Below are positions 1 to 64,000 of a stretch of DNA of 64,000 nucleotides, one piece after another. The first letter of the stretch is position 1. The number at the start of each line of letters is the position of its first letter. Location: the NCBI RefSeq assembly GCF_036173125.1, contig NZ_CP108054.1, positions 7,779,001 to 7,843,000 of the forward strand, read 5' to 3'. A program made the position numbers and the translations under genes. The DNA is from Streptomyces sp. NBC_00286 (lineage in GTDB: Bacteria; Actinomycetota; Actinomycetes; Streptomycetales; Streptomycetaceae). Below the pieces are notes generated by a model, which worked only from the letters and a program-made list of their open reading frames with translations, made no database searches and was not told the origin of the DNA.

Positions 1-1
1 G

Positions 2-979
2 AAGAGCACCACGACCGCTACAGAGCCGGCCGGTACGAAAACGGGCGCCACGAAGACGGCCGCCAGGCAGACGGCGGCTACGAAGTCGGCCGGTGAGAAA
101 ACGGCCACCAAGAAGGAGGTGGCTTCGAAGGCGGGCGCCAAGAAGGGGACCGCCAAGAAAGGGGGCACCAAGAAGGCCGGCATCGAAGAGGCAGTCACTA
201 AGAAGGCAGCCGCAAAGGAAGGCGCTTCCGAGAAGGCGGTGGCCGAGAAGGCACCGGCCGAGAAGGCGGCGGTGAAGACCGCGGTGAAGGAGGCCACCGG
301 CGTGGCCGCCCAGGCTGCGGCAGGGAAAGCCGGCGGCAAGGAGGTCCCTGGGAAGGGGACCGGCGGTAAGGAGGTCCCCGGGAAGGGGCCCGGCGGTAAG
401 AAGCGCAGTATCACGCGCACACGTACGGCCAAGAAAGCGGTCGCCTCCGCGGCCGAGGGTGCGGCCGAGGCCGCGAAGACGACGGGAGCCACGACGGTGG
501 TTGCGAAGAAGACTCCTGGTACGGCCACGGCGGCGGGCAAGACCACCGCGGTTCCCAAGGCCCGGCTCGCCGCGGTGGAGCCCGGCGAGCTCGCCGTACG
601 CCCCGGTGAGGACCCCTGGACCCCGGAAGAGGTCGCGGAGGCACGTGCGGAGCTGCTCTCGGAGGTGGTGCGACTGCGCGCCGAGATCACCAACTCCGAG
701 GAGTCCCTGGCGGGCCTGATGCGCGACTCCGGGGACGGGGCCGGTGACGATCAGGCGGACACCGGCACCAAGAACATCACGCGCGAGCACGAGATGGCGC
801 TCGCGGCCAACGCCCGGGAGATGCTGGAGCAGACCGAGCGCGCCCTCGAGCGCCTGGACGCGGGCACGTACGGCTTGTGCGAGAACTGCGGCAATGCCAT
901 CGGCAAGGCCCGTATGCAGGCCTTCCCGCGCGCCACCCTGTGCGTCGAGTGCAAGCAGAAGACGGAGCGCCGTTCCTGA
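2..979 (+). CDS. TraR/DksA-type zinc-finger protein with Lys/Ala-rich tail (5' truncated)
   Basis: The reading frame is open from the left window edge, so the start lies outside; the in-frame GTG at 119 is internal. The first ~170 visible residues are a low-complexity Lys/Ala/Thr/Gly tail of AKK, TKK and EKA units, with two copies of GGKEVPGKG, like histone H1 or HU tails. The C-terminal ~120 residues are a helical hairpin (EHEMALAANAREMLEQ) and a four-cysteine finger, CENC ... CVEC, in the last 33 residues. DksA/TraR relatives bind the RNA polymerase secondary channel; the basic tail suggests nucleic-acid contact (inference). It lies 88 bp upstream of lspA, as I recall for S. coelicolor, where ileS would follow further upstream. 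Confidence 0.85.
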   Translation, partial: KSTTTATEPAGTKTGATKTAARQTAATKSAGEKTATKKEVASKAGAKKGTAKKGGTKKAGIEEAVTKKAAAKEGASEKAVAEKAPAEKAAVKTAVKEATGVAAQAAAGKAGGKEVPGKGTGGKEVPGKGPGGKKRSITRTRTAKKAVASAAEGAAEAAKTTGATTVVAKKTPGTATAAGKTTAVPKARLAAVEPGELAVRPGEDPWTPEEVAEARAELLSEVVRLRAEITNSEESLAGLMRDSGDGAGDDQADTGTKNITREHEMALAANAREMLEQTERALERLDAGTYGLCENCGNAIGKARMQAFPRATLCVECKQKTERRS

Positions 980-1067
980 GCGGCCCGGTGCGCCGAAGTG
1001 GCACATGGGTGCCTGGAAGCGTGCCGTAGTCTCGTCCTCAGTCAGGCACCTAGGTTGAGGGACACAC

Positions 1068-1757
1068 GTGGCAGAGGCGGAGCGCATCATCGGTACGCCG
1101 GATATCCCGGAGGCGGCTGGGGCCGAGCCGGAGCACACCGACAAGAGCGCGGCGTCGGGCGAGCGGTCCGACTCCCCGGGGACGCGGGATCCGTCGGCAC
1201 CGGACGAGGCACCGGGATCCGACTCCGACTCCGGTTCCGAGGAGAAGGCGGCGCAGGCCGAGCGGCCCAGGGGCAAGCGCCGTATCGCCGTGCTGTTCTC
1301 GGTCGCCGTCCTGGCGTACGCCCTGGACCTGGGCAGCAAGATCATCGTGGTGGCGAAGCTGGAGCACCATGAGCCGATCGAGATCATCGGGGACTGGCTG
1401 AGGTTCGAGGCGATCCGCAACGCGGGCGCGGCCTTCGGCATCGGCGAGGCCTTCACCGTGATCTTCACGGTGATCGCGACGGCCGTGATCGTGGTGATCG
1501 CCCGCCTCGCGCGCAAGCTCTACAGCCTGCCCTGGGCCATCGCGCTCGGCATGCTGCTCGGCGGGGCGCTCGGCAATCTCACCGACCGGATCTTCCGCTC
1601 GCCGGGCGTCTTCGAGGGCGCGGTCGTCGACTTCATCGCCCCCAAGGGCTTCGCCGTCTTCAACCTCGCCGACTCGGCGATCGTCTGCGGCGGCATCCTG
1701 ATCGTGCTGCTGTCGTTCCGCGGCCTCGACCCGGACGGCACGGTCCACAAGAACTGA
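1068..1757 (+). CDS. lspA: Lipoprotein signal peptidase II (LspA)
   Basis: LspA is an inner-membrane aspartyl protease that removes signal peptides from diacylglyceryl-modified prolipoproteins. The 229-residue protein starts at GTG after a GAGGGA ribosome site. Its first ~70 residues are an acidic, soluble extension common in Streptomyces. Four membrane segments follow. Family motifs are [16 protein letters not shown] (first catalytic Asp) and FNLADSAIV (second catalytic Asp). It acts after Lgt, whose gene is at 40939. An RluD-type synthase follows 75 bp downstream, a pairing also seen in enterics. Confidence 0.96.
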
Positions 1758-1832
1758 GCCCGCCCCGCCCCCAGGACCGGCCCGTGCTCCCTCGCGGGCG
1801 GTGCTGTCAGTCCCGTCCGGCATACTCGACGG

Positions 1833-2777
1833 GTGAGCACAGTTCCCGAGATCCGTACCCTGCCCGTGCCCGACGGCCTGGAGGGCGAGCGCGTCGACGC
1901 CGCCATATCACGCATGTTCGGCTTCTCCCGTACGAAGGCGGCCGAGCTGGCCGCGGCAGGCAAGGTGCTGGTCGACGGCACTGCGGTCGGCAAGTCCGAG
2001 CGGGTGCAGGGCGGTGCGTGGCTGGAGGTCGAGATGCCGCAGGCGCCCGCGCCCGTGCAGATCGTCGCCGAGCCGGTCGAGGGCATGGAGATCGTGCACG
2101 ACGACGATGACGTGGTGGTGATCGTCAAGCCCGTCGGGGTCGCCGCGCACCCCAGCCCCGGCTGGTCGGGCCCCACGGTGATCGGCGGACTCGCGGCTGC
2201 CGGGTACCGCATCTCGACCTCGGGCGCCGCCGAGCGCCAGGGCATCGTGCACCGCCTGGACGTAGGTACGTCGGGCCTGATGGTGGTGGCCAAGTCGGAG
2301 TACGCGTACACGTCGCTCAAGCGCCAGTTCAAGGAGCGCACGGTCGACAAGCGCTACCACGCGCTGGTGCAGGGCCACCCGGACCCGACCAGCGGCACCA
2401 TCGACGCACCCATCGGACGGCATCCGAACCACGACTACAAGTGGGCGGTCACGGCCGAGGGCAAGCCCTCCGTGACGCATTACGACCTGATCGAGGCGTT
2501 CCGCGCGGCCTCCTTGCTCGACATCAAGCTGGAGACCGGTCGGACGCATCAGATCCGCGTCCACATGGCGGCCCACCGGCATCCGTGCGTGGGCGACCTG
2601 ACGTACGGCGCGGACCCGACCCTCGCCAAGCGGCTCGGGCTGACCCGGCAGTGGCTGCACGCCGTGCGGCTCGGCTTCGAGCACCCCGGGGACGGGCAGT
2701 GGGCCGAGTTCGCCTGCGACTACCCCGCGGACCTGCAGCAGGCGCTGGACCAGGTGCGGGAGGAGACCTACGCATGA
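1833..2777 (+). CDS. rluD: RluA/RluD-family 23S rRNA pseudouridine synthase
   Basis: This enzyme isomerises uridines in large-subunit rRNA. The 314-residue protein has an N-terminal S4 RNA-binding domain ([20 protein letters not shown]) and a pseudouridine synthase domain. The catalytic motif is [16 protein letters not shown], with Asp as nucleophile, and the C-terminal motif is [10 protein letters not shown]. The start is GTG with no clear Shine-Dalgarno sequence. The 3' end overlaps the next gene as ATGA. Family assignment is firm; RluD rather than another RluA member rests on length, S4 domain and linkage to lspA. Confidence 0.92.
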
Positions 2778-3241
2778 GCGCGTCGTACGCGGTGCGGGTG
2801 GCCGAGGACCCCGCAGACCGCGAGGCCTGCTTCGCGGTGCGCAAAGAGGTCTTCGTAGGCGAGCAGCAGGTCCCCGAGGACCTGGAGTACGACGCGTACG
2901 ACGCCGACGCCGTGCATGTCCTCGCCGTCCGCGAGGACGCTGTGCCGATCGGCGCGGGACGCCTGCTGTACGGCGAGGCGGCGGCCGCCAAGAACGGTGG
3001 TGACCCGGGTGTCGGCTCCCTGGGGCGGCTCGCCGTCCTGAAGTCCGCGCGCGGGCTCGGTGTCGGCATCGCGCTCGTCCGGGGCATCGAGGACGCGGCA
3101 CGCGCGCGTGGGCTCACGGCGGTCGATCTGCACGCGCAGACGCATGCGCTGGGGTTCTATGAGCGGCTGGGGTATGAGGCGTACGGCCCCGAATATCTTG
3201 AGGCGGGGATTCCGCATCAGGCGATGAGGCGCTCTCTGTAG
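2774..3241 (+). CDS. GNAT-family N-acetyltransferase (ElaA-like)
   Basis: A 155-residue protein whose ATG overlaps the rluD stop, implying translational coupling. The N-terminal half ([18 protein letters not shown]) is typical of ElaA/YjcF-like GNATs. The acetyl-CoA loop is [16 protein letters not shown], and the end has the [20 protein letters not shown] pattern (HxxM follows). The substrate is unknown. The fold is secure; a role in rRNA or translation, suggested by coupling to rluD, is only inference. Confidence 0.85.
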
Positions 3242-3281
3242 CTGCCGCCGTAGCTGCCTGAGTCTTCGTAGGATCGATCTC

Positions 3282-4022
3282 ATGGCACGCAACGTGGTGA
3301 TCAGCGGTGGCGGTACGGGGATCGGGCTCGCGGCGGCCCGGGCCTTCGCGGCGGACGGGGATCAGGTGCTGCTGCTCGGGCGCCGGACCGAGGTGCTGGA
3401 GAAGGCGGACGTGCCCAGGGCGCTCACGTACGCCGCTGATCTGAGCGAGGTCGAAGGCGTGCGCGGGGTCGAGCGGTTCGTGGCCGCCGAGTTGGGCACC
3501 GTCGACGTACTCGTCCACAGCGCGGGTGGTGCCGGGCATCTGGAGCCGAAGGTCGGCAGCGATGATCCGCTGGTGATCGCCGCGTACAACTGGACGCTCA
3601 ACTTCCGGCTCAACACGCTGACGGCGGCGCTGCTCACCGAGGCGCTGCGGGACCGGCTCGCGTCGCCCGGCGGGCGGGTGCTGTTCCTCAGCTCGATCGC
3701 CGCCTACCGGGGTTCCGGGAGCGGGCCGTACGCCGCGTCCAAGGCCGTGCTGCACCCGTACGCCTTCGATCTGGCCCGGCAGTTGGGGCCGCGCGGCGTC
3801 ACCGTGAACGTGGTGGCGCCCGGCTATGTCGAGGACACCGGTTTCTTCGGCGAGACCATGGATGACGCGCGGCGCGAACGGTTGATCGCCGAGACGTCGA
3901 CGGGTCGTGCCGGAACGCCCGGTGACGTCGCCGCGACGCTGCACTGGCTGGCCTCACCGGCTGCCGCGCATATCACCGCCCAGATCATCCAGGTCAACGG
4001 CGGGGCGGAACGCGGCCATTAG
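3282..4022 (+). CDS. Short-chain dehydrogenase/reductase (SDR)
   Basis: A 246-residue classical SDR. It shows the Rossmann glycine motif GGGTGIGLAAARAF near the N-terminus, an HSAGGAG motif (usually NNAG), the active site SSIAAY...YAASKAVL, and a C-terminal VNGGAERGH. The dinucleotide preference and substrate cannot be read from sequence. It starts 40 bp after the GNAT gene on the same strand, and its 3' end faces the TnpB-type gene on the other strand. Confidence 0.88.
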   Translation: MARNVVISGGGTGIGLAAARAFAADGDQVLLLGRRTEVLEKADVPRALTYAADLSEVEGVRGVERFVAAELGTVDVLVHSAGGAGHLEPKVGSDDPLVIAAYNWTLNFRLNTLTAALLTEALRDRLASPGGRVLFLSSIAAYRGSGSGPYAASKAVLHPYAFDLARQLGPRGVTVNVVAPGYVEDTGFFGETMDDARRERLIAETSTGRAGTPGDVAATLHWLASPAAAHITAQIIQVNGGAERGH

Positions 4023-4043
4023 CGTCTCTGGAACTCTGTGTGT

Positions 4044-4060
4044 GCCTGAGTAACTCAGGC
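4044..4060. repeat. Perfect 7-bp hairpin at the 3' end of the TnpB-type gene
   Basis: GCCTGAG - TAA - CTCAGGC forms a perfect 7-bp stem with a 3-nt loop and contains the TnpB-type stop codon. It lies 22 bp from the SDR stop. It could be a terminator, or the subterminal hairpin typical of an IS605 right end. The sequence alone does not decide between these. Confidence 0.55.
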
Positions 4061-6130
4061 TTTTCGGGCGCGGCGTGGCCGTGTGGGGTCGCCCTCGGGG
4101 GGTCCGAACCTCGGGGTGAGGGGGTGGACCTCGGTGGCGTGCACGTGGTGGAAGCCGGTCCGCTGGGCGGCGCGGGCGCGCCGCCGGCAGGTTCCGCGGG
4201 GGAGCCGCACCCGCCCGCTCGGAGCAGGCTCCGGCCGGTGGGGGGCGGGTACTCCATGACCTGGCACCCGCCCCGGGAAGGGGGCTGGTGTCTGGGTGTC
4301 ATGCCCCGCCGGACGCTTGACCACCCGGGTGGGGGTGGTGGCGGGGACCGTACGCACTTCGGGCATACGGCGGGAAGTCGATGACCGGCCGGCCGGGGAG
4401 GGCCGGGCCGGAGTGGGGCGGCGCTTGCCCGGGGTGGTCTTCGGCCCGGGCGGCCGGGCGGGGAGGGCCTGCGCGCGGCGGGCGCGGCGCAGCCGGCGGG
4501 TGATCTTCTTCGGTCGGCGCACGCAGGTGACGGTGCCCTCGGCGGTGGTGCGGATGGTGCGGGTGCCGGTGGTGCGGTCGGTGCTGGTGTGGGGTTGGGC
4601 GAGCAGGCCGCGGGAGACGATCCGGCGGGCGGCCGCGTGGTCCCGGTCCATCGACAGGCCACAGCTGGGGCAGTGCGCCCAGGTCCAGCCGCGCTCGGCA
4701 AGCCGGTCCGGCGCCGGGTGATGGCCCAGCGGCCCCAGGCATTGCGGGCAGCGTGCGGAGGTGCCCCGGGCGGGGACGGTGACCACGGTGATGCCCGCCG
4801 TGGCGGCCAGGTGCCGGATCGCCTCGACGACCCTGCCGCGGACCTGGCCGGACAGCCGGGCGTTGCCGCGCCGTTTGCCGCGGGCCTCCAGGGTGGCCAG
4901 GTCCTCCAGGTAGATGACGCTGGCGCCGAGTGCGAGGCTCTGGTCGACGGCCCAGCGGGCCGCCGCCCAGGCCAGCGCGTCGTTGAGGTGGCGGATGCGG
5001 GCACACACCCGCGCGTGCTCCACTTCCAGCACCGCGGCCCGCCGGTGCAGGTCGTCCCAGGCCAGCAGGGGGGCGCCGAGCCCGTCCGCCAACTGCTGGT
5101 AGTGGTCGCGTCGGGCGGCGAGGTGTTCGCGGTGGCCGCGCAGCCGGTGCAGTTTCGCGCTGACCGCGGTGGCGTCGAAGAGCAGAGGGCGGCCGTCGGT
5201 GACCACCCGCCGGGCAGTTTTGGGGCCGGTCAGACGGCCCACCGTTCCGGTCAGCAGGGTGTTTACACCCCAGTCGAAGCCGACCGCCACGGTGTGCCCG
5301 GACGCCTTGGTGGCCGGGGCGGGCCGGGAGTGCGGCAGGTCCACCGCGATCCGCCCACCGCGGGTGGGGCGCAGGGTCGGGGTGTGCAGCACCGCCTCCG
5401 GGCCGACGGTGGCGGGCAGCCGCAGGTCGATCACATGCCAGGCCCACTCCCGCCCCGAGCCGGGGGCCGGGCACAGCGGGAGCTTCACCCGCAGCCGGGC
5501 CAGCCCCGCATCCACCCGCTGCAGGGTGACCTGCTGGCGGTCCATCGCCGCCAGCAGCACCTGCGCGGCGATCTGGGGCGGCTCCTCCAGCTCACACAGC
5601 CCTGCGGGCAGGCGCCCGTGCTCGGCCACATAGGCGCGGACCTGCCGGGTGCGGTTGCGGATCTCCGCATGGCCGACCCCGCTCGGCAGCAGCGCCTGCA
5701 ACGCCTCCCACTCCGCCTGGGTGCGCCGGTGGGGGTCGGCGGGCCAGGTGGCCAGCACCGCCGCCACCACAGTGCGCCGATGCAGCGCCAGCCGCAGGGT
5801 GCGCGCCGCGTACTCCTCCGCACCCCGCCGCACCCGGTCCGACACATACACCCCCTCGGCGAAACTCGCCGTGTGCTGCCAGTTGAGGCGGCGCAGCGCC
5901 ATCCAGCCCTTGGACGGCAACGGCTCACCCCGCCCGTCGACCCCGGCGGCCAGCACCTCCAGCGAACCCTCGTCCCACCGGGAAGCCACCAGGGCCCGGG
6001 TCAGCTCGCGGCTCAACTGGGCGAGAAAACCCACCCGCTCGTACAGCACCGCTTGACCGACCCGCTCGCCGCTGCCCTCGACCACGCCACCGAAGGCGGT
6101 ACACGGCGCCGTCGCCATCAACCGGCCCAC
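4055..6130 (-). CDS. TnpB-type RuvC nuclease (IS200/IS605 accessory, TnpB-related), solitary
   Basis: TnpB proteins are RNA-guided DNA nucleases of IS200/IS605 elements and ancestors of Cas12. With the GTG at 6130 (AGGGGG eight bases upstream) the protein has 691 residues; ATG at 6118 is an alternative. Residues ~1-270 are helical and divergent. The RuvC core shows VGFDWGVNTLL (Asp286), VIYLEDLATLE (Glu409) and SMDRDHAAARRI (Asp497), so all three acidic residues are kept; HAAA replaces the usual VNAA. A zinc ribbon is inserted: CPQC (461/464) and CPSC (487/490). The last ~180 residues are a Pro/Arg/Thr-rich extension unusual for the family. No TnpA is present. It sits alone between an SDR gene and mscS. 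Confidence 0.85.
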   Translation of the reverse strand: MGRLMATAPCTAFGGVVEGSGERVGQAVLYERVGFLAQLSRELTRALVASRWDEGSLEVLAAGVDGRGEPLPSKGWMALRRLNWQHTASFAEGVYVSDRVRRGAEEYAARTLRLALHRRTVVAAVLATWPADPHRRTQAEWEALQALLPSGVGHAEIRNRTRQVRAYVAEHGRLPAGLCELEEPPQIAAQVLLAAMDRQQVTLQRVDAGLARLRVKLPLCPAPGSGREWAWHVIDLRLPATVGPEAVLHTPTLRPTRGGRIAVDLPHSRPAPATKASGHTVAVGFDWGVNTLLTGTVGRLTGPKTARRVVTDGRPLLFDATAVSAKLHRLRGHREHLAARRDHYQQLADGLGAPLLAWDDLHRRAAVLEVEHARVCARIRHLNDALAWAAARWAVDQSLALGASVIYLEDLATLEARGKRRGNARLSGQVRGRVVEAIRHLAATAGITVVTVPARGTSARCPQCLGPLGHHPAPDRLAERGWTWAHCPSCGLSMDRDHAAARRIVSRGLLAQPHTSTDRTTGTRTIRTTAEGTVTCVRRPKKITRRLRRARRAQALPARPPGPKTTPGKRRPTPARPSPAGRSSTSRRMPEVRTVPATTPTRVVKRPAGHDTQTPAPFPGRVPGHGVPAPHRPEPAPSGRVRLPRGTCRRRARAAQRTGFHHVHATEVHPLTPRFGPPEGDPTRPRRARKA

Positions 6131-6278
6131 ACCCACCACCCCCCTGCTCGGTCCCGAATCGGGCACATCCGTGCACCCGATCGGCCTAACGACCGACCCC
6201 CGCACAAAGACACGGCAGCCGACCGGCACCGCCCGAATCGCACAGGAAAACGCAGCAAAACCGCCAACAGTTGAAGAC

Positions 6279-6332
6279 CCTCCGGCGGAGCACCCTGTCA
6301 GGGGGGCGACAACGAACCCGAACCGCCGGAGG
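6279..6332. repeat. 10-bp inverted repeat enclosing a smaller hairpin
   Basis: CCTCCGGCGG (6279-6288) and CCGCCGGAGG (6323-6332) are perfect inverted copies 34 bp apart. The spacer holds a second hairpin, CCCTG-T-CAGGG (6293-6303). It lies upstream of the TnpB-type gene and downstream of mscS, so it may be the mscS terminator or left-end structure of the TnpB element. There is no U tract. Confidence 0.5.
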
Positions 6333-6334
6333 CA

Positions 6335-6358
6335 GCCCCCTAAGGGCCCTTAAGGGGC
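6335..6358. terminator. 24-bp imperfect palindrome spanning the mscS stop codon
   Basis: GCCCCCTAAGGG and CCCTTAAGGGGC are inverted copies with one mismatch and no spacer. The palindrome contains the mscS TAA stop. It is a candidate terminator for mscS, adjacent to the 6279-6332 structure. Confidence 0.4.
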
Positions 6359-7468
6359 GCGTTCCGTTCGCGGCGGAGCGTGGAAGCGGCCCCGGTTCGT
6401 GCGCGGTAGCGAGCCGTCCGGCAGGGGGGAGGCCGGGGGGAGGATCGCGTCGGCTGTGTTGACGCGGGGGAGTGCGTATGGGTGGTGTTCGGTGAGCCAG
6501 CGGAGGAGATGTTCGCGGACCGTGACGCGGACCGTCCACAGGTCGTCGGGGTCCTTGGCGGTCACCAGGGCGCGCAGCTCCATGGTGGTGGGCGTCGAGT
6601 CGGTGACGGTCAGGTCGTAGTGGCGGCCGTCCCAGGCCGGGCACTCGCGCAGGATGTCGCGGAGCCGCTCGCGCATCGCCTCCAGGGGCGCGCTGTGGTC
6701 GACGTGCAGGAAGACCGTTCCGGTCATCTGGACGCCGCCGCGGGACCAGTTCTCGAAGGGCTTGGACGTGAAGTACGACACCGGCATGGTGATCCGGCGC
6801 TCGTCCCAGGTGCGTACGGTCAGGAACGTCAGCGTGATCTCGTCGACCGTGCCCCATTCGCCGTCCACCACCACGACGTCGCCGAGCCGCACCATGTCGC
6901 CGAAGGCGATCTGCAGCCCCGCGAAGAGATTGCTGAGCGTGGACTGCGCGGCGACACCGGCGACGATGCCGAGGATGCCCGCCGAGGCGAGCAGCGAGGC
7001 TCCGGCCGCCCGCATCGCGGGGAAGGTGAACAGCATCGCGGCGATCGCCACTACGCCGACGATCGCCGTGACCACGCGCATGATCAGTGACACCTGGGTC
7101 CGTACACGGCGGAGCCGGGCCGGATCGCGGTGGGCTGACGCGTAACGGGCGTACGACGTCTCGACGATCGCCGCCGCGATCCGCACCATCAGCCAGGCGG
7201 TGAACCCGATGAGTACCAGTGTCAGGGTCCGGCCGATCGCGGAGGAGTAGGACGGGAAGATCCGCGCCTGGTCGTACGAGCCTCTCAGGAAGGCCGTGAG
7301 CAGCACGACCTGGAAGGGGATGCGGGCGCGGCGCAGCAGGCCCCATAGCGGGGTTTCGCTGTGCGCTTCGTCGATGCGTCGCATCAGCCGGTCCACGGCC
7401 CAGCCGATCACCAGGGTGAGGACGACGGAGCCGCCGACGACGATCAGCGGGCGCAGTACGTTCTCCAT
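6350..7468 (-). CDS. mscS: MscS-family mechanosensitive channel
   Basis: The 372-residue protein has three or four N-terminal membrane helices. The MscS pore and beta domain follow: AGILGIVAGVAAQSTLSNLF, then GDMVRLGDVVVVDGEWGTVD. The C-terminal domain has VRTWDERRITMPVSYFTSKP. MscS channels release solutes during osmotic downshock. The frame is open further upstream, but the ATG at 7468 starts the first membrane helix (MENVLRPLIVVGGS), and the upstream translation is not protein-like. The last ~40 residues are a short Pro/Arg-rich tail. Confidence 0.9.
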   Translation of the reverse strand: MENVLRPLIVVGGSVVLTLVIGWAVDRLMRRIDEAHSETPLWGLLRRARIPFQVVLLTAFLRGSYDQARIFPSYSSAIGRTLTLVLIGFTAWLMVRIAAAIVETSYARYASAHRDPARLRRVRTQVSLIMRVVTAIVGVVAIAAMLFTFPAMRAAGASLLASAGILGIVAGVAAQSTLSNLFAGLQIAFGDMVRLGDVVVVDGEWGTVDEITLTFLTVRTWDERRITMPVSYFTSKPFENWSRGGVQMTGTVFLHVDHSAPLEAMRERLRDILRECPAWDGRHYDLTVTDSTPTTMELRALVTAKDPDDLWTVRVTVREHLLRWLTEHHPYALPRVNTADAILPPASPLPDGSLPRTNRGRFHAPPRTERAP

Positions 7469-7585
7469 GCCCTCGACGGTAACCGGCTGCGGCCCGCCAT
7501 GAACATGTAGTCCCAGCCCCGGTCCCGGTTTCGGCCCCAGTTCCGGTCCGGCGCCGTTGTCAGTACCGGCTGGCACGATGGCCTC

Positions 7586-8155
7586 ATGGACATCATGCTC
7601 TTCCACTCGACCTATGGGCTGCGGCCCGCAGTGCGCGACGCGGCGGACCGGCTGCGCGCGGCGGGACACGAGGTCTGGACGCCCGACCTCTTCGAGGGGC
7701 GGACCTTCGAGACGGTCGAGGAGGGAAGGGCCTTCAAGGACGAGATAGGCGTGGACGAGCTGCTCAAGCGCGCGATCCTGGCCGCCGCGCCCTACTCGGA
7801 GCGCGGTCTCGTCTACGCCGGGTTCTCCCTCGGCGCCGCCATCGCCCAGACACTGGCGCTCGGCGACGAGAAGGCGCGAGGGCTCCTGCTGCTGCACGGC
7901 ACCTCTGACATCGCCGATAACGCGTCGGTGGACGAGCTGCCGGTCCAGCTGCACGTGGCCGAACCGGACGCTTTCGAGCCCGACGACTGGCTGACCGCCT
8001 GGTATCTCCGGATGGGCAGGGCGGGCGCCGACGTGGAGGTCCACAGATACGCGGGGGCCGGTCACCTCTACACGGATCCCGGCCTGCCGGACTACGACAA
8101 GGAGGCGGCCGAGGCCACCTGGCGGGTGGCACTCGGCTTCCTCGACAGCCTCTGA
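7586..8155 (+). CDS. Dienelactone hydrolase-like alpha/beta hydrolase
   Basis: A 189-residue single-domain alpha/beta hydrolase with dienelactone hydrolase layout: MDIMLFHSTYGLRPAVRDAA at the start, nucleophile elbow GFSLGAAIAQ, and a catalytic His in YAGAGHLYTD. The nucleophile is Ser where classical dienelactone hydrolases have Cys, as in several actinobacterial relatives. The substrate is unknown. It is transcribed divergently from mscS and converges on phoD with a 28-bp gap. Confidence 0.82.
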   Translation: MDIMLFHSTYGLRPAVRDAADRLRAAGHEVWTPDLFEGRTFETVEEGRAFKDEIGVDELLKRAILAAAPYSERGLVYAGFSLGAAIAQTLALGDEKARGLLLLHGTSDIADNASVDELPVQLHVAEPDAFEPDDWLTAWYLRMGRAGADVEVHRYAGAGHLYTDPGLPDYDKEAAEATWRVALGFLDSL

Positions 8156-8183
8156 TCGACGGAAGTGAGGGGCAGAAGAAGGG

Positions 8184-9866
8184 TCAGTTCACCGGCGCGT
8201 GCACCCGCTCGACCTTCTGCGTGCCGCTGCGCGTGCGGTACGAACGGGCCCACGACGCCGTGGCGTTGGCGCGCGTGCGGTCGGAGAGCACGTAGTAGTC
8301 CATCTGTGCGCGCTCGGCGGTGAGGTCCAGTACGCCGTAGCCGTGCCGGTCGGTGTCGACCCAGTGGACATGCCGGTTGGCGGCCCGGATCACGGGAGCC
8401 GCGACGGCCGAGATGGTGCCTTCGGGGACCTTGACCAGGTCGTCCAGGTTGTCGGAGGTGACGGAGGTGACGACGAACTCGGTGGCGGCGGAGGCGGACA
8501 AGGGGTACGTACCGGCGTTGACCGGCACGTCGTTGGCCCAGGCCATGTGGATGTCGCCGGTGAGGAAGACGGTGTTGCGGATGGCGTTGTTCCGAAGATG
8601 CGCGAGCAGTTCGCGGCGGTCGTCGGTGTAGCCGTCCCACTGGTCGGTGTTGAGGGCGAGACCCTCCTGCGGCAGGCCCAGCAGCTTGGCGAGCGGTTTC
8701 AGGATCTCGGCGGAGAGCGAGCCGATGGCGAACGGCGCGATCATCACCGAGTTGCCGACCAGCCGCCAGGTGGTGTCGGATGCCCTCAACCCCGCCTTCA
8801 GCCAGTCGAGTTGGGCCCGACCCGTGAGCGTACGGTTCGGATCGTCCACGCCGCCGTTGCCGACCGTCACCTGTTGCGACCGGAAGGACCGCAGGTCGAG
8901 TAGCGAGAGATCGGCCAGCTTGCCGAACCGCAGCCGGCGATAGGTCGTGCCCTCGACCGCCGGGCGGACCGGCATCCACTCGAAGTAGGCCTGCTTGGCG
9001 GCCGCTTGGCGGGCCGCATAGGTTCCCTCCGCGCCCTCGGTGTGGTTCTCGGCGCCGCCCGACCATGCGTCGTTGGCGAGCTCGTGGTCGTCCCAGATGG
9101 CGATGACGGGGGCTGCTTGATGCAGTGACTGAAGATCGGGGTCGGTTTTGTAACGGCCGTGCCGTGTGCGGTAGTCGGCGAGTGTGAGGATCTCGTGGGC
9201 GGGCGCGTGCGGGCGTACGACGGTGCCGCGTGTCCCGTATTCGCCTGTGCCGTACTCGTAGATGTAGTCGCCCAGATGCAGCCAGGCGTCCAGGTCGCCG
9301 CGCGCGGCCAGGTGCCGGTACGCCGAGAAGTGGCCGGCCTCCCAGTTGGCGCAGGACACCACGCCGAAGCGCATGCCGGGCACGGCCGCGTCGGTGGCGG
9401 GGGCCGTGCGGGTACGCGCGGCCGGGGAGTCGGTGGCGCCACTGGAGAAGCGGAACCAGTAGTCGGTGGCGGGCTTCAGGCCGCGTATGTCCGCCTTGAC
9501 GGTGTGGTCTGCGGCGGCGGACGCGGTGGTGGAGCCCTTGGCGACGACGTTCATGAACGCCTTGTCCAGGGCGACGGTCCAGCTCACCTCGACGTCAGGT
9601 CCGAGCCCGGAGCCGGGCACGGCCTCCGGTGTGGGCGTCACCCGGGTCCACAGCAGGACGCCGTCGGGCAGCGGGTCACCGGAGGCGACACCGTGCAGAA
9701 AGGCAGGGGCCTCGGCGGCGGCCCGGGCGGGTATCGCGGCGGCGAGAGGACCCGCGAGCGCGGCGGTCGCGGCTGCCGCCTTGACGACCGTACGGCGGCG
9801 CGGGGCGGGTGAGTTGACGGATTTGGGAGAATTGGGGTCTGTGTGGGATCTGATGCGACTGGTCAC
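8184..9866 (-). CDS. phoD: PhoD-family alkaline phosphatase, Tat-exported
   Basis: A 560-residue secreted phosphodiesterase/phosphatase, probably releasing phosphate from organic phosphates and cell-wall polymers. A twin-arginine signal is visible ([17 protein letters not shown], cleavage near ARAAAEA), followed by an N-terminal beta-sandwich and the PhoD metallophosphatase domain. Motifs are [21 protein letters not shown] and LTGDIHMAW. PhoD enzymes bind Fe3+/Ca2+. Streptomyces phoD genes are usually PhoP-controlled, but no convincing PHO box was seen in the 100 bp upstream. Confidence 0.93.
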
Positions 9867-9896
9867 AGGCGCTCAGATTACTGATCAGTACATGGC

Positions 9897-9929
9897 GAGA
9901 GCGGGCGAACTCGGAAAGTTCGCCCGCTC
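9897..9929. terminator. Strong hairpin terminator, 14-bp stem
   Basis: AGAGCGGGCGAACT (9897-9910) and AGTTCGCCCGCTCT (9916-9929) pair perfectly around a 5-nt loop. It sits 42 bp past the stop of the thioredoxin-fold gene (minus strand) and upstream of phoD, so it probably isolates phoD from readthrough. Confidence 0.85.
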
Positions 9930-9971
9930 TTTGACGCGGATTCGCTCAAGCCTTGAGCGCTCTCTGTCGGC

Positions 9972-10784
9972 TCAGGCCGCCAGTGCCTTGTTGATCGCCG
10001 CCTGGAAGTCGGCGGGGGTCATCGGGGTGTTCTTGCCGTCGGAGCCGGTGAGCTTCTTGCCGTCCATCTCCAGCGTCGGCGTGCCCGTGACACCGCTGTC
10101 GTCGAACTTCTCCGACATGAGCAGCGCCCACTTGTCGTAGGTGCCGTTCTCCACCGCCGTCTGGAACTTCTTGTTGTTCTTGAGGGCTTCGACGGTGTTG
10201 GCCACCTCGATCAGGTACGCGTCGTCCTTGAACTTGTCCTGGCTCTCCTCGGGGTGGTACTTCGCCGAGTACAGCGCGGCCTTGTACTGCAGGAAGGCGT
10301 CCGTGCTCACGTTCAAGGCGGCGCCCATCGCGCTGAGCGCGTTTTTGGAGCCCTCGCCCCGGGTGCTGTCATCGATGAACGTGGCGCCGATGAACTGGAC
10401 CTTGTACGTCCCGTCCTCGATGCCCTTGTCGACCGTGGGGCCGACCGCCTGCTCGAACTGGGCACAGACCGGGCAGCGCGGGTCCTCGTACATCTCCAGG
10501 GTCTTCTTGGCGCTGCTCTTGCCGATGACGACGGTCGTGCCGTTCTTGCCGCTGGTGTGGGCCGGCTTGACGAGCTTGGCGTCCTGCGCGGCCTCCCAGT
10601 GGCCGGGCTTGTTGCCCTGGACGACGGCGTAGCTGATGCCGCCGGCCGCCGCGAGAACGCCGACGACGGAGCAGGCGACGATGACCTGCCGCTTGATCTT
10701 GGCGCGCTTGGCCTGGCGCTCGCGTTCGGCGCGCAGCCGCTCACGGGCCGCCGTCTTCGCCGACTGGCTGTTCCTCTTGCTCAT
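9972..10784 (-). CDS. Membrane-anchored thioredoxin-fold (DsbA-like) protein, CPVC
   Basis: A 270-residue protein with a charged cytoplasmic head (residues 1-30), one membrane helix (~32-55) and an extracytoplasmic DsbA/thioredoxin_4 domain. The redox motif is YEDPRCPVCAQFEQ and the cis-Pro loop is GVTGTPTLEMDG. Such proteins oxidise or isomerise disulfides of exported proteins. A GGAG lies nine bases before the ATG. A second member, with CPAC, is at 40062; both share the TARERL(R/A)xER head and are paralogues. Confidence 0.9.
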   Translation of the reverse strand: MSKRNSQSAKTAARERLRAERERQAKRAKIKRQVIVACSVVGVLAAAGGISYAVVQGNKPGHWEAAQDAKLVKPAHTSGKNGTTVVIGKSSAKKTLEMYEDPRCPVCAQFEQAVGPTVDKGIEDGTYKVQFIGATFIDDSTRGEGSKNALSAMGAALNVSTDAFLQYKAALYSAKYHPEESQDKFKDDAYLIEVANTVEALKNNKKFQTAVENGTYDKWALLMSEKFDDSGVTGTPTLEMDGKKLTGSDGKNTPMTPADFQAAINKALAA

Positions 10785-10840
10785 GATCGTTTTCTCCGTG
10801 TGAAGGCATGGGGATGTGGACTGCTGTGCTCAGCTGCGGT

Positions 10841-11584
10841 TCACGCCACGTGGGCGGGAACAAGCGAGCACGGCGGTCCACGCCGTCCCAGGGAGTGCAC
10901 GAAGAAGTGGCTGCGGGGCGCGATCGGGCGCCGCACGGGGCGCGGGAGCCGGGGTACGCGCGCGGGCCGCACGGTCACCGTGGCAACGGCGAGCAGCAGC
11001 GGCCGGAAGGTGGACGCGACGGCCGCGCACAGGAGTTGGGCCAGGGCCCGCTCTCCGCGCCGCAGCCAGGCGGCCGCGAGGAGGCCGACGCCGACGTGTG
11101 CGGCGAGCAGCAGCCAGGCGGCGGCCGGATCGGCGTGGGCGAGAAGCGCGGCGGCGCCGTCGCCTTCCCGTGCCCACCCGTCACCCGACCACCGCCCCTC
11201 ATAGAGGCGCTGCGCGCCGCCCCCGCTGAATTGTGCCAGCGGAGTGCCGACCTCCCCGGAGCACAGGAAGTCGAGGCCGACCGACCGCAGCGGGCCCGCC
11301 ACCGGGCCGCCCGCCCTGCCGTAACAGGCGTGCTGGCCCGCTGTGAACAGCGTGTCGGCCGCCAGCTCCAGCGGGATCAGCAGGGCGGCGATCCGCCCGA
11401 AGCCGCGCTCGTGGCCTGCCAGCGCGTACGCGATGACGAAGACGGCGGCCGTGAGCGCGGCCACGGTGGCCAGCGGCAGCGGAGCCCGGGACAGCAGCAC
11501 GTGCGACGCGACGGACAGTGTCACGACGAGTGCCGTGAACAGTGCCGCGCGTACGGCTCTCAGCTGGGTCCCGGATATGTCCAT
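10841..11584 (-). CDS. Polytopic membrane protein of unknown function
   Basis: A 247-residue protein with about five hydrophobic segments (two at residues ~12-60, one at ~64-82, two at ~152-200) and a basic, Arg/Pro-rich C-terminus. A DFLCSGEVGTPLAQFSGGGA loop lies between segments. No family was recognised. The product of 11177-11218 (RLYEGRWSGDGWA) corresponds to a repeat also found upstream of dnaE, so part of the loop may come from repeat insertion. It precedes the thioredoxin-fold gene by 56 bp on the same strand. Confidence 0.7.
   Translation of the reverse strand: MDISGTQLRAVRAALFTALVVTLSVASHVLLSRAPLPLATVAALTAAVFVIAYALAGHERGFGRIAALLIPLELAADTLFTAGQHACYGRAGGPVAGPLRSVGLDFLCSGEVGTPLAQFSGGGAQRLYEGRWSGDGWAREGDGAAALLAHADPAAAWLLLAAHVGVGLLAAAWLRRGERALAQLLCAAVASTFRPLLLAVATVTVRPARVPRLPRPVRRPIAPRSHFFVHSLGRRGPPCSLVPAHVA
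11177..11218. repeat. 42-nt dispersed repeat, copy 1 (inside a coding region)
   Basis: This stretch matches 13117-13158 at 38 of 42 positions in the same orientation. It lies within the membrane-protein gene at 10841-11584, while the other copy is intergenic. Confidence 0.75.
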
Positions 11585-11660
11585 AGCAGTGGAGAGTGTG
11601 GCACGTACTCCCGTAAGGAAGCTCTAAAAACTCCCTGTGTGTGAGCGGTCGGTCACCGGT

Positions 11661-12989
11661 CTACAGCCCCGGAATCCGTCCGTTGCGGAACAGGTCCACG
11701 AAGATCTGGTGGTCGGCACGCGCGCGTGCGCCGTACGCGTGGGCGAAGTCCACCAGGAGGTCCCCGAAGGCGGACTCGTCCGCCGCGATCGCGGCGTCGA
11801 TGGCCCGCTCCGTGGAGAACGGCACCAGCTCGGAGTGGCCGCTCTCGTCGTCCGCCGCCGCGTGCATGGTGGCCGTGGCCCGCCCCAGGTCGGCGACGAC
11901 CGCCGCGATCTCCTCCGGGTCGTCGATATCACCCCAGTCCAGGTCCACCGCGTACGGCGACACCTCGGCGACCAGCTGGCCCGAGCCGTCCAGCTCGGTC
12001 CAGCCGAGCCACGGGTCCGCGTGCGCCTGGAGGGCGCGCTGCGAGATCACCGTGCGGTGGCCCTCGTGCTGGAAGTACTCGCGGATCGCCGGGTCCGTGA
12101 TGTGCCGGGAGACGGCCGGGGTCTGGGCCTGCTTGATGTAGATCACCACATCGTTCTCGAGGGCGTCCGTGGCGCCCTCCAGAAGGATGTTGTACGAGGG
12201 GAGACCGGCCGAGCCGATGCCGATGCCGCGGCGGCCCACGACGTCCTTCACGCGATACGAGTCCGGGCGGGCCAGGGAGGCCTCCGGCAGCGTCTCCAGA
12301 TAGCCGTCGAAGGCCGCGAGCACCTTGTACCGCGTGGCCGCGTCCAGCTCGATGGAGCCGCCACCGGGCGCGAAGCGGCGCTCGAAGTCGCGGATCTCCG
12401 TCATCGACTCGAGCAGCCCGAAGCGGGTCAGCGAGCGGGCGTCCCGCAGCGCGTCCAGGAGCGGGCCCTGGGCGGTGTCCAGTGTGAAGGGCGGCACTTC
12501 GTCGCTCTTGGCGCCCGTAGCGAGGGCGTGGATCCGGTCGCGGTACGAGGCCGCGTAGATCCGTACCAGCTCGGTGATCTGCTCGTCGCTGAGCGCCTTC
12601 GCGTATCCGATCAGCGCCACGGAGGCGGCGAGGCGCTTGAGGTCCCAGGTGAAGGGGCCGACGTACGCCTCGTCGAAGTCGTTGACGTTGAAGATCAGGC
12701 GGCCCTGGGCGTCCATGTACGTGCCGAAGTTCTCGGCGTGCAGGTCGCCGTGGATCCACACGCGCGAGGTGCGCTCATCGAGGTACGGTCCGCCCCGCTT
12801 CTCCTGCTCCAGGTCGTAGTAGAAGAGGCACGCCGTGCCGCGGTAGAACGCGAACGCCGAGGCCGCCATTTTCCGGAACTTCACGCGGAACGCGGCCGGG
12901 TCGGCGGCCAGCAACTCGCCGAAGGCGGTGTCGAAGACGGCGAGGATCTGTTCGCCGCGTTGCTCGGCGCTGAGCTGCGGATCCGACAT
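11661..12989 (-). CDS. DUF2252 protein (kinase-like fold)
   Basis: A 442-residue protein starting at the ATG at 12989 (MSDPQLSAEQRGEQILAV). The DUF2252 signature IHGDLHAENFGTYMDAQG resembles the HGDxHxxN catalytic loop of aminoglycoside-phosphotransferase-like kinases, and FNVNDFDEAYVGPFTWDLKR supplies a DFD-type metal motif. The C-terminal half continues the fold (RRGIGIGSAGLPSYNILLEG). The substrate is unknown. It is divergent from dnaE, with 271 bp between the starts. Confidence 0.87.
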   Translation of the reverse strand: MSDPQLSAEQRGEQILAVFDTAFGELLAADPAAFRVKFRKMAASAFAFYRGTACLFYYDLEQEKRGGPYLDERTSRVWIHGDLHAENFGTYMDAQGRLIFNVNDFDEAYVGPFTWDLKRLAASVALIGYAKALSDEQITELVRIYAASYRDRIHALATGAKSDEVPPFTLDTAQGPLLDALRDARSLTRFGLLESMTEIRDFERRFAPGGGSIELDAATRYKVLAAFDGYLETLPEASLARPDSYRVKDVVGRRGIGIGSAGLPSYNILLEGATDALENDVVIYIKQAQTPAVSRHITDPAIREYFQHEGHRTVISQRALQAHADPWLGWTELDGSGQLVAEVSPYAVDLDWGDIDDPEEIAAVVADLGRATATMHAAADDESGHSELVPFSTERAIDAAIAADESAFGDLLVDFAHAYGARARADHQIFVDLFRNGRIPGL

Positions 12990-13116
12990 CGCGGGGTGCC
13001 TCCAGGTGCAGGGTGACGCATGACAAGTGGGACGGAAATCGCCCGTCCTCTTCCAACGGACGAAGGTACGCGGGAGTGCCCGTTCTCCGCATGTGAACGT
13101 ACGCGATGGGGGCCCG

Positions 13117-13158
13117 CCCGTCGCCCGACCACCACCCCTCATCGAGGCGCTTCGCGCC
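13117..13158. repeat. 42-nt dispersed repeat, copy 2 (upstream of dnaE)
   Basis: The intergenic partner of 11177-11218, with four differences. It lies about 100 bp upstream of the dnaE start in the divergent DUF2252/dnaE region, so it may sit within a promoter or leader. Confidence 0.75.
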
Positions 13159-13260
13159 ACAGTGTTCCACTCAAATTGTCAGTGCCGAGGCATAGACTTC
13201 GACGCTGACCCCAGACTGTCCGCAGCCTGTTGCCAGCCGTTCTTCTTGGAGGCCGAAACC

Positions 13261-16200
13261 GTGTCAAAGCCGCCGTTCACGCACCTGCACGTCCACACCC
13301 AGTACTCGCTGCTGGACGGTGCCGCGCGGCTGAAGGACATGTTCGAAGCGTGCAACGAGATGGGCATGACGCACATCGCCATGTCCGACCACGGCAACCT
13401 GCACGGGGCGTACGACTTCTTCCACTCCGCCAAGAAGGCCGGCGTCACGCCGATCATCGGCATCGAGGCGTATGTGGCGCCGGAGTCGCGGCGCAACAAG
13501 CGGAAGATCCAGTGGGGCCAGCCGCACCAGAAGCGGGACGACGTCTCCGGCTCCGGTGGCTACACGCACAAGACGATCTGGGCGGCGAACAAGACCGGGC
13601 TGCACAACCTGTTCAAGCTGTCCTCGGACGCGTATGCGGAGGGCTGGCTGCAGAAGTGGCCACGGATGGACAAGGAGACCATCTCCCAGTGGTCGGAGGG
13701 GCTGATCGCCTCCACCGGGTGTCCTTCGGGGGAGTTGCAGACCCGGTTGCGGCTCGGCCAGTTCGACGAGGCGCTGAAGGCGGCCGCCGAGTACCAGGAC
13801 ATCTTCGGCAAGGACCGGTACTTCCTGGAGCTGATGGACCACGGCATCGAGATCGAGCGCAGGGTGCGGGACGGGCTGTTGGAGATCGGCAAGAAGCTGG
13901 GCATTCCGCCGCTGGTGACCAATGACTCGCACTACACGTACCCGCACGAGGCGGCCGCGCACGACGCCCTCCTGTGCATCCAGACCGGCAAGAACGTCTC
14001 GGATCCGGACCGCTTCAAGTTCGACGGCACCGGCTACTACCTGAAGTCGACCGACGAGATGTACGCCATCGACTCCTCGGATGCCTGGCAGCAGGGGTGT
14101 GCGAACACACTGCTGGTGGCCGAGCAGATCGACACCACCGGCATGTTCGAGGCCAAGAACCTCATGCCCAAGTTCGAGATCCCCGAGGGCTACACCGAGG
14201 TCACCTGGTTCCAGGAGGAGGTGCGCCGGGGCATGGAGCGCCGTTTCCCCGGCGGCGTCCCGGAGGACCGGCAGAAGCAGGCCGAGTACGAGATGGACGT
14301 CATCATCCAGATGGGGTTCCCGGGGTACTTCCTGGTGGTCGCCGACTTCATCATGTGGGCCAAGAAGCAGGGCATCGCGGTCGGTCCGGGTCGTGGTTCC
14401 GCGGCCGGCTCGATCGTCGCGTACGCCATGGGCATCACCGACCTCGACCCGATCCCGCACGGTCTGATCTTCGAGCGGTTCCTCAACCCCGAGCGTGTCT
14501 CCATGCCCGATGTCGACATCGACTTCGACGAGCGCAGGCGCGTCGAGGTGATCCGCTATGTGACGGAGAAGTACGGCGCCGACAAGGTCGCCATGATCGG
14601 CACGTACGGCAAGATCAAGGCGAAGAACGCGATCAAGGACTCCGCGCGCGTACTGGGCTATCCGTACGCGATGGGCGACCGGCTCACCAAGGCGATGCCC
14701 GCCGACGTGCTCGGCAAGGGCATCGACCTGAACGGCATCACCGACCCCTCGCACCCCCGCTACAACGAGGCGGGCGAGATCCGGTCGATGTACGAGAACG
14801 AGCCGGATGTGAAGAAGGTCATCGACACCGCCAAGGGCGTCGAGGGCCTGGTCCGGCAGATGGGTGTGCACGCGGCCGGCGTGATCATGTCCAGCGAGCC
14901 CATCGTCGACCACGCCCCGATCTGGGTGCGGCACACCGACGGGGTGACCATCACCCAGTGGGACTACCCCCAGTGCGAGTCGCTCGGCCTGCTGAAGATG
15001 GACTTCCTGGGCCTGCGCAACCTCACGATCATGGACGACGCCATCAAGATGGTGAAGGCCAACAAGGGCATCGACCTGGAGATGCTCTCCCTTTCGCTGG
15101 ACGACCCCAAGACCTTCGAACTGCTCTGCCGCGGTGACACCCTCGGCGTCTTCCAGTTCGACGGCGGCCCGATGCGCTCGCTGCTCCGCCAGATGCAGCC
15201 CGACAACTTCGAGGACATCTCCGCCGTCTCGGCCCTCTACCGGCCGGGCCCCATGGGCATGAACTCGCACATCAACTACGCGGAGCGCAAGAACGGCCGC
15301 CAGGAGATCACACCGATCCACAAGGAGCTCGAAGAGCCCCTCGAGGAGGTCCTGGCGGTCACCTACGGCCTGATCGTCTACCAGGAGCAGGTGCAGAAGG
15401 CCGCCCAGATCATCGCTGGGTACTCGCTCGGCGAGGCCGACATCCTGCGCCGGGTGATGGGCAAGAAGAAGCCCGACGAGCTGGCGAAGAACTTCGTCCT
15501 CTTCCAGGCGGGCGCCCGCAAGAACGGCTACAGCGACGAGGCGATCCAGGCACTGTGGGACGTGCTGGTCCCGTTCGCCGGCTACGCGTTCAACAAGGCC
15601 CACTCCGCCGCGTACGGACTTGTCTCGTACTGGACGGCGTATCTGAAGGCGAACTACCCCGCCGAGTACATGGCCGCGCTGCTCACCTCGGTCAAGGACG
15701 ACAAGGACAAGTCGGCCGTCTACCTGAACGAATGCCGCCGCATGGGCATCAAGGTGCTGCCGCCGAACGTCAACGAGTCGATGTCCAACTTCGCCGCCCA
15801 GGGTGACGACGTGATCCTCTTCGGCCTCTCGGCCGTCCGTAACGTCGGCACGAACGTGGTGGAGTCGATCATCCGCTCGCGCAAGGAGAAGGGGAAGTAC
15901 GCCTCCTTCCCCGACTACCTCGACAAGGTCGAGGCCGTCGTCTGCAATAAGCGCACCACCGAATCACTGATCAAGGCCGGCGCCTTCGACACCATGGGCC
16001 ACACCCGCAAGGGGCTGACCGCCCAGTTCGAGCCGATGATCGACAACGTGGTGCAGGTCAAACGCAAGGAAGCCGAGGGCCAGTTCGACCTCTTCGGCGG
16101 CATGGGCGACGACAGCGCCGAAGAACCAGGCTTCGGCATGGACGTCACCTTCACCGACGAGGAGTGGGACAAGGCCTACCTGCTCGCCCAGGAACGGGAG

Positions 16201-16800
16201 ATGCTCGGCCTGTACGTCTCCGACCACCCGCTGTTCGGCCTGGAGCACGTGCTGTCCGACAAGGCCGACGCCGGCATCGCCCAGCTCACCGGCGGCGACT
16301 TCGGCGACGGCGCGGTCGTCACCATCGGCGGCATCATCTCCGGCCTCCAGCGCAAGATGACCAAGCAAGGCAACGCCTGGGCCATCGCCACCGTCGAGGA
16401 CCTGGCCGGCTCCCTGGAGTGCATGTTCTTCCCGGCCACCTACCAGTTGGTGTCCACTCAACTCGTCGAGGACGCCGTGGTGTTCGTCAAGGGACGCCTC
16501 GACAAACGCGAGGACGTACCCCGCCTCGTCGCCATGGAACTCCAGGTCCCGGATCTGTCGAACGCGGGCACCAACGCCCCCGTCATCCTGACGATTCCAG
16601 CCCTGAAGGTCACCCCGCCCATGGTCAGCCGGCTCGGCGAGATCCTCAGCCATCACAAGGGCGACAGCGAGGTACGCATCAAACTCCAGGGCCCGCGCAA
16701 GACGACGGTGCTACGGCTCGACCGCCACCGCGTGAAGCCGGACCCGGCGCTCTTCGGGGACTTGAAGGTCCTGCTCGGCCCGTCCTGCCTGGCCGGCTGA
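13261..16800 (+). CDS. dnaE: DNA polymerase III alpha subunit (DnaE1)
   Basis: The replicative polymerase, 1179 residues from a GTG preceded by TTGGAGG. Order of parts: PHP domain (FTHLHVHTQYSLLDG, HIAMSDHGNLHG), polymerase core with catalytic acidic residues in MPDVDIDFDERRR and GRGSAAGSIVAYAMG, helix-hairpin-helix region (VVCNKRTTESLIKAGAFDT), an OB-fold (AVVTIGGIISGLQRKMTKQG) and the tau-binding tail. A beta-clamp motif EGQFDLFGG lies near residue 945. Normal length for actinobacterial DnaE1. Confidence 0.98.
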   Translation: MSKPPFTHLHVHTQYSLLDGAARLKDMFEACNEMGMTHIAMSDHGNLHGAYDFFHSAKKAGVTPIIGIEAYVAPESRRNKRKIQWGQPHQKRDDVSGSGGYTHKTIWAANKTGLHNLFKLSSDAYAEGWLQKWPRMDKETISQWSEGLIASTGCPSGELQTRLRLGQFDEALKAAAEYQDIFGKDRYFLELMDHGIEIERRVRDGLLEIGKKLGIPPLVTNDSHYTYPHEAAAHDALLCIQTGKNVSDPDRFKFDGTGYYLKSTDEMYAIDSSDAWQQGCANTLLVAEQIDTTGMFEAKNLMPKFEIPEGYTEVTWFQEEVRRGMERRFPGGVPEDRQKQAEYEMDVIIQMGFPGYFLVVADFIMWAKKQGIAVGPGRGSAAGSIVAYAMGITDLDPIPHGLIFERFLNPERVSMPDVDIDFDERRRVEVIRYVTEKYGADKVAMIGTYGKIKAKNAIKDSARVLGYPYAMGDRLTKAMPADVLGKGIDLNGITDPSHPRYNEAGEIRSMYENEPDVKKVIDTAKGVEGLVRQMGVHAAGVIMSSEPIVDHAPIWVRHTDGVTITQWDYPQCESLGLLKMDFLGLRNLTIMDDAIKMVKANKGIDLEMLSLSLDDPKTFELLCRGDTLGVFQFDGGPMRSLLRQMQPDNFEDISAVSALYRPGPMGMNSHINYAERKNGRQEITPIHKELEEPLEEVLAVTYGLIVYQEQVQKAAQIIAGYSLGEADILRRVMGKKKPDELAKNFVLFQAGARKNGYSDEAIQALWDVLVPFAGYAFNKAHSAAYGLVSYWTAYLKANYPAEYMAALLTSVKDDKDKSAVYLNECRRMGIKVLPPNVNESMSNFAAQGDDVILFGLSAVRNVGTNVVESIIRSRKEKGKYASFPDYLDKVEAVVCNKRTTESLIKAGAFDTMGHTRKGLTAQFEPMIDNVVQVKRKEAEGQFDLFGGMGDDSAEEPGFGMDVTFTDEEWDKAYLLAQEREMLGLYVSDHPLFGLEHVLSDKADAGIAQLTGGDFGDGAVVTIGGIISGLQRKMTKQGNAWAIATVEDLAGSLECMFFPATYQLVSTQLVEDAVVFVKGRLDKREDVPRLVAMELQVPDLSNAGTNAPVILTIPALKVTPPMVSRLGEILSHHKGDSEVRIKLQGPRKTTVLRLDRHRVKPDPALFGDLKVLLGPSCLAG

Positions 16801-16876
16801 GCAGACGCGTAGGGAAACGACGTACGGAACACGGCGTACGCGACAGCGCGTACGCACCGCCGCGTACGGAAACGAC

Positions 16877-16907
16877 GAGGGGCGCCCCCGATCTGGGTGC
16901 GCCCCTC
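16877..16907. terminator. Hairpin terminator between convergent genes
   Basis: GAGGGGCGC (16877-16885) pairs with GCGCCCCTC (16899-16907), with extra CCC/GGG pairs inside. It lies 76 bp after the dnaE stop and 26 bp before the end of the convergent small gene, so it can serve both. Confidence 0.8.
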
Positions 16908-16932
16908 TCGCCCTGTGCCGCCCCTAGGCCGC

Positions 16933-17109
16933 TCAGTTGTGGCCGAACTTCTTCCGCCGCTTGCCGCCGCCGGAGGCGAACTGGGTGGTGCTTGCCGCTG
17001 GTTCGGTCTGCTCGGCCGTGGACGCCAACTCCTCGGTCCCGCGCCGGGCTTGATCCTGCGTACCGCGCTGCTTCGGGCGGGTCTGCTTGCGGTTCTTGTT
17101 CTTGGCCAT
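16933..17109 (-). CDS. 58-residue basic protein of unknown function
   Basis: A short frame with a strong GGAGG ribosome site ten bases before ATG. The product begins MAKNKNRKQTRPKQRG, has an acidic/Ser/Thr/Ala middle (TEELASTAEQTEPAAST) and ends GGGKRRKKFGHN. Both ends are strongly basic, consistent with nucleic-acid or ribosome binding (inference). It converges on dnaE across a terminator and is divergent from the NYN gene. I recall a small gene at this place in S. coelicolor but know no function. Confidence 0.8.
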   Translation of the reverse strand: MAKNKNRKQTRPKQRGTQDQARRGTEELASTAEQTEPAASTTQFASGGGKRRKKFGHN

Positions 17110-17335
17110 GGTGATCTGCCTCCTGTTGGGATTGCCTAGGGGTCAGGATCGGGATCAGATTCACATAGGCGTAGAAGCCGCGCATGTCAGAGAATTACTG
17201 TGCGTAGTAAGGCCTGTCGGAGGGTGAACCTCAGATGCGCCACGCCGAAGATCGAGTTCCGGCCGTTAACCTCCGCGCAGTCGGGCAGACTCGAAGGAAG
17301 CCCGAAGCAAACCTCCCGGAAAGAGGGTGGATCGC

Positions 17336-18556
17336 GTGGACCGCTGCATCGTCCTGGTGGACGCCGGGTATCTGCTCGGGGCCGCCGCCAGTCTTCTCGC
17401 CGGGGAGCCTTCGAGGTCCCGGATCACCGTCGACCACGCCGCCCTGATCCAGGGGCTGCGCGAGCGCGCCGAGTCCGACACGGAACGGCCCCTGTTGCGC
17501 ATCTACTGGTTCGACGGCGCCCCCGACCGCGTGCCGCAGCCCGAGCACCGCAGGCTGCGTGTGATGCCACGGGTTACCGTACGTCTGGGGGCGTTGACCC
17601 GCAGTGACGGGCGGTGGGCGCAGAAGGGCGTCGACGCTGCCATGCACGCCGAACTCACCGAGCTGGCGCGCAACAGGGCCTGCTCCGACGTGGTCCTGGT
17701 GACCGGTGACGGGGATCTGCTGCCGGGCATGATGGCCGCCAAGGAGCACGGCGTCGCCGTACACCTGTGGGCGGTGCAGGCAGCCGACGGCGACTACAAC
17801 CAGTCCGAGGACCTGGTCGCGGAGGCCGACGAGCGCCGCGTACTGGACCGGACGTGGATCACCAAGGCCGTACGGGCCAAGGAGTTCGGCGGGATCTGCG
17901 CGCCGCCGCCCGCGCCGCGGCCCGAGATCGCCGCGATCCTCTCCGCGCCGCTGCCCGAGTCCGGGCTGTCCTCCGGGAGCGAGCGGAGTGCGCGGGAGCC
18001 GCAGCATCCGCAGCCGGCGCCCAGTGAGAACGGCACGCAGGAGCGGGGGCCCGCGAAGGGGGTGCCGACGCCGAAGGATCTGGCGGCGTTGCGCGCGCCC
18101 GGGGCGCCCGGTGCGCAGGCCGCCCAGCATCCCGCGAACGCCACGCTGCGGTGGTCGTCCGACAAGGGGTGGGTCGACCGGCCCGGCGCCGCCGAGTCCG
18201 CGGACGCCGCCTCGCTGCCGACGCTCGCGCAGCTCACCACGGCCGAGCAACGGTGGGCCGACCGCGAGGAGGACATCACGACGGTGGGCGGGGATCCGTA
18301 CGAGGTGGGGCAGGTGTTCGCGCGGCGCTGGATGGGGCGGCTGTCCGACCCGGCGCATCTGCAGAAGCTGTCCACGATGTATCCGCGGGTGCCACATCGG
18401 ATCGACGGGGAGTTGTTGCGGTACGCGGCGCGGTTCGGGCTGCTCGCGCACAAGGACGACCAGATCGATGAGCATGATCGGTATGCGATCCGGGCCGGGT
18501 TCTGGCGGGAGATCGATGTGCGGACCGCTGCGGAGCACGCTCCCGCGGGGGAGTAA
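17336..18556 (+). CDS. NYN-domain (PIN-like) putative ribonuclease
   Basis: A 406-residue protein from GTG at 17336 (AGAGGG eight bases upstream); GTG at 17327 is an alternative. The N-terminal ~185 residues are an NYN domain, a metal-dependent RNase fold: CIVLVDAGYLLGAA with the first Asp, YWFDGAPD, KGVDAAMHAEL, and VLVTGDGDLLPGM with further acidic ligands. A low-complexity Pro/Ala/Glu linker (~200-265) leads to a conserved C-terminal domain (GQVFARRWMGRLSDP, MYPRVPHRIDGELLRYAARF), which may bind RNA. The target is unknown. Confidence 0.85.
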   Translation: MDRCIVLVDAGYLLGAAASLLAGEPSRSRITVDHAALIQGLRERAESDTERPLLRIYWFDGAPDRVPQPEHRRLRVMPRVTVRLGALTRSDGRWAQKGVDAAMHAELTELARNRACSDVVLVTGDGDLLPGMMAAKEHGVAVHLWAVQAADGDYNQSEDLVAEADERRVLDRTWITKAVRAKEFGGICAPPPAPRPEIAAILSAPLPESGLSSGSERSAREPQHPQPAPSENGTQERGPAKGVPTPKDLAALRAPGAPGAQAAQHPANATLRWSSDKGWVDRPGAAESADAASLPTLAQLTTAEQRWADREEDITTVGGDPYEVGQVFARRWMGRLSDPAHLQKLSTMYPRVPHRIDGELLRYAARFGLLAHKDDQIDEHDRYAIRAGFWREIDVRTAAEHAPAGE

Positions 18557-18591
18557 GCGCCTAGTAACTCGGGGGGTTCTGTCGTGCGCGA

Positions 18592-18664
18592 CTGCGGGTT
18601 CGTTGTGGCTGGTCGCGGCCCGCGGCGGAGCCGCAGATGTCACGGCCCCGCGCCCCTGACGGGG
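18592..18664 (+). repeat. Streptomyces intergenic repeat (GGCTGGTCGCG family), copy 1
   Basis: It starts CTGCGGGTT, continues TGTGGCTGGTCGCGG, then a small palindrome GCGGCGGAGCCGC and CCCCGCGCCCCT...GGGG. Nearly the same sequence occurs at 24401-24471, and a shorter form at 63940-63986. It follows the NYN gene in the same orientation. Confidence 0.8.
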
Positions 18665-18720
18665 TTCGGGCAGTGACCCGGGCGTAAATCGGTGCTCGCG
18701 ACCCCGTAGGCTCGTCCCTC

Positions 18721-19752
18721 GTGAGTACGCGCACCGCACAGACAGCCCCGAACGGGCACGGTGGGGATGTCGTGTGCGCGGTGCGGGATCTGACCAAGAC
18801 CTATCCGGCGGTGCGCGGACGGCGCGGGGCACCCGGGACGCCAGAGGTGCGGGCCACCGACGGCGTACGGATCGATATCCGGCGTGGTGAGATCTTCGGG
18901 CTGCTCGGGCCGAACGGGGCCGGGAAGTCCACCCTCGTACGGCAGCTGACCGGGCTGATGCGTCCGGATCGCGGCAGCGTCGAGATCCTCGGGCATGACA
19001 TCGTGCGGCATCCCGAGCGGGCGGCGCGGATCCTCGCGTACCTCGGACAGGAGTCGACCGCGCTCGACGAGCTGACGGTGTCGCTCGCCGCGGAGACCAC
19101 CGGGCGGCTGCGCGGGCTCGATGTGCGCAGCGCGCGGGCCGAGCGGGACACCGTCCTCGAGGAGCTCGGTCTCACGGAACTGGCCTCGCGGCCGCTGCGC
19201 CGGCTGTCCGGCGGGCAACGGCGGCTCGCCTGCTTCGCCGCCACGCTCGTGGGTGAGCGTCCGCTGCTGGTGCTCGACGAGCCGACCGCCGGTATGGACC
19301 CGATCGCGCGTCGTGCCGTCTGGGGCGCCGTCGACCGGCGCCGGGCCGAGAACGGCACGACGGTTCTGCTGGTCACCCACAACGTCATCGAGGCCGAGAC
19401 GGTTCTCGACCGTGTCGCCGTGATGGACCAGGGCCGGGTCATCGCCTGCGACACCCCCTCCGGGTTGAAGGAAAAGGTCGCGGGCGAGGTGCGCCTCGAA
19501 CTTGTCTGGCGCGAGCGCGCGCCCCTCGACGTTCCCGAGGTCGCCGCGCTGCGCGACCGTGCCGTAGAGTCCGGGCGCCGCTGGGCGCTGCGCCTGGCCC
19601 CGGAGGAGGCCCGCGCGGCCGTGGCCGCCGTCACCGGCGGGGCCGCGTTCGCCGCCCTGGACGACTTCACCCTCGCCACACCGAGCCTCGAGGACGTGTA
19701 TCTGGCGCTGGGCGGGAGCGCCGGAAATGTACGGGGGTTGGTCAAGGCGTGA
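18721..19752 (+). CDS. ABC transporter ATP-binding protein
   Basis: A 343-residue ATPase with Walker A (LLGPNGAGKSTLVRQL), signature (LSGGQRRLACFAATL), Walker B (LLVLDEPTAGMDP) and switch His (LLVTHNV). The length and C-terminal extension (~residues 245-343) fit DrrA/ABC-2 type exporters. It starts at GTG. The permease follows 64 bp downstream, so the two probably form an exporter of unknown substrate. Confidence 0.93.
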   Translation: MSTRTAQTAPNGHGGDVVCAVRDLTKTYPAVRGRRGAPGTPEVRATDGVRIDIRRGEIFGLLGPNGAGKSTLVRQLTGLMRPDRGSVEILGHDIVRHPERAARILAYLGQESTALDELTVSLAAETTGRLRGLDVRSARAERDTVLEELGLTELASRPLRRLSGGQRRLACFAATLVGERPLLVLDEPTAGMDPIARRAVWGAVDRRRAENGTTVLLVTHNVIEAETVLDRVAVMDQGRVIACDTPSGLKEKVAGEVRLELVWRERAPLDVPEVAALRDRAVESGRRWALRLAPEEARAAVAAVTGGAAFAALDDFTLATPSLEDVYLALGGSAGNVRGLVKA

Positions 19753-19816
19753 GTGTTCGGGCCTCCAGGGCCGTACGGAACAGGACGACTGCTGAAGCGA
19801 ACAGGAGCCGCTCGAC

Positions 19817-20641
19817 GTGAGTGTCGTACCCGCCGAGGTCCTGCCGGGCCGTGCCCTCCCCGTCGGGGACGCGGTCGCGGAGGAAGCCGCCGAGCTCGGG
19901 CCGCGTGCCCGGCTGTGGCCCGCGCTGTGCGCTGTGTACCGGGCACAGCTGTCCCGGGCACGGGTCGCGCGGATTCCGCTGCTGTTCGTGGCCACCTTCC
20001 AGTCGATCGGGATCATGGTCCTGATGCGCGGGGTGGTGGACGGCGGAGGTGAGGCGCGGGCCGTGGTGGCGGGCTCGTCGGTACTCGTCGTCGCGTTCGT
20101 CGCGCTGAACCTGCTCGCCCAGTATTTCGGGCAGCTGCGGGCGAGCGGTGGGCTCGATCATTACGCGACGTTGCCGGTGCCGCCGGCGGCCGTGGTGCTG
20201 GGTGCGGCGGGTGCGTACGCCTCCTTCACCGTGCCGGGGACCGTCGTCACCGCTGTCTTCGGGTGCATGCTGTTCGGCCTGCCGATGGCGAATCTATGGA
20301 TCCTCGCCGCCGTGATCCCGCTCGCGGGCGCGGCCCTCGCGGGGCTCGGGGCCGCGCTCGGGCTGCTGGCGCCGCGGCCCGAACTCGCCACATTGCTCGG
20401 GCAGTTGGGGATGTCGGCGGCTCTGCTGCTCGGGGTGCTGCCGGCGGAGCGGTTGCCGGGCGTCGTCCAGTACGCGCGTGATCTGGTGCCGTCCACGTAC
20501 GGTGTCGAGGCCCTCGGGCTGACCTTCGGGGCACAGCCCGACTGGGGGGTCGTCGTGCTGAACCTTGCCGTGTGCGCGGGGGTCGGGGTGGTCTCGCTGG
20601 CGGTCGCGACCTGGGCCTATCGTCGGGCTGCCGTCCGATGA
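19817..20641 (+). CDS. ABC-2 type transporter permease
   Basis: A 274-residue membrane protein with six hydrophobic segments from residue ~55 on, after a charged N-terminus (ARLWPALCAVYRAQLSRARV). Typical ABC-2 features are LNLLAQYFGQLRASGGLDHY and PAERLPGVVQYARDLVPSTY near the C-terminus. It pairs with the ATPase just upstream. The GTG start has weak Shine-Dalgarno support. Confidence 0.9.
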   Translation: MSVVPAEVLPGRALPVGDAVAEEAAELGPRARLWPALCAVYRAQLSRARVARIPLLFVATFQSIGIMVLMRGVVDGGGEARAVVAGSSVLVVAFVALNLLAQYFGQLRASGGLDHYATLPVPPAAVVLGAAGAYASFTVPGTVVTAVFGCMLFGLPMANLWILAAVIPLAGAALAGLGAALGLLAPRPELATLLGQLGMSAALLLGVLPAERLPGVVQYARDLVPSTYGVEALGLTFGAQPDWGVVVLNLAVCAGVGVVSLAVATWAYRRAAVR

Positions 20642-20675
20642 CGCGGCCCACAGCCGAGCCTGGCACGATGTCAGG

Positions 20676-21380
20676 GTGACCGCACCGTTTACTCCGCCCC
20701 AGCCGCCGCATCGTCCCTCTTCGGATCAGCCGGCCCCGGATCAGCAGTCTCCGGAGTACCAGTCGCCGCACCCTGCCTGGCAGGCGTCGCCGTACGCCGC
20801 CGCTGCTGGTGCGGGCGGATCCGTCGGTTATCAGGAGGACGGTCCCGGGATGAAGACCGAAGTGCGGGAGGCCGCTGTCATCGTGTTCGCGATGGCGGTC
20901 GGTGGGGTGTTGCTCGGGGTGCTGTGGTGGTGGCTTGCGCCTGAGGTGCCCTTGGTCTCGGACTCGTCCGCGGTCTATCTCAAGGACACGGAGGGAGAGC
21001 AGGCCATCGGGGTGGACGGGACGTTCACTCTGCTTGCGCTTGGGTTTGGGCTGGTCAGTGCGCTGGTGGTTTTTGTGCTGCGGCGGCGTGGGGGGATTCC
21101 GATCGTGGTCGCGCTCACGGTCGGGGGTGTGCTCGGGTCGTTGCTTGCCTGGCGGCTGGGGATATGGCTTGGGCCTACGCAGGATGTGGCGGCGCATGCG
21201 CGGGAGGTGGGGCGGGGGGTTACTTTCTCGGCGCCGCTGGAGCTTGGGGCTAAGGGGGCGTTGTTGGCGTGGTCGTTGGGGGCGCTCGTCGTTCATCTGG
21301 GGCTGACGGCGTTGTTTGGGCCGCGGGATCCTGAGCCGGAGCCTTATCAGGAGGGGCCGTACGGGGCGCCTCCGGCGTAG
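20676..21380 (+). CDS. DUF2567-like four-helix membrane protein
   Basis: A 234-residue protein from GTG at 20676. A Pro/Gln/Ser-rich cytoplasmic N-terminus (~60 residues) precedes four membrane helices: EAAVIVFAMAVGGVLLGVLW, TFTLLALGFGLVSALVVFVL, IPIVVALTVGGVLGSLLAWR and GALLAWSLGALVVHLGLTAL. The pattern fits the actinobacterial DUF2567 family. It lies 34 bp after the permease and may be cotranscribed. Function unknown. Interspersed repeats begin 30 bp after its stop. Confidence 0.78.
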   Translation: MTAPFTPPQPPHRPSSDQPAPDQQSPEYQSPHPAWQASPYAAAAGAGGSVGYQEDGPGMKTEVREAAVIVFAMAVGGVLLGVLWWWLAPEVPLVSDSSAVYLKDTEGEQAIGVDGTFTLLALGFGLVSALVVFVLRRRGGIPIVVALTVGGVLGSLLAWRLGIWLGPTQDVAAHAREVGRGVTFSAPLELGAKGALLAWSLGALVVHLGLTALFGPRDPEPEPYQEGPYGAPPA

Positions 21381-21410
21381 GGGCAGGCTTGTTGCGGGGG
21401 ACTGGGCGCC

Positions 21411-21540
21411 GCGGGTTTTCGCCCCCGCCGCCCCTACCCGTCCCATACCAAGGGGCTCGGCCCCTGGACCCCGCTGGGGCTGCCGCCCCAGACCCCGCAA
21501 TCGGTCTGGCGGCCTCGTCCTCAAACGCCGGACGGGCTGG
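21411..21540 (+). repeat. Composite interspersed repeat, copy C
   Basis: It begins CCGCGGGTTTTCGCCCCCGC and includes CCCGTCCCATACCAAGGGGC, stem-forming CCCC/GGGG runs, and ends CTCAAACGCCGGACGGGCTG. Related copies are at 49318-49503 (same orientation) and 49560-49750 (inverted). Confidence 0.8.
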
Positions 21541-21836
21541 TTTTGCCTGGGGTGGGCGGGAAAGAGCGTTGGGCGGGCGAGTCGGCCTGAATGGCCTCGT
21601 CCTCAAGCGCCGGACGGGCTGATTGTGGCTGGGGCGGGCTGACGGGCGCGGGTGGGCGGGCAAGCCGAGCTGAATGGCCTCGTTCTCAAGCTCCCCCAGC
21701 TACCTCCCCCAGATACCTCTGGGGGAGCCCCCAGAGGTGCCCCCAGACGGGCTGATTGTGGCTGAGGTGGGCGGGCGCGCTGGCCTGGCGGCCTCGTCCT
21801 CGAGTGCCGGACGGGCCGGTTGCGGCTGGCTTGGCT
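21508..21836 (+). repeat. Four tandem GGCCTCGTCCTCAA...GACGGGCTG units
   Basis: Units start at about 21508, 21588, 21671 and 21785. Each runs TGG(C)GGCCTCGTCCTCAA - GCCGG - ACGGGCTGATTGTGGCTGG - GYGGGCGGG. In unit three the GCCGG step is replaced by ~58 bp made of CTCCCCCAG/CTGGGGGAG palindromes. No gene was found in 21381-21918 apart from these repeats and the terminator at 21869-21912. Confidence 0.8.
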
Positions 21837-21868
21837 GAAGAGTGCAGGCGGCGAGTTCAGGTGAGTGC

Positions 21869-21912
21869 GGGCGGGCGGTAGCTGCCGCCCAAGCGGTAGC
21901 TACCGCCCGCCC
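21869..21912. terminator. 15-bp perfect hairpin after the bL37 gene
   Basis: GGGCGGGCGGTAGCT (21869-21883) and AGCTACCGCCCGCCC (21898-21912) are perfect inverted copies around a 14-nt loop. It begins six bases past the stop codon of the minus-strand 24-codon gene, the position expected for its terminator. Confidence 0.85.
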
Positions 21913-21918
21913 TTGTCC

Positions 21919-21993
21919 CTACGCGGGCCTGTGGCCATGGTTTGAGCGGCCCTTCTTTGTGCGCCATTTACGCTTGCGTGTTTTCTTCGACAT
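21919..21993 (-). CDS. Ribosomal protein bL37-like 24-residue protein
   Basis: A 24-residue, strongly basic product that begins MSKKTRKRKWRTKK and ends NHGHRPA. It resembles, as I recall it, the 24-residue actinobacterial 50S protein bL37 (Arg/Lys-rich, ending NHGKRPNA). The frame is complete from ATG to TAG and a strong terminator follows. No clear Shine-Dalgarno sequence precedes it, so translation may depend on a short leader. bL37 sits in the large subunit near the peptidyl-transferase region in mycobacterial ribosome structures. Confidence 0.72.
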   Translation of the reverse strand: MSKKTRKRKWRTKKGRSNHGHRPA

Positions 21994-22032
21994 GTTTTCG
22001 GTTTAGCCGAGAATGCGGCATTCGTCGAGTGG

Positions 22033-22536
22033 TCACGCTCGGGCGATCGGGGCCGACGTTGCTTCCGTGAGCTTGGTCAGGTCGTTGGGGGAGAGTTCGA
22101 CTTCCAGGCCGCGGCGGCCCGCCGAGACGCAGATTGTGGAGTGGGCCGACGCCGAGGAGTCCAGGACCGTGCGGAGCCTTTTGCGCTGGCCCAGGGGAGA
22201 GATGCCGCCGCGGACGTAGCCCGTCGTGCGTTCCGCTGCCGCCGGGTCGGCCATCGTGGCGCGTTTGCCGCCTACCGCCGCGGCCAGGGCCTTGAGGTCG
22301 AGGGAGCCTGCCACCGGGACAACGGCGACCGTCAGGGCTCCGTCGACGTCTGCCACCAGGGTCTTGAAGACCCGCTCGGGGGAGACGTTCATCGCCTGGG
22401 CCGCCTCCTCGCCGTACGACGGGTGGGAGGGGTCGTGCTCGTACGCGTGGACGGTGTACTCGACTCCCGCCGCCGTCAGCGCCACCGTCGCGGGCGTGCC
22501 CCCGGACTGCTGCTGTTTCTTCGACTTCTTCGCCAA
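22033..22536 (-). CDS. ybaK: YbaK/EbsC-family aminoacyl-tRNA deacylase
   Basis: A 167-residue YbaK domain protein that probably hydrolyses mischarged Cys-tRNA(Pro) or related tRNAs. Signs are ALTAAGVEYTVHAYEHDPSH, the core FKTLVADVDGALTVAVVPV, KRATMADPAAAERTTGYVRG and GISPLGQRKRLRTVLDSS. The length is normal for the family. It lies 12 bp downstream of the LON-domain gene in the same direction. Confidence 0.92.
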   Translation of the reverse strand: MAKKSKKQQQSGGTPATVALTAAGVEYTVHAYEHDPSHPSYGEEAAQAMNVSPERVFKTLVADVDGALTVAVVPVAGSLDLKALAAAVGGKRATMADPAAAERTTGYVRGGISPLGQRKRLRTVLDSSASAHSTICVSAGRRGLEVELSPNDLTKLTEATSAPIARA

Positions 22537-22548
22537 CGGAACCCAGCC

Positions 22549-23289
22549 TTAGTTGAGACTCGTCGGCCCGCGGGTCAGATCCGTCGCGGGCAGTGAGGGC
22601 AGGTTACGGATGATCGCCGTCTCCGCGCGCAGCAATTTCAGCTCCTCGCGCAGGCGGGACGCTGTGTCCGGGGCCTGGAGCAGGCGCTGTTTCGCCGGTA
22701 CGTCCAGCATGGCCGCCGCCGCTACCAGGTAGGAGACGACGGACGGCTCGTCCGGCAACTCGCCGCCCGTCGACAGGGACCGTTCGCGCGCCCCGGCCAG
22801 CCGCTTCTGGTACTGGCGGAAGGCCCTCAGTACTCCCTGGGCCAGTGCCCCTGCCTCGTCGCCCGGGTCCTCCTCCAGCTCTTCCAGCTCAGCCGTGAGG
22901 AAGGCGCCCGAGGCGTCCACCGAGAGCAGGCGTACGCGCCTCGTCCCGGTGGCCAGTACCTCGAAGCTGCCGTCGGCCCGTTCCCGGATGGTCGCCGCAT
23001 CCGCGATACAGCCCACCTTGTGGAGGGCCTGCGCGGGATCGTCGCCGAAACCGGCCGCGGGCCCGCGCTCCGGTACGGCCGTCTGGTCCGGCAGCCCAGG
23101 AGCGCTCGGCGCGACCTCGTGGCCGTCGCGGATGGCGACGACGGCGAACCGGCGCGGTTCGTCCTCGGGAGTCTTCAGCAACTCGCGCATCATCGCGCGA
23201 TAGCGCTCCTCGAAGACGTTCAGGGGCAGGACGAGCCCCGGGAACAGCACCGAGTTCAGGGGGAAGAGCGGCAGCCGGACGGTGGTCAC
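22549..23289 (-). CDS. LON substrate-binding (PUA-like) domain protein
   Basis: A 246-residue protein with the N-terminal domain of Lon protease but no ATPase or protease part: LPLFPLNSVLFPGLVLPLNV, FEERYRAMMREL, VGCIADAATIRERADGSFEV and TGTRRVRLLSVD. The C-terminal half is helical (YLVAAAAMLDVPAKQRLLQA). Standalone LON-domain proteins are widespread in actinobacteria. Function is unclear. Probably cotranscribed with ybaK. Confidence 0.9.
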   Translation of the reverse strand: MTTVRLPLFPLNSVLFPGLVLPLNVFEERYRAMMRELLKTPEDEPRRFAVVAIRDGHEVAPSAPGLPDQTAVPERGPAAGFGDDPAQALHKVGCIADAATIRERADGSFEVLATGTRRVRLLSVDASGAFLTAELEELEEDPGDEAGALAQGVLRAFRQYQKRLAGARERSLSTGGELPDEPSVVSYLVAAAAMLDVPAKQRLLQAPDTASRLREELKLLRAETAIIRNLPSLPATDLTRGPTSLN

Positions 23290-23300
23290 GACGCAAAAGC

Positions 23301-24347
23301 CTAATGGTCGCCGGGATGGGCGGGTTCGCCGTGGTCACTCAGTGGACGCGGAGGCGCCGCTCTGCGTAGCCGTAACGGCGTGCGCGCGGCCACCTCCAGC
23401 CGTACGCCGTCCCGGAGTTCGAGGAACTGCCCGAGCGGATCGTCCGAGATCCGGTCCCAGGGAAACGAGGTGGCGTACGGCCCGATCCTGCGCAGTTGCG
23501 TCAGCGCGTCCTCCCAGCGTTCGAGCCGGATCAGCACGTACATCAGCAGGTTGCGGACCTGGGCGGGCCACGGGTCGGCGGGCGCGTACTCCTGCGACAG
23601 GGCGATCGCGAGATCGGCCGCCGCGTCCAGGCGCTCGCGCGGCACCGCGCACCTGCCGCTCTCCTCGGTCAGATACGCGAAGGCCGCGCGCACGGGGAGT
23701 GCTTGGACGAGGGAGCCCGGCAGCGCGTCCTGTGCGGCCCGCTCGGCGAAGTCGAAGCACTCGCGGTGCGAGCCGTACCAGGCGGCGGACAGGTACTGGA
23801 GGGCGGACACATGGCAGCCGTAGTGGTGCGGGGAGCGGCGCACGGCCTGGGCCCACAGCTCCTCGAACTCCGTGTGCGGCGCGTTCGTGCCCCGGGCGTG
23901 GTCCAGCGCGATCCGCCACGGCACCGGATCGCGCGGGTCGGCCTCGGCGGCCGCTGTGACCAACGGGGCGACCTGGCGCAGCAGTTCGGCACGGGCCGGC
24001 GACTCCCAGCCCTGGCACACCGCCAGTTCGGCCTTGACGAGCAGCGCATCGGGGTCGTGCGGGGCCGCGTAGCGCCACAGTGCGAACCATTCGGGGCGGG
24101 AGCGCGCGAAGGCGGCGAGACGCGTGGCGTACCGGTCGCGGTCCTCCCACTCGGCGGCCTCCCGCGTGGTGGCGAGCAGCTTGGCCGCGGGCTCGTACTC
24201 GCCCCGGCCCGCGGCGACCAGCGCCGGCGCGAGCCGCTCGTCCGGGGCGTCGAGCAGCACCTCGTCGTCGCGGGGGAGACCAGCGGCGAGTGGGGAGGTG
24301 TTCCGTGCCATCCGGGCGGTACGGATGAACGCGCGTAGCAGTGCCAT
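23301..24347 (-). CDS. Helical (TPR-like) protein of unknown function
   Basis: A 348-residue soluble, Ala/Leu-rich protein starting at ATG 24347 behind GGGAGGTGCC. It contains repeated helix pairs with a DP(D/R)xxP...A rhythm (HDPDALLVKAELAVCQGWES, RDPVPWRIALDHARG, HHYGCHVSALQYLSAAWYGS), suggesting a tetratricopeptide-like scaffold. I do not recognise a named family, though similar proteins occur across Streptomyces. Upstream in-frame sequence is repeat-derived and unlikely to be coding. Confidence 0.75.
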   Translation of the reverse strand: MALLRAFIRTARMARNTSPLAAGLPRDDEVLLDAPDERLAPALVAAGRGEYEPAAKLLATTREAAEWEDRDRYATRLAAFARSRPEWFALWRYAAPHDPDALLVKAELAVCQGWESPARAELLRQVAPLVTAAAEADPRDPVPWRIALDHARGTNAPHTEFEELWAQAVRRSPHHYGCHVSALQYLSAAWYGSHRECFDFAERAAQDALPGSLVQALPVRAAFAYLTEESGRCAVPRERLDAAADLAIALSQEYAPADPWPAQVRNLLMYVLIRLERWEDALTQLRRIGPYATSFPWDRISDDPLGQFLELRDGVRLEVAARTPLRLRRAAPPRPLSDHGEPAHPGDH

Positions 24348-24400
24348 TCTTTGTGGCACCTCCCTTTGCGCCGTTCCGCCGGCAATGTGGTTTCGAAGCC

Positions 24401-24471
24401 TGCGGGTCCCTCGTGGCTGGTCGCGCCCCGCGGCGGAGCCGCAGATGTCACAGCCCCGCGCCCCTACGGGG
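24401..24471 (+). repeat. Streptomyces intergenic repeat (GGCTGGTCGCG family), copy 2
   Basis: It shares with 18592-18664 the order TGCGGGT...GTGGCTGGTCGCG, GCGGCGGAGCCGCAGATGTCA, CCCCGCGCCCCT and GGGG. It lies between two minus-strand genes, in the orientation opposite to them. Confidence 0.8.
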
Positions 24472-24549
24472 CGCCCTGCTGCACCGGTCATGCTTGCAGT
24501 ACGAAGACGGTCGAAATGCGGCCATGGTTGTGCGCGTTCAGATTACGGT

Positions 24550-26196
24550 TCAGCCCCGGCGGAGCAGCCGTGTCGCGCCTGCCGCTACCGCTGTTGCCAG
24601 GATCCAGCCGAGGAGGATCACCGCGGCGGCCAGCCACTGCCAGCCGCCGTGTAACTGCCAGTAGCCCACTTGGCCGAGGTCAATGACGGGCAGGAGCAGG
24701 TCCAGGGCGAAGAGGGAGGGGTTCCACGGGGGATGCTCGCCCGTTTTGATCGGTGGGTGGTCCGCGTGGCGGAAGGCGAGTGAAGTCGCCGCCCACAGCA
24801 CCGCCATCCATAGGGCGGCCCGTCCGGGGCGGTACCCGTAGGCCACCGTCCAGTCCTGTACGTACCCCCAGAGCCTGGCCGCGGGCGGCAGGAACTCGCG
24901 GCGGTGGCGCTGCTTGGCGAGCAGTACCTCGCGTGCGTCCTCCTCCTCGCCGCCGTCGCGCAGTACGGCCGCCAGCCGCTCGTACGGCTCCGGGTTGTAC
25001 TCGGGGGTCGCGGCGGCCACCCACTCCAGGCGCCGGGCGAGTGGGAAGGGGCCGCGCGGCACGAGGTTCTCGTACTGGAAGCCGCCCATCTGCAACTGGC
25101 CCGCGCCCGGCCAACTGGCCGCCGCGTCCATGAGGTTGACGACCCGGGCCCCGGACAGCACGACCCGCCCGCGCCGCGGCCGCTCCCCGAGGAAGCGCAG
25201 CTCGGGAACCTGCACTCGGCGCAGCGATATCTCCTGGTCGTCCCTCAGGATGAAGCGGGCCTGCTCGAAGTCCACCGCGTCCCCGAACCGCCCGTCGTCC
25301 AGCCGGATCCCGCCCTCGCACGCGAACCGCTGCACGCGCGTCCCGCGCGCCGGAGTCCTGCCGCTGGTCTGCCGCGGATTGCCTACGCCCGCGGGCGTCA
25401 TATAGAGCGTGCGCTCCACGGTCAGCTGCGGGGCGTTCAGTGCCAGCCGGTCGTGCGGGTTCTTCAGCCGGCTGCCGCGCAGACTGAGCGAGACGCCGAC
25501 CGTGGCGCCGCGCAGGCTCAACTCGCCGTCGGATTCCAGCATTTCGGCCTGCAGGTCCTGGCCGACGGTGATCCCGTCGCCGGTGATCGAGCGGCCGTGC
25601 CGGTCCCGGTGGACCACGGCCTGGTTGAGCAGCAGGTCCGTGCCGATGTGCGCGTCGGTGAGGCGTACGCCGTGGTGGAAGCGGCAGCGCGGCAGATGCA
25701 GATCGCCCTCGGTGTGCAGCCGGGCCGCCTCGAGCCGCGGCACCGAGCAGCCGACCAGGCGCACGGTCGTGAACCGGGTCTCCGGCAGCAGGAGTTCCTT
25801 CTCGAAACGGCAGCCATTCATCTCGACATACGGGACGATCGTGCCGCCCGCGAGATCGAGTACGCCGGTGATCCGGATGCCGGTCAGCTTCAGGGACGAG
25901 ACGCGGCCGTCCAGCGCGGGCGGCCCGTTCAGCAGCAGCATGGCCACGACGCGGGCCCGCACACTCCGCTCCGGGCCCCATGGACGGCCGCGGTGCGGAT
26001 CGTCCGCGGTGGTGTCCCCGGTGCGCAGGTCGTACATGCTGCCGTTGCGGAACGCCTGCCACATTCCCGTCTCGGCGGCGGTGAGATCCTCTGGCGGATC
26101 CACGTCCCGGACCCCGTCCCGGATGCCGACACCCTCTGTCACGTTCCCCTGCTTCCCCTGGTACTCGTGCCACTCAGCGTTCGTACAGCTGTTCAT
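24550..26196 (-). CDS. Membrane-anchored repeat protein (pentapeptide/bactofilin-like beta solenoid)
   Basis: A 548-residue protein with GAGGG eight bases before the ATG. Residues ~60-400 are beta-solenoid-like repeats with regular hydrophobic positions (LKLTGIRITGVLDLAGGTIV, LHTEGDLHLPRCRFHHGVRL, GELSLRGATVGVSLSLRGSR), a layout related to pentapeptide repeats. The C-terminal ~120 residues hold WGYVQDWTVAYGYRPGRAA and two or three membrane helices ending ILLGWILATAVAAGATRLL, resembling the membrane module of pentapeptide/ion-channel-like proteins. Function unknown. It is divergent from hisD. Confidence 0.75.
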   Translation of the reverse strand: MNSCTNAEWHEYQGKQGNVTEGVGIRDGVRDVDPPEDLTAAETGMWQAFRNGSMYDLRTGDTTADDPHRGRPWGPERSVRARVVAMLLLNGPPALDGRVSSLKLTGIRITGVLDLAGGTIVPYVEMNGCRFEKELLLPETRFTTVRLVGCSVPRLEAARLHTEGDLHLPRCRFHHGVRLTDAHIGTDLLLNQAVVHRDRHGRSITGDGITVGQDLQAEMLESDGELSLRGATVGVSLSLRGSRLKNPHDRLALNAPQLTVERTLYMTPAGVGNPRQTSGRTPARGTRVQRFACEGGIRLDDGRFGDAVDFEQARFILRDDQEISLRRVQVPELRFLGERPRRGRVVLSGARVVNLMDAAASWPGAGQLQMGGFQYENLVPRGPFPLARRLEWVAAATPEYNPEPYERLAAVLRDGGEEEDAREVLLAKQRHRREFLPPAARLWGYVQDWTVAYGYRPGRAALWMAVLWAATSLAFRHADHPPIKTGEHPPWNPSLFALDLLLPVIDLGQVGYWQLHGGWQWLAAAVILLGWILATAVAAGATRLLRRG

Positions 26197-26316
26197 GTGA
26201 TGCCCTCTGAGTGACGATTTGAACGCGCAGAGTGAAGGTGGTCTGTCGGTTCGGGTGTCGTCCCAGCGATTGATACAGCCGTCCGGCGGCCGATCCCCGT
26301 CTGAGAGAATTGCCAC

Positions 26317-27639
26317 GTGATCTCTCGAATCGATCTGCGCGGCGACGCCCTCCCCGAGGGCCCCGCCCTGCGCGACCTGCTGCCCCGAGCCGACTTCGAC
26401 GTCTCGGCCGCCCTGGAGAAGGTGCGTCCGATCTGCGAGGCCGTGCATCATCGGGGCGACGCGGCGCTGATCGACTACGCGGAGAAGTTCGACGGGGTCA
26501 AGCTCGACCAGGTGCGGGTGCCCGCCGCGGCGCTCGACCGCGCCCTCGAAGAGCTCGACCCCGCCGTCCGCGCGGCCCTGGAGGAGTCCATCCGCCGCGC
26601 CCGCATCGTCCACCGCGAGCAGCGCCGCACCAGCCACACCACCCAGGTCGTGCCCGGCGGCACGGTCACCGAGAAGTGGGTGCCGGTCGAGCGGGTCGGC
26701 CTGTACGCGCCCGGCGGCCGGTCGGTGTACCCGTCCTCCGTGATCATGAATGTCGTGCCCGCGCAGGAGGCCGGCGTCGGCTCCGTAGCCCTCGCCTCGC
26801 CCGCCCAGGCCGAGTTCAACGGCCTCCCGCACCCGACGATCCTCGCGGCCTGCGCGCTGCTCGGCATCGACGAGGTGTACGCGGCCGGCGGCGCCACCGC
26901 GGTCGCGATGTTCGCGTACGGCACCGAGTCCTGCCCGCCCGCCAACATGGTCACCGGGCCCGGCAACATCTGGGTCGCCGCCGCCAAGCGGTACTTCACG
27001 GGACTCATCGGCATCGACTCCGAGGCCGGCCCGACCGAGATCGCGATCCTCGCGGACGAGACCGCCGACCCGGTGCACGTCGCCGCCGACCTGATCAGCC
27101 AGGCCGAGCACGACCCGCTCGCGGCCGCCGTCCTCGTCACGGACTCCGTGGCGCTGGCCGACGCGGTCGAGAAGGAGCTCGAGCCGCAGGTCGCGGCCAC
27201 CAAGCACATCGAGGACCGGATCACCCCGGCGCTTGCGGGCCGGCAGTCCGCGATCGTGCTGGTCTCCGGCGTGGACGAGGGCCTGCGGGTGGTGAACGCG
27301 TACGGCGCGGAGCACCTGGAGATCCAGACGGCCGACGCCACCGCGGTGGCCGACCGTGTGACGAACGCGGGCGCGATCTTCATCGGCCCCTGGGCGCCCG
27401 TCTCACTGGGCGACTACGCGGCCGGCTCCAACCACGTCCTGCCGACCGGCGGCTGCGCCTGCCACTCCTCGGGGCTCAGCGTCCAGTCCTTCCTGCGCGG
27501 CATCCACATCGTCGACTACACGCGCGACGCGCTGGCCGAGGTGGCGCACCACGTGGTGACGCTTGCCGAGGCCGAGGACCTGCCCGCGCATGGCGCCGCG
27601 ATCAAGGCACGCTTCGAGTGGAAGGTGCCGGGCAAGTGA
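26317..27639 (+). CDS. hisD: Histidinol dehydrogenase (HisD)
   Basis: HisD catalyses the last two steps of histidine synthesis, L-histidinol to L-histidine, using NAD and zinc. The 440-residue protein has [40 protein letters not shown], the family signature [14 protein letters not shown]...[10 protein letters not shown], and [20 protein letters not shown]. The start is GTG. It opens the his operon, and its stop overlaps the hisC start as GTGA. Confidence 0.98.
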
Positions 27640-28742
27640 CGCGTATCGACGATCTCCCCGTACGGGACGAGCTGCGCGGCAAGTCCCCCTACGGCGCGCC
27701 TCAACTCGACGTCCCCGTACGCCTGAACACCAACGAGAACCCGTACCCGCTGCCCGAACCCCTCGTCGAGCGCATCGCCGAGCGGGTGCGCGAGGCCGCC
27801 CGGAACCTCAACCGCTACCCCGACCGGGACGCGGTGGAGCTGCGCACCGAACTGGCCAAGTACCTGACGGACACCGGTAAGTACGCGGTCGGCCTCGAGA
27901 ACGTATGGGCGGCCAACGGCTCGAACGAAGTCATCCAGCAACTGCTGCAGACCTTCGGCGGGCCGGGCCGTACGGCGATCGGCTTCGAGCCCTCGTACTC
28001 GATGCACGGCCTGATCGCGCGCGGCACGGGGACCGGCTGGATCTCCGGCCCCCGCAACGACGACTTCACGGTCGACCTCGCCGCCGCCGAGCGGGCGATC
28101 GCCGAGCACCGGCCGGACGTCGTCTTCATCACGACCCCCAACAACCCCACGGGCAACGCCGTTCCGCCCGAGACGGTCATCGCGCTGTACGAGGCCGCGC
28201 ACGCGGCGAAGCCGTCCATGGTGGTCGTGGACGAGGCGTACATCGAGTTCAGCCACGGCGACTCGCTGCTGCCGCTGCTCGAAGGCCGGCCGCATCTGGT
28301 CGTCTCGCGGACCATGTCGAAGGCGTTCGGCGCGGCCGGGCTGCGGCTCGGTTATCTCGCCGCGCACCCGGCGGTGGTGGACGCCGTCCAGCTCGTACGG
28401 CTGCCGTATCACCTGTCGGCGGTCACACAGGCGACCGCGCTCGCCGCCCTGGAGCACACCGAGACGCTGCTGAAGTACGTCGAGCAGCTGAAGGCCGAGC
28501 GGGACCGGCTGGTCGCCGAGCTGCGGGCGATCGGCTACGAAGTGACCGAGTCCGACGCCAACTTCGTGCAGTTCGGGCGGTTCGCCGACGCCCATGAGGT
28601 CTGGCAGAAGATCCTCGACCGGGGCGTCCTGGTCCGGGACAACGGCGTACCGGGGTGGCTGCGGGTCAGCGCCGGTACACCCGAAGAGAACGACGCGTTC
28701 CTCGACGCGGTACGTGAACTCAAGAAGGAGCAGAACGCATGA
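27636..28742 (+). CDS. hisC: Histidinol-phosphate aminotransferase (HisC)
   Basis: A class-II PLP aminotransferase converting imidazole-acetol phosphate and glutamate to histidinol phosphate. It has 368 residues from GTG. Visible: [69 protein letters not shown] and the PLP lysine in [19 protein letters not shown]. Both ends overlap neighbouring his genes (GTGA and ATGA), so translation is coupled. Confidence 0.98.
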
Positions 28743-29332
28743 GCCGCGTAGGCCGTGTCGAACGGAATACCAAGGAAACGTCCGTCGTCGTCGAGATCGA
28801 CCTCGACGGCAGCGGAAAGGTCGATGTGTCGACCGGAGTCGGCTTCTACGACCACATGCTCGACCAGCTCGGCCGGCACGGTCTGTTCGACCTGACCGTG
28901 AAGACCGAGGGCGATCTGCACATCGACTCGCACCACACCATCGAGGACACGGCGCTGGCGCTGGGCGCGGCCTTCAAGCAGGCCCTCGGCGACAAGGTGG
29001 GGATTTATCGATTCGGCAACTGCACGGTCCCGCTGGACGAGTCGCTCGCCCAGGTGACCGTCGACCTCTCCGGCCGCCCCTACCTCGTGCACACGGAGCC
29101 CGAGAAGATGGCTCCGATGATCGGCGAGTACGACACCACGATGACCCGGCACATCCTGGAGTCCTTCGTCGCCCAGGCGCAGATCGCGCTGCACGTGCAC
29201 GTGCCCTACGGGCGCAACGCGCACCACATCGTGGAGTGCCAGTTCAAGGCGCTGGCGCGGGCGCTGCGTTACGCCTCCGAGCGTGACCCGCGGGCCGCCG
29301 GCATCCTTCCGTCCACGAAGGGCGCACTGTAA
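28739..29332 (+). CDS. hisB: Imidazoleglycerol-phosphate dehydratase (HisB)
   Basis: A monofunctional IGP dehydratase of 197 residues, using Mn. Metal-binding motifs occur twice: [14 protein letters not shown] and [18 protein letters not shown]. The histidinol-phosphatase domain of enterobacterial HisB is absent, as usual in actinobacteria. It overlaps hisC by ATGA. A small membrane-protein gene starts five bases after the stop. Confidence 0.98.
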
Positions 29333-29336
29333 AGCC

Positions 29337-29501
29337 ATGAACGGCCTGTCCACCGTACTGATCGTCGTCGGGCTCTTCCTGGTCGGCGGCATCATCTCCT
29401 TCGCCAAGCAGCAGATGCCGAAGAGCCTCATCGTGCTGCTCTCCATCGGTGCCGCGATGTGTCTCGTGGCGGGGATCCTCCGGCTGGAGGTATGGAATTG
29501 A
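29337..29501 (+). CDS. 54-residue membrane protein within the his operon
   Basis: ATG at 29337 starts a product with two membrane helices joined by a short basic loop: [27 protein letters not shown], then [17 protein letters not shown] and LEVWN. Its TGA overlaps the hisH TTG start, and its last codons carry the hisH ribosome site (GGAGG), so translation of the two is coupled. I recall similar small genes here in other Streptomyces. Function unknown. Confidence 0.8.
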
Positions 29502-30142
29502 GCACCCCTTCAAAACGAGTGGTCGTCTTCGACTACGGCTTCGGGAACGTACGGTCCGCCGAACGCGCTCTCGCGCGCGCGGGTGCCGACGTCGAGATAA
29601 CCCGCGACTTCGACAAGGCCATGAACGCGGACGGGCTGCTGGTGCCCGGAGTCGGTGCCTTCGCTTCCTGTATGCAGGGACTGACGGAAGCCCGCGGCAA
29701 CTGGATCATCGACCGCCGGCTGTCGGGCGGGCGGCCCGTGATGGGCATCTGCGTCGGTATGCAGATCCTCTTCGCGCGCGGCATCGAGCACGGCGTGGAG
29801 ACCGAGGGCCTGGACGAGTGGCCCGGCTCGGTCGAGCCGCTCCAGGCCGACATCGTGCCGCACATGGGCTGGAACACTGTGGCGGCACCGGCCGGTTCGG
29901 AGCTGTTCGCGGGCCTGGACGCCGACGCCCGCTTCTACTTCGTGCACTCGTACGCCGTCCACGACTGGTCCCTGGAGACCGCGAACCCGGCGATGCGCGC
30001 GCCCCTGGTGACCTGGTCGACGCACGGCAAGCCGTTCGTGGCGGCCGTGGAGAACGGCGCCCTGTGGGCGACGCAGTTCCACCCCGAGAAGTCCGGCGAC
30101 GCCGGAGCGCAGCTGCTGAAGAACTGGATCGGAACCCTCTGA
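29498..30142 (+). CDS. hisH: Imidazole glycerol phosphate synthase glutaminase subunit (HisH)
   Basis: A class-I glutamine amidotransferase that feeds ammonia to HisF. The 214-residue reading begins at TTG 29498, seven bases after GGAGG; ATG at 29492 would leave only one base of spacing. Motifs are [26 protein letters not shown], the nucleophile Cys in [10 protein letters not shown], and the His/Glu pair in TQFHPEKSG. It shares one base with priA (TGATG). Confidence 0.97.
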
Positions 30143-30891
30143 TGACGTCGAACCCCTCTGGGAAGCTCGAACTCCTCCCCGCCGTCGACGTCCGTGACGG
30201 CCAGGCGGTCCGCCTGGTGCACGGCGAGTCCGGTACGGAGACCTCGTACGGCTCCCCTCTGGAGGCCGCTCTCGCCTGGCAGCGGGCGGGCGCCGAGTGG
30301 CTGCACCTGGTGGACCTGGACGCGGCGTTCGGGACCGGCGACAACCGTGAGCTGATCGCCGGGGTCGCGGAACGCATGAAGGAACTGCACATCAAGGTCG
30401 AGCTGTCCGGAGGCATCCGCGACGACGCCTCGCTGGCCGCCGCCCTGGCCACCGGCTGCACCCGCGTGAACCTGGGCACGGCCGCCCTGGAGACCCCCGA
30501 GTGGGTCGCCAAGGTCATCGCCGAGCACGGCGACAAGATCGCGGTCGGTCTCGACGTACGCGGTACGACGCTGCGCGGTCGCGGCTGGACCCGTGACGGC
30601 GGCGACCTGTACGAAACGCTGGAGCGCCTCAACAAGGAGGGCTGCGCGCGGTACGTGGTGACGGACATCGCCAAGGACGGCACCCTGCAGGGCCCGAACC
30701 TGGAGCTGCTGCGCAACGTGTGCGCGGCGACGGACCGCCCGGTGGTGGCCTCCGGCGGGGTGTCCTCCCTGGACGACCTGCGGGCCATCGCCGAACTCGT
30801 ACCCCTCGGTGTCGAGGGCTCCATCGTCGGGAAGGCCCTGTACGCGAAGGCGTTCACCCTGGAAGAGGCCTTGGAGGCGGTAGCCAAGTGA
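30142..30891 (+). CDS. priA: Bifunctional HisA/TrpF isomerase (PriA)
   Basis: A 249-residue beta/alpha barrel that isomerises ProFAR (histidine) and PRA (tryptophan). Catalytic aspartates lie in [19 protein letters not shown] and [16 protein letters not shown]; phosphate loops are [10 protein letters not shown] and [13 protein letters not shown]. Streptomyces lacks a separate trpF and uses PriA for both pathways; no trpF occurs in this window. The dual role is known biology, while the sequence alone shows only the HisA fold. Confidence 0.95.
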
Positions 30892-31301
30892 GCGACGTAC
30901 GACGCGTCGTGACCGGCGCGCCCTGGGAGGAGAACTTCGGTTACTCACGAGCGGTGGAGCTGCCGAACGGCCTGGTGCTCGTCTCCGGCTGCACGTCCAT
31001 CGTGGACGGCCAGATCGCCGGAGGCGACCCTCACGAGCAGACGATCAACTCCTTCAAGGTCGCGTTCGCCGCGCTGGAGCAACTGGGTCTCGGCCGCGAC
31101 GACGTCGTGCGTACGCGCATGTACATCACCCACGCCCGGGACGTGGACGACATCGGACGTGCTCACAAGGAGCTGTTCGACTCCGTCAGGCCCGCCGCAT
31201 CCATGATCATCGTCTCCGGCTTCGTGGACCCCAGCCTGGTCGTCGAGGTCGAGGTGGAGGCGTTCCGCCCCGGCGGAGAACACGGAGAGCCCACAGCATG
31301 A
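30888..31301 (+). CDS. RidA/YjgF-family enamine deaminase-like protein
   Basis: A 137-residue RidA-family protein starting at GTG in a GTGA overlap with priA and ending in an ATGA overlap with hisF. Signs are [37 protein letters not shown] and RTRMYIT, and the C-terminal EVEVEAF. RidA proteins hydrolyse reactive enamine/imine intermediates from PLP enzymes. The canonical Arg is present (RTRMYIT). Placement inside the his operon suggests protection around the HisC or amidotransfer steps (inference). Confidence 0.9.
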
Positions 31302-32053
31302 CCCTCGCCGTACGAGTCATCCCCTGCCTGGACGTCGACAACGGCCGGGTCGTCAAGGGCGTCAACTTCCAGAACCTGCGCGACGCTGGCGACCCCGTCG
31401 AGATGGCGAAGGTGTACGACGCCGAGGGCGCCGACGAGCTGACATTCCTGGACATCACGGCCTCGTCGGGCAACCGCGAGACGACGTACGACGTGGTGCG
31501 GCGCACGGCGGAGCAGGTGTTCATTCCGCTGACGGTCGGCGGCGGGGTCCGTACCACCGAGGACGTCGACAAACTGCTGCGGGCGGGCGCGGACAAGGTG
31601 GGCGTGAACACGGCCGCGATCGCCCGCCCCGAGCTGATCCGGGAGATCGCCGAACGCTTCGGTCGGCAGGTGCTCGTCCTGTCGGTCGACGCCCGCAGGA
31701 CTCCGTCCGGAAGCTTCGAGGTGACGACCCACGGCGGGCGGCGCGGCACAGGCATCGACGCCGTCGAATGGGCGCACCAGGCCGCCGAGTTGGGCGCGGG
31801 CGAGATCCTGCTCAACTCGATGGACGCGGACGGCACGAAGGACGGCTACGACATCGAGATGATCGAGGCGGTACGCAAGCACGTCACCGTCCCGCTGATC
31901 GCCAGCGGCGGCGCCGGACAGCTCGCCGACTTCCCGCCGGCGATCACAGCGGGTGCGGACGCGGTGCTCGCGGCCTCCGTCTTCCACTTCGGTGACCTGC
32001 GAATCGGCCAGGTCAAGGAGACGCTGCGGGGGGCGGGGCATCCCGTGCGGTAG
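31298..32053 (+). CDS. hisF: Imidazole glycerol phosphate synthase cyclase subunit (HisF)
   Basis: A 251-residue beta/alpha barrel forming IGP and AICAR with HisH. Catalytic residues are Asp in [18 protein letters not shown] and Asp in VLSVDARR. Further signs are [44 protein letters not shown] and [12 protein letters not shown]. It ends the hisD-hisF run. A hairpin lies 29 bp downstream. Confidence 0.98.
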
Positions 32054-32082
32054 CGCGAAGCCAAGCGCTCCACGGACAGCCC

Positions 32083-32109
32083 GCGCCCCCGACGGGCGAC
32101 GGGGGGCGC
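32083..32109. terminator. Hairpin between convergent hisF and TIGR03085-type genes
   Basis: GCGCCCCC (32083-32090) pairs with GGGGGGCGC (32101-32109), with one bulged G and a GC-rich loop. It can terminate both converging transcripts. Confidence 0.65.
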
Positions 32110-32745
32110 TCAGATCCCGAGCTGCTTCGTCTCGTGCAGCTTCGCGATCGCGTCCTTGTCACCGTCCAGCTCCACATCGGCCTGGTTCTGGCGGCCGTAC
32201 GTGAACATCAGCAGCTCGGAGGGTTCGCCGGTCACCGTCACCACCGGGGTGCCGCGGTGGGCGACCGCCGTCTGGCCGTCGGGGCGGCGGAGGACCAGGC
32301 CGGTGGGGACGCCGCGGCCCACGAGGCGGGCTGTTCGTTCCAGGCGGGACCAGAGGGCGTCCTGGAAGACGGGGTCCAGTTCGCGTGGGGTCCAGTCCGG
32401 CTGTGCGCGGCGTACGTCCTCGGTGTGGACGTAGAACTCCACCGTGTTCGCCGCCTCGTCGATCTGCTTGAGGGAGAAGGGCGAGAAGCGGGGCGGGCCG
32501 GTACGGATCAGCTGGATCAGTTCCTCGTACGGCTTCTCGGTGAACTCCGTCATCACCCGGTCCAGGCGTGGCGCGAGCTGCTTGATCAGGGTGCCGCCGG
32601 CGGCGTCGGGGCGGCGTTCGCGCACCACCACATGGGCGGCCAGGTCCCGGGTGTTCCAGCCCTCGCACAGGGTCGGGGCATCCGGGCCCGAGGCTTCCAA
32701 CAGGTCGGCGAGGAGAAGTCGTTCACGCTTCGCATGGGTCGACAT
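32110..32745 (-). CDS. TIGR03085-type (DinB-like maleylpyruvate isomerase fold) protein
   Basis: A 211-residue actinobacterial protein from ATG 32745. The N-terminal four-helix bundle starts [20 protein letters not shown], then [17 protein letters not shown] with its conserved His, as in the mycothiol-dependent DinB/maleylpyruvate isomerase superfamily. [17 protein letters not shown] carries another conserved His/Asp set, suggesting a bound metal. The C-terminal domain has [16 protein letters not shown]. The reaction is unknown. Confidence 0.85.
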
Positions 32746-32828
32746 GTCAGCCAGCCTACGACCGGGCCCGCGGTCCGGACAGTGGACGCCCGCCGGACGG
32801 CCCGTACGGGCGCGGCACAATGGGCGTC

Positions 32829-33254
32829 ATGACCCGCACGCCCCCGCCCAGCCCTCTCGATCCCAGTATCGCCGCGCGCCTTAAGCGCAGCGCCGACGGG
32901 CTCGTCCCCGCGATCGCCCAGCAGTACGACACCGGGGAGGTGCTGATGCTGGGCTGGATGAACGACGAGGCGCTGCACCGCACGCTGACCACGGGCCGCT
33001 GCACCTACTGGTCGCGCAGCCGCCAGGAGTACTGGGTCAAGGGCGACACCTCCGGGCATGTCCAGTACGTCAAGTCCGTCGCCCTCGACTGCGACGCCGA
33101 CACCGTACTGGTCAAGGTCGACCAGGTGGGCGCCGCCTGCCACACGGGCGCCCGCACCTGCTTCGACGCCGACGTCATCAAGTCCGCCGTATCTGGCGAG
33201 GATGCAGCGTCCGCGGAGGACGCCGGGTCCGACGTACCGTCCCTCGGTCAGTAA
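32829..33254 (+). CDS. hisI: Phosphoribosyl-AMP cyclohydrolase (HisI)
   Basis: The zinc-dependent third step of histidine synthesis, 141 residues from ATG 32829; ATG at 32820 is also in frame. Motifs are [57 protein letters not shown] and TGARTCF with conserved Cys. A short Ala/Ser/Asp tail follows. It is detached from the main his operon and lies 11 bp upstream of trpE, so the two are probably cotranscribed. Confidence 0.96.
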
Positions 33255-33265
33255 GGTCAGCCGCC

Positions 33266-34744
33266 ATGGACCTCGAGACGTTCCGCAAGCTGGCCACCGA
33301 CCGGCGAGTCATCCCCGTCAGCCGCACCCTCCTCGCGGACGGTGACACCCCCGTCGCGCTGTACCGCAAGCTCGCCGCCGAGCGCCCCGGGACCTTCCTG
33401 CTGGAGTCGGCGGAGAACGGCCGCTCCTGGTCCCGCTACTCCTTCGTGGGCGTCCGCTCGGCCGCCACGCTCACCGAGCGCGACGGGCAGGCGCACTGGC
33501 TCGGCACCCCGCCCGTCGGCGTCCCCGTAGAGGGCGACCCGCTCGCCGCCCTGCGCGCCACGATCGAGGCCCTGCACACCCCCCACCAGGAGGGCATGCC
33601 CCCGTTCACCGGCGGCATGGTCGGCTACCTTGGCTACGACATCGTGCGCCGCCTGGAGAAGATCGGCCCCGGCGAACGCGACGACCTGAAGCTGCCCGAG
33701 CTGACCATGCTGCTCACCAGCGACCTCGCGGTCCTCGACCACTGGAACGGCACGGTCCTGCTGATCGCCAACGCGATCAACCACAACGACCTCGACACGG
33801 GCGTCGACGAGGCCTACGCGGACGCCGTCGCCCGCCTCGACGCCATGGAGGCCGACCTCTCGCGTCCCGTCTCCCAGCCCCCGGCCGCACTCCCGCCCTC
33901 CGAACTCCCCGAGTACACCGCGCTGTGGGGCGGCCCCGACTTCCAGGTCGCCGTCGAGGACATCAAGGAGCGCATCCGGGCAGGCGAGGCCTTCCAGGTC
34001 GTACCCTCCCAGCGCTTCGAAACCCCTTGCACGGCAAGCGCGTTGGACGTCTACCGCGTGCTGCGGGCCACCAACCCGTCCCCGTACATGTACCTGTTCC
34101 GCTTCGACGGCTTCGATGTCGTGGGCTCCTCCCCGGAGGCCCTCGTCAAGGTCGAGGACGGGCACGCGATGGTGCATCCCATCGCCGGAACCCGGCCGCG
34201 CGGCGTGACCCCGCAGGAGGACCAGGCCCTCGCCGACGAACTCCTCGCCGACCCCAAGGAACGCGCCGAGCACCTGATGCTCGTCGACCTGGGACGCAAC
34301 GACCTGGGCCGCGTCTGCGAGCCGGGTTCCGTCGAGGTCGTCGACTTCATGTCCATCGAGCGGTACTCGCACGTCATGCACATCGTGTCGACGGTGACCG
34401 GCAAGGTCGCGGGAAGCCGTACGGCCTTCGACGTCCTGACCGCCTGCTTCCCCGCGGGCACCCTCTCCGGAGCCCCCAAGCCGCGCGCGATGCAGATCAT
34501 CGACGAGCTGGAGCCGAGCCGCCGCGGCGTGTACGGCGGCTGCGTCGGCTACCTCGACTTCGCGGGCGACTCCGACACCGCCATCGCCATCCGTACGGCC
34601 CTGCTGCGCGACGGCACGGCATACGTGCAGGCCGGCGCCGGAATCGTCGCCGACTCGAATCCCGTGGCCGAGGACGACGAGTGCCGCAACAAGGCGGCGG
34701 CGGTGCTGCGGGCGGTACACACCGCGAACCGGTTGGGCGGGTGA
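33266..34744 (+). CDS. trpE: Anthranilate synthase component I (TrpE)
   Basis: The 492-residue chorismate-using subunit. The N-terminal tryptophan site is visible (TFLLESAENGRSWSRYSFVG), so feedback inhibition is likely. The chorismate domain has GEAFQVVPSQRF, GSSPEALVKVEDG, HPIAGTRPRG, LVDLGRNDLGRVC and LSGAPKPRAMQIID. No trpG or trpD lies nearby, as in other Streptomyces where they map elsewhere. No leader peptide with clustered Trp codons fits in the 11-bp gap from hisI. Confidence 0.98.
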   Translation: MDLETFRKLATDRRVIPVSRTLLADGDTPVALYRKLAAERPGTFLLESAENGRSWSRYSFVGVRSAATLTERDGQAHWLGTPPVGVPVEGDPLAALRATIEALHTPHQEGMPPFTGGMVGYLGYDIVRRLEKIGPGERDDLKLPELTMLLTSDLAVLDHWNGTVLLIANAINHNDLDTGVDEAYADAVARLDAMEADLSRPVSQPPAALPPSELPEYTALWGGPDFQVAVEDIKERIRAGEAFQVVPSQRFETPCTASALDVYRVLRATNPSPYMYLFRFDGFDVVGSSPEALVKVEDGHAMVHPIAGTRPRGVTPQEDQALADELLADPKERAEHLMLVDLGRNDLGRVCEPGSVEVVDFMSIERYSHVMHIVSTVTGKVAGSRTAFDVLTACFPAGTLSGAPKPRAMQIIDELEPSRRGVYGGCVGYLDFAGDSDTAIAIRTALLRDGTAYVQAGAGIVADSNPVAEDDECRNKAAAVLRAVHTANRLGG

Positions 34745-34997
34745 CCTGTGGGGTTGGCCTGTGACGACATTGTTGCGCTACGTTACTTCTCCCACGCGAG
34801 AATCCCTGAAGGCACAACTCCGGCACGTCTGGTGGACCCGGTTTCATAAGGGTGTCGATCGCGTAGGTGCGGGGTGCAGTCAATCACCCCTGCTTCACGC
34901 ATGTGGAGCTGGACGCAAACGTCACGTCACAGCCAGTGGCGCACGTTGTGCAAGCCCCGGTGTCACGGTGCCTGGCAGTTGACGCGATAGTGGGTAC

Positions 34998-35630
34998 ATG
35001 ACTGCCGTACCTCAGCCTCGCTTCGAAGCGGCCGGACCCGCCCGGTCCGGCCGCCGAAGCCTCGCCATCGCCCTGCTCTGCGGCGCGCTCGGCGCGGCCG
35101 TGGCGCTGCTCGCCTCGCGGCAGGGCTGGTCGGAGGGCACCGCGACGGTGGCCGGCGGCGACTTCCCGCTGAAGGCCACGGGCAGCGACGTCACGGGTGT
35201 GCCCGCGGCCCTCGCCATAGTGGGCCTGGCCGCCCTCGTCGCCGTCTTCGCCGTACGCCGTGCCGGGCGCTTCCTGGTCGCCGGGCTCCTCGCGCTCTCC
35301 GGCGCGGGCACCGTGGCCGCGGCCCTCCTCGGCGCCTCCGACAGCTCCGCACTCGACGACAAGGCCGCGCAGGCCTCCGGCGACACGGCTGCGACCGTCG
35401 ACTCCATGAGCCATACCGCCTGGCCGTACGTGGCGGCCGCGGGCGGAGTGCTGCTCCTGCTCGCGGGACTGCTGGCGCTGCGCTACGGACGGCTGTGGCC
35501 GGCCATGTCGGGCCGTTACGAGCGGGACGGCGCGCCCAGGCCCCGTAAGGCCAGGCCCGCCGCGGACCCGGACCGGCCCGAGGAGATGTGGAAGGCACTG
35601 GACCGCGGCGAGGATCCGACGGGGGCCTAG
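34998..35630 (+). CDS. Trp-operon-associated membrane protein (TIGR02234-type)
   Basis: A 210-residue protein with four membrane helices: RSLAIALLCGALGAAVALLA, VPAALAIVGLAALVAVFAVR, GRFLVAGLLALSGAGTVAAA and WPYVAAAGGVLLLLAGLLAL. The motif ASRQGWSE after the first helix and RYGRLWPAMSGRYE after the last are typical of the actinobacterial conserved trp-operon membrane family. Function unknown. The 253 bp upstream contain no gene I can support. Confidence 0.87.
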   Translation: MTAVPQPRFEAAGPARSGRRSLAIALLCGALGAAVALLASRQGWSEGTATVAGGDFPLKATGSDVTGVPAALAIVGLAALVAVFAVRRAGRFLVAGLLALSGAGTVAAALLGASDSSALDDKAAQASGDTAATVDSMSHTAWPYVAAAGGVLLLLAGLLALRYGRLWPAMSGRYERDGAPRPRKARPAADPDRPEEMWKALDRGEDPTGA

Positions 35631-35744
35631 GGTGCCCGCTTGGGGCAGGACCCCCGATCACCGTGCACGCGCGCGTGCGGGACAATGACCTTCGAGCGTC
35701 CGACTCATACAGCCACACACGTAATCAGCAACGAGGAGCAAGTC

Positions 35745-35975
35745 ATGGCGGGCAACCACCACGGTCACACCCCGGCCGCCTGGACCGGTGTCATCATCGC
35801 CTTCATCGGTTTCTGCGTCGCGGGTGCCTTCATGGTGCTGGCCAACCCGCTGGGCTTCTGGGCCGGCATGGTGATCGTCGTCCTGGGCGGCGTGGTCGGC
35901 ATGGCCATGAGCGCGGCGGGCCTCGGGCAGCCGAAGGGCACGCACCCGCCGCACAAGGTGGCCTCCGACAGTTGA
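35745..35975 (+). CDS. HGxxPAAW-motif small membrane protein
   Basis: A 76-residue protein from ATG 35745 (GAGGAG upstream). It carries the naming motif HGHTPAAWTG near the N-terminus and two membrane helices (VIIAFIGFCVAGAFMVLAN; FWAGMVIVVLGGVVGMAMSA), ending QPKGTHPPH. The family is confined to actinobacteria near trp genes, with no known function. Confidence 0.88.
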   Translation: MAGNHHGHTPAAWTGVIIAFIGFCVAGAFMVLANPLGFWAGMVIVVLGGVVGMAMSAAGLGQPKGTHPPHKVASDS

Positions 35976-35996
35976 CCCGTCCTCGCGGTATCGAGG

Positions 35997-36033
35997 AAGG
36001 CGGCCCGGCCTTCCAGCGCCGGGGCCGCCTTTT
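35997..36033 (+). terminator. Rho-independent terminator with U tract
   Basis: AAGGCGGCCCGG (35997-36008) pairs with CCGGGGCCGCCTT (one bulged base), followed by TTTT. It lies 22 bp after the HGxxPAAW gene and is one of few hairpins here with a real U tract. Confidence 0.88.
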
Positions 36034-36072
36034 CGCGTGCATGGAGGGCTGCTCCCGAGGAGAATGCGTCGA

Positions 36073-36507
36073 GTGGACACCGAAAGCCGACGGGTGACCT
36101 CCCGTCCCGGATCCGTGGTGCGGCGGCTCGCCGTGCCCGGCGGTGTGTTCGCGGCCGTCGCCGGGGCCTTCGCGTACGTCGCCGCCGTGGACCCGAACGA
36201 GCCGGGGCACTACCCCGCCTGTCCGCTGTTCCAGTACACGGGCGTCTACTGCCCCGGCTGCGGCGGACTGCGCAGCGCGCACGCCTTCGTGCACGGGGAC
36301 TTCGCGGCGGCGCTGCAGGCCAACGCGCTCGCGGTCGTGGCGTACTTCGTGTTCGCGGTGCTGTGGACGCTCTGGGTGGTCCGCTCGGTGCGGGGCCGGC
36401 CGATGAGCTTCGAACTGCGGCCCGTTCATCAGTGGGGCATCGGGGCGGTGCTGCTCGTCTTCACGGTTGTCCGGAACCTGCCGTTCGGTGGCTGGCTTCA
36501 TCCTTGA
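36073..36507 (+). CDS. DUF2752 membrane protein
   Basis: A 144-residue protein taken from GTG 36073, ten bases after GAGGAG; ATG at 36064 is too close to that site. The DUF2752 signature is YPACPLFQYTGVYCPGCGGL, with a CP(x)n CPGCG cysteine cluster, then RSAHAFVHGDF. Three membrane helices are visible. The cysteines may bind metal or form disulfides. Function unknown. Confidence 0.87.
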   Translation: MDTESRRVTSRPGSVVRRLAVPGGVFAAVAGAFAYVAAVDPNEPGHYPACPLFQYTGVYCPGCGGLRSAHAFVHGDFAAALQANALAVVAYFVFAVLWTLWVVRSVRGRPMSFELRPVHQWGIGAVLLVFTVVRNLPFGGWLHP

Positions 36508-36682
36508 TCAACTGGCGAATGTCCAGGTAGTGGGAATGGCGTCAACCGGATGCGGGGGCAACGCCCTCCTGCGGATACCATCGCAGTGACCATCGGTTTC
36601 GTCTGATGCGGGCGACCTTCGAATCAACCGCTCAGCAGCTCGACAGCTTGAACCGTCCACCGTCAGGAAGGGGGCCGCTCGC

Positions 36683-37492
36683 GTGAGTGTGCTCGACGAG
36701 ATCATCGACGGAGTCCGTGCCGACCTCGCGGAGCGGCAGGCAGGCGTCAGCCTCGACGAGCTCAAGGAGCGTGCGGCGAAGGCTCCTGCGGCCAAGGACG
36801 GCGTGGCCGCCCTGCGCGGCGACGGCGTCAAGGTCATCTGCGAGGTGAAGCGTTCGAGCCCGTCCAAGGGCGCGCTCGCCGCGATCGCCGACCCGGCGGG
36901 GCTCGCGGCGGACTACGAGGCGGGCGGCGCGGCGGTGATCTCGGTACTGACCGAGCAGCGACGCTTCGGAGGTTCGCTGGCCGACCTGGATGCCGTACGG
37001 GCCCGGGTGGACATCCCGGTCCTGCGCAAGGACTTCATCGTCACGTCGTACCAGCTGTGGGAGGCGCGCGCATACGGCGCTGACCTGGCCCTGCTGATCG
37101 TCGCGGCCCTGGACCAGGCCGCCCTGGAGTCCCTCGTCGAGCGCGCCGTGTCCATCGGGCTCACACCGATCGTCGAGGTGCACGACGAGGACGAGGTCGA
37201 ACGCGCGGTGGAGGCCGGCGCGAAGGTCATCGGCGTCAACGCCCGCGACCTGAAGACCCTGAAGGTCGACCGCACGACCTTCGACCGCATCGCCCCCGAG
37301 ATCCCCGACACCATCGTCAAGATCGCCGAGTCCGGCGTCCGCGGCCCGCACGACCTCATCGCCTACGCCAACGCCGGCGCCGACGCGGTCCTGGTCGGCG
37401 AGTCCCTGGTCACCGGCCGCGACCCGAAGGCCGCGGTCTCCGACCTGGTGGCAGCGGGCGCCCACCCCGCGCTGCGGCACGGACGGGGCTGA
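36683..37492 (+). CDS. trpC: Indole-3-glycerol phosphate synthase (TrpC)
   Basis: A 269-residue beta/alpha barrel closing the indole ring. Catalytic residues lie in [16 protein letters not shown] (Glu, Lys), [20 protein letters not shown] (Lys), [12 protein letters not shown] and [14 protein letters not shown]; the phosphate loop is [12 protein letters not shown] start with AAGGGGG upstream. It heads a trpC-trpM-trpB-trpA run. No convincing attenuator was seen in the 175 bp upstream. Confidence 0.97.
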
Positions 37493-37500
37493 CCTATCGC

Positions 37501-37761
37501 ATGTACGCCGACCTCGCCGCCACCCTCCGTCCGGGCTCCCGCCCCGACGGTGGCCGGGCGTGCGTACGGTCGGCTGCCGCGGCCCCCACGGCGCCGCGGG
37601 ACCCCTACGCCCGCCTCGCCCGAGGCTGCCGCCCGCGCGGCTGCCGGGCACCCGCCCGCCGGGTCCACGGACGCCGGGTGCGGTACGTGATCGGCGATGA
37701 GCCCGGCCAGGTCAACGGAATGCGATGGCGTCGGCGCCTCGCGCGCCTTCCCGGCCGGTAG
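37501..37761 (+). CDS. trpM: TrpM/TrpX-like small basic protein
   Basis: A short frame between trpC and trpB, eight bases after the trpC stop, encoding up to 86 residues. The C-terminal half is basic and looks conserved-like (RLARGCRPRGCRAPARRVHG, RRVRYVIGDEPGQVNG). S. coelicolor has a small gene, trpM (trpX), at this place that modulates tryptophan synthesis. I infer orthology from position and composition. The true start may lie downstream of 37501. Confidence 0.6.
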   Translation: MYADLAATLRPGSRPDGGRACVRSAAAAPTAPRDPYARLARGCRPRGCRAPARRVHGRRVRYVIGDEPGQVNGMRWRRRLARLPGR

Positions 37762-37869
37762 GTCTCCGCACGGTGCACGACTGGGCGGATACCTCTGGCG
37801 GCACATGCGCGCACACCGTGACCGTCATCCGATCTGCAACCGGGGCCCACGCCCCTGCGAGGTAACCGC

Positions 37870-39156
37870 ATGCCCAGCGAGTTCTTCATCCCTGACCCCG
37901 AGGGTCAAGTCCCCAGCGCCGAGGGGTACTTCGGCGCGTTCGGCGGCAAGTTCATCCCGGAGGCGCTGGTCGCCGCCGTGGACGAGGTCGCCGTGGAGTA
38001 CGACAAGGCGAAGTCCGACCCGGAGTTCGCACGCGAGCTGGACGATCTGCTCGTCAACTACACCGGGCGGCCGAGCGCACTGACCGAGGTGCCCCGATTC
38101 GCCGAACACGCCGGTGGCGCCCGGATCTTCCTCAAGCGGGAAGACCTGAACCACACCGGCTCACACAAGATCAACAACGTGCTCGGCCAGGCCCTGCTCA
38201 CCAAGCGCATGGGCAAGACCCGCGTCATCGCCGAGACCGGAGCCGGCCAGCACGGCGTCGCCACCGCCACCGCCTGCGCCCTCTTCGGCCTGGAGTGCAC
38301 CATCTACATGGGCGAGATCGACACCCAGCGGCAGGCCCTCAACGTCGCCCGTATGCGCATGCTCGGCGCCGAGGTCATCGCCGTGAAGTCCGGCAGCCGC
38401 ACCCTCAAGGACGCCATCAACGAGGCGTTCCGCGACTGGGTCGCCAACGTCGACCACACCCACTACCTGTTCGGGACCGTGGCAGGCCCGCACCCCTTCC
38501 CGGCCATGGTCCGCGACTTCCACCGCGTCATCGGCGTCGAGGCCAGGCGGCAGCTCCTGGAGCGTGCCGGTCGCCTCCCTGACGTCGCCATCGCCTGTGT
38601 CGGCGGCGGCTCCAACGCCATCGGCCTCTTCCACGCGTTCATCCCCGACCCGGACGTACGCCTCATCGGCTGCGAACCGGCCGGCCACGGCGTCGAGACC
38701 GGCGAGCACGCGGCCACCCTCACCGCCGGTGAGCCGGGCATCCTGCACGGTTCGAGGAGTTACGTACTCCAGGACGAGGAAGGCCAGATCACCGAGCCGT
38801 ACTCGATCTCGGCCGGGCTCGACTACCCGGGCATCGGCCCCGAGCACTCGTACCTCAAGGACAGTGGCCGCGGCGAGTACCGGGCCGTCACCGACGACGC
38901 GGCGATGCAGGCCCTTCGCCTGCTGTCCCGCACGGAGGGCATCATCCCGGCGATCGAGAGCGCACACGCGCTCGCCGGTGCCCTGGAGGTGGGCCAGGAG
39001 CTGGGCAAGGACGGGCTGATCATCGTCAACCTGTCCGGACGCGGCGACAAGGACATGGACACGGCCGCCCGTTACTTCGGCCTCTACGACACCGACGCGG
39101 CGGTCGCCGCCGACGCCGACAGTGACACCGCCGAGATCGAGGGGGACGCCAAGTGA
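37870..39156 (+). CDS. trpB: Tryptophan synthase beta subunit (TrpB)
   Basis: A 428-residue PLP enzyme joining indole and serine. Visible: [16 protein letters not shown], the PLP lysine in [34 protein letters not shown], the phosphate-binding loop [11 protein letters not shown], and [15 protein letters not shown]. The last ~25 residues are an acidic Ala/Asp tail. The trpA GTG overlaps the stop (GTGA). Confidence 0.98.
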
Positions 39157-39968
39157 GCGGCAACATCCAGCTGTTGAGCGACACTCTCGCGGCAGCGAAG
39201 GCCGAGGGCCGGTCCGCCCTCATCGCGTACCTCCCGGCCGGCTTCCCGACCGTCGACGGCGGGATCGCCGCCATCAAGGCCGTCTTCGAGGGCGGCGCGG
39301 ACGTCGTCGAGGTCGGGCTGCCGCACAGCGACCCGGTCCTCGACGGCCCGGTCATCCAGACCGCCGACGACATCGCCCTGCGCGGCGGAGTCAGGATCGC
39401 GGACGTGATGCGCACGGTCCGCGAGGCGTACGAGGCGACCGGGAAGCCGGTGCTCGTGATGACGTACTGGAACCCCATCGACCGCTATGGCGTCGAGCGC
39501 TTCACCGCCGAGTTGGCGGCAGCCGGCGGGGCGGGCTGCATCCTGCCCGACCTCCCGGTCCAGGAGTCCGCCCTGTGGAGGGAGCACGCCGAGAAGCACG
39601 GCCTCGCGACCGTCTTCGTCGTCGCGCCCAGCAGCAAGAACGCCCGGCTTGCAGAGATCACCGCGGCGGGCTCCGGGTTCGTGTACGCGGCCTCCCTGAT
39701 GGGCGTCACGGGGACCCGTGAATCGGTGGGCGCGCAGGCACAGGACCTCGTAAGACGCACCAAGGCCACCACCGAACTGCCGGTCTGTGTCGGCCTCGGC
39801 GTCTCCAACGCCGAACAGGCCGCCGAGGTCGCCGGCTTCGCCGACGGCGTCATCGTCGGCTCGGCCTTCGTCAAGCGCATGCTGGACGCGCCGGACGAGA
39901 CGGCGGCCCTGGAGGCCGTACGCACGCTGGCCGCGGACCTCGCGAAGGGCGTGCGCGGGACGGTGTGA
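39153..39968 (+). CDS. trpA: Tryptophan synthase alpha subunit (TrpA)
   Basis: A 271-residue beta/alpha barrel releasing indole from indole-3-glycerol phosphate. Catalytic Glu lies in [20 protein letters not shown] and Asp follows in [10 protein letters not shown]. Further signs are [39 protein letters not shown] and [12 protein letters not shown]. It forms the TrpAB complex with the overlapping trpB. A strong terminator starts 51 bp after the stop. Confidence 0.98.
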
Positions 39969-40018
39969 CAGGCGGCCCGGCCGCCGGAAATCCGCTCACT
40001 CGTACGGGTGGACCTGGG

Positions 40019-40047
40019 ACCGGGGAGGCGCTCTGTGCCTCCCCGGT
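40019..40047 (+). terminator. 11-bp perfect hairpin closing the trp run
   Basis: ACCGGGGAGGC (40019-40029) and GCCTCCCCGGT (40037-40047) pair perfectly around a 7-nt loop; TCGTTCTG follows. The next start codon is only 15 bp away, so the hairpin could also affect expression of the thioredoxin-fold gene. Confidence 0.82.
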
Positions 40048-40061
40048 TCGTTCTGCCACAT

Positions 40062-40835
40062 GTGAGCGAGAAGAATCGTGAAGGAAAGCGCACCGCCCGC
40101 GAGCGGCTGGCGGTCGAGCGAGCGAAGCAGCAGGCCGGGGAGAAGCGCCGCCGAGCGCTGATCGTGAGTTCCACCGTGGTCTGCGTGCTGGCCCTGGCCG
40201 GGATGATCGGCACTCTGGCCGCGAACGCGGGCCAGGGCAAGTCGGATACGGAGGGGCCGGTCAGAGCACCCTCCGGGGCGAGCGGCGGCGACAGTCCCGC
40301 CATCCCCGTCGGCCAGAAGAGCGCGAGATCGACGCTCACCGTGTGGGAGGACTTCCGCTGCCCGGCCTGCAAGAGCTTCGAGGACGCGTACCGCTCGACG
40401 ATCCATGAGCTGACGGACTCCGGACAGCTGAAGGTCGAGTACCACCTCGCCACGCTGATCGACGGGAACATGGGCGGCAGCGGCTCCCTGCGCGCCGCCA
40501 ACGCCTCGGCATGCGCTCAGAACGCCGGGAAGTTCCCCGCGTACCACGACGTGCTGTTCCAGAACCAGCCTCAGGAGACGAGCGACGAGTTCGCCGACAA
40601 CGGCAAGCTGATCGAGCTGGCGGGCAAGGTCGACGGACTCGACACCCCCACGTTCCGGAAGTGCGTCGAGGACGGCACGCACAACAGCTGGGTGACCAAG
40701 TCCAACAAGGCCTTCCAGAGCGGCGGCTTCCAGGGCACCCCGACCGTGCTGCTGAACGGCAAGAACATCTACCAGGACCGGGCGATGACCCCGGCGAAGC
40801 TGAAGCGGATGATCCAGGAGTCGGACAAGTCGTAG
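40062..40835 (+). CDS. Membrane-anchored thioredoxin-fold (DsbA-like) protein, CPAC
   Basis: A 257-residue protein from GTG 40062. A charged head with TARERLAVERAKQQ precedes one membrane helix (ALIVSSTVVCVLALAGMIGT), and an extracytoplasmic thioredoxin_4 domain follows with VWEDFRCPACKSFEDAYRS. The cis-Pro loop is GFQGTPTVLLNG. It is a paralogue of the CPVC protein at 9972. Adjacent to lgt; a role in oxidative folding of exported proteins is likely. Confidence 0.9.
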   Translation: MSEKNREGKRTARERLAVERAKQQAGEKRRRALIVSSTVVCVLALAGMIGTLAANAGQGKSDTEGPVRAPSGASGGDSPAIPVGQKSARSTLTVWEDFRCPACKSFEDAYRSTIHELTDSGQLKVEYHLATLIDGNMGGSGSLRAANASACAQNAGKFPAYHDVLFQNQPQETSDEFADNGKLIELAGKVDGLDTPTFRKCVEDGTHNSWVTKSNKAFQSGGFQGTPTVLLNGKNIYQDRAMTPAKLKRMIQESDKS

Positions 40836-40938
40836 CACCGGTACGGGTTTCGGGGCGCGGGGCCCGTTACCCGTTATGGAGCCGTAGCCCGGGCGGGTTG
40901 CCGCACGTCCCGCCCGGCAGGGTAGCGTCGACCCTGCC

Positions 40939-41889
40939 ATGGAACTTGCCTATATCCCCAGCCCGTCGCGCGGTGTGGTCGAACTCGGCCCCATTCCGCT
41001 GCGCGGCTACGCGTTCTGCATCATCGCCGGCGTCTTTCTGGCCGTCTGGCTCGGAAACAAACGGTGGATCGCCCGCGGGGGCCGCTCCGGCACCGTGGCC
41101 GACATCGCCGTGTGGGCGGTGCCGTTCGGTCTCGTCGGCGGCCGGCTGTACCACGTCGTCACGGACTACCAGCTGTACTTCAGCGAGGGCGAGGACTGGG
41201 TCGACGCCTTCAAGATCTGGGAGGGCGGCCTCGGAATCTGGGGCGCCATCGCGATGGGCGGCCTGGGCGCGTGGATCGGCTGCCGCCGCCGCGGGATCCC
41301 GCTGCCCGCCTGGGCCGACGCCGTCGCCCCGGGCATCGCACTCGCGCAGGCCGTCGGACGCTGGGGCAACTGGTTCAACCAGGAGCTGTACGGGCGCGCC
41401 ACGGATCTGCCCTGGGCGGTGGAGATCACGTCCTCGGACGACGGGCGCATTCCTGGTACCTACCACCCGACCTTCCTCTACGAGTCGCTGTGGTGCATCG
41501 GCGTCGCACTGCTCGTCATCTGGGCGGACCGGCGCTTCAAGCTCGGACACGGGCGGGCCTTCGCGCTGTACGTCGCCGCGTACTGCGCGGGCCGGTTCTG
41601 GATCGAGTACATGCGCGTCGACGAGGCCCATGAATTCCTCGGGCTGCGTCTGAACAACTGGACCGCGATCGTGGTCTTCCTCCTCGCCGTCCTCTACATG
41701 GTGCTGTCGGCCAAGAAGCGCCCGGGACGGGAAGAGGTCGTCGAGCCGGCAGCTGTCGCCGACGCTCCGTCCGACGACGCGAAGACCTCCGCTGAGGAGT
41801 CCGACTCTTCCGATTCCTCCGATGCTGACCACTCCGATGCGAAGCCCGACCTGAAGAAGGACGAGGCCGAGTCGGCCAAGAAGACCTGA
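40939..41889 (+). CDS. lgt: Prolipoprotein diacylglyceryl transferase (Lgt)
   Basis: Lgt transfers diacylglycerol from phosphatidylglycerol to the lipobox Cys of prolipoproteins, before LspA cleavage. The 316-residue polytopic protein has LRGYAFCIIAGVFLAVWLGN, WEGGLGIWGAIAMGGLGAW and the family signature AVGRWGNWFNQELYGRATDL, plus WIEYMRVDEAHEFLGLRLN. The last ~60 residues are a soluble acidic Ser/Asp/Glu tail ending in Lys, an actinobacterial extension. Confidence 0.96.
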   Translation: MELAYIPSPSRGVVELGPIPLRGYAFCIIAGVFLAVWLGNKRWIARGGRSGTVADIAVWAVPFGLVGGRLYHVVTDYQLYFSEGEDWVDAFKIWEGGLGIWGAIAMGGLGAWIGCRRRGIPLPAWADAVAPGIALAQAVGRWGNWFNQELYGRATDLPWAVEITSSDDGRIPGTYHPTFLYESLWCIGVALLVIWADRRFKLGHGRAFALYVAAYCAGRFWIEYMRVDEAHEFLGLRLNNWTAIVVFLLAVLYMVLSAKKRPGREEVVEPAAVADAPSDDAKTSAEESDSSDSSDADHSDAKPDLKKDEAESAKKT

Positions 41890-41906
41890 CCCCGGCTTGT
41901 ACGTCG

Positions 41907-41940
41907 AAGGGGGCGCCCCAGTTGCTCGGGGTGCCCCCTT
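41907..41940 (+). terminator. Hairpin terminator after lgt
   Basis: AAGGGGGCGCCCC (41907-41919) pairs with GGGGTGCCCCCTT (41928-41940) with one G-U pair and an 8-nt loop. It begins 18 bp after the lgt stop. Confidence 0.83.
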
Positions 41941-42081
41941 CGTCATGCGTCCCACACCCCGCGTCGCGCAAAAGCGCAGGTAAGTACGGCCTTCCTTGCT
42001 GGCAGAGGCGAAATTCCCGGCGTACTTTTGATGTTGTCAAGACGTGGAATCAGTCCAGTCAAGCTCTCTGGGGGAACCGGC

Positions 42082-42810
42082 GTGGCCATCATCGAGACCG
42101 AAGCGAGCCTGCACGAGGCGCACCGTGACAACCACACCCACCGGGACGTCAACGGTGGCTGGCTGCGTCCCGCGGTCTTCGGCGCGATGGACGGTCTCGT
42201 CTCCAACCTGGCGCTGATGACCGGGGTGGCGGGCGGTGCCGTCGCCCACCAGACGGTCGTCCTCACCGGCCTCGCGGGACTCGCCGCCGGCGCCTTCTCC
42301 ATGGCGGCCGGCGAGTACACCTCCGTCGCCTCGCAGCGCGAGCTCGTCCAGGCCGAACTCGAGGTGGAGCGCAGGGAGTTGCGCAAGCATCCCCGGTGTG
42401 AGGAGTGGGAGCTGGCCGAGCTGTACGAGGCCCGGGGCGTCGCCCCCGCACTCGCCCGCGAGGTGGCCCGGCAGCTGTCGAAGGACCCCGAGCAGGCCCT
42501 CGAGATCCACGCGCGCGAGGAGCTCGGCATCGACCCTGGCGACCTGCCCTCGCCGACCGTGGCCGCCGCCTCCTCCTTCGGCTCGTTCGCGCTGGGCGCT
42601 CTGCTGCCCGTACTCCCGTATCTGCTCGGTGCGACCGCGCTGTGGCCGGCGGTGCTGCTGGCGCTGGTCGGGCTCTTCGCGTGCGGGGCGGTTGTGGCCA
42701 GGGTGACCGCGCGATCCTGGTGGTACAGCGGGCTGCGGCAGCTCGCCCTGGGCGGTGCCGCGGCGGGTGTGACGTACGCCCTGGGCAGTCTGTTCGGTGC
42801 GGCCGTATGA
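42082..42810 (+). CDS. VIT1/CCC1-family membrane transporter
   Basis: A 242-residue protein from GTG 42082. VIT1/CCC1 proteins move Fe2+ or Mn2+ out of the cytosol. Signs are HRDVNGGWLRPAVFGAMDGL (first helix with its Asp), SNLALMTGVAGG, AAGAFSMAAGEYTSVASQRE (metal-translocation helix), a cytoplasmic Glu/Arg-rich helical domain (LVQAELEVERRELRKHPRCE) and three C-terminal helices. The metal cannot be read from sequence. Confidence 0.93.
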   Translation: MAIIETEASLHEAHRDNHTHRDVNGGWLRPAVFGAMDGLVSNLALMTGVAGGAVAHQTVVLTGLAGLAAGAFSMAAGEYTSVASQRELVQAELEVERRELRKHPRCEEWELAELYEARGVAPALAREVARQLSKDPEQALEIHAREELGIDPGDLPSPTVAAASSFGSFALGALLPVLPYLLGATALWPAVLLALVGLFACGAVVARVTARSWWYSGLRQLALGGAAAGVTYALGSLFGAAV

Positions 42811-42853
42811 TGGATCGGCTGAGGGTTCTATGCATGGGACTGCATAAGTAACT

Positions 42854-42869
42854 GTTACTCGGCGGTTTC
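42854..42869 (-). promoter_or_regulatory. GlnR-like element, distal to gltB
   Basis: GTTAC-N6-GTTTC, reading GAAAC-N6-GTAAC on the minus strand, has the half-site sequences and 6-bp spacing of Streptomyces GlnR boxes, in the b-a order found inside longer arrays. It lies ~315 bp upstream of gltB. Weak evidence alone. Confidence 0.3.
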
Positions 42870-43092
42870 GAATCCTTAACCACTGGGCATGAGCCGTAAG
42901 CGCTGCGGGCAATGAGGCCTGCTGTGCACCAGCGCGGTGGGCGACGTTGCCTGCCGCGTTACCCGGACCGGCGGGCATGGATCTGTCCCCGTTGGGCCCC
43001 TTATTCCACCGCCACGAGCGGTACCCCCACCGCGACCCGCGGTGTCCGCATGTTGGAACGCGGTATCCGGTTCCCGAGAACCGCTCCATCAT

Positions 43093-43108
43093 GTAACCTG
43101 CACGAAAT
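43093..43108 (+). promoter_or_regulatory. GlnR-like box upstream of gltB
   Basis: GTAAC-CTGCAC-GAAAT fits the GlnR consensus gTnAc-n6-GaAAc at nine of ten key positions, with exact spacing. It lies ~75 bp upstream of the gltB start. GlnR is the global nitrogen regulator; control of gltB here is inference. The rest of 42811-43181 shows no gene I can support. Confidence 0.45.
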
Positions 43109-43181
43109 TTTGATCTCAGCAGAGGGCCAACGTCGTCCCTCGGCAATCTGCATATGCCACATGACGACGACGGGAGAGCCG

Positions 43182-47769
<4,588 letters not shown>

Positions 47770-47777
<8 letters not shown>

Positions 47778-49230
47778 TCCCAAGGGCTTTCTCAACCACG
47801 GCCGCGAGGTCGCCAAGAGCCGTCCCGTCGAGGAGCGCGTCAAGGACTGGAACGAGGTCTACGTCCCCGGCTCGCTGCTGCCGATCATCTCCAAGCAGGC
47901 CTCGCGCTGCATGGACTGCGGTATCCCGTTCTGCCACAACGGCTGCCCGCTGGGGAACCTGATCCCCGAGTGGAACGACTACGCGTACCGCGAGGACTGG
48001 CACGCCGCGAGCGACCGTCTGCACGCGACGAACAACTTCCCGGAGTTCACCGGGCGGTTGTGCCCCGCCCCGTGCGAGTCGGCGTGCGTCCTCGGCATCA
48101 ACCAGCCCGCCGTGACCATCAAGAACGTCGAGGTCTCGATCATCGACAAGGCCTGGGACAGCGGCGATGTCGCACCCCAGGCACCGGAGAGGCTGTCCGG
48201 CAAGACGGTCGCGGTCGTCGGCTCGGGCCCGGCGGGCCTGGCGGCGGCGCAGCAGCTGACGCGCGCCGGTCACACGGTCGCGGTGTACGAGCGCGCGGAC
48301 CGTATCGGTGGTCTCCTCCGCTACGGCATCCCCGAGTTCAAGATGGAGAAGCGGCACATCAACCGCCGTATCGAGCAGATGCGCGCGGAGGGCACCCGCT
48401 TCCGTACGGGCATCGAGATCGGCCGCGACATGAAGGCGACGGACCTGCGCAAGCGGTACGACGCCGTGGTCATCGCGGCCGGGTCGACCGTCTCGCGTGA
48501 CCTCCCCGTCCCCGGGCGTGAGCTGAACGGCATCCACTTCGCGATGGAGTACCTGCCGCTGGCCAACAAGGTGCAGGAGGGTGACTACGTGTCGCCTCCG
48601 ATCACCGCCGAGGGCAAGCACGTCGTGGTCATCGGCGGCGGCGACACGGGCGCGGACTGCGTGGGCACCGCCCACCGTCAGGGCGCGGCCTCCGTCACGC
48701 AGCTGGAGATCATGCCGCGGCCGGGCGAGGAGCGGAACCCGGGCCAGCCCTGGCCGACCTTCCCCATGCTCTACAAGGTCACCTCCGCGCACGAGGAGGG
48801 CGGTGAGCGGGTCTACTCCGTCTCGACCACCCACTTCGAGGGCGACGAGGACGGCAACGTGCAGTGGCTGCACCTTGTCGAGGTCGAGTTCGTGGACGGC
48901 AAGCTCAACCAGAAGCCGGGTACGGAGCGGAAGATTCCGGCTCAGCTGGTCACGCTGGCGATGGGCTTCACCGGGATCGACCAGGAGAACGGGCTGGTCT
49001 CGCAGTTCGGCCTGGAGCTCGACGCGCGCGGCAATGTCGCCCGTGACGGCGACTTCCAGACGAACGTTCCTGGTGTGTTCGTGGCGGGTGACGCCGGCCG
49101 CGGCCAGTCGCTGATCGTCTGGGCCATCGCGGAGGGCCGCTCGGCCGCCCGCGGAGTCGACCGCTTCCTCACGGGCGCGAGCGACCTCCCGGCCCCCATC
49201 CGCCCGACGGACCGCGCCCTCGCGGTCTGA
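47770..49230 (+). CDS. gltD: Glutamate synthase small subunit (GltD)
   Basis: A 486-residue flavoprotein passing NAD(P)H electrons to GltB. N-terminal 4Fe-4S cysteines are in [20 protein letters not shown] and [13 protein letters not shown]. The FAD site is [20 protein letters not shown], the nucleotide site [17 protein letters not shown], and the C-terminal FAD motif [23 protein letters not shown] lies inside the gltB end, so the subunits are translated together. Confidence 0.98.
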
Positions 49231-49268
49231 CGGCCCTCAAAGCGTCCCGTACAAAGGCGTACGGAACA

Positions 49269-49316
49269 CACAACGCCCGCCCCTTGTCCCCGACCGGACG
49301 CTGGGCGGGCGTTGTG
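49269..49316 (+). terminator. 14-bp perfect hairpin after gltBD
   Basis: CACAACGCCCGCCC (49269-49282) and GGGCGGGCGTTGTG (49303-49316) are perfect inverted copies around a 20-nt loop. It starts 38 bp past the gltD stop and directly precedes the interspersed repeats. Confidence 0.85.
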
Positions 49317-49317
49317 G

Positions 49318-49503
49318 TGTTCTTCGCCCCCGCCGCCCCTGCCCGTCCCATCCCGGGGCCAGCCCCGGGCCCCGCTGGGGGCTGCGCGCCCCCAGACCCC
49401 CATCGGGGCTGCGCCCCTGGCCCCGCTCGGGGCGCTGCCCCGGACCCCGTTTCGGGGGCCAGCCCCCGGACCCCCGGTCCTCAAACGCCGGACGGGCTGA
49501 TTG
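49318..49503 (+). repeat. Composite interspersed repeat, copy A
   Basis: It begins TTCTTCGCCCCCGCCGCCCC, includes CCCGTCCCATCCC and several GGGGC/GCCCC stems, and ends CTCAAACGCCGGACGGGCTG. It is a diverged relative of 21411-21540, in the same orientation. No gene was found in 49231-49761. Confidence 0.78.
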
Positions 49504-49559
49504 TTCGCGGCTCGGGCTGACATTTCGCCGGACGGCTTTCCCCGGACGGCGCTGATTTC

Positions 49560-49750
49560 CGCCGGACGGGCTGAATTTCAGCCCGTCTGGGGGCACCTCT
49601 GGGGGCACCCCCAGCGGTAGCTGGGGGAGTTTGAGGACGAGGCCGCCAGGCCGATAGCGGGGGTCTGGGGGCTACGCCCCCAGCGGGGTCCAGGGGCGGA
49701 GCCCCTTGGTATGGGACGGGTAGGGGCGGCGGGGGCGAGAAAACCCGCGG
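49560..49750 (-). repeat. Composite interspersed repeat, copy B (inverted)
   Basis: Read on the minus strand it gives CCGCGGGTTTTCTCGCCCCC, CCCGTCCCATACCAAGGGGC, GGCGGCCTCGTCCTCAAA, a CTCCCCCAG/CTGGGGG palindrome insert, and ACGGGCTGAA. It faces copy A, and their ends meet in an 11-bp perfect palindrome at 49565-49587. Confidence 0.8.
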
Positions 49751-49761
49751 CCGCCGACCGG

Positions 49762-50637
49762 CTACTTCGGCACCCGGAACGTTTCTCCGTACATCGACCA
49801 CTCCAGCGGAGTGTCGAGGTCAAGATTCCCGTCGTACAGGAAACGCCGCTGTGCCGTATCGATTCGGCTCGTGTCGCGGTGGTGCTTCCGCGACTTCATC
49901 GCGTCGCGACGGATGTCCAGGAAGATGTCGAGGTACGGCTTCTCCTTGCCGCCCTGCGCAGGCGTGTCCGCCTCGGAGACGGCCCGCTCCCGCAGCCCGT
50001 AGAAGCCGGTCGCACCGGTGCCGGGACCGTGCATGACCATGGCGTCGTAGTAGATGAACTGACCGAGCGTACCGAGACCGTCGAGCTTGGCGAGGCGCAC
50101 CGCGGGCTCGAAGTAGACACGGTCGCGCTCGGCGTTCTGGGCCTCCTGGAAGGCCCTCACCTCCGCCTCCTTCTTCCAGGCCGCGGTGAAGCCGGGGTCC
50201 AGGCCCTCGTGGGAGTCCGTACCGTCCACCTTGCGCAGAGCGGGCAGATAACGCGCGAGCCCGTTGTCCGGGTGGGCCTTCGTATAGCGCTCCACGAGGA
50301 CGAGGAGATCGTGCGTACCCGTACAGAAGCCGACGATGCCCGCGGTGTAGCCCTGACCGTCGCCGATGTCCTCGATATAGCCGTACTGCTCACGCCACTT
50401 CAGCGTGGAGTTCTCCGCGCTGGTCACAAGCTTGTTGGCGAGCTCCTTCTTCTCCGGCGCGGCAAGCCCGGGCGGCAGATCCGCGATCACCGCGTCCTCG
50501 GCCGCCCGCCCGCTCGACTGCGAAGCCGACGGCCGTCCCTCGGAGCCGTCCGACTCCGTGTCGGGCGTGAAGAAGTAGACCGTAGCCGTCACAAGGACGG
50601 GCACGGCAGCGAACAACAGACAACCAGCACGCTTCAT
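49762..50637 (-). CDS. GH46 chitosanase, secreted
   Basis: A 291-residue endo-chitosanase splitting beta-1,4 links in chitosan. A hydrophobic signal or anchor follows the ATG (MKRAGCLLFAAVPVLVTATV). The GH46 core begins KKELANKLVTSAENSTLKW, with general acid Glu75, then YIEDIGDGQGYTAGIVGFCT with the second catalytic residue Asp93. NAERDRVYFEPAVRLAKLDG and GQFIYYDAMVMHGPG are conserved. The end, GNLDLDTPLEWSMYG, also matches. I recall a chitosanase next to gltD in S. coelicolor (SCO2024). Confidence 0.93.
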   Translation of the reverse strand: MKRAGCLLFAAVPVLVTATVYFFTPDTESDGSEGRPSASQSSGRAAEDAVIADLPPGLAAPEKKELANKLVTSAENSTLKWREQYGYIEDIGDGQGYTAGIVGFCTGTHDLLVLVERYTKAHPDNGLARYLPALRKVDGTDSHEGLDPGFTAAWKKEAEVRAFQEAQNAERDRVYFEPAVRLAKLDGLGTLGQFIYYDAMVMHGPGTGATGFYGLRERAVSEADTPAQGGKEKPYLDIFLDIRRDAMKSRKHHRDTSRIDTAQRRFLYDGNLDLDTPLEWSMYGETFRVPK

Positions 50638-50699
50638 GGCGCTCAGGGTACGTTCCGCCGTACGCCGGCTTGGCGAGTGGTTCCCCGAGCTAGGCTCCA

Positions 50700-50718
50700 T
50701 CGGTCAGCCCCTGACCGA
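50700..50718 (+). promoter_or_regulatory. 8-bp perfect palindrome just ahead of the VWA gene ribosome site
   Basis: TCGGTCAG-CCC-CTGACCGA ends directly before AAGGAG, the Shine-Dalgarno sequence of the gene starting at 50730. It may be an operator shared with the divergent chitosanase gene or a leader hairpin limiting translation. Its role is not known. Confidence 0.45.
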
Positions 50719-50729
50719 AAGGAGCCGGT

Positions 50730-51449
50730 GTGGCCGGGATCAGCCTCAGAAAGGTGGAGGAGACGGCGCCCGCGCTGGTCTCCCTCTACAAGAGCGCGGG
50801 AGCGAGCCTCGCCGAGCGGGGGCTGAGCGGACAGCGGGCCGCCGTCTATCTCGTCGTCGACTACTCGGGCTCGATGAAGCCGTACTACAAGGACGGCAGC
50901 GTACAGGCGCTCGCCGACCGGGTGCTGGGCCTCTCGGCGCACTTCGACGACGACGGGACCGTACCCGTGGTGTTCTTCTCCACGGACATCGACGCGGTGA
51001 CGGACATCGCGCTCGACAATCATCAGGGTCGTATCGAACAGATCGTCGCGGGCCTCGGCCACATGGGCAAGACCAGCTACCACCTGGCCATGGACGCGGT
51101 CATCGACCACTACCTGGACAGCGGCTCCAAGGACCCGGCCCTGGTCGTCTTCCAGACCGACGGCGGCCCGATCAACAAACTCGCCGCCGAGCGGTACCTG
51201 TGCAAGGCCGCGAAACTCCCCCTCTTCTGGCAGTTCATCGGCTTCGGCGACGCGACGAGCAAGCAGTTCGACTTCCTCCGCAAGCTCGACGAACTCGCGG
51301 TGCCGGGCAAGCGGATCGTCGACAACGCCGGTTTCTTCCACGCCGGTTCGGACCCGCGACGAGTCTCCGACCGCGAGTTGTACGACCGTCTGGTGGCCGA
51401 GTTCCCGCAGTGGCTGTCGGCGGCCCGGGCGCAGGGCATCGTCCACTGA
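50730..51449 (+). CDS. VWA-domain protein (TerF/TerY-like)
   Basis: A 239-residue von Willebrand A domain protein. Metal-ion-dependent adhesion residues are VYLVVDYSGSMKPYYKDGSV (DxSxS), the Thr in GKTSYHLAMDAVIDHY and the Asp in VVFQTDGGPINK. The close match to tellurium-resistance TerF/TerY VWA domains is family knowledge. No other ter genes are nearby. GTG start preceded by AAGGAG and a palindrome. Role unknown. Confidence 0.88.
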   Translation: MAGISLRKVEETAPALVSLYKSAGASLAERGLSGQRAAVYLVVDYSGSMKPYYKDGSVQALADRVLGLSAHFDDDGTVPVVFFSTDIDAVTDIALDNHQGRIEQIVAGLGHMGKTSYHLAMDAVIDHYLDSGSKDPALVVFQTDGGPINKLAAERYLCKAAKLPLFWQFIGFGDATSKQFDFLRKLDELAVPGKRIVDNAGFFHAGSDPRRVSDRELYDRLVAEFPQWLSAARAQGIVH

Positions 51450-51524
51450 CCGAGCGCTCGCCGCCCCGTTGGATTTGTGTGATCGTCGTGTCACTCTGGG
51501 AGGATCTGCGGCGAGAGGCGGCTT

Positions 51525-53171
51525 ATGGGCGCGCGATCGGCGGACCGGCACGGCAGCGGCGGGCGGCCGGTGCAGACGGGCAAGGGCGAGCGGCTGGCGG
51601 ACTGGGCCGACGGACGGCTCGGGGTCTACGGCCTTGCCAAGGCCCAGATGCGCAAGGTGTTCCCGGACCACCCGTCCTTCATGCTGGGTGAGATCTGCCT
51701 CTACACCTTCCTCATCCTGATCCTCACGGGCGTCTACCTCACCCTGTTCTTCGAGCCGAGCAGCGCCGAGACCGTCTACCACGGTTCGTACGAGCCCCTG
51801 AACGGCATCATCATGACCAGGGCGTACGAGTCCACGCTCGACATCAGCTTCGACGTACGCGGCGGACTCCTCATCCGGCAGATCCACCACTGGGCGGCGG
51901 TCGTGTTCGTCGCCGGGATGCTCATCCACATGATGCGGGTGTTCTTCACCGGGGCGTTCCGCAAGCCGCGCGAGCTGAACTGGCTGTTCGGCTGGACGCT
52001 GCTGTTCCTCGGCATCATCACCGGGCTGACCGGCTACTCGCTCCCCGACGATCTGCTCTCCGGCACGGGCCTGCGCTTCGCCCAGGGTGCGATCCTGTCG
52101 GTGCCGGTCGTGGGAACGTATCTCTCCTTCTTCCTCTTCGGCGGAGAGTTCCCGGGGGACGACATCATCGCCCGGCTGTACCCGATCCACATTCTGCTGC
52201 TGCCGGGGATCATGCTCGGCCTGGTGGTCGCCCATCTGATCCTGGTCTTCTACCACAAGCACACGCAGTTCCCCGGGCCCGGACGCGACCAGAAGTCCGT
52301 GGTCGGGATGCCGTTCCTGCCGGTCTATATGGCCAAGGCGGGCGGCTTCTTCTTCCTGGTCTTCGGTGTGCTGTCGGTGATGGGCGCGATCGCGACCATC
52401 AACCCCGTCTGGGCCATCGGCCCCTACCGCCCCGACCTGGTCGGCACGGGCGCCCAGCCCGACTGGTACCTCGGCTTCTCCGAGGGGCTGATCCGGGTGA
52501 TGCCGGCATGGGAGATCAACGCCTTCGGCCACACCCTGGCGCTCGGCGTCTTCATCCCCTTCTCCCTCTTCCCGCTGATCATGCTCGCGATCGGCGTCTA
52601 TCCGTTCATCGAAGCCTGGATCACCGGCGACAAACGCGAGCACCACATCCTGGACCGCCCGCGCAACGTCCCCACGCGCACCGGCCTCGGCGTCGCCTGG
52701 CTGAGTCTGTACGGGGTGCTGCTGATCGGCGGCGGCAACGACATCGTGGCCACGCGCTTCCATTTGTCGATCAACGTGATCACATGGTCCGTGCGGATCG
52801 GCTTCTTCGTGGTGCCCGTCCTCGCCTTCCTCATCACCAGACGGATCTGCCTCGGGCTGCAACGCCGCGACCGGGACAAAGTGCTGCACGGCAGGGAGTC
52901 CGGCACCATCAAACGACTGCCGAACGGCGAGTTCGTCGAAGTGCACGAACCGCTCTCGCAGGCCCAGCGCTACACCCTCACCCAGCACGAGCACGCCCCG
53001 CCGTACGAGGTGGGCCCGACTGTCGACGCCAACGGTGTCGTCCGGAAGGTCAGACCCACCGAGCGGCTGCGCGCCCGGCTCGCCCGCGTCATGTACGGGC
53101 CGAACACGCACGTCCCCAAACCGACCCCCGAGGAGTACCGGGAACTCACGAGCGGCGACCACCACCACTGA
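51525..53171 (+). CDS. Orphan cytochrome b (QcrB-like)
   Basis: A 548-residue protein related to actinobacterial QcrB of the cytochrome bc1 complex. Heme histidines are in LIRQIHHWAAVVFVAGMLIH and YPIHILLLPG...VVAHLILVFYHKH. The quinol-site motif reads QPDWYLGFSEG where mitochondrial cytochrome b has PEWY. About nine membrane helices precede a ~110-residue cytoplasmic tail. No qcrA or qcrC lies beside it, so it is a second copy outside the qcrCAB operon (inference). Its 3' end overlaps the convergent acyl-CoA dehydrogenase gene by 26 bp. Confidence 0.9.
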   Translation: MGARSADRHGSGGRPVQTGKGERLADWADGRLGVYGLAKAQMRKVFPDHPSFMLGEICLYTFLILILTGVYLTLFFEPSSAETVYHGSYEPLNGIIMTRAYESTLDISFDVRGGLLIRQIHHWAAVVFVAGMLIHMMRVFFTGAFRKPRELNWLFGWTLLFLGIITGLTGYSLPDDLLSGTGLRFAQGAILSVPVVGTYLSFFLFGGEFPGDDIIARLYPIHILLLPGIMLGLVVAHLILVFYHKHTQFPGPGRDQKSVVGMPFLPVYMAKAGGFFFLVFGVLSVMGAIATINPVWAIGPYRPDLVGTGAQPDWYLGFSEGLIRVMPAWEINAFGHTLALGVFIPFSLFPLIMLAIGVYPFIEAWITGDKREHHILDRPRNVPTRTGLGVAWLSLYGVLLIGGGNDIVATRFHLSINVITWSVRIGFFVVPVLAFLITRRICLGLQRRDRDKVLHGRESGTIKRLPNGEFVEVHEPLSQAQRYTLTQHEHAPPYEVGPTVDANGVVRKVRPTERLRARLARVMYGPNTHVPKPTPEEYRELTSGDHHH

Positions 53172-54117
53172 TCCCGCCGCCGAGCACCATGGCCCGGCAC
53201 TCGCCAGGACTGCCCCAGGCGGTCCGCAGGGCGCGGGCCTTGGTCAGCCACAGGGACAGGTCGTACTCCGCGGTGTAGCCGATCGCGCCATGCAGTTGCA
53301 GCGCCGTGCGCGCCGTCGCGTACGCCGCCTCACACGCCGTGACCTTGGCCGCGGCGACGTCCGCCGGGTCCATGGACAGCGCGGCGCCGAAGACGAGCGG
53401 GCACGCGAACTCCAACGCGATCTTCGCATCGGCCAGTTGATGCTTGACCGCCTGAAACGAGCCGATGGGCACGCCGAACTGGTGGCGCTGCTTGACGTAC
53501 GCGACCGTCGTGTCGAGGAGCGCGAGTCCCACCCCCAACGCCTGGGCGGCGGTGGCGAGCCGGGCCCAGGTGAGGGCCCGGGGGAGGGGCGGGTTCCTGG
53601 CGAGGAGTTCACCGCCGGGGTCGAGGCGCGTGAGGCGGCGGGCCGGGTCCAGGGACATACGCACCGGGCCGTGTCCGGGGGCCAGTCGCAGTTCCTTGGC
53701 GCCGACCGCGAGGAGGACCGTGGCCATGTCACCGTCCAGGGCGTACGAACCCTCCGGCGCCACCGTCGCGATCACCTCGCCGGACGCCAGGGCTGGGAGC
53801 AGCCGCTTGGCGGCCTCCAGTTCGTTGAGCAGCACGGCCGCCGCGACCGTCTCCACCAGGGGCCCCGGCACCGCATGCCGCCCCAACTCCACGAAGGCCA
53901 CGGCCAGTTCGACGGGTAGCGGCCCCACTCCCTCGTACGCCTCGGGAACCGCCAGCGCGAAGACCCCCGCGTCGGCGATACGACGCCACAGCGCGCGCCC
54001 GGCCGTGGGGTCCCCGGCGCTCCAGGACCGTATGACCGACGGCGTGTCCGCGGCCGTCAGCATCGCGTCCAGCGAGCGGGCGAAGGCCTGCTGCTCGTCG
54101 TCGAGGAGGAAGCGCAT
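53146..54117 (-). CDS. ipdE2: Acyl-CoA dehydrogenase, IpdE2-like subunit
   Basis: A 323-residue short acyl-CoA dehydrogenase fold: FLLDDEQQAFARSLDAMLTA at the start, KQRHQFGVPIGSFQAVKHQL in the FAD/dimer region, and LQLHGAIGYTAEYDLSLWLT. The length matches IpdE2 (FadE33, ~318 residues), which pairs with IpdE1 as a heteromeric enzyme in HIP breakdown. Its ATG shares one base with the upstream dehydrogenase stop (TGATG), as expected for a two-subunit enzyme. IpdE2 rather than FadE32 cannot be settled here. Confidence 0.78.
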   Translation of the reverse strand: MRFLLDDEQQAFARSLDAMLTAADTPSVIRSWSAGDPTAGRALWRRIADAGVFALAVPEAYEGVGPLPVELAVAFVELGRHAVPGPLVETVAAAVLLNELEAAKRLLPALASGEVIATVAPEGSYALDGDMATVLLAVGAKELRLAPGHGPVRMSLDPARRLTRLDPGGELLARNPPLPRALTWARLATAAQALGVGLALLDTTVAYVKQRHQFGVPIGSFQAVKHQLADAKIALEFACPLVFGAALSMDPADVAAAKVTACEAAYATARTALQLHGAIGYTAEYDLSLWLTKARALRTAWGSPGECRAMVLGGGISGGGRRS

Positions 54118-55268
54118 CAGCGGCGTCCCTTCGGCAGGCCGAGCAGGCGCTCGGCGATGATGTCGCGCTGGATCTCGTTGGTACCGGCGTAGACGGGACC
54201 GGCGAGCGAGAAGACGTAGCCCTCGCTCCAGTCGGTATCCGCCAGCTCGCCCTCCGGGCCCAGCAGATCGAGCGCCGTCTCGTGCAGGGCGATGTCGTAC
54301 TCGGACCAGAAGACCTTGTTCAGGCTGGACTCGGGACCCAGGGGCTCGCCCTGGAGGAAGCGGGAGGCATGGGCGTAGGTGAAGAGCTGGTACGCACGGG
54401 CGCCGATCATCGCGTCGGCCACGCGGTCGCGCAGGGCCGTGTCGGTGGAGTCGCCGTGGGTGTGCCACAGGTCGATGAGCCGGTCGGCGGCGGCCAGGAA
54501 ACGGCCGGGGGAGCGGAGGGTCAGTCCGCGTTCGTTGCCCGCTGTCGACATGGCGACCCGCCAGCCCTGGCCGGGCTCGCCGATCACGTCCTCGTCCGGC
54601 ACGAAGACCTCGTCCAGGAAGAGCTCCGCGAAGGCCGGCTTTCCGTCGAGGCGGCCTATGGGGCGGACGGTGACGCCCGGCGCGCGCAGGTCGAACATCA
54701 CATAGGTGAGCCCCTGGTGGGGCTTCGGGGTGTCGGGCTCACTGCGGAACAGGCCGAACGCGCGGTCGGCGAACGCGGCCCGCGACGACCACGTCTTCTG
54801 CCCGCTCAACAGCCAGCCACCGTCCGTGCGCACCGCCCTCGACCTGAGCGAGGCCAGGTCCGAACCGGCCTCGGGCTCGGACCACGCCTGCGCCCAGATC
54901 ACCTCGCCGGACGCCATGGGCGGCAGGATCCGGGCGCGCTGCTCCTCGGTGCCGTGGTCGAAGAGGGTGGGGGCGAGGAGGCTGATGCCGTTCTGGCTGA
55001 CGCGGCCGGGGGCGCCCGCCGCGTAGTACTCCTCCTCGAAGATCAGCCACTTGAGGAGGCCGACGCTCCGCCCACCGTACTCGGCCGGCCAGGACACCAC
55101 CGACCAGCGGTCCGCGGCCAGTTCGGCCTCCCACGCGCGGTGCGCCGCGAAGCCCTCCTCGGTCTCCAGGGAGGGGAGGGGCGCGGGCGGTACATGCGCG
55201 GCGAGCCAGGCCCTGGCCTCGGCGCGGAACGCCTCGTCGGCGGGGGAGTGGTCCAGGTCCACGGTCAC
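54117..55268 (-). CDS. ipdE1: Acyl-CoA dehydrogenase, IpdE1-like subunit
   Basis: A 383-residue dehydrogenase starting at GTG behind AAGGAAGG. Signs: WPAEYGGRSVGLLKWLIFEE, the FAD loop WAQAWSEPEAGSDLASLRSR, LSGQKTWSSRAAFADRAFGL, and AGPVYAGTNEIQRDIIAERL near the end. The length and neighbours fit IpdE1 (FadE30), which with IpdE2 dehydrogenates a 5-oxo HIP-CoA intermediate. Both subunit genes are driven from the divergent promoter that carries the KstR2-like operator at 55355-55374. Confidence 0.82.
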   Translation of the reverse strand: MTVDLDHSPADEAFRAEARAWLAAHVPPAPLPSLETEEGFAAHRAWEAELAADRWSVVSWPAEYGGRSVGLLKWLIFEEEYYAAGAPGRVSQNGISLLAPTLFDHGTEEQRARILPPMASGEVIWAQAWSEPEAGSDLASLRSRAVRTDGGWLLSGQKTWSSRAAFADRAFGLFRSEPDTPKPHQGLTYVMFDLRAPGVTVRPIGRLDGKPAFAELFLDEVFVPDEDVIGEPGQGWRVAMSTAGNERGLTLRSPGRFLAAADRLIDLWHTHGDSTDTALRDRVADAMIGARAYQLFTYAHASRFLQGEPLGPESSLNKVFWSEYDIALHETALDLLGPEGELADTDWSEGYVFSLAGPVYAGTNEIQRDIIAERLLGLPKGRR

Positions 55269-55270
55269 CT

Positions 55271-55320
55271 TCCTTGGAGTTCCTTGGAGTTCCTTGGAGT
55301 TCCTCAGCGTTCCTCGGAAT
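55271..55320. repeat. 10-bp tandem repeat in the ipdE1 leader
   Basis: TCCTTGGAGT occurs three times exactly (55271-55300), followed by two degenerate units (TCCTCAGCGT, TCCTCGGAAT). On the coding strand each unit carries AAGGA, a Shine-Dalgarno core; the nearest lies just before the GTG start. Confidence 0.85.
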
Positions 55321-55354
55321 CCATCGAGGCTCCGCGAAGCGAAAAACGGCCTTC

Positions 55355-55374
55355 CCTAACAAGTGTTTGGTAGG
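55355..55374. promoter_or_regulatory. KstR2-like operator, ipdE1/ipdF divergent promoter
   Basis: CCTAACAAGTGTTTGGTAGG contains AACAAGTGTTTGGT (55358-55371), which fits the mycobacterial KstR2 consensus AnCAAGnnCTTGnT at all but one fixed position. It lies 14 bp before the ipdF-like start and 87 bp before the ipdE1 start. A related site is at 62145-62161. The repressor gene is three positions away. Function is inference. Confidence 0.78.
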
Positions 55375-55387
55375 TTAGCGTGGCTCC

Positions 55388-56173
55388 ATGACAGACGTCG
55401 AGGGTCCGGCGTACGTGCCAGGACACGGGCTGCTGAAGGGGCGTACGGCCGTCATCACCGCCGCCGCGGGCGCGGGGATAGGCGGCGCCACGGCACGCCG
55501 CTTCCTGGAGGAGGGTGCGCGCGTACTGATCAGCGACGCGCACGCACGGCGACTGAAGGAGTACGAGGGGGAGCTGGCGGCCGAGTTCGAGGGGGTCGCG
55601 GCGCTCGCCTGCGACGTCACCGACGAGGCGCAGGTGCAGGCGCTCTTCGACACCGCCCTGCAGCTGCACGGGCGGCTGGACATCGTGGTCAACAACGCCG
55701 GTCTGGGCGGGACTTCGGACCTCGTCGACATGACGGACGAGCAGTGGTCGAGGGTGCTCGACGTGACGCTGAACGGGACGTTCCGGTGCGTACGCGCGGC
55801 CCTGCGGGCCTTCCGCGACGGTGGACACGGTGGCGTGATCGTCAACAACGCCTCCGTCGTCGGCTGGCGCGCCCAGGTCGGCCAGGCGCACTACGCCGCC
55901 GCGAAGGCGGGCGTGATGGCGCTGACCCGGTGCGCGGCCGTGGAGGCGGCCGAGTACGGGGTGCGGGTGAACGCCGTGTCGCCCAGCCTCGCCATGCACC
56001 CCCACCTCGTGAAGGTCACCAGCCCCGAACTGCTGGAGGAGCTCACCGAGCGCGAGGCCTTCGGGCGGTATGCCGAGCCCTGGGAGGTGGCCAACGTGAT
56101 CGTGTTCCTCGCGTCCGGCTATTCCTCGTACATGACGGGCGAGGTCGTCTCCGTCAGCAGCCAACACGCCTAG
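55388..56173 (+). CDS. ipdF: SDR, IpdF-like (5-hydroxy-HIP-CoA dehydrogenase)
   Basis: A 261-residue SDR with cofactor motif VITAAAGAGIGGATARRFLE and NNAGLGGTSDLVDMTDEQWS. The active site is NNASVVGWRAQVGQAHYAAA with K following, and the C-terminus is EVVSVSSQHA. These stretches agree with what I recall of mycobacterial IpdF (Rv3559c), which oxidises the 5-hydroxyl of HIP-CoA. It is the first gene right of the operator, with the kstR2-like gene 22 bp downstream. Confidence 0.82.
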   Translation: MTDVEGPAYVPGHGLLKGRTAVITAAAGAGIGGATARRFLEEGARVLISDAHARRLKEYEGELAAEFEGVAALACDVTDEAQVQALFDTALQLHGRLDIVVNNAGLGGTSDLVDMTDEQWSRVLDVTLNGTFRCVRAALRAFRDGGHGGVIVNNASVVGWRAQVGQAHYAAAKAGVMALTRCAAVEAAEYGVRVNAVSPSLAMHPHLVKVTSPELLEELTEREAFGRYAEPWEVANVIVFLASGYSSYMTGEVVSVSSQHA

Positions 56174-56195
56174 GACGACAGACGACAATGGAACC

Positions 56196-56807
56196 GTGCC
56201 TACGAAGAAGAAGCCCCAGGTGACCGCCTCGCCCGCCAGGCGCAGTGAACTCCTCGGCACCGCCGCCGAGGTCTTCGCCGAGCAGGGCTACAACGCCACC
56301 ACCGTCCGCAAGATCGCCGACCACGCGGGCATGCTCGCGGGCAGCCTCTACTACCACTTCGACTCCAAGGAATCGATGCTGGAAGAGATCCTGCGGACCT
56401 TCCTGGACGAGCTGTGGGACGGGTACGACACCGTCCTGGATGCCGAGCTCGGGCCCCGGGAGACGCTGGAGGCCCTGGTCATCGAGTCCTTCCGGGAGAT
56501 CGACCGGCACCGCGCGGCCGTCGCCATCTACCAGAAGGAGTCCAAGCACCTGGTGTCGCAGGAGCGCTTCGCGTTCCTCGCCGACTCGCAGCGCAAGTTC
56601 GAGAAGGCCTGGCTGAGCACGCTGGAGCGGGGGGTGGCCGCCGAGGTGTTCCGGGCGGACCTCGACATACGGCTCACCTACCGGTTCGTCCGCGACACGG
56701 TGTGGGTCGCCGCGTCCTGGTACCGGCCCGGCGGACAGCACGGCCCCGAGGAGATCGCCCGGCAGTACCTGTCGATGGTGCTGGACGGGATCGCAGTACG
56801 TACGTAA
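56196..56807 (+). CDS. kstR2: TetR-family repressor, KstR2-like
   Basis: A 203-residue regulator. The DNA-binding helix-turn-helix is TAAEVFAEQGYNATTVRKIA with LAGSLYYHFDSKESMLEEIL. The ligand domain contains FREIDRHRAAVAIYQKESKH and ends FVRDTVWVAASWYRPGG, very close to the matching segment I recall for M. tuberculosis KstR2. KstR2 represses HIP-catabolism genes and is released by HIP-CoA. GTG start. It sits between ipdF and fadA6, as in mycobacteria. Confidence 0.85.
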   Translation: MPTKKKPQVTASPARRSELLGTAAEVFAEQGYNATTVRKIADHAGMLAGSLYYHFDSKESMLEEILRTFLDELWDGYDTVLDAELGPRETLEALVIESFREIDRHRAAVAIYQKESKHLVSQERFAFLADSQRKFEKAWLSTLERGVAAEVFRADLDIRLTYRFVRDTVWVAASWYRPGGQHGPEEIARQYLSMVLDGIAVRT

Positions 56808-56889
56808 CCGAACTGGGTCGCACCGGATCGACCTCGAACCGGACCGACCGTAGCCGAACTGGATCGACTTGATCTGACTGGGAGTTGTC

Positions 56890-58050
56890 ATGGCCGAGAC
56901 CTACATCGTCGAAGCGGTCCGTACGCCCGTCGGGCGGCGCAAAGGGGGCCTGAGCGGGGTGCATCCCGCCGACCTTGGCGCGCATGTGCTGAAGGCTCTC
57001 GTCGCGCGCTGCGGAGTCGACCCGGCCGCTGTCGAGGACGTCGTCTTCGGCTGTCTGGACACCGTGGGGCCGCAGGCCGGTGATATCGCGAGGACGTGCT
57101 GGCTGGCGGCCGGACTGCCCGAGGAGGTGCCGGGCGTGACGGTCGACCGGCAGTGCGGTTCGTCGCAGCAGGCCGTGCACTTCGCCGCGCAGGGTGTGCT
57201 GTCCGGCACGCAGGACCTGGTGGTCGCGGGCGGGGTCCAGAACATGACGCAGGTCCCCATCGGCTTCGCCTCCGGGCGGGCCACCGCTCCGCTGGGGCTC
57301 ACGGAGGGGCCGTTCGCGGGAAGCGAGGGGTGGCGGGCCCGGTACGGGGACCAGCCGGTCAACCAGTTCGTCGGCGCCGAGATGATCGCCGCCAAGTGGG
57401 GCATCAGCCGCCTCGACCAGGAGGAGTTCGCGCTGCGGTCCCATCAGCGGGCTCTCGGGGCGATCGACGAAGGCCGCTTCGCGCGCGAGACCGTGCCGTA
57501 CGGCGACGTCACGGTCGACGAAGGGCCGCGCCGGGACACCTCACTGGAGAAGATGGCGGGCCTGAAGCCGGTCATCGACGGCGGCACCATCACCGCGGCC
57601 TGTTCCTCCCAGGTCTCCGACGGTGCCGCCGCGATGCTGCTGGCCTCCGAGCGGGCGGTACGCGAACACGGCCTGACGCCCCGCGCGCGCGTGCACCACC
57701 TCTCCGTACGAGGCGAGGACCCGATCCGCATGCTCACGGCCCCGATCCCGGCCACCGCACACGCCCTCAAGAAGACCGGCCTGACCATCGACGACATCGA
57801 CCTCGTGGAGATCAACGAAGCCTTCGCCCCCGTCGTCCTGGCCTGGCTGAAGGAGACGGGCGCGGATCCGGCAAAGGTCAACGTCAACGGAGGCGCGATC
57901 GCCCTCGGCCACCCGCTGGGCGCGACCGGCGTCAAGCTGATGACGACGCTGCTGCACGAACTGGAGCGCACGGGAGGCCGGTTCGGCCTGCAGACGATGT
58001 GCGAGGGGGGCGGTCAGGCGAACGTGACGATCATCGAACGGCTCTCTTGA
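56890..58050 (+). CDS. fadA6: Thiolase, FadA6-like
   Basis: A 386-residue type-II thiolase that cleaves 3-ketoacyl-CoA. Catalytic residues are Cys in VTVDRQCGSSQQAVHFAAQG, His in GGAIALGHPLGATGVKLM, and Cys in MCEGGGQANVTI; NEAFAPVVLAWLKE is conserved. FadA6 handles the later thiolysis steps after ring C opening. It lies 82 bp after kstR2 on the same strand, and the gap contains degenerate CGAACYGGAYCGAC-like repeats. Confidence 0.85.
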   Translation: MAETYIVEAVRTPVGRRKGGLSGVHPADLGAHVLKALVARCGVDPAAVEDVVFGCLDTVGPQAGDIARTCWLAAGLPEEVPGVTVDRQCGSSQQAVHFAAQGVLSGTQDLVVAGGVQNMTQVPIGFASGRATAPLGLTEGPFAGSEGWRARYGDQPVNQFVGAEMIAAKWGISRLDQEEFALRSHQRALGAIDEGRFARETVPYGDVTVDEGPRRDTSLEKMAGLKPVIDGGTITAACSSQVSDGAAAMLLASERAVREHGLTPRARVHHLSVRGEDPIRMLTAPIPATAHALKKTGLTIDDIDLVEINEAFAPVVLAWLKETGADPAKVNVNGGAIALGHPLGATGVKLMTTLLHELERTGGRFGLQTMCEGGGQANVTIIERLS

Positions 58051-58051
58051 T

Positions 58052-58321
58052 TCAGAGGGAGCGGTACACGTCGCGCCGGTTGCCGACCTTGACGACGAGA
58101 ATGATGAGCTGGCCGTCGTCGATGCAGTAAGCCACGCGGAAGTCACCGACGCGCAACCGGTACAGGTCATCGTGGCCGGAGAGCTTCTTCACGTCGGCGT
58201 CGTCGCGGTACGGATCGTCGCCGAGCCGCGTGAGCGCAGTGAGGATGCGCATGGCGCTGGTTCGGTCGATGGTCCGGAGTTGGCGCTGGGCGGTGGCCGT
58301 GAATCGGAACGCGTACTTCAC
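58052..58321 (-). CDS. relE: RelE/ParE-family toxin
   Basis: An 89-residue RelE-type mRNA-interferase toxin. MKYAFRFTATAQRQLRTIDR is the N-terminal pattern, LGDDPYRDDADVKKLSGHDD the loop, and LYRLRVGDFRVAYCIDDGQL the core with catalytic Arg/Tyr candidates. GTG starts inside the antitoxin stop (GTGA). It ends one base from the fadA6 stop on the opposite strand. It looks intact. Confidence 0.9.
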   Translation of the reverse strand: MKYAFRFTATAQRQLRTIDRTSAMRILTALTRLGDDPYRDDADVKKLSGHDDLYRLRVGDFRVAYCIDDGQLIILVVKVGNRRDVYRSL

Positions 58322-58584
58322 GCGGCGCCCCGGTCGTCGGTCTCGCTGAACAGATCCGCAAGGACCTCGGCCATGCTCACCGTGGACTCGTCGAGGTGCT
58401 GGAGCGCTTCGCGGGCCAGCAGTTCGTCTGCCGCGTCCTCAAGCGCGTCGTAATCCGGCATGGGCACGAGCGCGGCGACCGGGGTGCCATTGCGAGTGAT
58501 CACGGTCGCCTCGCCTGCCTCGGCCTTGTCGAGGATCGAGGCGAACCCTGCACGGGCTTCGCGAATGCTCTTGGTCTCGGACAT
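58318..58584 (-). CDS. Phd/YefM-family antitoxin
   Basis: An 88-residue antitoxin from ATG 58584. The N-terminal DNA-binding domain reads KSIREARAGFASILDKAEAG and VITRNGTPVAALVPMPDYDA; the acidic, disordered C-terminus (STVSMAEVLADLFSETDDRG) would bind the toxin. It precedes and overlaps relE, the usual order, and probably autoregulates the pair. Confidence 0.9.
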   Translation of the reverse strand: MSETKSIREARAGFASILDKAEAGEATVITRNGTPVAALVPMPDYDALEDAADELLAREALQHLDESTVSMAEVLADLFSETDDRGAA

Positions 58585-58616
58585 ACCTCGAGTGTACGCG
58601 GTGGCGTGTACAACGG

Positions 58617-59669
58617 TCACCGATCGGCCATAGCCAGCTCCTGAAGCACCCCCTCCGCCTCCGTCATCACGCGTTCCACCAGCTCCGCGCACGACGGCAG
58701 GTCCTCGATCACGCCGGCCACCTGGCCCGATGCCATCACCCCCAGATCCGTACGCCCCTCGACCATCGACGCGCGCAGCAGCATCGGCGTGTTCGCGGCG
58801 AGCAGGACCTGGCCCCAGGACAGGTTCTTGCCGTGCTTCATGGCGAGACCGTCGCGGATCAGCGCGGGCCAGGTGAGGCCGGAGAGCTTGCGGAACGTGG
58901 CGGCTCGGCGCACTGCCCGCGCCAGGGATCTTGTACGGCCCGCTCCCTCAAGGGAGTTGACCAGGTCCGTGCGGAGCATGCGGTGGGGCAGTCCGTCCAC
59001 TTCCCTCGTCACCGTGACGTCCTTGACCGTCGCCGTCAGGTACTCGGCCTTCACGGCGTCCGGGACCGTGGAGTCCGAGGTGAGCAGGAAGCGGGTGCCC
59101 ATCGCGATGCCCGCCGCGCCGTACGCGAGCGCCGCGACCAGGCCCCGGCCGTCGAAGAAGCCGCCCGCTGCCACGACCGGTATCTCCACCGCGTCCACGA
59201 CCTGCGGCAACAGCACCGTCGTCGCCACCTCGCCCGTGTGCCCGCCGCCCTCGCCGCCCTGCACGATCACCGCGTCGGCGCCCCAGGCCGCGACCTTCTC
59301 GGCATGGCGGCGGGCCCCTACGGACGGGATGACGACGACACCCGCGTCCTTCAGCTCGGTGATCAGCTCACGGGAAGGCGCGAGCGCGAACGAGGCGACC
59401 TTCACGCCCTCGTCGATGATGATCCGCACCCGGTCGTGGGCATCGCCCGCGTCCGCCCGCAGGTTCACACCGAACGGCGCGTCCGTACGGGACTTGACCT
59501 CCCGGACGGCCCTCCTCAGCTCCTCCAGGCCCATGGTCGCGGAGGCCAGGATCCCCAGAGCGCCCGCGTTCGCGGAGGCGGAGACCAGCCGGGGGCCCGC
59601 GACCCAGCCCATACCGGTCTGCACGATCGGGTGGCGTACCCCGACGAGTTTCGTCAGCGTGGTCTCCAT
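58617..59669 (-). CDS. ipdC: Nitronate-monooxygenase-fold oxidoreductase, IpdC-like
   Basis: A 350-residue FMN-dependent TIM-barrel protein: VGVRHPIVQTGMGWVAGPRL, APFGVNLRADAGD, WGADAVIVQGGEGGGHTGEV, and IPVVAAGGFFDGRGLVAALA. Position (ipdA-ipdB-ipdC order, TGATG overlap with ipdB) and length agree with IpdC (Rv3553), which acts on HIP-derived CoA thioesters before ring C opening. Classical nitronate monooxygenase activity is possible but less likely in this setting. Confidence 0.82.
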   Translation of the reverse strand: METTLTKLVGVRHPIVQTGMGWVAGPRLVSASANAGALGILASATMGLEELRRAVREVKSRTDAPFGVNLRADAGDAHDRVRIIIDEGVKVASFALAPSRELITELKDAGVVVIPSVGARRHAEKVAAWGADAVIVQGGEGGGHTGEVATTVLLPQVVDAVEIPVVAAGGFFDGRGLVAALAYGAAGIAMGTRFLLTSDSTVPDAVKAEYLTATVKDVTVTREVDGLPHRMLRTDLVNSLEGAGRTRSLARAVRRAATFRKLSGLTWPALIRDGLAMKHGKNLSWGQVLLAANTPMLLRASMVEGRTDLGVMASGQVAGVIEDLPSCAELVERVMTEAEGVLQELAMADR

Positions 59670-60430
59670 CAGCTCCTGACCTCACGGTTGCGCAGCCCCT
59701 GCGGGTCGAGCACCTCGCGTATCAACTCCAGCTCCTCCCCAGTGGGTCCGCGGGTGTACGGCACCTCCTCGGGAACCGTCAGCTCGAAGCCCGTCGCCTC
59801 CCTGACCTCCTCGACCGTCACCCCGGGATGCAGCGAGGCGAGCCGCATCGAGCGGTCCGGGGTCGCGAAGTCGAACACACCGAGGTTGGAGACGACCCGC
59901 GGTATGCGGTGGTAGCGGCTCGCCGTGGGACCGGCCGCCGCGGCGCTGTCGTACCCCACCCCGCAGATCATGTCGACCTTCTCGACGAAGACCCGGGTGG
60001 AGTGCCTGGGGACCCAGTAACTGACCGGATTGTTGAGGGTGTTGACCGGCGCGCCCCGCACCCCGAGAAGCTGCCGCGCGGGCCGCTCCCAGTCGCCTAT
60101 GCAGGAGATGTTCTGGTTGCCGAACCGGTCTATCTGGCTGGCGCCCATCATCACGTGGCGTCGGCCGCCGGTGACCATCGTGAGGTGCTGCCGGTACGGC
60201 AGCCAGCCCTCCACGGTACCGTCCGGGCCGACCAGCATCGCCTCGCCGTCGGTGAGGAGCAGGTCCGGGGCGAAGGTCAGCCTGGCGAGCCGGGCGCCGA
60301 CCGACGGGACGGCACCCATGGGGCTGGCCAGCACCTCGCCGTTGTCCCGCCAGGCCTCGGCGCAGGCGATCACGCAGTACTCGGCCCGCGTGACGTCGCT
60401 CAGTACCTCGCTGCTCCGTACCTCGCTCAT
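59669..60430 (-). CDS. ipdB: COCHEA-CoA hydrolase beta subunit, IpdB-like
   Basis: A 253-residue CoA-transferase-fold subunit from ATG 60430. Signs: CVIACAEAWRDNGEVLASPM, GARLARLTFAPDLLLTDGEA, GGRRHVMMGASQIDRFGNQN, and VSNLGVFDFATPDRSMRLAS. IpdAB opens the last steroid ring by C-C hydrolysis rather than CoA transfer. It shares TGATG junctions with both ipdA and ipdC, so the subunits are co-translated. Confidence 0.85.
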   Translation of the reverse strand: MSEVRSSEVLSDVTRAEYCVIACAEAWRDNGEVLASPMGAVPSVGARLARLTFAPDLLLTDGEAMLVGPDGTVEGWLPYRQHLTMVTGGRRHVMMGASQIDRFGNQNISCIGDWERPARQLLGVRGAPVNTLNNPVSYWVPRHSTRVFVEKVDMICGVGYDSAAAAGPTASRYHRIPRVVSNLGVFDFATPDRSMRLASLHPGVTVEEVREATGFELTVPEEVPYTRGPTGEELELIREVLDPQGLRNREVRS

Positions 60431-61299
60431 CAGCGCTCCTCGTTCGACGCATGCCAGGCTTGTACGGCCGTCTGGTAGTCCTTCTCGCCCCCGTGCAGGA
60501 ACCGCTCGGCGAACTCCGGCCAGGGCGTGGTCGCGTACAGCCGCTGGAAGTCCTCGTCCCGGTCGTAGTCGGGTGCGCAGGACGTGAAGTGCGCCCCGTT
60601 CGGGGCCTCTACGACGCCGGTCACGCTGTGCCGTTTGATCAGCAGCGTCTGCGGGGCGGCCTCCTTCGTCAGCTCGGCCGTGTCGACGATGCGCTCGCAG
60701 GAGACATACGCGGTGTCGGCCGCCTCGCAGAACAGGTCGTCGAAGTACGGATCCGGGCCCAGGTACTGCCCGTTGCCGACCCGGTCCGCTCGGTTCACAT
60801 GGACCAGCGCGGCGTCCATGCGCAGGGCGGGCATGGCGACGAACGTCTCCTGGAGTCCCGTCGATGCGTCCTCGTACGGTGAAGTGACCGTCCGCAGCCC
60901 GGGGTTGACCCGCATCACGTCCGAGCCGAGGCCGGCCCGCACCGGTATGAAGGGCAGCCGGTTCGCGGCGGCGTGCAGGCCCCACATGAACATCGCCTCG
61001 TCGATCTCCATCAGTTCGAGAGCACCGCTCTCGCGCGCCGAGCGGTAGTGCGGTTCGAGGGGGATCGAGTCGAGGGTCGCGAAGGCGGCGACCAGTTTCC
61101 GTATCCGCCCGGCGGCCGCGAGCATGCCGACGTCCGGACCGCCGTACGAGACGACTGTGAGATCGGTGATCCCGGAACGGAGCAGTGCTCTCACCAGTGC
61201 CATCGGCTTGCGGCGTGACCCCCAGCCGCCGATGCCGATGGTCATCCCGCTCTCCAGACGGCCGACGACCTCCTCCGCCGACATGGTCTTGTCGCTCAC
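60430..61299 (-). CDS. ipdA: COCHEA-CoA hydrolase alpha subunit, IpdA-like
   Basis: A 289-residue CoA-transferase-fold subunit from GTG 61299, after GGAGGACCG. Signs: MTIGIGGWGSRRKPMALVRA, LTVVSYGGPDVGMLAAAGRI, and DEAMFMWGLHAAANRLPFIP, plus VNRADRVGNGQYLGPDPYFD. With IpdB it hydrolyses COCHEA-CoA. Its start overlaps the echA20-like stop as GTGA. Confidence 0.85.
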   Translation of the reverse strand: MSDKTMSAEEVVGRLESGMTIGIGGWGSRRKPMALVRALLRSGITDLTVVSYGGPDVGMLAAAGRIRKLVAAFATLDSIPLEPHYRSARESGALELMEIDEAMFMWGLHAAANRLPFIPVRAGLGSDVMRVNPGLRTVTSPYEDASTGLQETFVAMPALRMDAALVHVNRADRVGNGQYLGPDPYFDDLFCEAADTAYVSCERIVDTAELTKEAAPQTLLIKRHSVTGVVEAPNGAHFTSCAPDYDRDEDFQRLYATTPWPEFAERFLHGGEKDYQTAVQAWHASNEER

Positions 61300-62123
61300 C
61301 GGTCCTCCTCTCCAGATGTCTCCTGGCCGAATGTGCTCCGGACCCGGTCCGCCACTCCGCTGAGGCCCGCCTCGAAGGTGAAGCCCTGCTCGAAGCGGTA
61401 GCTGCGGCGTACGTCGACGGGGTCGATGCCGTTGATGGCGGACTTGGCGAGCCGGATCAGCTGTCCGTCTTTGGCCGCGATCTCCCGCGCCAACTCCAGG
61501 GCGGCGTCGAGGACTTCGGCACGCGGCACGACCCGCCACACCGAACCGTGCGCGTGCAGCTCGGCCGCCGTGGCCGTACGCGAGGTGTAGTACAGCGCCC
61601 GCATCAGGTGCTGTGGCACGAGGCGCGCCAGATGCGTGGCCGCGCCCAGTGCGCCCCGGTCCAGCTCGGGCAGCCCGAACGTGGCGTCGTCGCTCGCCAC
61701 GATCGCGTCCGCGTTCCCCACGAGACCGATGCCGCCGCCCAGGCAGAAGCCCCGTACGGCCGCCACCACGGGCACCTCGCACTCGTACACCGCGGCGAAC
61801 GCCTCGGCGCAGCCGCGGTTGGCGCCTATCAGCGCACCATGGCCCGTCGCGCCCCGCCGACCGTCCCGCTGCCGTCCGTCTCTCTCCTGCCCGTCGTGCT
61901 CCTGCCCGTCCTGCTCCCGCTGTATCTCCTTGATGTCGACACCGGCGTTGAACCCCCGCCCCTCGGCGGTCAGCACTACACAGCGGATCTCGGGGTCGCG
62001 GCCCGCCGTGCGCACGGCGTCGGCCAGGTCGAACCAGCCGTGCACCGGAAGCGCGTTCACGGGCGGGAAGTCGACCGTGACGACGGAAATCCCCTTCTCC
62101 GGGGACGAGGTGGAGACACCCAT
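61296..62123 (-). CDS. echA20: Enoyl-CoA hydratase-fold hydrolase, EchA20-like
   Basis: A 275-residue crotonase-fold protein from ATG 62123. Signs: GISVVTVDFPPVNALPVHGW, LTAEGRGFNAGVDIKEIQRE, CEVPVVAAVRGFCLGGGIGL, and GLPELDRGALGAATHLARLV. These match what I recall of EchA20, which opens steroid ring D. Residues ~71-96 are a low-complexity DGQEH/DGQER/DGRQR insert coded by ~15-nt repeats, absent from the mycobacterial protein as I remember it. The KstR2-like site lies 22 bp upstream. Confidence 0.85.
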   Translation of the reverse strand: MGVSTSSPEKGISVVTVDFPPVNALPVHGWFDLADAVRTAGRDPEIRCVVLTAEGRGFNAGVDIKEIQREQDGQEHDGQERDGRQRDGRRGATGHGALIGANRGCAEAFAAVYECEVPVVAAVRGFCLGGGIGLVGNADAIVASDDATFGLPELDRGALGAATHLARLVPQHLMRALYYTSRTATAAELHAHGSVWRVVPRAEVLDAALELAREIAAKDGQLIRLAKSAINGIDPVDVRRSYRFEQGFTFEAGLSGVADRVRSTFGQETSGEEDR

Positions 62124-62144
62124 GCGCGCATCAGCTACCTTTCC

Positions 62145-62161
62145 ACCAAACATTTGTTAGG
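62145..62161. promoter_or_regulatory. KstR2-like operator, echA20/SDR divergent promoter
   Basis: ACCAAACATTTGTTAGG shares 16 of 17 bases with the inverted copy of the site at 55355-55374. Against AnCAAGnnCTTGnT it has two symmetric changes. It lies between the echA20-like start (62123) and the SDR start (62211), where a repressor could control both transcripts. Confidence 0.75.
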
Positions 62162-62210
62162 TTCGATCTGATGTGAAGGTAACAGCGATTGCCGACCAGC
62201 GGGAGGCCCT

Positions 62211-63002
62211 GTGGATAACCGGGAGGACAGCCGGCAGGACAAGCGACTCGTGGTGGTCACCGGCGGAACCCGCGGCGTCGGCGCCGGGATCGCCCGGGCG
62301 TTCGCAGAGGCCGGTGCCGAGGTCGTGGCCTGCGCCCGCAGACCCCCCGAAATACCGGTCGAGGGAGTCGAGTTCATGCCCCTCGACGTGCGCGACCCGG
62401 CGGCCGTGCGCGCCTTCTTCGACGCGCTACCTCGCCTCGATGTCCTGGTCAACAACGCGGGCGGCGCCCCGTACCGGCTGCTCGACCGGGCGGACGCCGC
62501 CGAGCGGCACGCGCGCGTGATCGAGCTCAACCTCACCGCACCGCTGACCGTGTCCCTGGCGGCGTACGAACATCTCAAACGTGCCCGGGGCTCGATCGTG
62601 ATGATCGGCAGCGTCGGCGGGACCCGGCCCTCTCCCGGTACGGCGGCCTACGGAGCGGCCAAGGCCGGCCTGGAGAATCTGGCCCGGTCGATGGCCGTGG
62701 AGTGGGCGCCGGACGTCCGCGTCAACACGCTGGTCGTCGGGATGGTCCGCACCGAACTGTCCCACCTCCACTACGGGGACGATGAGGGCATCGCGTCCGT
62801 GGCCCGCACGGTCCCTCTGGGCCGCCTCGCCGCTCCCTCGGACATCGGCGAAGCGGCCGTGTTCCTCGCCTCGGACGCCGCCGCGTACATCACCGGCGCC
62901 AGCCTGCTCGTGCACGGCGGGGGAGAGCGGCCCGCCTTCCTGGACGCGGCGACGGTCAACAAGGCCGCGACTGCCAACAAGAGGGTCAATAAGGGGAGTT
63001 GA
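62211..63002 (+). CDS. SDR of the steroid cluster (Rv3549c-like)
   Basis: A 263-residue SDR with VVVTGGTRGVGAGIARAFAE, VNNAGGAPYRLLDRADAAER, and the active site GSVGGTRPSPGTAAYGAAKA. The start ATAACCGG region gives GTG 62211 (VDNREDSRQ). The C-terminal ~20 residues are an Asn/Lys/Ala-rich tail. It lies where mycobacteria have Rv3549c, divergent from echA20. The substrate within HIP breakdown is unassigned. Confidence 0.82.
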   Translation: MDNREDSRQDKRLVVVTGGTRGVGAGIARAFAEAGAEVVACARRPPEIPVEGVEFMPLDVRDPAAVRAFFDALPRLDVLVNNAGGAPYRLLDRADAAERHARVIELNLTAPLTVSLAAYEHLKRARGSIVMIGSVGGTRPSPGTAAYGAAKAGLENLARSMAVEWAPDVRVNTLVVGMVRTELSHLHYGDDEGIASVARTVPLGRLAAPSDIGEAAVFLASDAAAYITGASLLVHGGGERPAFLDAATVNKAATANKRVNKGS

Positions 63003-63003
63003 G

Positions 63004-63915
63004 ATGACCGGAATCTGTTGCGGCCGGGTAGTGATCGTCACCGGGGCGGGACGGGGCCTCGGGCGGGCGCATGCCCTCGCCTTCGCGGCCGAGGGGGCGC
63101 GGGTCGTCGTCAACGACCTCGGTGTCGGGCTCGACGGAGCGCCCGGGCCGGACAGCCCGGCCGCGCTTGTCGTCGAGGAGATCCGGGCGGGCGGAGGGGA
63201 GGCCGTCGCGCATGGCGGGGACGTCGCCACGCGCGCGGGCGCCGAGTCGCTGATCGCGGCGGCGCTCGATGCGTTCGGGCGGCTCGACACGCTCGTCAAC
63301 AACGCCGGGTTTCTGCGCGACCGGATGCTTGTGAATCTCGACGAGGACGACTGGGACGCTGTTGTGCGCGTCCACCTGAAGGGGCACTTTCTGCCGCTTC
63401 AGCAGGCCGCCGCGCACTGGCGGGCGGAGGCGAAGGCCGGGCGTACGCCTGAGGCGCGCGTCGTCAACACCAGCTCCGGAGCGGGGCTGTTGGGGTCGGT
63501 CGGGCAGGGCAACTACAGCGCGGCGAAGGCGGGCATCGTCGGGCTCACGCTGGTGGCTGCCGCCGAGATGGGCCGCTATGGAGTGCAGGTCAACGCCATC
63601 GCGCCGGCCGCGCGTACGCGGATGACGGAGCGGGCCTTCGCCGACACGATGGCGGCGCCGGAGCCTGGCACTGGCTTCGACGCCATGGCGCCCGAGAACG
63701 TCTCGCCGCTCGTCGTCTGGCTCGGCTCGGCCGCGTGCGTCGGGGTGACTGGGCGGGTCTTTGAGGCGGAGGGTGGGCGGATCACTGTCATGGAGGGATG
63801 GCGGGCTGGGCCGACCGCGGACAATGGGGCGCGGTGGACGCCGGCCGAGGCGGGGGATGCGGCTCGCAAGTTGCTTGCGGGGGCGGAGGTGCCGGGGGCT
63901 GTGTACGGGGCGTGA
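63004..63915 (+). CDS. SDR of the steroid cluster (Rv3548c-like)
   Basis: A 303-residue SDR starting one base after the previous stop, behind AAGGGGAG. Cofactor motif VIVTGAGRGLGRAHALAFAA; VVVNDLGVGLDGAPGPDSPA; active site NTSSGAGLLGSVGQGNYSAA with K following. The ~300-residue length and NDLGVGLDG motif resemble the dehydrogenase module of multifunctional beta-oxidation enzymes, so it may oxidise a 3-hydroxyacyl-CoA. Positionally equivalent to Rv3548c. Confidence 0.83.
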   Translation: MTGICCGRVVIVTGAGRGLGRAHALAFAAEGARVVVNDLGVGLDGAPGPDSPAALVVEEIRAGGGEAVAHGGDVATRAGAESLIAAALDAFGRLDTLVNNAGFLRDRMLVNLDEDDWDAVVRVHLKGHFLPLQQAAAHWRAEAKAGRTPEARVVNTSSGAGLLGSVGQGNYSAAKAGIVGLTLVAAAEMGRYGVQVNAIAPAARTRMTERAFADTMAAPEPGTGFDAMAPENVSPLVVWLGSAACVGVTGRVFEAEGGRITVMEGWRAGPTADNGARWTPAEAGDAARKLLAGAEVPGAVYGA

Positions 63916-63939
63916 GCGCTCCGCTGGGGGCGGTTTTTG

Positions 63940-63986
63940 GCTGCGGGTTGAGTGTGGCTGGTCGCGCAGTTCCCCGCGCCCCTTGG
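63940..63986 (+). repeat. Streptomyces intergenic repeat (GGCTGGTCGCG family), copy 3
   Basis: It reads CTGCGGGTTGAGTGTGGCTG then GTCGCGCAGTTCCCCGCGCC and CCTTGGG. It has the common GCAGTTCCCCGCGCCCCT core in place of the palindrome carried by copies at 18592 and 24401. It follows the last SDR gene. Confidence 0.8.
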
Positions 63987-64000
63987 GTGGTTGGTGGGTG

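Follow-up and report, generated by a model that had tools for sequence, protein, structure and literature searches.

Does a member of Streptomyces, the main antibiotic-producing genus, carry a regulated set of genes for opening the C and D rings of steroids, and for what substrate would such a set be kept? The question is raised by 11 genes at positions 53146–63915 of a 64,000-nt stretch of DNA, here called the window (Streptomyces sp. NBC_00286, GCF_036173125.1, NZ_CP108054.1, 7,779,001–7,843,000, forward strand; G000 denotes the whole genome). In the publications consulted, work on steroid ring degradation concerns chiefly the mycolic-acid actinobacteria, with some proteobacteria. Gene identities and order, operators, absences from the cluster, the distribution of IpdA and the co-occurrence of a FadD3-like gene were computed here; the enzyme steps are those published for mycobacteria and rhodococci.

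Gene identities and order in the cluster

The open reading frames were confirmed at the coordinates given below, and all 11 are open. Percent identities come from blastp comparisons with the genes of the same name in G438, a mycobacterium-like reference genome in which IpdA is called from an internal start. On the forward strand, the SDR gene ipdF (55388–56173, 65% IpdF) is followed by kstR2 (56196–56807), encoding a TetR-family repressor 51% identical to the reference KstR2 and related to structures 4w97/4w1u (E ~1.5e-57), and by the thiolase gene fadA6 (56890–58050), 68% identical to FadA6 versus 45% to FadA5. The regulator 2ibd (E 1.2e-64) outscores the KstR2 structure 4w97 (E 1.5e-57) as a structural relative of this repressor. 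The reverse strand carries ipdC, a nitronate-monooxygenase-family reductase gene (58617–59669, 68%, PF03060), ipdB (59669–60430, 54%, 6co6_B, E 1.5e-89), ipdA (60430–61299, 53%, 6co6_A, E 6.5e-101) and echA20, for a crotonase-family ring D hydrolase (61296–62123, 59%, NF005925 at 399.5 bits against a cut-off of 260). Two forward-strand SDR genes complete this side, one of Rv3549c type (62211–63002, where the start may be 62253; 56%) and one of Rv3548c type (63004–63915; 66%, PF00106). NCBIfam models passed their cut-offs for ipdF (NF005880), fadA6 (NF005865), echA20 and the Rv3549c-type SDR (NF005893), the one of the two SDRs that the scan covered. The EchA20 protein has a repeat-rich insertion, and a ParE/Phd toxin–antitoxin pair lies between fadA6 and ipdC.

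A check of the IpdAB active site was passed: at the IpdA position where 6co6 has Glu and 6coj has Ala, the window protein has Glu, and the Gly of TDGEA is retained in IpdB. PMC5380842 explains what Gly57 of the β subunit means for a hydrolase-type as opposed to a transferase protein, and in the alignment the ipdA and ipdB orthologues carry hydrolase-type residues.

The sequence-only reading had named nine genes and two flanking SDRs. The SDRs and the names ipdF, kstR2, fadA6, ipdC, ipdB, ipdA and echA20 were borne out by structures, NCBIfam and blastp (51–68% for the seven named genes), but ipdE2 and ipdE1 were not. The gene at 53146–54117 (reverse strand) scores 158 bits with the IpdE2 model, against a cut-off of 450; it is 49% identical to FadE32 versus 33% to FadE33, and falls in the FadE32 clade (100/100). 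Its neighbour at 54117–55268 (reverse strand), 61% identical to FadE31 versus 39% to FadE30, falls in the FadE31 clade (100/100). According to PMC8708139, IpdE1 is FadE30 and IpdE2 is FadE33; the likeness of the window pair to that 5-OH-HIP-CoA dehydrogenase lies in being two genes of the ACAD family. The predicted stop–start overlaps were found both in this pair (as TGATG) and through echA20, ipdA, ipdB and ipdC.

Compared with the KstR2 regulon or HIP cluster of mycobacteria and rhodococci (Kendall 2010; Crowe 2017), the window has the same orthologues in the same order and divergent layout (ipdF-kstR2-fadA6, ipdC-B-A-echA20, the two SDRs and fadE31/32), and the genes present agree with it in orientation; the sequence-only reading had likewise pointed to the mycobacterial order. 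The genes ipdC, ipdF, echA20, fadA6, those of both SDR types, fadE31 and fadE32 all belong to the cluster. Unlike that regulon, however, the cluster is without fadD3, fadE30 and fadE33, the genes for HIP activation and side-chain enzymes, as judged by blastp against G438 and by trees, and is without adjoining steroid genes in the stretch inspected. Because these three are missing, this is not a full HIP set, and the description of it as 'intact' fails: the cluster lacks genes for the HIP-CoA ligase and the HIP side-chain dehydrogenase, and its pair of ACADs had been misnamed. Rhodococcus equi without fadE30 is unable to grow on 5OH-HIP (PMC3161971).

Predicted KstR2-type operators

The cluster had been called 'apparently regulated', and this is upheld by the KstR2 orthologue together with predicted KstR2-type operators in both divergent promoters. 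Operator 1, AACAAGTGTTTGGT (55358–55371), lies between fadE31 and ipdF, and operator 2, ACCAAACATTTGTT (62145–62158), between echA20 and the SDR; compared with AnCAAGnnCTTGnT, the motif in the literature, the two have one and two mismatches. Of the three promoter positions published for such operators they occupy two, so that the arrangement of kstR2 with AnCAAGnnCTTGnT-type operators in divergent promoters is found in variant form, with two sites rather than three. By sequence comparison, operator 1 is close to the Rv3560c/Rv3561 probe, which KstR2 binds according to PMC3068626.

The operator pattern has two matches in the window versus 0.02 expected. It is kept at operator 1 in 67/68 named loci with a locatable fadE31/ipdF gap and at operator 2 in 67 of the 78 with a locatable echA20/SDR gap, with five other matches in 1.50 Mb. 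A loose form of the pattern was not enriched genome-wide (23 places, versus 37 for the reversed control), and it is therefore only position and conservation that make the two sites convincing. Gene order and operators are beyond chance, because both recur in other genomes. Orthology, gene order and the two conserved operators together support the prediction that the genes serve ring C/D catabolism and are controlled by a KstR2-type regulator.

Distribution, unlinked genes and ring A/B markers

Of the 392 genomes sampled from the genus, 277 (~70%) have an IpdA orthologue, and several genomes have the cluster close to the same flanking genes; its reading as an isolated island is rejected on both counts. 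The IpdA distribution goes against the statement that Streptomyces are not generally treated as ring degraders, although 55 of 57 Streptomyces genomes were reported to be without a steroid pathway (PMC4810484). We found no ring C/D module described for Streptomyces in the titles or abstract openings of the papers listed. A streptomycete is on record as having grown on HIP and accumulated MOODA (Hashimoto and Hayakawa 1977, as cited in PMC5380842). The set with its KstR2-type regulation is common to many related Streptomyces, and it was trimmed in most loci inspected closely.

An extended version of the same cluster type occurs in G173 (loci L078, L111 and L112), G328 (L074 and L113), L220, L223 and L235, in which fadE30, unlike in the window, adjoins ipdF; the operator pattern was checked in L074, L078 and the named set overall. 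G173 adds FadD3-like and FadE33-like genes, HsaA–G, KstD, KshA and KshB, and L235 adds KshA, KshB, HsaE, HsaF, HsaG and part of HsaA.

In G000, a FadD3-like ligase gene is present at 4.29 Mb, unlinked to the cluster. Its counterpart was found in 273 of the 392 genomes, 268 of them with IpdA; 110 genomes had neither and 14 were discordant, giving a φ of 0.915 on raw counts that ignore kinship. Compared with two mycobacterium-like genomes, the protein matches the cluster FadD3 best in each, but the tree places it beside a second mycobacterial paralogue and the G173 cluster FadD3 (94/98) and not cleanly with mycobacterial FadD3 (the G578 row was badly cut, with 25% of columns filled, and its placement is uninformative). 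The KstR2 pattern was absent from the FadD3-like loci of G000 and the other genomes scanned, and the FadD3-like locus carries its own conserved elements of CTGAC type. G000 contains no FadE30 of the 64–69% class; a FadE30-like gene (55–60%), a sister-clade paralogue of FadE30, lies unlinked at 4.34 Mb (4337479–4338636) and has a FadE33-like neighbour. The best-scoring FadE33 match in the genome stretches compared was 37%, with a partial 44% match at 4297462.

Growth on sterols finds no support in these results. No HsaC orthologue reached E 1e-60 in the genome. KshA_C has a single match there, at G000 370294–371115, which passes the family cut-off with 91 bits; at 26% identity to the reference KshA it was rejected as a KshA orthologue. 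Yet a KstD homologue, 53–54% identical by sequence, is present at G000 8991546–8993294. Within the ~0.5 Mb of G000 compared, HsaA, D, E, F and G gave no hit at E 1e-10, and there was one 48% HsaB-like match.

Proposed role and competing explanations

The reading that we prefer, at a probability of about 55%, is that the cluster is a working, KstR2-repressed module for opening rings C and D in a host apparently without the usual ring A/B pathway, and that it acts on a bicyclic (hydrindane) acid in the form of its CoA ester. From these comparisons we infer its activity, its substrate, the role of the unlinked loci and scavenging. The unlinked FadD3-like ligase would probably attach CoA, and the FadE30-like enzyme, also unlinked, would probably dehydrogenate the side chain in cases that require it; one or both SDRs and the thiolase would complete side-chain removal, and IpdF and IpdC would yield HIEC-CoA. 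EchA20 would then open ring D to give COCHEA-CoA, IpdAB would open ring C, FadA6 cleavage would give MOODA-CoA, and FadE31/FadE32 would begin its β-oxidation. Orthology and gene order, the retained IpdAB residues, the two operators, the joint occurrence of IpdA and the FadD3-like gene and the streptomycete grown on HIP speak for this reading. Counting against it are the lack of a FadE30 of the 64–69% class in G000, given the fadE30-less R. equi, the position of the FadD3-like protein in the tree, the missing KstR2 pattern at its locus and the lack of genome-wide enrichment of the loose operator pattern. The host may scavenge HIP-type fragments from other steroid degraders, and growth on hydrindane acids is possible. 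If the module works, soil streptomycetes would use up ring C/D fragments that other organisms produce, or a different bicyclic acid, and surveys based on ring A/B genes could overlook it. KstR2, IpdAB and EchA20 could be studied in harmless soil hosts, in which the substrate is open to a clear test by genetics.

We tentatively suggest, with less confidence, that most streptomycetes degrade a bicyclic acid other than plain HIP, either a HIP derived from bile acids and hydroxylated in its side chain, or a non-steroid acid of hydrindane or terpenoid type. The pathway would be divided between the ring-opening cluster under KstR2 control and a FadD3-like/Ltp/DUF35/hydratase locus that is unlinked and regulated separately, both lost together several times.

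It is doubtful that the module is specialised for HIPs already hydroxylated in the side-chain, as from 7-hydroxy bile acids. Dehydrogenation by FadE30/FadE33 and hydration would then be unneeded, and this would account for the absence of those genes beside the retained SDRs and thiolase; within the locus stretches examined, fadE30 is present in just 3/80 named loci (fadD3 and fadE33 in none of the 80), and in L220 and L235 it is accompanied by an extra hydratase-like gene. As described in the review PMC8399759, Pseudomonas stutzeri Chol1 HIP-CoA ACAD mutants grow normally on 7α-hydroxy bile acids and accumulate a HIP derivative from those without the 7α-hydroxyl. The same source lists RHA1 RS22710 for the next, hydroxyacyl-CoA dehydrogenase step, and Table 1 of PMC5380842 gives it as the Rv3548c counterpart. 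However, C. testosteroni seems to remove the 7α-hydroxyl and then rehydrate the bond, so the bypass is not general (PMC8399759), and G000 does have the FadE30-like gene elsewhere.

Similarly unlikely is a pathway recruited for a non-steroid acid, bicyclic or alicyclic, such as one derived from terpenoids, with entry at the level of HIC-CoA and steroids not being the natural substrate. IpdA occurs without an HsaC orthologue in 239 of the 277 IpdA-positive genomes, HIP-specific enzymes are absent from the cluster and the operators depart from AnCAAGnnCTTGnT, all of which would suit such a pathway. Against this, all ring-opening enzymes are kept at 53–68% identity to the mycobacterium-like versions, and the same cluster stands alongside KshA and Hsa genes in some streptomycetes (G173, L235).

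A decaying leftover of a once complete steroid pathway, which the missing fadD3, fadE30 and fadE33, the toxin–antitoxin insertion in NBC_00286 and the scattered absence of the whole cluster on the GltB tree might suggest, is very improbable, given open reading frames for all 11 genes in the window, 11/11 genes matched in 56 of the 62 named loci with long flanks, and the conservation of the operators. In favour of the preferred reading, at least four changes are forced on that tree, and in 8 of the 16 IpdA-negative genomes examined the cluster is absent from a site that is still syntenic.

Gene content and identity of the island

The window (G000:C1:7779001-7843000) lies in a single-contig genome of 9.85 Mb, and the ORF coordinates gave the island the same extent, 53146..63915, as the sequence-only reading. 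It begins with two acyl-CoA dehydrogenase (ACAD) genes, of the fadE32 type (53146-54117, −) and the fadE31 type (54117-55268, −), followed by ipdF (55388-56173, +), kstR2 (56196-56807, +), fadA6 (56890-58050, +), ipdC (58617-59669, −), ipdB (59669-60430, −), ipdA (60430-61299, −), echA20 (61296-62123, −), SDR1 (62211-63002, +) and SDR2 (63004-63915, +). The stop–start overlaps described earlier were confirmed, as TGATG in the ACAD pair, ipdA/ipdB and ipdB/ipdC, and GTGA in echA20/ipdA. The genes directly outside look unrelated: judging from sequence, we take the upstream neighbour to encode a cytochrome-b-like protein, and those downstream to be ankyrin-like, regulator-like, chorismate-mutase-like and PepN-like.

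The earlier call of real genes in the right pathway was upheld by structure matches, NCBIfam models and blast against a mycobacterium-like reference (G438; four adjoining 20 kb stretches), whose gene names we assigned from gene order and sequence. IpdA and IpdB matched solved IpdAB structures, presumably those of R. jostii and M. tuberculosis, far above glutaconate CoA-transferase. IpdA has Glu, as in 6co6, where 6coj has Ala, and IpdB, the beta subunit, conserves the Gly that stands where CoA-transferases have Glu, a residue whose meaning is given in a passage of PMC5380842. The best KstR2-structure matches of KstR2 were 4w97/4w1u (approximately 1.5e-57), and it bears YRFVRDTVW, close to the KstR2 motif YRFIRDTVW (excerpt of PMC13176608). 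NCBIfam models were passed by ipdF, fadA6, echA20 and SDR1, in a scan that covered SDR1 without SDR2.

The labels ipdE1 and ipdE2, previously attached to the ACAD pair, proved wrong. Against G438, the 54117-55268 enzyme is 61% identical to FadE31 vs 39% to FadE30, and the 53146-54117 enzyme 49% to FadE32 vs 33% to FadE33; in trees of 23 and 24 rows the two group with FadE31 and FadE32, respectively, each clade being supported at 100/100, and on this placement the naming was dropped. Passages of PMC8708139 equate FadE30 with IpdE1 and FadE33 with IpdE2, and have MOODA-CoA handled by FadE32 or FadE31-FadE32. The reference order is fadE33-fadE32-fadE31-fadD3, operator, fadE30-ipdF, whereas that of the window is fadE32-fadE31, operator, ipdF, without fadE33, fadD3 and fadE30. 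These three missing genes are the HIP activation and side-chain dehydrogenation functions; the cluster is thus trimmed, not intact as had been supposed.

Three local features were also observed. ParE-like toxin and Phd/YefM-like antitoxin genes (58052-58584, −) lie between the convergent fadA6 and ipdC; the pair is missing from this junction in the streptomycetes G377 and G239, and gave zero matches at E 1e-10 across the 80 loci closest by IpdA. EchA20 carries a repeat-rich insertion (61861-61917) of approximately 15-base units, with protein repeats like DGQE/DGRQ, which is missing or much shorter in three aligned relatives. At 55270-55304, in the gap that separates operator 1 from the start of fadE31, TTCCTTGGAG occurs in 3.5 exact copies.

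KstR2-type operators

The pattern ANCAANNNNTTGNT has two matches in the window, vs 0.02 expected, one in each divergent promoter. Excerpts of PMC3068626 give AnCAAGnnCTTGnT as the motif of KstR2 sites, which are located in three divergent promoters; the window operators match two of these three positions, with one and two base departures from the published motif. Site 1, read together with its flank as CCCTAACAAGTGTTTGGTAGGTTAGC, is very similar to the Rv3560c/Rv3561 probe that KstR2 bound in that paper. Both sites are present in 13 of 14 Streptomyces clusters, L071 having the second only. Among the 80 loci, an uneven sample of closest relatives by IpdA in which at least two (L164, L165), judged by their length, duplicate G377 and G239 contigs, the pattern occupies 67/68 and 67/78 locatable gaps, with five other matches in 1.50 Mb. 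Genome-wide, a loose operator pattern is unspecific (23 places in G000 vs 37 for a reversed control).

Distribution and history in the genus

Of the 392 genomes sampled from the genus, 291 have an IpdA match with an E value no worse than 1e-20. In 277 of them it reaches E 1e-78 or better; the other 14 have weak matches (E 2.0e-29 to 3.5e-22), which were treated as paralogues. A class-wide draw of 246 genomes, own genus included, gave IpdA at E 1e-20 in 69, from 24/103 genera. The locus is not the exception that the sequence-only reading had taken it for: the trimmed set has many relatives (IpdA in 277/392), its make-up having been examined in 14 clusters from the IpdA-positive genomes and in the 80 loci, and this renders it less unusual singly and biologically more interesting. 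All 11 genes were matched in 56 of the 62 loci of at least 20 kb; in five of the six incomplete loci the set overruns the stretch end, and in L229 the fadE32-like match is distant and on the opposite strand. Next to ipdF, fadE30 is absent from 12/14 Streptomyces clusters and present in G328 and G173. Three of the 80 loci contain FadE30 (L220, L223, L235) and three KshA (L226, L229, L235). FadD3 and FadE33 were found in none, a result limited to the inspected stretches (flanks of at most 10 kb, 18 loci shorter) because the FadD3-like and FadE33-like genes of G173 lie beyond such a flank.

Reference HsaC was matched at E 1e-60 in 50/392 genomes, with identity of at least 47% in 38, all of which have IpdA, and 40-46% in 12; 239 of the 277 IpdA-positive genomes, G000 included, are without HsaC at the 47% level. 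Bergstrand 2016 (PMC4810484, in part) reports 55/57 Streptomyces genomes without a steroid pathway.

The region 3′ of gltD was inspected in 16 IpdA-negative genomes. Eight (G017, G077, G027, G003, G045, G092, G044 and G043) retain gltD near the downstream flank genes, and no cluster genes were found between them; rearrangement is greater in the remaining eight. Mapping the IpdA label onto a GltB tree of 30 selected genomes takes six changes, at least four forced by well-supported branches; the tree's rows (15 IpdA-negative from 20 listed, five omitted, and six picked as discordant) make it unfit for recounting co-occurrence. Repeated loss of the cluster fits best, and repeated gain at one site may be an alternative.

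Unlinked genes and the substrate

A FadD3-like ligase was found at E 1e-90 in 277/392 genomes, and at 1e-108 or better in 273. It occurs with IpdA in 268, IpdA alone in 9, FadD3-like alone in 5 (four of these 78-86% complete) and neither in 110 (phi 0.915, kinship ignored). In G000 the gene (4287449-4289077) adjoins Ltp-like genes and genes that we take to be DUF35-like and hydratase-like. Its locus (G000:C1:4272596-4298694; L115, L116), with neighbours we take to be of LLM and amidohydrolase type, carries CTGAC-N5-GTCAG elements; the KstR2 pattern was not found there. By eye, the element is in 17/17 other intergenic regions inspected, with a second copy in 14/17. Its highest-scoring counterpart in two mycobacterium-like genomes is the cluster FadD3 (54%), ahead in total score of a second paralogue, which is nevertheless 56-59% identical over the C-terminal two thirds. 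Because the tree joins the Streptomyces genes with this paralogue and the G173 cluster FadD3 (94/98), we label them only ‘FadD3-like’.

A FadE30-like gene (4337479-4338636; 55-60%) lies approximately 50 kb from the FadD3-like gene in G000; its clade is sister to that of true FadE30 (90/92), and its product could, as a prediction, replace the missing step. FadE30 of the 64-69% class is found in 3/13 streptomycetes (G173, G328, G239). In G239, a lone divergent pair of FadE33-like (58%) and FadE30 (65%) genes lies off the ipd cluster (L163, 9517-11887; a close relative).

A cluster that lacks no more than the HIP-CoA dehydrogenation steps could also be suited to hydroxy-HIPs, which already bear a side-chain hydroxyl. 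Deletion of fadE30 in R. equi abolished growth on 5OH-HIP (PMC3161971, in part); passages of a review (PMC8399759) describe P. stutzeri HIP-CoA ACAD mutants as growing normally on 7alpha-hydroxy bile acids, because the side-chain hydroxyl is already present, and C. testosteroni as using a different route. That review regards cross-feeding as possible, and an excerpt of PMC6668416 has steroid intermediates transiently released by bile-acid degraders. A substrate other than HIP or hydroxy-HIP may also be considered.

As for upstream steroid genes, G000 has a KstD homologue (G000:C1:8991546-8993294, L149; 53-54% identical), with matches of 52-54% in 7/12 other streptomycetes tested and of 41% in an eighth. 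A genome search found no KshA orthologue, and reference HsaC none at E 1e-60; comparison of HsaA, HsaB, HsaD and HsaE-G covered approximately 0.5 Mb of G000. L235 and G173 (L078, L111, L112) combine the cluster with KshA/KshB, Hsa and fadE30, and from this gene content are apparently steroid degraders proper. Elsewhere in G000, a large acyl-CoA catabolic region (G000:C1:772853-840482; L152-L156) contains several FadE30-, FadE33-, Ltp- and SDR-like genes, and a FadA6 paralogue (G000:C1:396647-397795, L032; 64% to reference FadA6) lies in another acyl-CoA gene cluster.
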